From: Siniperca chuatsi
Lineage: Eukaryota; Chordata; Actinopteri; Centrarchiformes; Sinipercidae
Direction of reading: 5' to 3'
Length of the DNA: 64,000 nt
NCBI RefSeq assembly: GCF_020085105.1
Contig: NC_058063.1
Location: 17,268,262 to 17,332,261, forward strand
Notes under the pieces: generated by a model
Told to the model about the DNA's origin: nothing
Database searches by the model: none
The model's input: the letters and a program-made list of their open reading frames with translations, nothing else
Translations under genes and position numbers: made by a program
Part shown: one piece after another, positions 1-64,000 of the stretch
Layout of the letters: every line of letters begins with the position of its first letter
How positions within the stretch are numbered: position 1 is the stretch's first letter

Positions 1-1400
1 GTGACCACAGGTGGTTGTATATTGGCACTACAATTGAGCTATCCTCATGACAACTAAAGAAACTCAATCCACTGGGGAACAAGATGTGGTTGAAAGCCCA
101 GAAAAAGCTAGTAAGTGAACCTTGAGTCAAGATTCGTTGTCAAAAAAAACTAGACTAGACTTATACACAATGATTTGAATTTAATCACCAAAGACACTAT
201 ATGCTTAACACAAATACGACACAATATAAACCAAAATTACTTATATAATTACTTATACTTATAAACATACATAACAACACACAACTGTATTTGTCTTCAT
301 TGAAAAGCCGCTTCTCCACAACCTCACCATGCAGGAGCCTTTACATGGCTTCTGTATTAAACAACCTGAATTAAAAATTAAAAAAGAATGATTCAATTAG
401 TTAGTAAAACTAAAAAAGAGTAAGTGCAATAAAAGACATGTAGAAAAACTGGTTGCAACAGTGTTGCAAACAATGTTTGTTTTACGGTAAAACAAAAGTA
501 ATCTGAGGAGTAACAGGTAGGTGTGGTCTGTTGCATCAATGCTCTTGTCTTTTCCAGCTGTGCCTGAAACTGAATACAGATATGCAAATGTTTCAAACTA
601 TAGATCTATTCTCCTTCATACTGATTCAATCTCATTCTCTTTCTCTGTGTGTTAGTTTCTCTTTCTCTCTCACCTGCTTCAGCAGTGAATCACTCACTGT
701 AGGAAGACTCAGATTTACCTCAGAGCTTATTTTCACTCTCACCACAGTTCTCTTGGTTTTCAGCTCTAAACCAGTTCCCAAAACAAAAACATTTCATTTT
801 AATACTGCATGTACAGTACGTTGCATACACTATACATATTTGTTATTTAAAGTAATCATTGGGAAATGTTGGGAAAACACTTGAAGATTGATACCACTCA
901 TGTCTGGTCGGTAAATTTGAAGCTACAGAAAGCAGCCGGTTAGCTTAGCTTAGCATAAAGATGCAAAACCGCAACATATTGTTTTTACACGTATGTTTCT
1001 GTACGGATTAAACAAACAAGAAATAGCATGTTAATTAGTGAGCTTTAGAGGTGCTGGTGGGCTGTGTGTTTTTTTTTATCTCTTTCTTTCTTACTCTTTT
1101 TTTACTGGCTCTAATATTGTTTTAGATACATGGAATAGTGGGTCAACTTATTTTTTCAGCCAACAGAAATACTTTACTTATAATGGTAATAATGTAAAAT
1201 ATCAAAATTGCAGATGAAAACTTTTAATTCCAGGCTTTTTGAGGGCCCTCCCCATATTGGGGCCATGGGTACTTAGTTCCAATATGTATCTCACTACTAT
1301 GTAACAGTGGAATCATATTACCAGATTATTCACTAAACTACAACATCACTTATAAAACTACTGCTAAAGTGCATACAAAGGCAATAAAAGAGCAATTTAA
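1..1400. other. Intergenic, no gene seen
   Basis: I find no supportable exon here. The two open frames of 67 and 117 codons (393-596 minus, 531-884 plus) overlap each other, are low in complexity and resemble no family. A short match to a dispersed element (GGTTAGCTTAG followed by GCATAAAGA) lies near 930-965. It shares sequence with a copy near 45.95 kb. Confidence 0.6.
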
Positions 1401-1404
1401 AAAA

Positions 1405-2183
1405 ATCACAATAACAAAAGGATAGCTAACATCACAAGCATTGTCATCCCACTGATGCAGGAAGGACTTTCTCATCGCAACACAGTTCTGAACACCTCCC
1501 AAATGATCAGGGTTAGTTTCATCCCAGTTTCTCAAAGAGCCAGCGCTTCTGTCAGACCACATCCAGTCGACTCTGAACAGCCCGATCCAGACGCTGTTGC
1601 TGTTGGCATACATGTGAATCTCTTTATGCTACTCCTTGGTTTTCACACTGACCAGGTCAGTGTAATACTGTCTGTAGAAGCGTCTTGCTATGACATAGGT
1701 TTGGTATTTAGGGTGTACCTTTTTCTCCCGTTTTACATTTTTAGTCAAATCTAACACATTACGCGTATGACCACGCGTTTGACCACTTTTAGGCCAACCA
1801 TAATACATTGACAAGGATTCACTATTTTCCCACCAGAACTGTATACCTAGAAGTGTGCACAAGTGTGACTTGTCCTCTACTGCCACTATTAGACCAAAAT
1901 ATCCACTTGGGCACAATATACTATATTTCATAATCTAAGCCGATCTTAATGAAATTTTCTACGCATATTCATGCTCCCAAGGGAATTGATTTGTCATCAA
2001 ATGCAAATGTCACCAAAGCATGTAGATTCACAAATGTGTGACGCTCACATCAGCATTGCCAATGCTCTCTGTCAGTCACATTTGTTGTTTTTCATTTGTA
2101 TTGTTCACTCTGCAGAAGCTCTGAGCTGCACTCCACGTTTTAGGGGTGTTAAAAAAGTGGTACAGACGATGCACTGTGGAGAA
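1405..2183 (-). pseudogene. Decayed two-CTLD lectin pseudogene
   Basis: Two C-type lectin domain remnants lie in the same order and orientation as in the intact neighbours. The first (about 2100-2183) has a good phase-1 acceptor and starts like a CTLD (TPKTWSAAQSFCR), but turns into unrelated sequence straight after the first conserved cysteine. The second (about 1405-1740) is nearly full length: YTDLVSVKTKE, then WIGLFR, WSD and a WDDNAC motif. Its lesions are an in-frame TAG at 1631-1629 where paralogues have a sense codon (CAG to TAG is the simplest route), a tyrosine codon (TAC, 1676-1674) in place of the conserved Cys of the FCR motif, and a probable one-base loss near 1415 that removes the final CYC from frame. 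NPDH replaces the QPDN sugar-binding motif. No signal-peptide or tail exon was found. It is probably an old tandem copy of the genes to its right. Confidence 0.75.
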
Positions 2184-2289
2184 AAACGTTATTTGGAAAT
2201 AGAGAACATGAAATAGATTCATGGCATGGATGCCTAGGTTTTTCAAGACCCTGTGTGTAGAAGTTAATATGATTGTAGCATCTTTCAAA

Positions 2290-5200
2290 TTGTTTTTGTT
2301 TTTGTTTGTAGAAAAATTCCAGTTAAAATGTGTGTAGTATATGTGGTTTTATTTGTTTACTTATTTATTTTTCAGCTCATTAAATCTTAATTTATCCTGT
2401 TTGTGTTCATCAAAGTCAGCAACAGAGTATTTTTTCAACCACTAGGAAGCACCCTATCCAATCCTATAGGAGCATTAGATGTTTAGCATGAATTTACATT
2501 TTCAAGTTTTTCAATAAAATGTTCTATTGGGAGCATACTTATGGATTGTTCCTACAAAACCAGGGATACAACAATGTTTATTACTTTTCTGAGTTCATGC
2601 AGAGTTTGTTTGGGGGAAAATGTAGCCCCATAATTTAGAAATTGGTTCACTCACTTAAAAGAACAAGTATACAAAATTTATAACAACATCCACTGTATAC
2701 TTTGTAAAGTAATATTAAAAAACACACACTAAAGCAGATTAAAACTGAACAGTGTTGCAGTGCATGTTTAGCTACCTGTGGTACCTGAACCTGTCAAAAT
2801 AAATTTTTGAATGATGTTCAGAACTGAAGAGAGTCTCTGTTAGGGACTTTTTAAGAGGATTTTTTTTCCTTATACATCCATTATAGTGTGTTACCATTAA
2901 TTGAGTGTTATTGCTGCTTATAAATGCTAAATGGGGGGGGGGGGGCTTAAATAAGGTGCTATCATTTTTTATGGTTCAGGAAGACACTGAAATTAATTAA
3001 GGTGCTCTCAAAAGGTTTAATTGTTGGTACACATATTTTAGAAATTTAGGATTTTAGAAATACTTAAGTCATATCCAACTCCGCCCAGTTCTACCCCACA
3101 CACCCCTTGAAAAAAGTATTTGAATGGTAAATAAAAGGGAAAAAAGTATTTTCTAATTCAACAATTTCTTTTTATTCATTCATTGAAATGTTGTTCTCCA
3201 CACTGAAAGGATATTATTGTTGAGGTGGGGATACTAAATCCCTTTATTATATTGTAGTTTATTGCTGATCTTTAGTCTAAAATATATCAGTATTACCATC
3301 AGACATCCATATTTGTGTCAAAACCCTGAAATTCCATAACACAGATGTCATGACTTTGGTGCCCTCAAAGGTACCTGATATTGTTTATATTTTTACTGAA
3401 TATATCATTATGATGTTCTAAACATGATGTTCTAACTTTGATATGTTCCCACATGCTTTACCTTTTCTGGTACATGCCTTTGTACTTGCTACTGGCCTTT
3501 AATATCCTTTGACATAAAGTCAAATGAGCATACATACTTTGCTTCTGTTAAATCTCACTGCAAACCAAATTTTCAACATTTGATTTTCACTTTGGTCAAA
3601 GTCAATTGTATAAAAAAAACTGCTGCTCCAGTAAGTTATGAATTGTGCTTACTGCTTACCAATGAAGGGGATAGTACTCTGTAGCAACACCATTGTTGTT
3701 GAAACCTTCCACAAGCAACTCTGTTCAGGAGTTCAGGCTGTGTGTTGGGAACATTTATGGAAATGTCATCACTTTTTCATGCCATTTCATGCAAAACTCG
3801 ACCAGTAATGAGGAGGAAACATGAGCAGATTTGGTTACCAGTGGTCCTTTGACATCCGGCTTGTTTGGTTGCCCACCTTTGTATTTGTGTTGTTTGTCAG
3901 CAGTGTTGCTTTGCGAGTCTTACCAAGCTTGTTCCTAAATTCTATATTATCTAATTAAATTTAAATAATTGTTTTAGTGTTTAGGAATGACATAATGAAA
4001 TTACACTTTACAAGAAAAAACATACAAACACTCAAAATCAGTGATTGTGTATGCTGTTAAAAATTGTGTACAAGCTATTTGACGCTACTGACATTTCCAA
4101 GTACTTACAAAAATATAATGAAATTAAATCTCTGTATATACAACAGAATATAGACTTTCTGCATACATTTTGATATCAAATTTTACTAAAAAGTTCTCAA
4201 GAAAGACCTATATTTATGTTATGCAAGAAAGTGAATAAGCTTATTTTCCAAAATGTCAAAGTATTCCTTTTATGTGCATTTAAAGGTGCTATTGATAACA
4301 TTGATAACACTGAGCCACTAGATGACGCACTCCCCCATCCATTCTATTCCAGTGGTTGCCAGTTCGTTGCACAACCTGCATATTTCATGGTTGAGTGGAG
4401 TGAGACTCAGACCCTGTCATATCAAGTGATGAATCTTTCATGATCGAGTAATGAATTCATTTTGCAACATATACTGTAGCTGTACATTAGCTATAGATTT
4501 AGGTTACTTTGTGCAGTGGCGTTTCATGTAACGTTATCTATGGTAATTTTAGCATATGGCTAGCTAGCTTCAGGTAACCCTTTTTTCCCCATCATTTAAT
4601 AATTATAGGGGCCCTATATTGCAACATTTATTGTAAAATGACATTTTAATCATCCTTACACTATAAGTAAATATAAATAAATATTTAAATTTTAATCCAT
4701 TTACACTTTAAGCTTGTAAGGACTATGGCTGCCGGTAGTTGTTGTTTATTTTGTTTAAATATGCATTAATATTGTATGGGTTATTATTGTTCACACTGTT
4801 AAGCTCAGATAGCTAATATGTGCTAACGTCAGTATCCGTTTTTTCCACGCTAGCTGGCAACTATACCACATGATACCAACATCATTATACTATTGGCTTA
4901 CAAGCCTTGTTAGAAGCAGGAACCAAACGTTAGACATCTCACACAGATATAAACAAAACGTTCATTTTGGACCCATCAAAAAAATTTTAATGATTTATTC
5001 ACAATCATAATATTTTTTTTTAGGAAAAGAGATACTTTTATTACGCAACTTTCTAAAAGCTATATAGATGGGTTGGTTTTTTTTTTTATATTCATCTACA
5101 TATAAATGTTATCAATATAATCTTTAATGCTGCTTCCATAATATCTGACATGAAAGTGTAAAACACATTTAAACTCAGCTTTTTTAACATAACATGGACT

Positions 5201-6411
5201 TTTTTTCAGAAAGATTCATGGTTTCACACAATATCTTGAATACAAAAAATGTCAGTGTCACCCTTCTTAAATTTAGTCAGAACTGTCTGTGTACGATTAT
5301 AGTGGCTTGGCTAAGAAGTGAAATGTAATCGCTACATGGCCAAAGCAACTTAAATAAAACTTTGCATCTAATTACATTGATTAAAAAGAAGAGGTTCAAA
5401 GTACTGCTACTTTTCTTGGTTATTCCCTCCAGTACACACAGTCCACTTGTCTACATTGTTCAGCTTCAGTCCAGTCAGAGAAACAGGACTCATGTTTCAC
5501 CTCCCTCAGGTGGCACACACCTGTTGGAGAAAAGACAGCACACACACACTCTGTAGTCTGACTCCCTCCACATACAAACATGTAGAACAGCACAGTGCAG
5601 AAAACACATTTTGGGTCTAAGACCATATTGTGGTGGTATTGTGGAGAATGAAAGACTAACAGATGGTTTTATGTTTATCTGTGAATAGAATGGTTGGAGA
5701 ACAACAACACAAGCTAACAATGTGAAATATAATGGGATAGATTCCTATTTATACATTGTACTTTTCCATAGAAAATAAATTATATACACAGCAAGCATTT
5801 GTTTTGTACTTTTTCACTGCCCTGCTGATAGACATGTTGACCTTTACATATTTTGCTGCTATGCCAAAACTTGTACAAGTTGTTTACATTGAACATGACT
5901 TGGCATCAAGTCAGCTGTATCCCACAAATCGCCACAAACATACTTCATACTGAAGTTTTCACAAGCCAGTAAACAGACAGAATCTATTTATGCAGCACAT
6001 TTCAAAACAGTACTAGTTACAAAGCACTTTACAGGAAAAAGAAAAGAGGAAAAGGAAATTTAACAAACAGAGAAAACAGTGTATAAAGACTAGGATGCTG
6101 AGTGCACAAACAACAAAGAATTAAATTTATAAAAGGAATTTTAAATAAAATCTTTAAGTCTAACTGAAATTACATTTGCTAAGAAATCAGTATATATCTC
6201 CTTTGGTTTGACTTGTGTACTTATTTGGTCCAAACTGTACTTGCCAAAAAGAAGAAATTAAATGTTTAAATGTTGTTAACCATTGCTTAGACATTGTTCC
6301 ACTAATATGTCAAAGAACAACTTTATCATCTTTTAAAAATGGAAGATTATGCACAATAACTGCAGTATCATTATAGTATTTCCTTACACAAAAACATACT
6401 TACATTCAGTC
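2290..6411. other. Intergenic, AT-rich
   Basis: There is no convincing coding exon in these four kilobases. Contents are AT-rich unique-looking DNA, a G run at 2934-2946 and several T/A homopolymers. The 68-codon minus frame at 5420-5626 contains a stretch faintly like a CTLD (DWTEAEQC), but it lacks every other landmark, so I did not call it. The 3' UTR of the lectin gene ending at 6412 must lie at the right edge. I saw no AATAAA close to the stop. Confidence 0.55.
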
Positions 6412-6878
6412 TTACTTGTTGTTGTCTTTAATCTCTTGCTTGACTGAAACTAGTCCTGACATCCTCCAGGAGATCTTGAAATCACTGATTCCCTTGTTTT
6501 TCATCTCTTTCTCCAGCTAGGAAGCATACACAAAAATAAGTCTTCACATTTATTATAACGTTAATAATTAGCAGCTTGGGTATTATTTGCAATGAAACTA
6601 TTAATTACTAATCGCTTCATTGCAACTACTAACACTGCTACAGCAGTGTGGTAATCAGCACTTTCTATAAATGAAATGTTGAGTAGAGTTAAATAGAGTT
6701 GAATTAGTTTTACCTTCCACTCCGTGCCCTCACACAGGGCATACTTTACGAATGCACATATGAAACAATATTTCAGTAAAATGTGTGTTTCTCACCTGGC
6801 TCAAGATTTGTTGTTGGATGGCCAGGTCATTCATGTCAAAGTCAGTCTTGATTGTCACTACAGATCTCTTCTTGAAGT
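6412..6878 (-). other. C-terminal tail module of the chimeric lectin
   Basis: Exon 6878-6796 (83 nt, phase 1 to 0) encodes FKKRSVVTIKTD and on to ILSQ. Exon 6516-6412 encodes LEKEMKNKGISDFKISWRM and ends in NNK then TAA (6414-6412). The same two-exon module closes the other lectin genes here (19054-18764 and 33619-33274), with the pattern of a basic strand, an acidic/Asn-rich turn and a helix ending KxW. I do not know its function. The charged, amphipathic make-up argues against a membrane anchor. Confidence 0.8.
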
Positions 6879-9800
6879 CTGAAAAATGGATGCTCATGTG
6901 ACTGATCTGCTGATGGCATTTTGGCAGCGTTATGAAATGTTATAATTTACCATACCATTTGATGTTTTAGTCAATTGACTACAAATTGCAGCTATAAGAA
7001 ACATCGCTATTGACAGTTATTTAAAGCATAAAGTCAGCTTTAGGATAAATTTTCCATCCTCCAGGCAGCCATTGGTTCAGGTTCAATACACTATGAAAAT
7101 TAATTAACTTAATTTTTCAAAAATGTAAACAACAAAAATCTGGGTACCTGGCAATTTGAATCCAATTCATATAGCTAAAACTGCTTTTAATTTGGATGCT
7201 GGGTAGAGGGCAACAATGAATAACAGACTGAAAATAAAATGCTGTATGTCAATAGTTTTATAATGTGGAGTAGAGCTGCAGCTAATTATTATTGTTCATT
7301 ATTAGTTAATCTAACAATATTGTTTTCAATTAACTGATTAATCATTTAGTCTACAAAAAAATTACATGACACAAGTTACATTTTCCCAGAGCCCAAGCGT
7401 GACGTCTTCAAATTCCTGCTTTTTTTAACCAACATATCAACCAAAGATATTTACTCAACAATGATGTCAAACAGAGAAAAGCATCAAATAATCAGATTTG
7501 AAGAGCTTGAATCAGCAAATGTTAAGCACTAATGTAAAGCTTACATAAACTTGTATAACACTTACAGTAGCAAAGAAACATAGATTTGGTGTCGCAGGAT
7601 CTTACGTTCCATTTCCTGTTGTAAACATAAGCACAGTTCAGACCCTCTCCTAAGCTGTCCAGTGACCCTTGCCACTGGTGTCTGAACAAGGAGTTACTCC
7701 CATCGGACCACTTCCAAGAGTCTCTGAACAGGCCAATCCAGGCCAGCTTTCCTATCGGGACCATGCTCTGGATGTCCTGGTTCTCAGCCTGGTTCCTCAC
7801 ACTGAGCAGGTCTGTGTGGTGCTCCCTGCAGTAGCGCTGAGCGTCGGCCCAGTTCATTGGTGTTTCCACGAGAATCTTTGTTTCTGGTGCGCCATCTCTG
7901 CCTGTGACCACAGAAATAATCATCATGATGCACCAGTACATACTGCAAATGTAATTTTTTTAAAACGGGGGGTTTGGGTTGTTTAACCCGAGACAGCATT
8001 TGCTTATTGGCACTGCACACTGATTTTGTGCTTTATTTGATCGAAATTTGTCATGGGCAAGAGAGCCCTTGAACTGACATCAGCAGTTCTGCAAGATAAT
8101 ATAAATTTAAGTAACTCAACTTACTTAAAACAATATCTCAAGTCCCACATTTTCACACGTTGCTTTTTATAATGAAATAAATGAAAAGCAATGGCTACCT
8201 GGAAGGAAAGAACGATGAGCTTTGGAAAGTGGTTGATGATATTTATAAGCCATCCACAATTTGTAGTTAATAGTATAAAACATGCAAAAGCAGGTTAGTT
8301 TTTCCTGAGACCAGCTCATCAACCACAGATACTTTGTTAACACATGTGAATAATAGTTACCATCAAAGCATAAGAAGTAGTTAAGTAAGTCACAGTCCAG
8401 GTCTCCCCATTCACCCATGTGTTGTATGTTAGCACAGTGCTGGATGGTATTCTCGTTGTTGGGTTCACTAACACCCCAGTTCCTGAACTCCGCTTCACCG
8501 TCTCCATAGTAACCCTCATCTGACAGAGACCACCGCCAGTTTATGACATCTTGATACAGCCCAATCCAAAAGTCAGAGAAGTCATTCTCCATTTTGTCAA
8601 CGACCCTGTTCATGTCGTGATTGTTGTTGATGGTGGCCAGGTCAGTGTACCTCTCTCTACAGTAGGTCTGGGCTTCAAACCATGTTTTAGGTTCATTGTG
8701 AATGAGAATGTAGTCACGGCTGCAGGAAGCTAAGGAGCAGTAATCTGTTGATAGAAAAAAGAAAATTCAACAATAACTTTATTTGTGAATGGATGATGTA
8801 GCTATGAAGGACTGGTCTGAATGCCTGTTGCAAGTCTCTACAATCAGGCTTGATTAAATCACTAAAAGATCAAAGTCAATATCAATCTGGAAAAGCATTC
8901 TGCTTAAAAAGAACTGAGAGCATTGAGAGCAATTATTCAGCATTACTGTGGTATTTATAAAGGTGATAAAAGTAAAATCTTTAATTTGAAATAGCAATTT
9001 GCATTTATGAATGGAAAATACATCATCAGCATATAAACAGGGACTATTGTCTTAACAAGACAATAATGTAAATGACAGTATCATCTACAAATATGAAGGC
9101 CCTTCTATTTCTGGTTGGAATTTTGCATTGTAAGGATTTCGTAAAACTGCATAATCTGTTTACCATTGGGTGGGGGCCACTGAGGGACTATGTTCTGAGG
9201 ATTCTCCCAAGTGCTGTAGACCTCCACCTCACACAGAGGCGGTGGTATGTCGGGATGGATCACAGTCACATAGCGACCCACAATCCCACCACAATCCAGG
9301 GTCATCAGAGATTGTGCACTGGAGCTGATCGTACATCTGAAATAGAGATAAAGACACAGAGAAGGTGTACATGGCATTTCTTTATTTACCTTTAAACTTG
9401 ATTTATTTTGTCATCCATTCATTTAAAAATATTTACGCTATTATCTATGCTCTTGGAACTCGACTATCTACCAGAGACCCAGAGCTGACTTTAATAAAAT
9501 TCTCAAAATTATGAGATAATGGATAAAGTTACCAACAGGCCAAACTCCCAAAGTATTTGTAGTCTTTTACACCTAGTAGTGTAGTCTAGATATGCACCAA
9601 GTGACTTTCCCTTCCCCTCTTCTCCCTATTTTTAAGTTGGGAGAATTTTTAAAACACCAGAAAATGTTCTGCATGTTTATTGATCCCACTCTCACTATGA
9701 CATGACTGTGACATTGTCATTTCTTTCCAAAAATGTTACAAATCACCGTGACATCATTGAAACTGTGATCTTATGTTACAGCACAATGGTTAGGTTTTGG

Positions 9801-12800
9801 TTTGGTTTATGCAAAAAAAAAAAATGACTTGGTTAAGTTTAGGGAAAGATCGTGGTCATGGTCATTAGCAAACAGGAAGTGAACAGCGTTCTCCCATGTC
9901 AAAGTCCCATGTTTCGTTTGGCTATCCATCCACCTCGACCTCCTCCCTCTGCAGACTTTGTTACTCTATGACAACGTCACACTATTTCCTCCTTTGCTCC
10001 TGACAGACAAGAGTCATGAATCCTACGGCCACTAGAGAGCTTTGTCACTTGAAGGTAAACATTTTTTGGGCATTTGCTGCAACGACTGATACTGTAGTTT
10101 TCCTTGGAAGGACAGTCTCCACTTTCAACATGCATTCCTCCAACCTTGTCCGACCGTATATTTACCTTGTGTCATCCACTCGGACCTCATCACCATAGCA
10201 GCAGTTCTCACTGAAGGCAAGCTGGATCACAGTCACATTGTAGGGAACCAATAGATCCACTGTCACCCACTGACCGGGTTTGTCTTCAGTTATGCTGCAG
10301 GTGGAAAACTGACCATCAATAACTCTGCTGGCTTGACCTGTGGTTTTCGACCTTAGGGAAGACTGAAAAGCCACTCCTCTCAAAGCCACATTTTCTAGTG
10401 AGGATGAAGGTGTTAAAAAAGTTGAATTAGAAAATGATTTTGCAGGTGGGTTTTTTTTGCAAAAAAACACCTGCAAAATCATCTTTTACAGGCAGAAATA
10501 TAACAAAGGCTTCTGTTTAATGCTAATTAAACAATGGGGTTTAGAGGTGTAAGAGAAGTCCACAAAGCCATTGGTGTAAACTTATAATGGAAGAAAGTAG
10601 ACAATTAATAGTTTTGATGTTGTTAGAAAATTCTAAACAATACAAAAACTGAACTGAAATTGACTTTGAGGTTTTACATTGTTGCTATTTTACGCAGCTT
10701 GAGACTGTAGTGAAAGCTGAAAACCAAAGTTGGAAATACTACTGTAAAGTGTAGTTTTGTGTTTTCTTTAAGGCAGACTAAACATGAATCTTATCCAATT
10801 CCAGGCTTTCAGCAACACATGCAAAGTAAGTAAGGGATTTGTAGCTTGGTTTGCACATTTGCATCTTGTGTATTTGAGTGGTTACACTTAAAAGGTTATG
10901 TTTCTTCCTTAAAGAGTAACTTAACAGCAGGCTAAAAAGCTCTGTTTTGCTGCCTGTTTGAAGCCTGTTTCACCCCTGGTTGGTGGTTGGTTACCACACC
11001 CAACAGTTAAACCACTGGAGGTCAGGAAAGACAACATTTTCAGGGGGTGTTAAGGTACTCTTTCATCAACACCTTTAAAGGGATGTACAGTGTGTGCTTA
11101 CTAACTGTTTTGCAGGACACGCTACCATGTTGAGAAGATGAAAACATGTATCTCCTCATTTATATTATATTATTACAATGTTACCATGTACCTGAAACAG
11201 TCAGCAAGGGAAAAAATTAGAACTTTTTGTTGTCATTTTTTTTGTCATGACTTTTGTTTTTCCAATATGGCATACCCAATGCATACAGTGAAAGGCTAAG
11301 CTCCCATAGGCAGAACACTCTGTAATAGAAACATATTTTTATTCTTCAGGAAAATGTTCATTCTTCATGTGTGTGGAGCTTACCAAGCACAGCACCATAC
11401 ACCTTTACTTCACAAACAGTCAATTTCTTATGTAGTCCAGGAAGAACAACATGGACGAAGCGACCTTCCATTATTCCACACTGGTAGTTGTATATGCGCT
11501 GTCCCGCTGCAATGGAGATGATGGCACACCTGACAGAAGGAAGAATATAAGTAAGAAAAAAAAGAGAATCAAAGTGGCTGGTAAGTACAAGTACTACTAC
11601 AGCAAGTAAGTACTCTTTTGTTCCTGCTAATATTACCTCTGGTTGCTGTTGTCATTCCTGAGGCCGATGCGGACCTCAGCACGGTTCAGCTCCTCTGAGC
11701 AGCAGTCACCGATGCTGATGATAGACACAGCAGTTATGCGGTAGATACTCCTCAGGTCCAGTTGCCACCAGGGGTTGTCTTGCAGTGGGACTGAGGCACA
11801 GGTTTCTAGTGGATAGTCATCATTGGCCATATGTGGAGCAGTTGCTGCAGAAGCCGGTTCTGCAGACTGAGTGGCGACTCCTCTCAGTGCCACGTTAGCT
11901 GACAGGAGTGTCATGAAGACAGTTATGAAGAAATGAATGAGAAAGAACCAGTTATGGATTAATTTGGAAAACCACAGCATTAAGTATTCCCTGTCAAACT
12001 TGGCCAGTTTGACAGGGAATACTTAAAGCTTTAAAAGTTTGATAATTAGGCCTGCTAAGGCATGTTTATGACAGGTTATGTTTTCTGGTTAATGTCAAGT
12101 TGTCATGACAAAGACATCTCAAACAATGTCAACTTTGCATCAAAAGTGACATATTTGACTGAATGACACTTAATGACAACAGTCATAAACCTTCATAAAG
12201 ACTCCTTCATGTTTATGACAGGTGTCATGTCACGGTTATGACGGTGTCATGTCAGTCTTATGAAGCCACCTTCATAAGACTTCAAATAAAGTGTTACCAT
12301 CAATTTAAATGCCAAAGAAATCCTTAGCGCTCACAGCCTGGAAACTAGCTGAGCACAAAATAACTTCTGAATTGAGCAGAAAGGTGAACGTAGACAGACC
12401 TTATTCTTCACTGAAGATGTTTTGTAACTCTAAATATCAATAACACTAAACAATATTGTGTCAATTTCTACCTCATTATGTTCACACAGGAACCACTGCA
12501 TAATAGAATCAACTATGCCATTTCCCAGTGTTGCGTTACCTCCTGTAATGTCAGTAGTGGCGTACACTTTGATCTCACAAAGCTGAAGTGTCTTTTGTAC
12601 TCCAGGGATGAAAATGTTGACATAACGTCCTTCCATCCCACTGCAGCTGAAGGCCATGGGAATGACATTGGTCTCAGTTATGACAGCACATCTGAGGGGC
12701 AAATAGACAGATGGTACAGGAAAAAAACAAAACTATTGATATACAGTATATATTGATACATTCCTACCTCCACAAAATGGTAGTTCATGCAGATTTGTCG

Positions 12801-15800
12801 GCATGCATACAATTATCATGAAAACTAACATGAAGAAGCAGGATATACGGTAATATAAGGTACAGCTGAATGCAGCAGCCCAGCCATAATATTAAGTACT
12901 GTATTATACTATTTATATAGTACAATAATATATAATACAAAGTTATATATTATTACTCAACATATTACATTATATTCCATGTCAGTGTAAGGTATATTAG
13001 CTTGTATCATATTACTCTTACACTTAGATATAAATTCAATATTGAATTGCAAATTGTATATAAATTATAATAGAATAACTGTAATATAATATCTCATATG
13101 CAATCCTCTATCCTACTACACTATGATGTCTAATATACTATCACAATACTGTGTCACACTGGTTAAAGAAGATATTGCAATATTGGTTTAAGGTGCAACA
13201 CTGGTCATGAGTACTTATAAATTGCATGTATGGTTTTAATTTTTTAATTTCTAGTCTTATTTTTTTATTAATATTATTTTACTTTACTGCTTATTAATTA
13301 TTTCTTACTTTTTATTTAATTATCTGTACTTTGTGCTGCTGCAACACAACAACAATCTTATCTTATCGTGAAGAAGTGTTGATTCAACTCTTTGGGCATT
13401 TTGGAAGCTGCAGTTGTCCACCCCAAAATATTCAAAACATCTTTCAGTGTAAGAAAAAAATTCAGGAGCACCACAAACTACAGACCACAGAGTTGAACAC
13501 CTCTCTGATCAAGTATCTCCATCTCCATAAATCAAGGATTTATTAGATTCACTTTCACAAGGCGTACATTGGCAAGTTAGTATCTGGAAAAATGAGGAAT
13601 GGACATTTTGATTTAAGTATATGTGGAGGTTTTTTTTATATCTATTGAAATTTCAGCACGCTGTCATTCATTAGCCTAGCCTGTTTTCCCTAGTTTAGGG
13701 GTGTCCAAACTATGGCCTGCAGACCATGTATGACCTGACATCTGAATTTATATGGCCCAAGAGTAAATTAGTTAATTTTATAAGCCTACAAGCGAGCGGG
13801 TGGTTCTTGTGCGTACTATGAAATATAATCCTGCCGGGGCACCACTGGTATGACATGCAACAAAGGCTGCAACCACGTGGCCATGTGGGATGCGCTGTAA
13901 CCATTTGGTATGCACGTGCATGTGTACAGTAGACCTACTCTCCCACCACCAAAAAATAGGGATCATGAACACTGGGTAAAGGCATGAAAAGTTTGGACAC
14001 CCCTGTTCTAGTTGGAAAAATTACCGAGCTAATCAGAGCTTTGCATATAGGATTAAGAATGGGGATGTCATTTTCCTGTGCAAAAAAATGGCCACAAAAG
14101 TGGTGAAAGCATAGATGAGATCAACGCAGCTGTACATGCTGTTGAAAGTCAACTTACAGAAGTAAAAACTCTTAAGACAGCATATTTCTTTGAACAACAG
14201 GAAAAATGTGAAAAGCTCCTAGCAACTGCTCCCACATCCATGTCAGCTGAAAATGACATTGGTAGGATCACCTGCTACTGATTGGTTAGGTCAAATCTAA
14301 AGAAGTAGCCCCACCCAAACTGAAAATATCTAACATGAACACAATGTCAGTGTGAATAATGGGGTGAAAACAAAATGGCAATTCAGTCTAGTTTAACCCA
14401 TTAAATCACCTGGGATTGTTGTTGCCATTGTTCTCCACTGAGTTACCAATGCGGATTTCAGCCCCATTAAGCCGCTTAAAGCAGCAATCTGTTCTTCGGA
14501 TGATTTCAATGAATGAGATGTTGTACGGACCCCGCATGTCCAATCTCCACCAGGGGTTGTCCTCCGTCTGACTGTGAGCGCAGCTCATAGACGCCCAGTG
14601 TGAATCATCTCTGCCATCAATTGCCACGTTTGCTGGATGCCAGGGGTCCAACAATGAAGACTGAACAGCCACTCCACCCAGAGCCACATTAGCTGGAGAG
14701 TTGGGACAGTGAAGATTATAGATAATCAAATACATGTTTGCAGTGCAAAATATGTAAAACATCTACAGAGGAAAGCACTTGATGAGAAGCTTAAACATGC
14801 TGTAAAATTAAAGGAGGAAAATCTATTTTATAAAAACTACAAAATATGTAGCTTATTAAGTCAATCGGACATGTTCTTTAATTGTTCATTAAACCTAATA
14901 ATCCAAACAAGCAAATTAACAAAATGTTTTCCCGTCTCACCTGCAGATGTTTTTACCTGTTTTCTCTTCTTGTAACAAACTTCCTTTTTCTCCTTTAACA
15001 AACTTACCCAGTCAGTTTCACAGTCAAACCAGCCAAAGTATGAAAGTATGATTGAAAATCAGTGGGGGCTATATTCCCAAATTATTTATCATTATATCAA
15101 ATGTTTTCAGTACTTTCCAGCAGTAATAATTCCTACTGATATAATTAATTTAATTAATACAACCTGGACAGAAAATCGATTCAAAACCTAATTTTAGTAT
15201 ATACGTGTATAATGTCTTCCAGCAGCCCATGATTACATGCAAAAAAAAAGACATTTAAGCGGTAAAACGTAGTTTTTAATTCTAATGCCTTTTTTTTTAC
15301 GAAACTAAATTAAATGCTTTTTAAGATTTTTCAAGACATGCAGATATTCTGAATAACTGTTTGAGGTCCAGAGAGGTTAAATTATTTCACAAAAAAGAAC
15401 ATTAGAAAAAAGTCCACAATAAATAAAAATAGATTTATATTTATAAAAACTTTTTTTTTCTTCTTTCCTACCCTATTAATCATCTCAGGACCCATTAGAT
15501 TTATTTGTGACCCTTTGAAGGGGCCCCGGTCCCTAGGTTGAGAACTGGACTAAACTAACTAAAGTATTTAACTGTATAAAGTAGTTAAAATGTGTTCCAC
15601 CTGGACAAACTACAACTGTAAAATGCCGCTTGCACATTGATCATATTAACAATCTAATGTCACATAAAAATAATAAACTACTTATCTTACCTAAATCACT
15701 TTTCTTACCTGCCTGGTGAGTAATCCTCAAACTGAGAAGGACAGACCCTGCAAATAGAGTTTAACATTGACATGAAACTCATTCAATACACACTTACTCT

Positions 15801-16090
15801 CAAGTGAGCTTGCAGACTCTGTCAGTTCTTACCATTTTGTAGTCAGTTTGCTTGTGGCTTGAAAATACATTTTAGTTTTAAAAATGTGGCCCACTGTATG
15901 ACAAAATCTAATATATTAATTTAGGAAAAAATAAATTCAAGGACTTCTTCACCATCTAGGATTTAATCTATAAATGAGCCATACAGAATAAAATTTTCTC
16001 CTAATAAAGTAAAAGAGTGTTAATTTTAAACACATGTATATCATTATATGACTTACCCCAAATAAAAATGAATTTCCAACTCCACTCCAT
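6412..16090 (-). CDS. Chimeric lectin: 3 F-type + 2 C-type domains
   Basis: Twelve coding exons join in one frame of 741 codons: 16090-16057, 15747-15709, 14692-14410, 12691-12540, 11898-11637, 11529-11384, 10394-10166, 9336-9164, 8744-8361, 7901-7566, 6878-6796 and 6516-6412. All have GT/AG borders and matching phases. The order is a split signal peptide (residues 1-24), F-type lectin domains at 25-169, 170-305 and 306-439, CTLDs at 440-567 and 568-679, and a 62-residue tail. There is no transmembrane helix, so the product should be secreted. F-type lectins bind fucose, and EPN-type CTLDs bind mannose- or fucose-type sugars with calcium; a role in glycan recognition is inferred. The start is the only Met exon with a hydrophobic N-terminus and a phase-1 donor. 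Each F-type domain is two exons (phase 1-2-1) and each CTLD is one. It could instead be two adjacent genes, but no signal exon or stop separates the domains. Confidence 0.85.
7268..7520. repeat. Dispersed 'GAGCTGCAGCTAATTATTATT' class element
   Basis: A short non-coding element widespread in percomorph fish. It starts GAGCTGCAGCTAATTATT, passes through CCCAGAGCCCAAG.GTGACGTC and ends AGCTTGAATCAGCAAAT. Other copies or fragments in this window are near 21718-22035 (reverse), 39690-39905, 50815-51060 and 51590-51930. This copy lies in the intron between the second CTLD and the tail of the chimeric lectin. Confidence 0.6.
7566..8744 (-). other. Two CTLDs of the chimeric lectin
   Basis: Exon 8744-8361 (residues 440-567) is a long-form CTLD with an extra N-terminal Cys pair, then TYCRERYTDLAT, WIGLYQD, EPN at 533-535 and WGD where WND is usual. 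EPN marks the mannose/fucose class, although the WGD change may weaken calcium site 2. Exon 7901-7566 (residues 568-679) is a short-form CTLD with RYCREHHTDLLSV, WIGLFRD and WSDG. The QPDN/EPN position reads SLDS and WND reads WNV, so calcium-dependent sugar binding is unlikely there. Both exons run from phase 1 to phase 1. Confidence 0.87.
9164..10394 (-). other. F-type lectin domain 3 (shortened, motif lost)
   Basis: Exons 10394-10166 and 9336-9164 encode residues 306-439. The first exon is 229 nt, against 283 and 262 nt in domains 1 and 2. It begins NVALRGVAFQSS, keeps the vicinal cysteines (NCC) and ends CEVEVY. The usual NPWW block reads PGQW. The His, Arg, Asp and Arg of the fucose motif are Ile, Ser, Asn and Asp. 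Its last codon is split with the first CTLD exon (G + AT), which is the junction that fuses the two lectin families. Confidence 0.82.
10434..10482. repeat. Hairpin with 15-base arms
   Basis: Positions 10434-10448 and 10468-10482 are exact reverse complements (ATGATTTTGCAGGTG and its complement). A T-rich then A-rich spacer can extend the stem. It lies just upstream of the third F-type domain exon, in an intron. Confidence 0.8.
11384..11898 (-). other. F-type lectin domain 2 (motif lost)
   Basis: Exons 11898-11637 and 11529-11384 encode residues 170-305. The fold landmarks NVALRGVATQS, DNPWWQLD, DCC, AEVRIG and CEVKVY are present. At the positions of the sugar-binding His, first Arg and second Arg this domain has Ser, Ile and Glu; only the Asp is kept. 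It should fold but is not expected to bind fucose in the known way. Confidence 0.85.
11981..12025. repeat. Near-perfect hairpin, 20-base arms
   Basis: Positions 11981-12000 and 12006-12025 are exact reverse complements around a five-base TGGCC spacer. The hairpin lies just upstream (minus sense) of the second F-type domain, inside an intron of the chimeric lectin gene. A dispersed element follows immediately (about 12040-12300). Confidence 0.85.
12040..12300. repeat. Dispersed TTATGA/CATAA-rich element
   Basis: This stretch repeats short motifs such as GTTTATGACAGG and CTTCATAAGAC and ends AAATAAAGTGTTACC. I recognise this as a common short interspersed element of fish. It sits in the intron between F-type domains 1 and 2 and has no coding content. 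Confidence 0.5.
12540..14692 (-). other. F-type lectin domain 1 (intact fucose motif)
   Basis: Exons 14692-14410 and 12691-12540 encode residues 25-169. Family landmarks are NVALGGVA at the start, DNPWWRLD, the adjacent cysteines DCC, LNGAEIRIG, and CEIKVY at the end. The F-type sugar-binding signature His-X26-Arg-X-Asp-X4-Arg is complete, with His64, Arg91, Asp93 and Arg98. This domain is therefore predicted to bind alpha-L-fucose. It is the only one of the three that keeps the full motif. Confidence 0.88.
15709..16090 (-). other. Split signal peptide exons of chimeric lectin
   Basis: Two tiny exons encode the leader. Exon 1 (16090-16057, 34 nt) gives MEWSWKFIFIW plus one base before GTAAGT. 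Exon 2 (15747-15709, 39 nt, phase 1 to 1) adds SVLLSLRITHQA between CAG and GTAAG. Joined, they form a 24-residue leader with a basic/aromatic start and a hydrophobic core, and the next exon begins ANVALGG, a typical mature F-type lectin start. Neither exon is detectable by ORF length. The splice signals and phase fit are what support them. Confidence 0.75.
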
Positions 16091-16549
16091 AATCTATGGA
16101 AAGTTTTTAGTTTAATTCCACATTATAGTGTATCACACAGCAAGTTTAAAACCTCTTTATCAAAAATGAGCTTAAACGCAAAACATGTGTTTATGATGGC
16201 TAGACTTTAGTTTACAAAACGACCTAAGTTGCTGACATCCTGTGTTCCTAATCCTGTGATGTGTATTTGAATTGATCTGTATACAAATAAATGCAAACCA
16301 CATTTATTCATGTGTGTGACTCTGGTATATCTGAAAATTTGGCAACACCTGACTGCTGACTGGTGTTCAGTTCAAGTGTGTGTTCATGATACACCTTCAA
16401 AATAAAATGGTAGTACTGACTGTTGGGGGGCTGCAGCATGTCTTGCAATGTGTAGTCTGTTGAAAATTCATTGGATGAAGTGGAGAAATTCCTCTTCTAC
16501 TGTGAGTATGCAGACTAAAATGTACTAAATGTACTAAAATGATGTCTAA

Positions 16550-16550
<1 letters not shown>

Positions 16551-16625
<75 letters not shown>
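16551..16625. repeat. (TG)n microsatellite
   Basis: An uninterrupted TG tract of about 37 units in the spacer between two lectin genes. The 61-codon frame through it (CVCVCV) is an artefact of the repeat. Confidence 0.97.
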
Positions 16626-16628
<3 letters not shown>

Positions 16629-17024
16629 GGTCTGTCTGTCTTAGAATATATGTCATGTAAAATATGCGTGTCATTGATTTGGTTGTCAGCCCAGGTGACA
16701 GATTACAAGACGTATGATTCTTAATTTGATTCTTGAAGAAGTAGGAGTTTCTCAGCTGGATGTCCTTTATGTTGACATTTCTGCTTGGAGGCTCAAATTT
16801 GGTTTATTCATTTGATTAACCAAATTAGCACATGAACGTCAAATTAATTTTAAGCAAATTAATGGGCAGACTGACATGTGCAAACACACACCAGCTCACA
16901 AAGGTGTGTGTGTGCAGTTTTTTTTTTTTTTGTTTTGGGTGAAACTATGATTGTTTTGAACAAATGGAGTGTCACACAGCAGAGAAGTGGATTATCATGT
17001 GGCTGTATGATGAGCTATGCAGTA

Positions 17025-18200
17025 CTGGAATGTAACTAAGTACTTATACTTTACTTCAGTATTTCCATTTCTTTACTTCTACTTTGCTACATTTCAGAGA
17101 CAAACATTGTACTTTTAACTCCTTAATAGTTACTTTTCAGATTACAATTTTCCCACCCTTCCTGTCAAGTGAAAACAATGACTCTCCAAATGTGGTGATT
17201 TTATAATTTGTGATAAAAAGAAGGCTGTTGTTCCTTTATGGGTTGAGAAAGTTCTCCTACTTCCAAAGCTAAATAAACTATTTGAAACCCCTTGGTGTCA
17301 TGGTCCAGCTATGCCTCTCTCCCCTTCTTTGTGTTTTCTGCAATTTTTTCCCCTTCCCTGTGTTTCCTCTCGGTCCTGTCTGTCTCTCTGTGTGGGTGTG
17401 TGTGGGTGTGTGTGTACTGGTCTGGGCGTGGCGCTCCGTTTTCCCTCCTGCTGCTGATCACCGGCACACTTGCTGCTCATCAACCAGTTAAGACCTCGCA
17501 GTATCAACCCGGCTCTTCTCCCCAGTCTTTGCCAGATCGTTGTGCTCTACAGTAGCACTTAGGCTGAGGCCAACTCTAAGCTCTAGTTTTTGCGTGGTGC
17601 TTGTTTTCCTGCCTGACCCTGTTTTTGTCTGTGCCTCAGGTTTGTCCTGTACCGGTGATCTCACCCTGTCTCGCTCACCCAGAATCTCCAACCAAGATTT
17701 ATCATTTGCTCTTTTGTGAAATAAATCTGACTGAACTTATATATTTCATATCCATATTTCATATCCGTGTCCTGCTTTTGGGTCTTTAAGATTGTTATTC
17801 CTAACACTTGGATCAGCTGGAAAATTCATCGTCACAAAGCTGAAAACAGGGCTGTTTTTCTGAGCTCATGAAGACTTTTTAGAGATACGTGGTTCTCACA
17901 GGACAGCGATGCTACAAACATATGATGATCTTATAGACCATGATGCACTGCTGTAGATTAAACTACCCAACATTATATACAGTAGTTAAAATGAGTTCAA
18001 CCTTAAACATCTACAGCAATAAAATACAACATACACATTATTGCAGCAGTAATATTAATCCAGAAACATTATATAATAGTAAAACACTGACAGGGAGCAT
18101 TTTACTGCAGAATGAGTACTTTTACTTTTGATACTTAAAGTATATTTTGCTGATAATACTCACTGTGGTATTAGTACTTTTACTGAAGTAGAGAGTATTC
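17025..18200. repeat. TAC-rich dispersed element with nested insertion
   Basis: The left part (17025-17160, TGTAACTAAGTACTTATACT and on) and the right part (about 17935-18200, ending with AGTACTTTTACTTTTGATAC repeats) are two pieces of one element whose fuller copies are near 25845-26330 and 37880-38400. The middle, about 17285-17815, is a different repeat. It is CT-rich and ends GAAATAAATCTGACTGAAC then CCTGCTTTTGGGTC, which looks like an insertion into the first. The intergenic stretch from 16.1 to 18.2 kb holds nothing else I can name. Confidence 0.6.
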
Positions 18201-18231
18201 AGAGTTAACAGAATGATGTGAGAACTTTAAT

Positions 18232-18237
18232 TTTATT
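18232..18237 (-). promoter_or_regulatory. Poly(A) signal of two-CTLD lectin gene
   Basis: AATAAA on the minus strand about 300 bases past the predicted stop codon, the first one downstream. The position is reasonable for a short 3' UTR. Confidence 0.5.
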
Positions 18238-18543
18238 GGTGAACTAACAAGTCGCAAGATAAATCCATCAAGGAAGCAATACAATTCCCCAGTGTTTTAT
18301 ATCATTTGTTAATAAAAGATTTATGTAGACATAACGACAAAAGATAAATATCTAATAAATACGAGACTAAATTCTGTCAGGATATAGTTTTCTTTCAACT
18401 TCAGGGAAGTGTTCGAGGTAGATAATTAAAACAGACAACAAATCAATCATCAGTTTGTTTTTTTTAAAGAACGCAAAAACTTTTGTTATCATCACTGTTT
18501 TAAATCTTCCCTCTAGTTCCATTTTAGGTTTTAAAAAACAACC

Positions 18544-21500
18544 TCAGTTGAGGTTTTTCTCTATTTCCTGTCCGCATGCATCTGTTGGTGAAAGACAGAG
18601 CAGGTGAATCAGGATGAAGGTGTAAACATTGCAAAATGAGAAACACACGATGCTTAAACTCAAATGTAAGCGCATCTAGTCAGCTATATATGTCAGTATT
18701 TAATTTATGAGGTCAAATGTATTTAGAAGAAAATAAACATCAATCGCAAACATTTCTGATTACCTCCTTCTGTTGGTTGTGGCTCTGCCCTTAAAGTCCT
18801 CCAGAGCAGCTTGAGGTCGGTAAATCCCTGCAAGTGAAGAGCTGCTTCAAACTAAAAACAACAAAAAGAAGACATAGAAAAGCTGTTTTTCTGTGGTGCT
18901 ATGGGTAGAATGGAAAAATAAAGTATTTCAAAGCAGCCCCAAATGAACACAGCTGCTCACTGTACCTGCTGTAAGACTTTATGTCTGATGGTTGGATCTG
19001 TGAGGTCAGAGTTAGTCAGCAGCTTCATCTTCAATGTAGTCCTTCTCCACACAGCTAAAATGGCACAATTTTATAATAAGGCACCTTTTTAATAAAACAT
19101 TCACTAATACCTCCTCCAACATGTCACTCACTTTGTGTTTTAGCTCTTTAACTCCTTGTGAAGACCGCCTCCAATGGACTGTTGGACCACTTACTGTTTT
19201 AAAAAAGGTCCGCTGGGCATCTGGACCAAAATCCACTTATAATCAACTCAAACAACTCTCTGGAGTCCATCTATTCATTGGTGAATACACTGAGCATGTT
19301 TTATTTATAGTAACATAACTTTATTTATATATCATGTGGAGACAAGCTGATAAAACCAGTTGGAAGTGTTGATGTGGGGGTTTCACACAGTATGTCTGTA
19401 GACCATAAAACATTTTTAAGTTATTAATATTTAAATAATGAATCTTTTCAGTGATTTAGAGGCATATAGGCTTTCAATGAAAAAAACGAGTTGGGATATA
19501 ATCACTTTACATGTAAAAAAGTATTAGTTTAATTTGTTACATTTTTCTACGGTATGTTTGTGTATAAATAGTGAAACAATATTTTCTATATCCTTGAACT
19601 GTCCTACAGTACATTGCTGATGGCTTAAAGTGAGAACCCTGTGACCCTTTATTAACGACTTTATCAACATTTGTAACTACAGAATTGATGGTTTATTACA
19701 GTAAAAAGTCATTATGCTTTATTTATTTTAACTGCAAACTTGATGGCTTATTAGAACTCATGACCCTTAATTAATGACTTATTAAAATGTATATATCATA
19801 AACCAGTAGGTTACATCCTGCAGCATATTAACCAATCCTGATGTTATGAATATGCTGAAGATTTGAAAGGCTCATTATAGGGTGAGATCAGAGTTCAATC
19901 ATACTGTTTTATATCAATTTACTTTTTTTTGAAAATATATTAAATTAAGGTCTTTGTTCCGCTAAAGACCATGAAACCATTTAAAAAATCAGTGTCACAT
20001 ACCTTCTATCCTTCAAAAGTTTGAATAACCTGCTTTGGCAATTGCAGTGCAATGGCAGAATGTAACAAATTACATTTACTCAAGTATTTCACATAAGCAC
20101 AGTTTTGAGGTACTTGTACTTTACTTGAGTATTTCCATGTTGTGTTACTTTATACATCTTATCCACAACATTAAAAAGAAATATTGCACTTCTTGCCCGA
20201 CTACATTTGCTAGCTATTGTTTCTAGTTACATAGCAGATTAAGATTTTACATACAAAGCATATGGTGAGCGTACAAAATTTTGCTCACATATTAGTGCAT
20301 CAGTAATAGTAATAGAGTTTATAATGATATAACAATGACAAGGGCCATTCTGCCTGCATAATGAATAATTTTGATACTTTTGATAAACTACATTGTGCTG
20401 ATAATACATCTGTTCTTTTACTTTTACTTCTCCCACACTGTTGCCTTGTTAAGTCCTGATAAGAAGGTGATTCATTGGTACAGATTAACCCTAACTCAGT
20501 TTCAGTTGGGGTCATATACCTGGTCTGATGGTGGTGGATACAGTCAGTGGAGTTGTAGTCACTTTAGTTGTTTCTGTAAGAAAGAGGACATTTTTTAAAA
20601 GAGTAACAAAAGAAAAGATCAATTACAAAAAAGAATAAATAAAACTTTTTTTTAATTAGTATTTCCTCTTTTGAGTGAATTACTTTTGTGATTTAGGGGG
20701 AAGGAAGTTTGAGGTTTTCTAGTCAGCTAAATGGCGCCTCCTTCAGGTATAGGTGTGTGTGTTTCAAGACTGTCACTGTATTCTGTTTTGTCTCCCAGCC
20801 AGTGGTGGAAAGTAACTAAGTACAGTTACTCAAGTACAGTACTTCAGTACAGTTTTGATCTACTTGTACTTTACTTGAATACTTCCATCTTATGCTGCTT
20901 TATACTTATACTATACTTTAGGGAAATATTCATTTTTTTAACTCAACTACATTTATTTGACAGCTGCAGCTACTAGTTACTTTTCAGATTTGATATAAAG
21001 AAAAATATGATAAGCTTCTAAAAGTAGAGTCAGTGGTTTTCAACCTTTTTGGCTTGTGACCTCTAGTTAAAGTGTGTAGTTCCATTCAATGTCCAAAGAG
21101 GTCAAGTTACCTAATATTTCACAAACAAAAGCAAAGATTAGAGAAAAGTCCAAAAAATGATTACAGTTTTGTGTAACAGATTTTTTTTTTTTCTTCTTTC
21201 CTCTCCCATTAATTGCTCACGACCCCTCAGATTTATCTTGTGACCCTTTGAAGGGGGATCGGCTCCCAGGTTGGGAACCTCTGAACTAAACTAGCTAACT
21301 GTATATAAAATACTAGCTCCATCTCGAACAGCTGTAACTGTAAAATAGTAGTTAACCATTGATGCATCAGTATTAACAATCTGATAATGTCAAATATAAT
21401 AATACAGGGGCACATTTTCTGCAGAATAAGTACTTATACTTAAGTACAGCTGATAATACTTCTGTACTTTTACTTAAGCAGGATTTTAAATGCGTGTCAA

Positions 21501-24500
21501 TACAGGACTTATAGGACGTACTGTACATTCCTGACCTCATGTACTGGAGCCAAGTTTATTGTTACAAGTGACAGATATTAGTGTAATCGATAATGATTCC
21601 ATTCGTCTCACTGCATACCAAGAGTTACGGCCTGAGGAATCAGTGAAACCAAGATCTGTTGGACAACTTTAACATGTTCAGCTTTGCAGTCAGTTAAAAA
21701 AGAAAGAAGAATATAAATTAGAGCTGAAACGATTAGTTGACTGAAAGAAAAATAACTATATAGCTATTTTGATAATGGCTTAATGGTTTCAGTCATTTTT
21801 CAAGCAAAAATAGTGACAAAAAGCAAAACATTCTCTGGTTTCATCTTCCCAAATGAGAGACTGTGCTGCTTTTCTTTGATATTTATCATTCTAAACTGAA
21901 TATCTTTGGATTTTGGACTTTTGGTTGAACAACACACAAGACATTTGAGGACGGCACCAAAGTATTTTTACCACTATTTTCACATATCATAGACTAAATG
22001 ATTAATCAATAATGAAAATACTCGTTAGTTGCAGCCTTAATATGAATATAAAAGAAGAATATACTGTAAAAGAACATGTCTGCAGTATGTGGGCTTACGT
22101 TGGCAGAGAATGTTGAATTTGAGTGAACATTTCCAGTCGTTCCAGCTCCCTCTTTGCGTAGTAACACACGCCTGAGAGTTGTTTTCATTATCGGGCTGGC
22201 CATCCCACCACTGTCTGAACAAGGAGGTGCTGCCATCCAACCATTTCCAGGAGTCTCTGTGTAGGCCGATCCAGGCTTCCTGCACAGAGGTGTTGCTCTG
22301 CAGTCTGTTCCTCACCTCCTGGTTCTCAGCCGCACTCCTCACACTGACCAGATCTGTGTGGTGCTGCCTGCAGTAGATCTGAGCCTCAGACCAACTCTTC
22401 TCCTCAGTCACTAGCACATATTGATCTTTCATACCATCTACATAGAGAAAAAAAATGGGAGAAATATTACAAATCATGTCGTCAAGGTAAATGCAAAACC
22501 CGTAGGCTACATATTCATTTTATAAATTTCAGCTGTGCAATGTGCCGTTTGTGTTGGTCAGTCGTGCTCAGGTTTGAAATGGGAAAAAAAGCACTTCCTC
22601 ATACACATATTTATGGTTGATTGTTTCTTAGTGCTGAAGAGCAGCTGTCACAAACCCATATTCAAAATATCAATATTATCTGGGCATAAATCCTCCCTTT
22701 CCTGGAGAGCTTTTAATGTGAAAAATCTGCAGGAAGTGTCAAGTTTCATTGACAGTAATAATCAGAAAATGCAGTATATGTGTAAAAAAGAGATTATCAG
22801 TGCAGCATATTGGTGAGTACAGTATGACATAACCATGTTGTTGTGAAATTCAGCCAATAACAAAAAGTGTTTAAGATTACAAACAGATCATGGTTTGGCT
22901 TAAAAACCATGATCTAGAAGAATAATGTTTCTGTGAGGCTGCACAGTGGTGCCTTGAGCTAAATGCTAATGTCAGCTTGCTAACATGCTCACAGTGACAA
23001 AGCTAACGTCCTGATGTTTAGCAGGTATAATGTTTACCATGTTCACCATTTTAGATTTGTGTATTAGCATGCTAACATTTGCTAATTAGCACTAAACACA
23101 AAGTACAGCTGAGGCTGATGGGAATGTTGTTTGTTTTGCAGGTATTTGGTAATAAACCACAGTGTTAAACAAAATAAAATGTTGACCTGATGACAGCGCA
23201 GATAGCGCTAAAAGTCAAGGGATCACCAATTACTACAATTCATCCTGACGGGAAACCCGTCCAATAGTTGAGATATTTCACTCAAAACCATGAATGTCAA
23301 CTTTATGGTGGCTCTAGACGAAAGTGGGAAAAACCCTTCGGCCTCAGACTTGTAATTCCGAGTTGGAGATGTCAGGAATATCTCACACCGACAATATCTC
23401 CCACTTGTGAAAAGAACTACAGGCATGTCGAAAAATTGTTGAAAGAATGGCTGCAAATGCACCACCGCTGGCAGTTAGACCAAAATAAAATCCAATATTA
23501 ACATAGATACAATCGATTCAGCTAATTTAATAGGAGTTACACACTGTTTGTATCTGGTTCACTTGGTAACGAACTGCTACGAATAGGTAACACATCAAAA
23601 GGAACTCATTTAGGCTGTTTATCAGGTGTGACTAAAAGGTTAGCACGAGGACTAACTACACTGGAATAATGCATGAACCCTCCCAAGTCAGAATATGGAG
23701 TGTTTTTCCTGTTCATCCTATTCTGCCGGCACGTGTGGATGCGTAAGGTTAGGGGAATGTTGTGGTCATGGTTAAAGGAAAACAACATTTACTGTGGTTA
23801 GGAAACAGGAAATGAACAGTGGTATCCTGTGTCAAGATCACATGCTTTGTGAAATATTAATGACTGGTCGTTTTAAGCATTTAAACAAATGACAAATGCT
23901 GTCATTTCATTTTGAGGATAGCTTCACATTTACATCGTCAGGTACAGCTCACCTCTGAAACAAATGAGAGGCTTTTTGACGAGCGTGCAGCTGTTGTCCC
24001 TCCAAAAGCCGTCTTCCATCATGGAGACGCAGTGCTCGGCCGCTAATGCGTTGTCTGGCTGATCTTTCTGCCACTGCCTGTAGTCCTCCACTACTCCCGT
24101 GTAGAAATGTTTACCCACCAGAGACCATTTCCAGCTGTTGACATCATCATACAGACCGATCCAGAAGGTCTTCTCCCAGTTCCTGGTCAAGTTGCTGATT
24201 CTGCTGATGTCCTTCGTATCAGATATGGTGGCCAGGTCACCGTACTCTGCTCTGCAGTAGTTCTGGGCTTCCACCCAGCTCATCTTCACATCAGTGATAG
24301 CAATGTACTCATGGAGGTAGTATGTGAAGCCTATATGGTGAGTAATAAGGTAACACTTAGGTAAGGTAACAGCCTCTCTGCTGGCCTTGAAATACAAGTG
24401 TAAATGTTGTTCCCTTGATTCCCATCATCTTTCAGGTCTTAAAGGTTTACAAGTTTTAGCACTGAAAATCATGTACACTAACAGTTTTGCTTACAACACA

Positions 24501-26583
24501 TTTAAATTTCATGTAAATCAGATTATGTTTGTCACATAAAACTGACTTCCTGTAGCAGCATTGCATGGAAACTCAAAATCTTCACAGTTTAGCATTGTGA
24601 AAGTCTTTAGATTTCACTGACCCTAAATTCAAAATGGCAGACTTCGTGTTGGATGTATGGCATGGCACCAAGAGGCTTTGGTCTGACCATGTTACAAGGG
24701 CCTACCAAATTTAGTACATCTAGGTGAAATGTGCCTCGAGTGCTACTTCGTTGAAACTTTGAAATTTATTAAGATAACAATTCAGCTGTCAGCAGCAAAA
24801 TATGTTTACATTCACAAAAGTTACACTCAACAGCCTCAGTTTAGACACAAGTGTTATGATGCGACCCGCTAGTTTTGCATTCATCTGTCAGAATACCGTT
24901 AGTTCTCCGGCTACGTAGATGGAGAACTTGTTCCTATACGGGTAATCAAATCTTTACAGAAAGTATTAACTTTGTGTTTCGTTCCCCTGCTGCTGGTACT
25001 GGAGCTCAGCCTACCAGCTGCTGTCAATCAAACACAGACCCAAAAGGAACATTTCTTATATTTCCTAAAATACCCTTTTTCTTCCTTTTAATTGTATAAA
25101 CCTATTAACAATACATACATCATGTTAACAGTATTTTTGACTGCAGCCATTTGACCCCACTTTTAACCATCAAAATGACGGAATATTTCAATGTATTGCA
25201 GATGAAAAATCTTGCATATTTATATTTATTTCTTGCAACAAATAAGAAAGTAACTTCAGCAGTGACCAGCAGAAGTGATAGCCTACTAAATGAAAAAATA
25301 AAGGCTCTTATTGCTTAGCTGAGCCAATGTCTAAGTTTGAATCTGATCCAAATCTTACCCTATCATTATCGTAGTGATTATTTTGCAGATAAACCTAGCA
25401 ACCCCCTAAAAAAAAATTAAAAAGAACGATGAACGGCTCTTGGAAACGAACGGACCCATAACATCCGACTCCCTTCAATGAGCCTTAATTCCCTTCATGA
25501 AAACAAATCATTACAGATGATGCTAAGCTAAAAGACAGTCCTCTCTCTGTTTGATAGCCTATCCGTTAGTGCGGAACGTAACGGCCAGTATGCAACACAG
25601 AGAGGAGTGGAATGGACTTTTTAAATTGGTGAAAGCAGGTCGTTACTACAACTTTAATAAACTGTTGTAATTGATGAAAAGGTTAGCACAAATTGTCCAG
25701 ATCTGCTGAGGCTAAAAATTAACAACTGAATAATTCTCACTGAATAATAATAATAACAATAATGAGGGTAGCAACATATAGAGATCATATAAAAAACAGA
25801 CTGAAAAAGAGTAACACTGTCTTTGCTGTGAAACCAGACGGAGCACATTTTCTCAAGTACTTTGAGTATAATTTTGAGGTAGTTGTTCTTTACTTGAGTA
25901 TTTCCATTTTATGCTACTTTATACTTCTACTCCACTACATTTAAGAGGGAAATATTGTACTTTTAACTCCAATACTATTATTCAATAGCTATAGTTACGA
26001 CTAGTTACTTATAAGATCTAGAACTGACATGTAAAACAGATGATCAGTTTACAAAACATGATGCAATGTTTAATGAGATTAAACTACCCAACAATTTAGA
26101 AAGTAGACTTAATTAGCTCATCCTTGACAACATCAAAATGCTGCCTACATGTTAATGCATCAATACTATTATTCCAACTACAAACTGTATGCTTTTACTT
26201 TTGATACTTGGAATACATTTTGCTGATAATTTTACTGTACTTTTACTTCAGTAAAATTTTTAATGCAAGACATATTTGTAATAGAGTATTTTTATACTGT
26301 GGTATTGAAAACTTCTCAATACTTCCTCTACCACTTACTGTCATTATCATTATTATCTTTATTAATATCATTAGTAGTAGTATTAGTAGAAATAGTAGTG
26401 TAATAGTAGCAGTTTTAGTAGTGTGAAACCCTACAACTCCACCTGTCCCCATACTACTCGTTGGTTTTTTAATATTTTTCAACTTACTAGACAAATATGA
26501 ACACATATTTTCTTACCTGTCTGTTGTGTGACGAACAAAGAGTACAAACCAAAGAACAGCAGTTTCTTCAAACTTCCCTCCAT
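18544..26583 (-). CDS. Secreted two-CTLD lectin with Thr-rich stalk
   Basis: Seven coding exons make 350 codons: 26583-26517 (signal peptide, MEGSLKKLLFFGLYSLFV), 24330-23953 (CTLD 1, residues 23-148), 22437-22099 (CTLD 2, 149-261), 20573-20520 (18-residue Thr-rich stalk), 19054-18966 and 18851-18764 (tail), and 18581-18544 (ends in TGA). All joins are in phase. CTLD 1 has QPD (113-115) and WRD in place of WND. CTLD 2 has QPD (229-231) and a complete WND (247-249), the galactose-type calcium site. Automated pipelines usually name such proteins macrophage mannose receptor-like or C-type lectin-like, but this is a small soluble protein without the mannose receptor's FN2 and cysteine-rich domains. 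The 38 nt last exon is the least certain part; reading through 18764 would instead add 14 residues before a stop. Confidence 0.85.
20040..21490. repeat. Cluster of TAC-rich dispersed elements
   Basis: Two copies of the AGTAACTAAGTAC / TACTTGTACTTTACTTGA element are present, 20050-20440 and 20805-21490. They lie on either side of the Thr-rich exon. The second is interrupted at about 21030-21290 by another fish repeat (GGTTTTCAACCTTTTTGGC to CCCAGGTTGGGAACCTCTG). A related pair lies at 15480-15700. These are introns of the two-CTLD gene, and of the chimeric gene for the 15.5 kb copy. Confidence 0.65.
20520..20573 (-). other. Thr-rich mini-stalk exon
   Basis: A 54 nt exon from phase 1 to phase 1, flanked by TTACAG and GTATATG, encoding TTKVTTTPLTVSTTIRP. 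The composition suggests a short O-glycosylated, mucin-like linker between the second CTLD and the tail. The paralogue at 33-37 kb has two longer stalk exons at the same place, and the chimeric lectin has none. Confidence 0.75.
22937..23480. repeat. Dispersed 'GCTAACATTTGCTAATTAGC' element
   Basis: Contains TTAGCATGCTAACATTTGC, then AATTAGCACTAAACACAAAG, GAGGCTGATGGGAAT and AAAAGTCAAGGGATCACC. Further copies are at 34800-35060 and 36500-36830. It lies in the intron between the two CTLD exons of this gene. A second short repeat, shared with 9830-9990, follows at about 23700-23870 (GTGGTCATGGTTA... AACAGGAAATGAACAG). Confidence 0.6.
25845..26330. repeat. Full-length TAC-rich dispersed element
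   Basis: The cleanest copy of the family in the window, about 480 bases. It starts TCAAGTACTTTGAGTATAAT, passes through CTACTCCACTACATTTAAGAG and ATTAAACTACCCAACAA, and ends TGTACTTTTACTTCAG. It lies in the first intron of the two-CTLD gene. Confidence 0.65.
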
Positions 26584-26680
26584 GATCTGCAGTAATGAGA
26601 CAAGTTCCACAAATATAAGAATTTTTTTTAAATAAATAAATAAAGTACACAAGATGGTGTGGTACCTCTGTAAATGTGGT

Positions 26681-26760
26681 CTTACCTCCTCTCTTTATGT
26701 CCTCACTTGGAAAAAAAATGTACTTATGTTTGTGCAAAGTGAGGAGATTTTTATGGTGGG
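26681..26760 (-). promoter_or_regulatory. Putative promoter and 5' UTR exon of two-CTLD lectin
   Basis: On the minus strand a donor (AGAGAGGAG|GTAAGACC, exon end near 26685) can pair with the acceptor ACTGCAG just upstream of the ATG at 26583, which implies a non-coding first exon. About 60 bases upstream is an ATAAAAAT box (26755-26748). This is sequence inference only. Confidence 0.4.
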
Positions 26761-26769
26761 CCTGAGAGC

Positions 26770-28704
26770 TCAACACACTGCAACTTTAAGCAACTTCAAT
26801 TTGACAATACATAGAAAAATTATGCAAAGTGAGAACACACAACCAAATACAGAAAACATAACCAAATACGAGTCAAGCCATGTATTGTGTATGTGTTGTT
26901 AAATATGTGAAGATGTCCTCTTAATTTGCTTGTGTTTTGTCTATCTGCATGTGTTTTCTTCAGCTGCAGTGCGTTGATATCTCAGGGCCACCGTACATTT
27001 TGGCTAGAGTAAGGACTTTAGGATAAAGGCAAAGATTAGAGTATGGGGGAAGTCCTGACAATGTGTGCTAGAGAATGCATTATGTCAACTATGTCAGTCT
27101 TCCCAAGTACAGAAATACAAATGTGTGTGTGTAAGAGAGATGTGCCTCCATATATTTTGGTTTGCAGTGGACCACTGCAATGTGTACATGATGTCTGGAC
27201 AGAACATTTGGTTACTGTCGGTTAATGTTTGTCCGAGCGGGGGGCATGGAGCAAGTCAAAACTTTCTAGAGCTTCATTATTCCCTAGAATCTTAAAAACA
27301 CATAAATGAGCCATACCTTTGTACTGGGTGACATGTTCCTTCAGCAGGAGCACACACACTATAGTTTATCTTGAGTCGATCCCAACTACACTGTCCTGAC
27401 TGTAATGAACTGAACTGTAAATACTCTCTAGTGCATCAAATGTGTATTAATCTGCATCTGAAAATAGTCCCCAATAAATGAACTATCTACTCATGTTTAA
27501 GTAGCATTTGCTAAAAACACAGAGCCCAGCTGTTTTAGAATGAAAGCATATATTTGTGACTTGTTTTTAAAGATTTATGTCCTCAGAAGGAACCAGTGGG
27601 CTTGGGACTGAGTGCCACAGACAGGGCAGGGAAGTCGTAAAATACTGAGTAACGCATTGTTGGTCTGGATTGTTTTTTTCAGCCTAAGCACAGCCTCACA
27701 GAGCTGTTAGCATGGCTGTAAACTATTAGTTGACCATTGATTTCTGTTATAGCTATTTCATAACTGACATGCTGCCCTCTGGACCTGATTTTTAAAAGTC
27801 ATCCTGACATCGCAGAGACGTGACTAACAAACATTCCCCAGGTGACGAAAGCATGTGACAGATTTTCCGTAATAACCTTAGGTCAGCTCATAAGCTACCA
27901 TATAACCACTTGGACGTATTAAAACTGGTTATATATGCTTAGAAAAGATCAAATGATTTTGTTTCATTGTTAGAGATTAAATGTTGTATACTATATTCTA
28001 ACAAATATGAAAGAAAAACAACAAAAAGTGGGAATAAACACCATTTTATAATTTATTATCCTAGTTTTTTAAAATCACAGTTCACTTATTGTGAAATAAA
28101 TCATTTTACAAACACAGGAAAACATTCAACCTTACGTAGAACCCACAGTGACACTCAAATTGCTTTTTTCCAACCATCTAAAACCCAAAGATACTTAATT
28201 CATTATGAAATAAAACTGAGAAAAGCAGCAAATCCTCACATTTCTTTCTTGATAAATGACAATTAAACCTTTATGAAAATTGTTGTAGAGTAGTTTTTGG
28301 TGATCAATTAATCAATAAATTCTATCAATTGTTCAAAACCCATCCTTCTGCTACCTGCTAAAAAAGGCCCAAACCTGACCCAAAACCTGGTACTTTCTCA
28401 GGACCTGTCAAGTTCAGTTTTGCTGTGTCAAGTTTCAGGTTTCAGGTCAGGTTTGTGTGTCAAATTTGGAGGTGCAAGTCGGGTTGAGCTAGGTCGGCTG
28501 GGTTCAGGTCTCAGTTTTAGACCCGTGAAGACCACAGGTGCAGTGAGCAAAAAAGAGTTTTACAACAAATGCAGTCTTTGAAGTGATAAAAGCACATGAT
28601 TAACAGGAAAACAGTATACAATAGCAGCCTTGTTACTACTGTATGAAATAATGATAAATTGAGAATCGTATAACATATGATTATAAACTGTTTGCCTCTA
28701 ACTG
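26770..28704. other. Intergenic, no gene seen
   Basis: No exon can be supported. The 99-codon plus frame at 27967-28266 is AT-rich and resembles no family. Near 28380-28520 there is a degenerate GGTTCAGGTC / TCAGGTTT repeat tract of unknown origin. Confidence 0.55.
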
Positions 28705-28710
28705 TTTATT
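28705..28710 (-). promoter_or_regulatory. Poly(A) signal of GPCR-like gene
   Basis: AATAAA on the minus strand about 230 bases past the stop codon. Confidence 0.5.
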
Positions 28711-28937
28711 TCATATCAGAATCATCATTGTCAGAAACTGATGTAAAGCAAGCATACTTTTCTTACTCTTCAGAAGTATACAGTATCTTACCGGTCATTC
28801 TTTACAGCAAAATAAAGAACTAGAGGGGGTTGGTTTGCTGCAAAGGACAGTTGCTACCACAGGAAAGTTAAACTAGCATGCATTTCTGTATTTCAGTCGC
28901 ATGTGTGGACTGTCCTGATGTAGAAACTTCACCCATG

Positions 28938-29810
28938 TTAGAATCGAGCCTGTGTGATAGGTTCAAGGTTCACCTGCCCAGCCTCCATCTGCTGTGGAGC
29001 TTCTTCTTCTTCTTCTTCCCTCCAGGTCACCCAGCACAGATATCCATCTGCTACCAGACGTAGGTTTGTCAAACACATGAAAATGTCATAGAGCTGTCCA
29101 GAAATGGGATCATTATTAATGATCATGCAATCATACACAAAACTAGGACAGTAAGTTGCACCAAAGGAGACAAAGGCTACCTTAATAACTTGGCCTGAGC
29201 GCATGTCCATACTTCTTAAGGAGCAGAAGGCTTGAACAATTATAACCAAAGTCAGAGTCATGGCCACAGCACCCAAAGCCACAGCAGCTTCGGTAACCTC
29301 AAAGAAAAGTATGCAGATGAGATCCAACGTGAGGACGACAGACAGGGACCAATGGAGCGGCAGAATTTGAGTTTCCTCACGCGACTGCTTCCAGATCAGG
29401 ATGAACTCCAGCGCCACCAAGAGGTGGAGAAGCACTCCGCATCGTCTGGACGCGAACCACACAACCAACAGTTTATAACAATATTTCAAAGAGCATGTGG
29501 AACCCACCAGCTCCATCGCCACCACGGGTGTGGACAGTGATTGGAGGAGGCCGGTAAAGATCAAAGACACCTTGAACACTGTGAGGTGTCGGGTGTTGAT
29601 TTTTTTGCAGAACATAGCAAATATGAAGAGAATTAATTCAAGGACACCAAAGAACAGGCCACCCAGGAGAACACCAAGAGCCGCATTGTTCCCAAAGAGG
29701 GCTCTGTCACCGGCGAGGACACCTGAGTCCCACCGCTGAGTGATGCTGCGAAGGCGGCTGTTCTCCATGCTGAGGCTGCCCACACCATCAAGAGCTAAAG
29801 ATTCATTCAT
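28938..29810 (-). CDS. Single-exon seven-transmembrane GPCR-like protein
   Basis: An uninterrupted 290-codon frame. Seven hydrophobic segments can be placed at about residues 44-68, 78-100, 111-140, 152-172, 175-197, 207-231 and 240-262. The N-terminus is short with an N-glycosylation site (NES at 2-4), and the C-terminal tail has a run of Glu after the last helix. Features that recall rhodopsin-like receptors are Cys106/Cys111 before helix 3, LLVALEFIL at the end of helix 3 where many receptors have ALERY/DRY, Cys-Pro in helix 6, and NLRLVADGYLCW in helix 7 in place of NPxxY. The DRY arginine is missing, so signalling by the standard mechanism is doubtful. The ligand and family are unknown to me. 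It lies between two lectin genes on the same strand and shows no sequence relation to them. Confidence 0.55.
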   Translation of the reverse strand: MNESLALDGVGSLSMENSRLRSITQRWDSGVLAGDRALFGNNAALGVLLGGLFFGVLELILFIFAMFCKKINTRHLTVFKVSLIFTGLLQSLSTPVVAMELVGSTCSLKYCYKLLVVWFASRRCGVLLHLLVALEFILIWKQSREETQILPLHWSLSVVLTLDLICILFFEVTEAAVALGAVAMTLTLVIIVQAFCSLRSMDMRSGQVIKVAFVSFGATYCPSFVYDCMIINNDPISGQLYDIFMCLTNLRLVADGYLCWVTWREEEEEEAPQQMEAGQVNLEPITQARF

Positions 29811-30185
29811 TCTTAATTTCTTGCTTGTTTTCTTTGAACAAAGAAAAATTTGTCAATTAGTAAAAACATCTGTTATATCACAACAACTACAACCATACAT
29901 ACAACAAAAAAGCGTGACAAAAACACAAGAGCAATACAAGTTCAAGATATACAATTGGTTTGGAAACCAACAATCATCTTATGTCTAGTCAAGACGAAAA
30001 AGTAGTATTCGGATCTTTCAGTTAAGTAAAAGTAGCAATACTATGGAAGCAAATAATGGCCATACTGATTGGAATCTTATAAGCAAGCGAATACCTAATT
30101 TTGACATTTTATCGCTACTGAATACTTCTAGTTAAAATTTAAATACCACTGAATTCATAGCACTGAGATATTCAGTTTGAAAACC

Positions 30186-30400
30186 AGTGGTAGAAAGTAA
30201 CTAAGTACATTTACTCAAGTATTTGAGTATTTCCATTTTATGTTACTTTATACTTCTACTCCACTACATTTCAGAGGAAAATATTAGACTTTCCACTCCA
30301 GTTATTTAACTTTAGTTACTAGTTACTTTACAGATTCAGATTAATAATACAAAATATAATCAAATAAATTAATAAAAAGTACAAAGATAAGTCTGGTGTT
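30186..30400. repeat. TAC-rich dispersed element copy
   Basis: Begins CCAGTGGTAGAAAGTAACTA and carries CTACTCCACTACATTTCAGAG. It is another copy of the element described at 25845. It lies between the putative first exon and the coding exon of the GPCR-like gene. Confidence 0.65.
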
Positions 30401-30404
30401 TCGT

Positions 30405-30480
30405 CTTACCTGTGTAGTCTGATTCCTGAGAAGAGATGAGATGAAAGATCAATTTCTATTTCTGAACTTGGAACTTATAC
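30405..30480 (-). promoter_or_regulatory. Putative TATA promoter and 5' UTR exon of GPCR-like gene
   Basis: A TATAAG box (30479-30474, minus strand) lies about 65 bases upstream of a strong donor (ACTACACAG|GTAAGACG, exon end at 30410). This fits a short non-coding first exon spliced to an acceptor just 5' of the ATG at 29810 (TTTTTCTTTGTTCAAAG). No other open frame upstream could use this donor. Inference from signals only. Confidence 0.4.
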
Positions 30481-30489
30481 CTGCTACAC

Positions 30490-33064
30490 CTGTCTCTGCC
30501 ACCCTCACTCACACACGCCTGTCTATGCTTTCGTCACTTACGGGACAGAGCTGCCTGTGTATTGGATGTGACATCTTTGTTTAGCCATAAAATTGTGCAA
30601 CTCTATTGCATAAATTGTATCTAAAGTGTGCTAACATTAGCCACCATGCTACTGGTCATACCAGACCAAGTAAGGCTGCAGCAGGCAAATCCCTGGGTGT
30701 GTTGAATAGAGCAAAGGTATGTTTTATTGTCTATGAGTTCAAGATTTAATTTCTAAGAGGAGGAATGTTATTTCTTCTATCAAATGTTATATAGTCTATC
30801 TTCAACAAAGTGAATGTTCAAGGAAATTAAAAGTCATTTCTCCATGCTGTGAGCACCATAAAGGAAATTCCAATCACCTCCATTGTATTCTTGCCTTCTG
30901 CATGGCCAGATACTTACAACACTGGTTCATACATTAGGGCAGGGTAGGCCCATATTGCAGACATTGCTACATGACCAGGTGGAAGTCTGTGGAGTTAAAC
31001 TGAAGTTAAATAGACACAAATTTAACTAATAACATTACCAGTTCCAGCATCTCATTGAAATACTTGCTGGAACAAGCCATCATTAGTGTTATTAGTTTCA
31101 CCTCTGTGTTTCCTGCTATAAAAAGACAAAATATCAGCAGTGAAAATGGACCCAAATCAATTTGGGTGCAATAAGGAAACAAGAGTGTTTTGATGCTATA
31201 GCAAGGTTAACCCTCACTCACTCACTCACTCACATTTAACTTTAACCCGATATGTTCCTGCCTATAAGTTTCATCTGTCTCCCAAACATGAAAAATAAAT
31301 ATTTACACATCCTTACATACAGCTACATCATATCATGACACACTGGACTCAACTGTACATTTTCATTGCATTTCAAAACAATGTGTCCTTGATTTCAGAC
31401 AGAGGTAGACACAACCAGGCTTCTCATTTCTGGCAACTGTCAGTTTTGCTGGCTGAAATGCCGACTGTCACTGGCAGATTTGATCAGCTGTAGCTAGTTA
31501 GCTAATTAAGCTAACGTTAGCTACATGAGTTGAAAAAGCTGTGTCGGGCTGACGTTTTTAATGTTTCCAGCTGACACGTTTTAAAACTTAAAATATGCAC
31601 TTGATGGCCACATAAATGATCTTGCGCTGAAAGACAGAGAGGCTAATGCTAACAGGTCCCAAACAAAAAGTTAGCATCCTCACAGCTGATGATCCATGTA
31701 GAAGACATGGAAAATACCAGCATTGTGTAGAGCAAGTAAGACCTAGTATTATAGTATAAGGAAAAATGAAAGAGATGCTTAGCTTACTTGGACAAGTCAG
31801 ATTTATGCTATATTATACGTATTTTCAAACAGTAGGTTTGACTTGTACATTATAAGAGAAAAAGGAGGAGAAAATCTAACACAGGACAGAGCCACGACAC
31901 TGATCGCATCCAGGTGCAGCTTTCACACAATGGGGACATCCAAATCCAAAAGAAATCCAAAGCTTGACAGGCTTGCTGTGCCTAGTTACGGTTGTTAAGC
32001 TGATGATTGGATACTGTTCAAATTTGTGGTTAAGCAAATGGTCAATTATAGGGGACCAAAATTTAAAAACCATTCAAATAAGTAATAATATAGTGAAAGT
32101 GATGCTAATATTCACAGTTAGATTGTTTAGTCCTTGAAGACAAGAATCTATCGTTTGTAATTGTGATGCAGTTCATGACATTTTTCAATTACCGTATCTG
32201 TAACTGCAACTGTTTTGTACGGAGCCCCGGAGTGGCCATAGAGAGAAAAAATTATATATCGAGGCCATGTTTTACTACATTGAGTGCTCGAAATGTTATT
32301 GCGTGGGCACAAGATACCATTCGTTCCCACCTATGCAGCCTACTAATATGTTCATGTGTTCATTTTGCCTACAGAGTATGTTGGTTTAGTAAATAATATA
32401 GTTTAAGCCCATATTTCGGTGCAGTATCAATGTACATTGCTATTAGTTTGTTTGACTGTTATGATAAATATTCTCTATGAAAGAATAATTACTCTCTTTT
32501 TGCCACTTGTCAGCCATTCTTTCAATACACAGGATATGATTATAGTGTGCTGGACATGATCCAACTTGCATTTCAGGTGATTCCCAGCTTATCTGAATTC
32601 CCAAAATTACTATTCTAATCAAAGACAATCAGCATAATAATCTGATCTGTATATACTAATCTTGTGCAAACAAATTAATCTAAACGTGGGAACTATCTGT
32701 ATTTCGTGCGCACACAATCGGCAAATCCAAGGCAAACATTGTAATATTGAGCACAGTGGATAAAGATACAGAAGACATGAAGCCATCCTGAGACGTCCTG
32801 AACTACAAGAAAGTCACCTGCAGCATATCGTCGTTTGAACGCCATCAAGTCCTGCATCTGATTAAGCTGCAAGCGTATCCAGGTTTGTCCCTCTGAAAGG
32901 ACAGTACAACCTGCAACATGTGCTAACTTTAGAAAATAGTTAAATCCATTGTTTTATGGAGAGAGACAACCATCAGAGTAATTTTTAAAGTCCTCAAATG
33001 AGAAGGTGAAACTGGTTTAAACCTCAGAAAAAGTACATATACACATGGGGAAATTGAAAATACC
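30490..33064. other. Intergenic, no gene seen
   Basis: There is no supportable exon. A GCTAACGTTAGCTA-type dispersed fragment lies near 31480-31530, and a CTCACTCA run near 31215. The remainder looks like ordinary AT-rich spacer. Confidence 0.55.
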
Positions 33065-33070
33065 TTTATT
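33065..33070 (-). promoter_or_regulatory. Poly(A) signal of disabled two-CTLD gene
   Basis: AATAAA on the minus strand about 205 bases after the TAG stop codon at 33274. Confidence 0.5.
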
Positions 33071-33874
33071 GCTGTTAGACAGGAAAAATGTCCATTGCTC
33101 TGTTGTTAAACGTGAAGCAAATTGATCTTGAATTCATTTTTGTGTGGTCAAAGCAGAAAAATACAAAAGCTCAAGTTCAACATTCTTTTCAGGACTTCAG
33201 CCTCTCCCTTCTTCATCACTTCACTGGTCCGTCATTCATCCCCCCATCTCAGTCAGTTGGATTCTCATTATTTCTATGGTCTCTTCAAGCCCACCTTCAT
33301 GCTCGTAGGAAGTCCCTTTTTTATCAGTAGATTGCGAAACTGACAAAGCACAAATAAATTAATTTAGCAATTTTAGTGTTGTCCAGGTGGCATTTTGTTA
33401 CTGATCCTAACCCCTGAACTCTCTTTAGAGGAACCAGGAGGAAGGAGAATTCAATACCACAATGTGTAACAGCAACTATCTGAATTTTGAATAAAGAATG
33501 AAAATGGACATTTTGTGTTTTGGACATGTATCTCACCTGCACTAACACCAGCTCTTTGATGTCGTTTTCACTCAGTTGTATCTCAGAGGTGAATTTCACT
33601 CCCAGGTTAATCACATGTTCTGCATTAACTGCATTGACTTTAGAAACACACATATACATAGTCTTTAACTGTGAGGTTTCTGAAGGGCTGTTTTGGAGCC
33701 TGGGTTTACTTTTGGCACAACCTTTGCAAGATACCGGAGCCACAAAATTAATGAAATAACTTTCATTATCGCCACTAAGGCAAATAGAAGAAAAAGTCGA
33801 ATAAGTTGTGGACGGTGAGCATTTTCTGATGTTGCCTATTTAAGCATCATGAACAAAATCATAATTTCCCTCAC

Positions 33875-34235
33875 CAGGAATACTTCTTGTTTGATCCACC
33901 TTTGGAGTTGAATACTGCTGAGATGAAACCTCTGTACTGGTTGAGTCTCCCTCAATGGTGGTCATTTTGGTGGTAGACAGAGCTGGCTGGTTTGGAGTTT
34001 CATCTGCATAATGGAGACATGATATTCACAGGATGTGACAGTACCTCCACTGATAAAAATAAATAGAATTTAACTCATTCTGATCTCTCACCGGGAATGG
34101 ATGTTGTTTGATCCACCAGTGAGGTTGAATACAGAAAAGTAATCTCTGTACTGGGTGAGTCTCCCTCGATTGTGGATATTTTGTTTGGTGTCACTGTGGT
34201 AGTGGAGGAAAAAACTGGCTCGTCTGGAGTTTTGT
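33875..34235 (-). other. Duplicated Ser/Thr stalk exons
   Basis: Two phase 1-1 exons (144 and 129 nt) are clear tandem duplicates. Both carry TP..P at the start, STT, TIEGDS.STE in the middle, and VDQT.SIPG at the end. Rich in Ser, Thr and Pro, they resemble an O-glycosylated stalk that lengthens the spacer between CTLD 2 and the tail. Confidence 0.82.
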
Positions 34236-34799
34236 CTGTAACGTAGAAAAAAGAAAAACAGACCTTGCTGTAAACACTTTTCATTGGAACTACGTTTTAA
34301 GGGAGAAATATCCCTATGAAAACTCTTGGCAATGTGTTCTGTGGATTATCCAGAGTAACATGAGTCTTTAAATTAGAGATCTTGACCCATGGATCCTCTC
34401 TACTCACAGAAAATCCATCCACTGATTTTGGAGAACTCTAATACTGTGGTGTTATTTATGTGGTTTGTTTAGAATAGATTTAGATGACCATGAGCTTTCA
34501 CCAAAACTGAGACGGATCCACTCACCATTTGCTCCATAGCAGATGAAAACGAGCTCCTTGCTGCACTGTTCATCTGACCACAGGCCTGCGTTGCCCAGAT
34601 CAGTCGCAGTGCAGTCCTGCTTCCCTCCGACATTATCAGGCTGACCTTCCTTCCAGTACTGGTAGGTGGAGTCACTTTTATCTGACCATTCCCATGTCCT
34701 GCACAGAGCAACAAAGGCCTGTCATTCAATATTCTGTAGGGCCTTTCAACATGTTCTTAAAAAAATTGTATTCATCACAAAATGACAAAGTTATTGGAT

Positions 34800-35060
34800 C
34801 AGCAATGTTGTTCACCATCTTAGTTTAGTGTGTTAGCATGATAACATTTGCTAATTAGCACTAAACACAAAGAGTGGCTGAGGCTGATGGGATTGTCATT
34901 AGTTTTGCAGGTATTTGGTCATAAACCAAAGTATTGAACCAATTCAAATTTGACCAGATGGTGGCACTATATGGAAAGTCAGGGGATCACCAATGGTTTT
35001 ACAATTCATCCTGAGGGGGACATGAATGTCTGCCAAATTTCATGGATGACCGGCCAACCC
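34800..35060. repeat. 'GCTAATTAGCACTAAACAC' element inside split CTLD
   Basis: A copy of the element at 22937. It fills about 260 bases of the 618-base gap (35316-34699) that separates the two halves of CTLD 2. No other CTLD 2 in this window is interrupted at this point. Confidence 0.65.
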
Positions 35061-36499
35061 ACATTGCTAAGTAAAAAACTAGTAAGTGGACCTTGAGCTG
35101 CTTCCAAGCTCTCAATTTCTCATTCTGTTTTTCCTACATCTGCCCACAGTGGCTTTCTGCTATGTTTTGTGTATTTATGTAACTGCCATGGCATTTTGTC
35201 AGTTTCACATCCCAAACCAGGAAGAATAAAAATATGATGCCAGGATTCAGAGGTGGTTCTCTCATGGGGCCAAGTAACCATCCATCAAACAAAGTGACAC
35301 GTAACACTTTCCAGACCTATAGAGGCCAATCCAGACGCTCCTGTTTTTGGCCAAAAGCTGTATTTCCTGGTTCTCTTTCTCGTCTCTAACACTGGTCAGG
35401 TCTGTGTAGCGCTTCCTGCAGTACAGCTGAGCATCAGACCAGTTCAAGCTCAGAGAAAGACCTAACATCTGTCAGTGTGAGGTGATGACAACACATCAAG
35501 CCGTTTATGTCTCCCTCTATGAATCTATTTATAAAATCTGAACTGAGACCTTCGTAGCACATGAAGGAGTTTCTCAGGAAGCACTGCAAGTCGTCCCACA
35601 CCACTACCCTCCACATCTTCACACATATCTGGTCCCTGAGGAAGTTGTCGGGCTGACCAAAATCCCACTTCCTGTAGTTGCCTACTTTGTCTCTTTAGTA
35701 ACTGCTGTCTGAAATTGACCACCTCAAGCTGTTGAGGTTATTGTGTAGCCCGATCCAGGCCTCCCCCGTAAAGCCTCCAGTGGCGTCCTGAGCTGTGTTC
35801 ACCAGCCGGTTCACATCCTCTATGTTGAAGACGGTGGCCAGGTCAGTGTACCGCTCTCTGCAGTACATCTGCGCCTTCAACCACGGCAGAGTGGTACCGA
35901 TGAAGTGGTACTGATGAGGAAGGCAGTGGGTAAGAGAACACAGTCCTGTGGATGGAGGACATTGCTAATTATCAGTACAAAGTCAATCATTGTCTTTGCC
36001 AGTGGTTCTAAACCTGGGGGTCAAGAGCCCAGAAGGGGTCCCAAGATAAGTTTCCAGGGTCAACCTACAGGACAAATGACTTACAGAACTAAATATATAT
36101 GCTGTAGCAGACAAAAAATGCATTTAATTTCTGTTGGATTACAAGGCTAATCCATACAGAAATGTGTTGAGGCGTTTTCTGACATCCATCACTCGCCTAC
36201 CTCTCAAAACAGATATGCTTCCATTTTACCAAATGTATCAATCCAAAGAGACTCTGAGACACACAAGTAACCACAAAATCAATTTTTTAACATCTCGAGT
36301 CTCTTTTTTCCCCCTCTGGCACACTTAGTGAAGCTAATCTCAACAAACAGCTGTTTAAAATCACACAAATCTCCTGCTGCTTAAATGTGGTGAAACCAGT
36401 ACCAGTACCTGTACTAACTGATCAGCCACAGTGTTGCTAGAATAGAGGTGGTAGCAGTGCTCGATTCCCAGTAAGAGTCTACATCCACACTAGCGGCTC

Positions 36500-36830
36500 T
36501 GTGAGGTTGCTTAGGCACAGCAGTGCTTTTAGCTGAATGCTAAAATCAGCATGCTAACATGCTCACAGTTCAGATCAGTTTTGGTGCCAATCCATCCAGT
36601 AGATGAATATATATATTCGACTGGATAAGTAATAATTTTGAGCTGGTGGCTCTATAGGTAAAATCAGGGGATCACCAAAGGCATTAGGCTAAAATCCTGT
36701 GGGGAACATGAATGTCTGTACAAAAACTTAATTCCAATCCATCCAATAGTTGTTTAAATAATTCAGTCTGGACTAACGTGGTGGACCGACCAACATTACC
36801 ATCCAAAAACATTTCTGTCACACCTTTCCT
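36500..36830. repeat. Dispersed 'GCTAACATGCTCACAG' element
   Basis: Third copy of the family (ATCAGCATGCTAACATGCTC, then AAATCAGGGGATCACCAAAG and AACATGAATGTCTGTA). It lies in the first intron of the disabled two-CTLD gene. A separate repeat (GTTCTAAACCTGGGGGTCA) is at about 36000-36070. Confidence 0.55.
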
Positions 36831-37506
36831 CTGAAGTCGTGACTACTTATATCTCTTTGTGCCAATGAAAATCCATTGGCTGAAAACATCTGACAAGAAT
36901 TAATCACTTTATTGTTAAAATGCTCAAAACTCATGTCCATGATAAGGCTATAACCTCTGACAATGGATCACAAGTAGAAATTGCTTTGTTTCTGGGGGGT
37001 GACAGCTCAAAAAGGAGGTGAACCACTGGTGTATGCTATTTCGCCTCTACCTGAGGCCTAAAAAGCACTAATAAATGTTGTCCAGCAGGTTCTTTTACTA
37101 AGATGTTCAAGTCAGTGTGTTTACAAGTTATCCAGCAGGTGAGGTTGCATTTTGCATAAGTAATACTTAAACAAACAGTGTGAGTCCAAAAATTGTAAAC
37201 TATATCTTAAATTAAATAAACATTTCAAGCCCAAACTGGCTCTTTTGTTAGGTAGATCCTGCATTTCATCAACTCTCAATAAATTCAGCATTTGACAGCG
37301 TTGAGTCTTTTGAAAGACATAAGTAATATTTACCTGTGAGGAACAGGACAGACAGTCTCCACTTCATGTCTGTTCAGCTTTCCTCACACTTTTCTGTTTT
37401 CCTGCAACACACACATCAACATTTACCTTTTACCAGACACTAAACAGAGTGTACTAAAAGACGAACAAGCCTACATTTCTAAATCTTTTACCATCTCAAA
37501 GCCACA

Positions 37507-38400
37507 GGTAGTGGTGGAATGTGAGTCCATTTACTGAAATACTGTAATTAAGCACAATTTAAGGTACTTGTACTTTACTTCGACTTTACACTTCTTGACT
37601 ACATTTCAGAAGGAACTATTATACTTTTTACTCCATTACACTTATTTGACAGATACTTTGCATATCAAAATTTTATATACAAAAACCATGACTTAAAATA
37701 GCACAATGCCACTTAAACATTTATGGATCAGGAATAATAATCCAAGATCCAATTTTTGCATTGTGAGTACTTTTACTTTTGATACTTGTAATGGAATATT
37801 TTTACATTATGTACTACTACTTTTACCAAAATAAAGGATTTTAATATATCAAGTTTATTTAAATGACCTAATATCCCATATTTTTGTAACAATTTTGACA
37901 TACTTGTACTTTGAGTATTTCCATTCTGTGCTACTTTATACTTCTACTGCACCACAATTTGGAGGGAATAGTGTACTTTTTACTCCACAACAGTTGTTTG
38001 ACACTTAGCTACTAGTTACTTTTACATAAAAAAACATATGCGCTTATACAGTATATGATGCAGTACTATATTACAAATCCACCCAGTAGTACACAAAGTA
38101 TCTAAAATTGGCTCCACATTGACAAACTACAACATTAAAATGCTCTTCCATGTATTGTGATTGTGATATCATTGTGATGAAAACAGAATTATATATTCAA
38201 TAATAATATAATGCTGTGAAAAGAGCCATTCTACATAATGAGTACTTTTATGTTGATACTTTAAGTACATTTGCTGACAATACTTCTGTGCAAAGTAACA
38301 TTTTGAACTCAGGACTTTTACTTGTAATGGAATATTTTTAGATCACGGTATTTCTACTTTTACTTATGTAAAGGATCTGAGAACTTCTTCCACCACTGCT
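37507..38400. repeat. Two adjacent TAC-rich dispersed elements
   Basis: Two head-to-tail copies (about 37507-37850 and 37880-38400) of the element seen at 25845. Both carry the TACTTGTACTTTACTT and TACTTTTACTTTTGATACTT blocks. They separate the signal-peptide exon of the lectin from its putative non-coding first exon (donor ACAG|GTACGTG, end near 38595). Confidence 0.6.
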
Positions 38401-38599
38401 GACTAATCTGAAAACCGATAAAAAGAGCAAATACTCTTTTTATTTGCTGCTGTAATGAAGTCTCAAAACCTGTATGAATAGATTCAGTAATTTAAATTAA
38501 GATGCTAGGAATGCTTTTAAATGATAGAATTCAAGCATAAAGGACAGGGAGAAAGACATTTTATTACATTTAAACTTTAATGGCCTTCACGTACCTGTA

Positions 38600-40300
38600 G
38601 CTGCTTCTTTGCAGAGCTGTACTACTCCAATTGCAAACACACACTGTAGTTGCAAAACTGTGTTGTGCACAAGCAAGATACAATTTTAAAAAAGGTATCT
38701 TTTGCTTGTGTGCGAAACATTCTCACCAGACAAGTTTCTGGTCCTCAACACTTGCCTCTCGACACATGCTTTCTCTGCACTGAGTGGCATGGCATGATTT
38801 TTTCAAAGCAGAACAGGTTTTGGTTTTAAGGCACAGGTAGCCTCAGGGGATCATAAAGCCACAATTGACTTTTAACACTCAACCATTGCTTTCTTTCTGA
38901 GCTACAACCTAAAATATCTCTAAATAAAAGCTGTTTTTTCTGCAAAGATATTTGGTGTGAAAAGGTCAAACTTGTCTGTGTATGGACTCAAAACAAAGCA
39001 CAAGTAGATGAGTTTATAGCTTTTAGCTTCTCAACTAAATCTTTGTGTCAAAGATGAATGCCTGTGATTCCTAATGCTTATCTCATACAACAGATTATGT
39101 GCAGTGAGTTAATTATGTTGATGTTATTCAAAGGCAATCACCTTGTAAACTGAAAAAGTGTCCAAATAGACTTGGCATGATCACGTCAGCGAGCATTAAA
39201 CTGAGGCTAATTAACGCAATTTAAAAACTGACACAATGGAGACACTAGAGCCCAACCAACAATTATCTCTGAGTTAGTTTATAACCGATATATCAGAAAT
39301 GCGATTAAATACAGTAATTTTTCAACCAGAGAGGACATTTTTTTCGTGTATTGTTTGTAATAGGAGCGCCGCATTTTTACACTGCTACAAACACCAGCAG
39401 CGTGACAATGCGCTGAGCTTCTATTTTACGCCGAGCGTTTTTTCTGGTCGCAGCGTTTAAAAATGTTCAATTTTGGATAAAACGCTGCGCTCGTCACTGT
39501 CATGTTTTTACCCAGCCGTCCAATCACAATTACTTACAGTTCTTATGACAAAGTTTAAAGGATACTTTTATGAAAAGTGTTTGTTAAAAACAATATCCTT
39601 TATTACTTTTAAATGAACGATTTGTTTCTTTATCGATTAAACTGAGATTACGGGTTAGAAATAGTTTTTCCAGAAAATAGTGTGCTCATAATTTCTCAAG
39701 AGTCTAAAAATGTGACATCTTCAAAATGTCTCGTTTTGTCTGACCAACAGTCCAAAACCCCAAAAACATTTAAACTATACTAACTATAACTATAGAAAAA
39801 CAGAAAAGCAGCAAATGTTCACAATGGGAAAACGATTTGATTAGTGAAATAGCTGCAGATTGATTTTCTGTCCATTGACAGACTAATTGTTGACTAATAA
39901 TTAATGGCCTCAAATATCCTGATTTCAGTCAAACTAGCAATTACATGCACTCCACAAAGTTTCATTAAAAGCCAATTTAAGTCAGACACTGCAGAGAGTG
40001 TGTTGATTAAAACCCAGTCCAACAATTTCACTGGGGTTCTACGTTCACACGTGTCAAGAGAAACAGCGGCAGAATGAGGGAATTAATACATACATAAATG
40101 CATCTGCAAAGATACATATGTCTCCACAGAGGAAAGTGTAATGTGTAACCGCACACCTCAGTTCTCAAGAGGCTGGTTTGAAACAAACAAAACTGAAAAT
40201 GACAACTTGAACGTTTCAGAACGTGCAGACAGAGAAGCATGTTCCAGCTTTTAAAAAGAAAACAGACCATTCAAAAACAAAAACTACAGTTCCTTTTAAT
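38600..40300. other. Spacer between lectin array and SUPT16H
   Basis: No exon is visible. There are repeat fragments at about 39241-39540 (degenerate, with GCAGCGTTT motifs) and 39690-39905 (copy of the element described at 7268). Confidence 0.5.
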
Positions 40301-40306
40301 TTTATT
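40301..40306 (-). promoter_or_regulatory. Poly(A) signal of SUPT16H
   Basis: AATAAA on the minus strand, giving a 3' UTR of about 860 bases after the stop at 41165. That UTR contains a (CA)n tract at 40751-40776 and a long (GT)n tract at 40870-40938. Alternative sites are possible. Confidence 0.45.
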
Positions 40307-40750
40307 ACAAAAAACAGGCTTTTCAGAATTAACAGTACAACAACTTATCTACTCAGAATGAACAAAAAAAGGGAACAGAGAGGAGGACAAGTGCGAGGGA
40401 GACAGTGTGTGTATGTGTGTGCCTGCGTGCATTTACAAACCCCATTAAAAAAAAAAAACAAAGGAAAAAAAAAAATTCAGAAAATGTATCTGCCCCCCTC
40501 AAAAAAGACAAGTGTTTCATCTTATTACCACAATTGAACAAACATGAAGGGAAAGTGAAATGTAGACACAGAGGAGGAGAGACGATCGGGGGGAAATCAA
40601 AAGTTTCTCAGTTTTTATATAAAACTCTTGGCAGAGGATATGTCAAGTCTTTTCTTTAATTATCCATTAATTAAGAAACTCATCTTTTTGTAACAGAAAA
40701 TAAACAATGCTTACAATAAAAACCCATTTAAACAAACATGCGCACACATG

Positions 40751-40867
40751 CACACACACACACACACACACACACAAACATGAAACCCTGATGGATGGAT
40801 GGAGATGGGAGGTGGAGACAAAAGAGAATGAGGAAGGAATGAGGAGGGGGAAAAAAGCTAATGAATG

Positions 40868-40938
<71 letters not shown>
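40751..40938. repeat. (CA)n and (GT)n microsatellites in SUPT16H 3' UTR
   Basis: A (CA)13 tract at 40751-40776 is followed by a (TG) tract at 40870-40938. On the transcript these read GU then CA, so the two tracts are complementary and could pair across the roughly 95 bases between them. Confidence 0.9.
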
Positions 40939-40940
<2 letters not shown>

Positions 40941-41164
40941 TGAGAGAGTCCTGCTGGTTCTTTCTTACCATTTCAACATGACACTTCACTGACCAACACA
41001 AAAATAAAGGGCTTCTACGACTATATACACATTGTGTGTGTCTGGGCCCATGTGTGTTGTGTGTGAAGTGCATGAGTCAAAAGAGCCGGTTGGGGTAGAA
41101 GGAAGGGTCAGCTAGGTTTGGCAGTGTGTGTGTGTGTTTGTATATGTATGTGTGTGAGAGACAT

Positions 41165-56114
<14,950 letters not shown>

Positions 56115-56167
56115 GGCGAGTCCTCCGTTGCAAACTCCAGCTCCCGGCTTCGCTTCTCAGCAGGCCT

Positions 56168-56179
56168 GAAGAAGAAGAA

Positions 56180-56218
<39 letters not shown>

Positions 56219-56219
56219 C
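56168..56219. repeat. (GAA)(GAT)n tract in SUPT16H 5' region
   Basis: GAAGAAGAAGAA followed by about 13 GAT units, 54 bases upstream of the SUPT16H start codon. On the transcribed minus strand it would be an ATC/TTC-rich 5' leader if transcription starts further upstream. Confidence 0.9.
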
Positions 56220-56779
56220 AGCGTGTCAACTAACAATAACGCACTTTCTTTCCACGCCTGCTGAGATCCACACACCAGTACGAGATGCTGCTGCTGCTTC
56301 TCCCCTTATAATTTCACCACAGAGGCCTTTTCCACTGAGGAGTCGTGTAAAAACAAACCACACCACAACCCTAATAAGCAATCACTCGGTTAAAATACGC
56401 TTAATTATTAAAATATAATGTCATTTGGCTTTTCGCCACGCACACACCAATCTGTTACAATTAAGTCCTCGGTCCCCCCCCCTCCTCCTTTCCCTCCTCC
56501 TTTGCTTCTTTTTCCTCTCCCTCCCCCTCCGACTCTTCACATATCAGCTTTCATAATAAACAAACGTTATTTAAAACCATGATGGCGCCGAACACAACCC
56601 TCTTGCTGGATTCTATCAAAAATGTTTTACGAAAAAAAAGAAAAATAAATCTCTAAATGCTTGTTGAATTCCTTTTTTGTTACTTTGTAATTTTATTTGA
56701 TGATTTGTGGTGCATTTTAATGTAATTTGTAGCGCTGCACTGCGCAGCAGCGCCACCTGTCTTGTATTGACCACGCTGC

Positions 56780-56850
56780 TTTTTCCCGCCTTGGTGGGCT
56801 TTCCCGCCATCGTCATCAAACACTTCTACTGACGTCATTCTCGCGATAGA
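56780..56850. promoter_or_regulatory. E2F, CRE and TCTCGCGA-like motif cluster
   Basis: Within 70 bases there are two TTCCCGCC boxes (E2F type, about 56783-56790 and 56801-56808), a palindromic TGACGTCA (CRE/ATF, 56830-56837) and TCTCGCGAT (56840-56848). The block is GC-richer than its surroundings and lies about 700 bases upstream of the SUPT16H ATG. It may be a distal part of that promoter or the start of an unannotated transcript. YY1-like ATGATGGCGCCG lies at about 56579. Confidence 0.45.
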
Positions 56851-56999
56851 AACTGCAGAGATGAGATCACCCGTGTGAAACTCCCGTTTTTCTGCCTTTC
56901 TGTGAATTAACTTTTGTGTTTTTATCAATAGCCATATTATATAAACATTTTATATTATTTTGGTACTATTTGGCATCCTAGGCAATAATGTACATTTTG

Positions 57000-57460
57000 A
57001 TTCTCAACTGTATATTTTTAATCTTGATACATTTCATATTCAAAAATTCTAATTTACACATAAAAACCCTAATTGATTGGTTTTCACAAAGGAGTTCGAC
57101 ATTAAATCGATTCCATTCATTTTTCTTTTTATCCAAAGGCTGTAAAAAAAAATTGAAAAAAAGATTTGTTTAAAATTGTTATATAAACTACTCCCACCTG
57201 GCCTTGAGTTGTTGATTTTTCTTCTGTACACTGTATTGTGTACTTTATTCATCTTTATTTCATGGTACAAGGAATTTGTCCTTGTTCATTTAGCTCAATA
57301 AAGAAAAAAAATCCTCCAATTTTTCTGATATTCAGTGGCAAAACAGATTGCTTCTTCCATGTAAGTTAGTTATCATGAACAAATGAACAAAATAAAAAAA
57401 AATAAAAAATACATACACACACACACATACATACATATATATATATATATATATCCCTGT
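57000..57460. other. Spacer between SUPT16H and TOX4
   Basis: No exon is seen. Near 57180-57310 the plus strand ends CATTTAGCTCAATAAAGAAAA, which resembles the 3' end of a retroposed or LINE-like element. A (TA)n tract with CACACATACATACA lies at about 57413-57455. Confidence 0.4.
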
Positions 57461-57568
57461 TCTAAAATGAAAATAAAATATCACCTGTGAGATTTATCAA
57501 ATGTCACTCCAGCTGTAAATGTGAGGCCAAAACATGCATCACCAAATATATATTAAAACATAAAATAA

Positions 57569-57574
57569 TTTATT
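57569..57574 (-). promoter_or_regulatory. Poly(A) signal of TOX4
   Basis: AATAAA on the minus strand about 1.27 kb past the TAA at 58848. The 3' UTR between them holds a (TC)n run at about 58409-58427. Confidence 0.4.
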
Positions 57575-58847
57575 TCACCGTTAAAAACATTTCAAGGATA
57601 TCTACAATAAACCAGACCGATCACTGCATCATTTCATCTGACTGGGAATAGTTTTGGAAGCAACCACCCCTTCACTTGATTATTCGACACACCTGAAAGC
57701 AATTTGTTAAATTAAACACTGTTATGTTAAAAAGTAAAGCTTTTGTACTGTATTCCTTTTCCCCTTACAGTAGTGTTTGTCAGAGCTGGTGTGTTTATTT
57801 CATTCCAATTTTTTTTAAACCCTCAAATGCCAATTTTCAACACAAATGTTCCTCATAAAACAAAATATGCACCACACATTTAGAAAGCTCTTATGTTGCG
57901 GGGTATTTCATCAACAGAGGAGAACGGAGAATGCTAGAGAAATGCTATTTTCTTTCCTGAATTCTAGCACCTGTTTTGAAAGTTTGAATTTAAATCCTTT
58001 TCCAAAAAGTGACAAATGGCATTTGGCTGGTGGCAGATTAATTTCCACGTTGTCTCAAATTGGATTCTTACAAACATTTGACCCTCTTGTACGACTCCAA
58101 ACTACCTTTTAGACTGTTTGTGCTTTGCCCAGTTGTTGCTCGTTTGTACACTTAATCTCTAAAGTAGCCACTGACCCCGCAACACCAAAGCGCCCGCACA
58201 TTACTGAAAAACAATTAAACAAAAATATCAGACTTCATTCACATCAACCAGTCCTCAATGTAACAGTAAAGGGAAGAGCATTCACATATGAAGTGGAATT
58301 TTTGAAATGAATCAAAACAAACTGAATTCCTCTGCAAGATCATGATTTCCTTCCTGCACTTCTTTTCAAAACAATTAAAAAACGCCATAAAATGTTCTAT
58401 TTCTTTTCTCTCTCTCTCTCTCTCTCTTTTCTTTTTTATATCAAATCAGGTCCATAGTTCAAATTCACAATAGATGATCAATAGGAAAGTCTAGGGCAGC
58501 AGAGCCAAGTCTTTAGTTTCTTCTTCTGTGTTTTCTTCAGTATTATTATTCTTCCATCTGTCCTTATTGTGAGCCGTCATTCCCAATGCACCCATTGTTA
58601 TTCTGCTGGAGAGCCACGGTGTCGACCACAGAAAAGTATATCGTAGTGATTTTTAAATACTTTCCTGTAACTGTCTTGTCTTTTTCTTCTTGTCATCAAG
58701 ATGACATGATAAAAGAAACCATTATGTGCCAATACCTGAGCCTATCATTCATTCATTCGTTTCTCTGTTCATTTGCATTTCACGTGTTATTCTTTGTCTT
58801 TTTCTCTCTGTGTAGCGCTCCTCCGTCACGATCCATGTGTCCTTTCC

Positions 58848-61800
58848 TTATGTGACGGTGGTGGAGTTCTGCCCTCGGATGGAACACCAGGCCATGAACA
58901 CATCTCTGTGGAGGAGAAAAGATAAAAGATTAAAAGATAATTTCCTGTCTACTTTAGTCAATTTCTGACATGTCATACTGTATGCAGGGTGTAATGTTTG
59001 GACAGGATGATAAGTTTATTAATTGCACATTTCACTGGGTACATTTACAAGCACATTAATATCCCAGTTTTGACTCTTATCCTTGTTTTACTCATTTTCA
59101 GGATATAATGTTTACAAGAAACATTTAGCTCCCTGTATGTGTGATTCTAACAGTATTTAGGGGTTTAAACGTCTATATTCAGGATGTTACCAGTGTCAGA
59201 CTCTCACTTTCAACTTGCTGTGCATATTGCTGTTTTTGCACACACCTGCAGTGTGTGGCGACACACTCGTTGCTACAGTACTCCTTGTCCCAGTCTTTGC
59301 TCTCCACAGCGGGGTTGGTGCAGCCAGCACGCACACAGATGTTACGGCTGGCGGTGGGAGTCACGCTCGGGACGGGGGCAACGTTCACCTCAACCTCCAT
59401 CTGAGAGACAAAGCAAGACAAAAGACAAATACAGACATTTAAATTCAAGGTATTTATCTAACTGTCCGCTTCAGAGCTACATACAATAAATGCAACAGTG
59501 GTTTAATATAAAATACAGGCATCGACAGGTCAAAATATTAATATATTGTATATAATATATAGTGCCAAATGAAACAGTATGAGTGTAAGTATGTGTTGAT
59601 GAGCCTACCCCTTCCTCTACCTCTGCCACTTCCTCTCCTCCCGTCACCACATCCGCCGACTGTCCCACCTCCACCGTCAGACCGGTTGACATTGACGCGG
59701 GCGTTTCAGCAGATGACGTCACAATGATTGGCGTGCTTGAATCCGACTGCCGTGACGATGGGACGACCTTGATCTGCAGCGGAGGCGGAGCTGTGGTAGC
59801 ACCTCGTGGTTTGGCCTGCAGAGGTGGAGGGGCCTGGGCGTGCACCATCTGCTGCAGCCGAGGCGGAGGAGGGGTGCTCTGCATCTGCTGCAGCGGCGGC
59901 GGCTGACGCGACGAGGAGGCGGGTGTCGCTGTCACGGATACGCCACCAGAGGGCAACTGTGTCTGCTTGATGATGATCTTGGTGACAGTGGGGGGGGTTT
60001 GGGGGATGGTAACGGGCAGAAGTTGGGGTTTGATGGCGCCGGTGCGGGAACGTGTGGTGACCTGAGGTAGGTCCAGGATGATGTTGGAGGTACAGATGTT
60101 GGTGATGGTGTTCTCCTCTGGGTTGTAATGCTGTGACCTGGTGGAGCGAGCGGCTAGGGTGGCGGCAGGCGTGGCTGTGACAACGGGGGCCGGGGCTGGA
60201 GATGGGGGTGATGGAGAGGTGTCCATGACTTCAATAGGGGCCTGAAGAGACGATGTTTGGACACAATAAAGACGTACAAGAACAGAACATGTTAGAACGT
60301 GTCATCTGCTATTATGAAGACTGCAGATGAGATTACATGCTTATTGATGATGTTTTGATCCGATGTGGATGTTTGCCTGGTGTAGATGGTGTCTAGAGTG
60401 ACTTTTACTGGTGTCTGCGGTTTACTACCAACCGTAGCAATGTAATATGCACCCCTGACTTTACAATGTGGAACATCAGTAAGCATAAATACAAATTACC
60501 ATCTGTTTTTTTTTTAATATATAAATCTAAAAAATACGATAAAAACATTTTCTCAATAAGAAAATTAGAAACTTCGATATACTGTCGATACGTTATAGTT
60601 TAAGATTGCTAGACAATCTACTAAAAACTAATCACATTCAAATAAAGCTATTTCCAACCAATCAAACTCTTTTAGGAGTGCGCTTCCCAAAAACAGGCAC
60701 AGCAGGGTTGGTTGCGTTTGCTAAACACACCACATGCTGTAGTTTAGGTATTGAAAGTCGGATTAGACGGGAGAGACGAGCACTCGCACAGTAAACTTGT
60801 CACAACAACGTTAAACATAAAGAGATGTTGTAGATAAACAAGACTTTGGTGGTGTGGTGATACTTTGGCTTCTTAAAGCCCCGTTTGGCCACAAAGTGGA
60901 TGAGACAGTCCGAAACAGGGACACAAAACAGATTAGCCACCGCAGAAGGGAAACACCACAAACCATCCAATAAAGCATGCAGGGTGCAAGTGCGCAATCT
61001 CAAACACCAGCAATTAGACCCATCCCCTGGAACGAGCAGCGAGGCACTCTGATAAACCTGTTACTATATGCTTTTTCCTTGTGAATAGACACATCACACA
61101 TGCTGTTGTGTTGCTTTTTGTAAATGGCAAAATACACAGTGCCAATTAGCATGATTTAAAATGAGGGATTTGAACTGATATAGACCCAAGATATAGGCTA
61201 AGCCTTTCACACGGCTGGATTTATAATCACAAGATTGAAGATTTTTATGTAATTTATTTACATAGGTTTGCAGCTCATACAATTTTTGTTAATTTTTCAG
61301 GGTCTGAATCTACCACTGGGCAATTTCAAGCTTAAGTGAATCTTTTAGCTTAACAGAAGTAATGACTAAATCATGATGTATATCGATAGACCGATAAAAA
61401 ATTATCACAATAAAAATGTTTTGCCATATCACCCAGCCCTAACACGTAATTGCAATTCTGATCATTTGTAATCGAACATGTAGCTGACCACTTCAAAAGA
61501 TTGTTTTCTTTCATGCAACTACATACTGTGTCATAACAGCTGTCAATTTTTTTTTAAATGGTACATCTCTCGTCAATCAGAGGCACTCACCTGAGAAAGA
61601 TGGCTGGCTCTGTACTCTGCCAGCGCCTTCAAGTAATCCTTCTTCGCCGCTTCGTTTTTCCTCTTGTAAACCTGAAAAAAAGGGGATAAATTATGCTCTG
61701 ACATTAAGATTGTGTTTAAATCTCACCACGTATTATTGAGCCCATGTCTGCTTTCATACAGCTGAGTGAGAGAGGACATCTTCACATCTTCACTTCCATG

Positions 61801-62272
61801 GCTGAAAACATCTTTTTTTGCACAGTTTGTTATGAATGTCCCAAATCTTGTTTTGTCTAATTACAACACTCCTGTAGGATGAGAAAGACAGATTCCAGGT
61901 TTTCCGTGACTGCAAAAATCCTGGTAAGAGTTTCCTCCGTTTTCCTCTCACCTGTTTCTGCTCCTCCCCCAGGCTGTCCCACATGGAGGCCACTATCTTA
62001 GAAACTTCTCCAAATGTAGCGTTGGGATTTTGTCCCTTAATAGCTGCCTGTGTGTCCCTGAAGAACAAAGCGTAGGCGGACACAGGTTTCTGGGGCTCAT
62101 TGGGGTCTTTCTTCTTCTTCCCCTTCTTCCCTCCTCCCACTCCTCCTTTCCGTCCAACAGCTGGAGAGACGCTGGAGGCGGGGGCAGAGAGCGGGGAGTC
62201 GGACAGAGAGGGATCGAGAGAGATGACTCCGGGAGAGACCGCCAGGGAGACCGGAGATTCAACCAGGACGCT
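58848..62272 (-). CDS. tox4: TOX4 HMG-box protein, 3' exons (5' partial)
   Basis: Five coding exons, 415 codons plus stop, in frame: 62272-61952, 61671-61591, 60241-59609, 59400-59246 and 58905-58848. The first holds a Ser/Pro-rich segment, a basic linker ([18 protein letters not shown]) and most of the HMG box ([28 protein letters not shown]). The second finishes the box ([20 protein letters not shown]). The third is long and Pro/Gln/Thr-rich ([19 protein letters not shown]). The last two carry the conserved C-terminal Cys motif ([21 protein letters not shown]) and end TTVT then TAA. TOX4 binds DNA and is a subunit of the PNUTS-TOX4-WDR82-PP1 phosphatase complex in the nucleus. The acidic N-terminal exons are not in the 1.7 kb to the right and must lie beyond the window. 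SUPT16H is its neighbour here and in mammals. Confidence 0.95.
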
Positions 62273-62788
62273 CTGATTAGAGGGGAAGACGCGTGTTAGA
62301 ATAAATAATAAACAGTATTTCTAAATACTGTTCTTTCTCTTTCTATCCTGCTTACATGATGAAGTATTGAGAAAAATCTCCTGCTTCTTAAACTAAATAA
62401 ACTTTTTTTTGTTTTTAAACCCAGACGTATCTGAAAAATGCACTGTAACAAAGTTGAAAACTTGGCTTTTTAGCAAATGAAAAGTTCTCTTGGAGATACA
62501 TGTTTTTCACAGGACAGTAATGGTACACTAAGGTGTAAATTCTTATTTAATCTTAACATATATTGCTGAGCATGCATGCTCTTTTTAAAGCACAAAAGCA
62601 CTACATAACACATACATTTATTTCGTACGTTTCTTTCCCATGTTGGTGTTATGTCCAGCAATTTGAAATATAAACCAAAAAGATAACAGTATTTTGTCAA
62701 TCCTTTTGTGATATTTCTTACTTCTGTACAAATGTACACCATGTAAGTCATGCCAAATTAGCTAGGAGCAGTTCCTGTTTGCACCGTA

Positions 62789-63650
62789 ACTAGGGCTGCT
62801 TGAATGGCAAAAATAATAATCGCGATTATTTTGGTCAATATTGAGATCAGACCACGATTAATTAACACGATTACTCATTGACTTGGAAATATTGACTTTT
62901 AAAAAGAAATGTCTTTGTAACAGTGGATTTCTTGAAGTTGAAATATAATTCAACTGAAAAACAAATAAAAAATAAATGTATTATGTAGATTGCATCATGG
63001 GCTTCACCGTGTCCTTTTATTCAGTTTTCTCTGCGTAATACTTCGGAGTTTTCCCTAACTCATTCAGTATTGAACATGCTTGGCGACCAGCGACACACTA
63101 TCAGTTCTAGGCACGTTACGCACACACAGCCATCACTGTAGAGAGCTGATACATGCGCTGCATGCTGTCATATGCTTAGGCTCTCTTCTAATTTATTTGT
63201 ACAAGGTTTTGGGACTGCCACAGTGCGTAACGACCGTCCCTGCCTGCTCTCCCATCAGAAGTTCACTGTGTACGAGTGTGTGTGTGTGTGTGTGTACATG
63301 TGCTTGCTGTGCGTATTCGCGTGCCATGTAATATCTTCCTGTCTAACAGCTGAATTGGTTTTACCTTTCTTGTTGACCAAAGTCTCTCTTTCCGTCATCT
63401 TGGCTCGAGCTGAACTAAACGTGCCACAGTCTGGCTAAGAGCGAGTTTGGGCTTTTAGGGAGGGGCCAGAGCGCACCGCTGGAAAGGAAAGGGGTGCGCT
63501 GGATTTATAACACAAGACAAAACGAGAGCATCATTGCAAAACGGAAGGCGGCACACTAATCGTTTTATCTCGATTATTTTGTTTTCAAAATCGTTGAAAG
63601 CCAAAATTGTAATTGAAAATAAAATTAGATTAATTGCCAAGCCCTAACCA
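62789..63650. mobile_element. Non-autonomous hAT-like element
   Basis: About 860 bases bounded by TAGGGCTGCTTGA on the left and TTGCCAAGCCCTAA on the right, an inverted pair with AATCG-rich subterminal sequence (AATCGCGATTATTTT; TCGATTATTTTG). There is no transposase frame. I did not find a clear 8-base target duplication. The interior includes (GT)n at about 63276-63294. It lies in the TOX4 intron that leads to the missing 5' exons. Confidence 0.55.
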
Positions 63651-64000
63651 TGGATCTACAAATAACAACCAATGGATTACTTTTGATGCTGAAAAACACT
63701 GAAACAAGGTGACTATGAAGGAGAGATCTGAAGTTTTAAGGAGTTGCATTTTTTTTTTTTATGATTTCTAAGCAGATTTATGGATGTTTTGTACCATGTG
63801 TGTGCGTTACGACCCGGAGGAAAGGAGTGTGATTTTTATGGGTTAATGAACATGTTGCATGTTCCCTGAGACTTAAAGCAACTAAAAACTGTGTTTAAAA
63901 TCTCAGATATTTGTCTACAACATCAAATATTTGTGACTTAAGCATTAATCAAACATAAAGTTAGAAAACAAATATGAGTTTAACACTCAAAAACTACATC

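Follow-up and report, generated by a model that had tools for sequence, protein, structure and literature searches.

Gene model and domain content

The window (the whole stretch of DNA that was analysed, 64,000 nt from Siniperca chuatsi) was modelled for splicing, and a 12-exon, 741-residue open reading frame was found on its minus strand between 16090 and 6412, running from ATG to TAA. All 11 introns have GT/AG borders and compatible phases. This bore out the account given in an earlier, sequence-only reading of twelve such exons leading from a signal peptide to a stop. The signal peptide is split between exon 1 (16057..16090, ATG at 16090) and exon 2 (15709..15747, GSVLLSLRITHQA); the start codon has A at -3 and G at +4, and exon 1 ends at a GTAAGT donor in phase 1. 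Three F-type domains follow. The first (F1) is encoded by exons 3 (14410..14692, with the fucose motif H...RTDCCFKR) and 4 (12540..12691), the second (F2) by exons 5 (11637..11898, fucose triad absent) and 6 (11384..11529), and the third (F3) by exons 7 (10166..10394, shortened and also without the triad) and 8 (9164..9336). The 3' part of exon 8 codes for a proline-rich linker, STWENPQNIVPQWPPPN (9164..9215), at the boundary between the F-type and C-type halves, and the 419-nt intron 8 (8745..9163) joins the two lectin families. Beyond it, exon 9 (8361..8744) encodes the first C-type lectin domain (CTLD1; EPN kept, WND changed to WGD) and exon 10 (7566..7901) the second (CTLD2). A C-terminal tail is divided between exon 11 (6796..6878), which is common to a neighbouring dual-CTLD gene, and exon 12 (6412..6516), which holds the TAA stop.

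When the whole protein was compared with Pfam, PF22633 matched in three stretches (E=2e-39) and PF00059 in two (E=4.8e-32). Each of the five domains also exceeded its Pfam cut-off when taken singly, F1, F2 and F3 scoring 64.4, 47.0 and 35.3 bits against a PF22633 cut-off of 27.8. The domain assignments are thus far beyond chance. No transmembrane-like stretch was found after residue 40; the best 19-residue mean was 1.36 (in F3), and that of the tail region was 0.26.

F-type domains

The structure of FBP32 (3cqo) matched the hybrid protein with E=1.9e-71. The fucose motif (His ... R.D....R/K) is kept in one of the three F-type domains, F1, and is missing from F2 and F3. In F1 its spacing equals that of the eel lectin 1k12 in the alignment, namely 26; a spacing of 24 is given for the motif in Vasta 2017 (PMC5712786). 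The same source defines a cation motif, hhDGx (x = N, D or S), of which F1 (AIDGR) and F3 (VIDGQ) keep DG but not x, while F2 has no DG at that place. A contiguous Cys pair is retained in all three domains. Each domain is also cut by a phase-2 intron before a Cys, at the position aligned with the Glu123-Cys124 turn of the eel lectin; in MsaFBP32, too, each F-type domain is made of two exons cut at this turn (Vasta 2017, PMC5712786). F3 is strongly divergent, with a branch of 2.56 as drawn and 2.86 as listed in the F-type domain tree.

That tree was built from 13 F-type domains of the genome, and 2 of its 10 inner branches were starred, so it cannot tell whether the gene described here and a second hybrid gene (gene 2, below) share one fusion. 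PF22633 had 18 matches in the genome, and the examination covered those other than five weak ones (on C18, C19, C12, C1 and C13) and one further weak C13 match. All four other F-type genes examined stop at most 14 residues after their last CEVEV, whereas F3 of the hybrid reads on. The three binary F-type genes of this genome end in CEVEVYGSRLD followed directly by a stop. Their leaders, selected visually among 5, 10 and 4 rows of the scan, appear to be encoded by single exons. A search of viral contigs for relatives of F1 gave three pattern matches, none of which was confirmed.

CTLDs and neighbouring genes

In CTLD1, EPN is kept, but Gln and Gly stand where mannose receptor CRD4 has its Glu and the Asn of its WND; these two residues of MRC1 CRD4 we take to be usual calcium ligands. 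The closest scored relative of CTLD1, on C21, retains both EPN and WND. In CTLD2, neither EPN/QPD nor WND was found by the motif check. The claim that fucose and EPN-type sugar recognition would be united in one molecule is thus weakened: F1 has its motif and CTLD1 its EPN, but F2 and F3 have lost theirs, CTLD1 carries the Gln and Gly changes, and CTLD2 is without motifs.

An intact dual-CTLD gene with its own leader lies at 26583-18723. Over a stretch that begins in CTLD1 and reaches into the tail, the CTLD half of the hybrid aligned with this gene at a score of 548; 9 residues at the start of that half and 17 at its end fell outside the alignment. Among the four domains of the two genes, CTLD1 paired best with CTLD1 (45/118) and CTLD2 with CTLD2 (51/113). 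Single-exon CTLDs and a two-exon tail are found in both genes, and the CTLD1 exon of the hybrid corresponds to the post-leader exon of the neighbour; a Thr-rich exon of the neighbour is absent from the hybrid. Broken CTLD copies flank the hybrid gene on both sides.

It might be argued that the hybrid is itself a decaying chimera whose frame is still intact but whose lectin no longer works, and which is on its way to the state of those copies. The loss of binding motifs in F2, F3 and CTLD2, the divergence of F3 and the broken copies on either side would fit such a course. Twelve open exons with GT/AG borders, a complete fucose motif in F1 and the Cys pair in every F-type domain speak against it, and we regard decay as improbable.

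The joint between the two families

At 9164|8744 the two halves meet in phase 1, where G and AT form an Asp codon across the junction, just as the sequence-only reading had proposed. The donor of intron 8 fits the consensus at 6 of 9 positions, like those of introns 4, 5 and 6. Read through its own donor, F3 stays open for 19 more codons, and the spliced frame continues in phase 1.

Alternatively, the locus could consist of an F-type lectin gene next to a dual-CTLD lectin gene, with the computed splice fitting by chance. Each family does occur alone in this genome, and the 419-nt interval contains an AATAAA (at 8783) and one TATAAA. Against this, a scan of intron 8 for a phase-1 leader exon, made without a hydrophobicity threshold, gave no candidate. 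Exon 1 of the hybrid and the leader of each of the two neighbouring CTLD genes were recovered by the same scan. A second scan of 16056-8745, with cut-offs of 1.2 for hydrophobicity and GTRA for the donor, gave ten weaker candidates; eight overlap F-type coding exons, and two begin at 11037, in intron 6. Block shuffles of this region gave 3.1 candidates on average (range 0-8). Because the thresholded scan would miss the hybrid's own exon 1 (hydrophobicity 0.8), the scan without a threshold was taken as the decisive one.

AATAAA occurs 11 times in the 7,453 nt of the hybrid's introns (about 0.15 per 100 nt). The signal at 8783 therefore weighs little, and an intronic AATAAA was set aside as proof of two genes. 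The joint had been described as free of any stop, poly(A) signal or second leader; no stop and no leader are indeed present, but the AATAAA at 8783 contradicts the remaining part of that description.

One other AATAAA, at 11343, lies 41 nt beyond the donor of exon 6. If exon 6 is read through this donor, an in-frame stop is reached after 8 codons, 13 residues past CEVKV. This stop sits where ordinary F-type genes stop. A two-domain (F1-F2) product resembling FBP32 may thus be made by intronic polyadenylation after exon 6. That it would be the main product of a true fusion, with the full hybrid as a minor one, we consider unlikely, since with 11 such signals in the introns one near some donor is unsurprising, and since open frame and domain structure are maintained throughout exons 7-12.

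A second modelled gene of similar plan

Gene 2 (C22:16899866-16907155), in the same genome and 0.37 Mb from the hybrid gene, was modelled with a split leader, three F-type domains, a proline-rich linker and one CTLD. Its model has 11 exons, all 10 introns are GT/AG, and exon 1 measures 34 nt as in the hybrid gene. The two genes differ in several respects. The linker of gene 2, VPDVVTSPPPTAPPPPTVS, is coded after the joining intron, whereas that of the hybrid is coded before it; gene 2 has one intron-split CTLD and a short end in place of two CTLDs and a tail; and the fucose motif is present in F2 and F3 of gene 2, as against F1 in the hybrid.

Gene 2, including its F-type-to-CTLD joint, is known as a splice model only. 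The joining intron contains five phase-1 ATG candidates, of which one (16905258-16905306, with a weak GTGCTG donor) is strongly hydrophobic. A separate CTLD start inside this intron is therefore possible, and this leader-like candidate is a point in favour of two genes at the corresponding place in the hybrid locus. For these reasons gene 2 gives strong but not decisive support to the hybrid plan. Given that no leader was found in intron 8 and that gene 2 has been modelled on the same plan, the separate-gene reading was judged unlikely.

Interpretation

The F-type and CTLD parts are taken as one gene because no second leader or stop stands at the joint, because the CTLD1 exon matches the post-leader exon of the neighbour, and because gene 2 exists; the earlier claim of a single gene is supported on the same grounds. 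The sequence itself shows the frame, the domains with their motifs and a joint compatible with splicing, and the genome offers gene 2 as another model of this build. From them we infer that the locus is probably one gene for a secreted hybrid lectin, an F-type fucose lectin joined to a dual-CTLD arm, with the mechanism outlined here.

The proposed fusion, at a phase-1 border between exons, would have linked a three-domain F-type lectin to a gene of the fish soluble dual-CTLD kind, the leader of the CTLD gene being lost and the F-type part being left without its terminal stop. If the gene is expressed, the signal peptide split over two exons would bring the hybrid into the secretory path, and the most likely product is a fucose lectin that is secreted and bears a CTLD arm. 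The N-terminal F1 would bind fucosylated glycans through its canonical His/Arg/Arg triad, and F2 and F3 might serve as spacing elements or as surfaces for assembly. Together with the tail, the two CTLDs would form a second, C-terminal arm. Its canonical calcium/sugar site appears largely lost, so that protein binding, weak sugar binding or a part in oligomerisation is the more likely role of this arm. Sugar binding by the hybrid protein is only partly supported by its motifs.

More tentatively, and with somewhat less than even confidence, we suggest that soluble hybrid lectins of fish form a family of their own, built on a three-domain F-type lectin with a split leader. Such a molecule would recognise fucose with one end and another ligand with the opposite end. 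The CTLD arm of the family would either predate the split of the two C22 genes or have been gained twice, independently, from local dual-CTLD genes.

If the hybrid is transcribed as modelled, an ordinary phase-1 exon border is where two secreted lectin families of fish meet in one gene. Genes of this class may be more numerous than present counts suggest, because gene-finding programs can break them up or run them together; both problems with CTLD genes have been reported in Fugu (PMC514892). As both parent types and a second hybrid are found in the same genome, whether the pairing of innate-immune lectin domains adds a second specificity or only scaffold can be put to the test.

Comparison with known lectins

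Members of the mannose receptor family combine Cys-rich and FNII domains with at least eight CTLDs and a transmembrane anchor. In the hybrid, no Pfam match to a Cys-rich or FNII domain and no transmembrane-like stretch was found, and the CTLDs number two. Striped bass FBP32 (3cqo) and the other teleost binary F-type lectins resemble the hybrid in their F-type domains and in having two exons per domain, and F1 of the hybrid keeps the fucose motif; the hybrid differs from them in its third F-type domain, in the lack of a terminal stop, in its split leader and in the added CTLD half.

The fish soluble dual-CTLD group "F1" comprises soluble proteins of two or three CTLDs (Zelensky and Gready 2004, PMC514892). 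The hybrid agrees with this group in its two CTLDs (PF00059 twice) and its lack of a transmembrane-like stretch. It departs from the group in that no leader adjoins CTLD1, three F-type domains standing there instead; that the group should have a leader directly before CTLD1 and no other domain family was partly inferred from the neighbouring gene.

The Fugu gene prediction DEC-205-FUSE (PMC514892) likewise brings CTLDs together with an FA58C (F5/8 type C) domain in a fish. Its roughly 2000 residues hold some 15 CTLDs, divided into two groups by LCCL and FA58C; FA58C is a related fold and not the F-type motif. No named protein of three F-type domains and two CTLDs was found in the literature searched, in keeping with the earlier remark that the combination was unfamiliar. 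The pairing as such is nevertheless already in print for fish: Vasta 2017 (PMC5712786, citing Bishnoi 2015) mentions teleost F-type domains in association with CTLDs, in a passage that gives no architecture. Other F-type chimeras named in that source are Drosophila CG9095/furrowed, Xenopus PXN-FBPL and a Hydra FTLD-CTLD protein. These, like the teleost FTLD-CTLD association, combine an F-type domain with another lectin domain as the hybrid does; the fly proteins, unlike the hybrid, carry CCP and a predicted membrane segment, and the partner in Xenopus PXN-FBPL is a pentraxin.

Structure of the hybrid gene

The minus-strand gene at 16090-6412 (the hybrid gene) was re-spliced at the borders stated earlier. 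All 11 introns were bounded by GT..AG with compatible phases throughout, and the frame ran from the ATG at 16090 to a TAA, encoding 741 residues; the window contained no ambiguous bases (N). Pfam analysis of the protein returned three F-type (PF22633) and two C-type lectin (CTLD; PF00059) domains, and all five also exceeded their own Pfam cut-offs when scanned singly. The exon borders, frame, and domain content proposed in the sequence-only reading were thus reproduced, and the hybrid gene is real at the DNA level. Its predicted product's top match among solved structures was striped bass FBP32 (3cqo, 1.9e-71), followed in order by eel lectin (1k12) and the CTLDs of the mannose receptor and L-selectin.

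Within the window, F-type matches (E≤0.01) were confined to the gene's own exons; other CTLD matches, likewise on the minus strand, lay at 24.4-22.0, 36.0-34.5, and 2.3-1.4 kb. Synteny anchors were provided by exons with Pfam matches to SPT16 (a FACT subunit; PF08644, PF24824, and PF00557, with PF14826 under the cut-off) and an HMG-box exon (46570-54939 and 61793-62320, minus strand). A 304-codon open frame (28941-29852, minus strand) had no Pfam match; it contains several hydrophobic stretches and probably encodes a multi-pass membrane protein.

The F-type/CTLD junction

Exon 8 closes the F-type part with a proline-rich stretch and is spliced in phase 1 to the exon of the first CTLD (CTLD1) across a 419-nt intron (9164|8744). 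This intron was scanned for leader exons, defined as stop-free stretches of ≥30 nt from an ATG to a phase-1 donor with no hydrophobicity threshold, and none was found; run with the same settings, the scan did pick up the leaders of the two neighboring CTLD genes and the hybrid gene's exon 1. The earlier claim that no second leader separates the two families therefore holds. The companion claim, that no poly(A) signal is present, is contradicted by an AATAAA at 8783, one of 11 within the 7,453 nt of the gene's introns. When a hydrophobicity threshold was applied to 16056-8745, 10 leader candidates were obtained (against a mean of 3.1 over 30 block-shuffled sequences, range 0-8), eight overlapping F-type coding exons and two beginning at 11037 in intron 6. 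The gene may also make a two-domain F-type form like FBP32 that ends after exon 6, because read-through of the exon 6 donor reaches an in-frame stop after 8 codons (13 residues past CEVKV) and an AATAAA lies 41 nt beyond that donor.

Other F-type genes and a second hybrid

The 718.8-Mb genome held 18 PF22633 matches. Six F-type loci were examined. The two that have three domains read on into a CTLD, whereas the genes on contig C9 stop soon after CEVEV: three binary (two-domain) genes clustered at C9:4398626-4418063 (4.40-4.42 Mb) end in CEVEVYGSRLD-stop, and the stop of a single-domain gene near C9:18.98 Mb falls 14 residues past the motif. The C9 stretches around these genes yielded no CTLD match.

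The other three-domain locus was located by three PF22633 matches on the plus strand of contig C22 near 16.90 Mb, followed by a CTLD match. The window occupies C22:17268262-17332261, and 367,518 bases separate the end of this second gene from the hybrid gene. Its splice model (gene 2; C22:16899866-16907155) comprises 11 exons and 625 residues, with GT/AG at 10/10 introns. The leader is split, with a 34-nt first exon as in the hybrid gene; three F-type domains of two exons apiece, a linker (VPDVVTSPPPTAPPPPTVS), and a single CTLD coded by two exons follow (Pfam-scanned). The CTLD may have a separate start in gene 2, because one of five phase-1 ATG candidates in the F3-to-CTLD intron (C22:16905258-16905306) is strongly hydrophobic and leader-like, though it is part pyrimidine tract and its donor is weak. 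Read beyond its donor, the third F-type domain stays open for ~58 codons. The linker precedes the joining intron in the hybrid gene, whereas it follows that intron in gene 2, and the CTLDs of the two genes differ in number and intron structure. The F-type tree was unresolved and did not tell one fusion from two.

Probable origin of the CTLD half

The frame of the neighboring gene (26583-18723, minus strand) is intact: it begins with a leader, continues through CTLD1, CTLD2, and a Thr-rich exon, and finishes in a tail of two exons. Alignment with this gene covers the hybrid's C-terminal half from CTLD1 onward, tail included, apart from the first 9 and last 17 residues, and each CTLD pairs best with its positional equivalent (C1 with C1, C2 with C2). 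In the neighbor, the leader exon is joined directly, in phase 1, to the exon for CTLD1, which corresponds to hybrid exon 9. Genome-wide, 62 CTLD matches (E≤0.001) were obtained from 90 scored candidates; the best-scored CTLD1 match elsewhere (46%) lies on contig C21; the dual-CTLD gene there has a leader of its own, and its CTLD1 keeps EPN and WND intact. This gene and the neighbor fit the soluble dual-CTLD group outlined for Fugu (PMC514892).

Many dual-CTLD-like matches occur at C22 14.99-17.61 Mb, marking an expanded lectin region in which both hybrid genes lie. A broken dual-CTLD gene (35964-33270, leader 37367-37334, minus strand) carries an in-frame TAA in CTLD1 and retains CTLD2, Thr-rich exons, and a tail; by eye, its CTLD2 is divided into two exons just past WIGLYR, the same position at which the CTLD of gene 2 is split. 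A decayed CTLD copy (2348-660, minus strand) with a recognizable tail exon (KTKRTVVRVKISSEVNLSLPTVSDSLLKQ) lies downstream of the hybrid gene.

Sugar-binding sites

The sequence-only reading had joined fucose and EPN-type recognition in one molecule. The fucose part is kept as a prediction for the first F-type domain, which has the His/Arg/Arg triad, contiguous cysteines, and a spacing equal to that of eel lectin (motif as set out in section 8 of PMC5712786). The triad is lost from the second domain (Ser, Ile, and Glu at the aligned places) and absent from the third. CTLD1 has EPN, but alignment places Gln and Gly at the positions of the Glu and Asn that usually complete the calcium site; CTLD2 has neither EPN nor WND. 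Gene 2 carries the fucose motif in its second and third F-type domains, and no EPN or WND was seen by eye in its CTLD. Judged from these residues, both hybrid genes have retained F-type sites but weakened CTLD sites. The hybrid gene's product would be a secreted fucose lectin, with a CTLD arm that might serve assembly or bind a non-classical ligand.

Comparison with known lectins

No named protein of three F-type domains and two CTLDs was found in the literature searched, mostly at the abstract level. C-type lectins are listed among the lectin domains co-occurring with F-type domains (Vasta 2017, PMC5712786), and a 2015 survey cited in that review associates CTLDs with F-type domains in teleosts. 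The predicted Fugu gene DEC-205-FUSE, described as combining CTLDs with an FA58C domain (PMC514892), is a further precedent. The F-type/CTLD pairing is therefore already known in teleosts, and the predicted three-plus-two protein would be a new arrangement of it.
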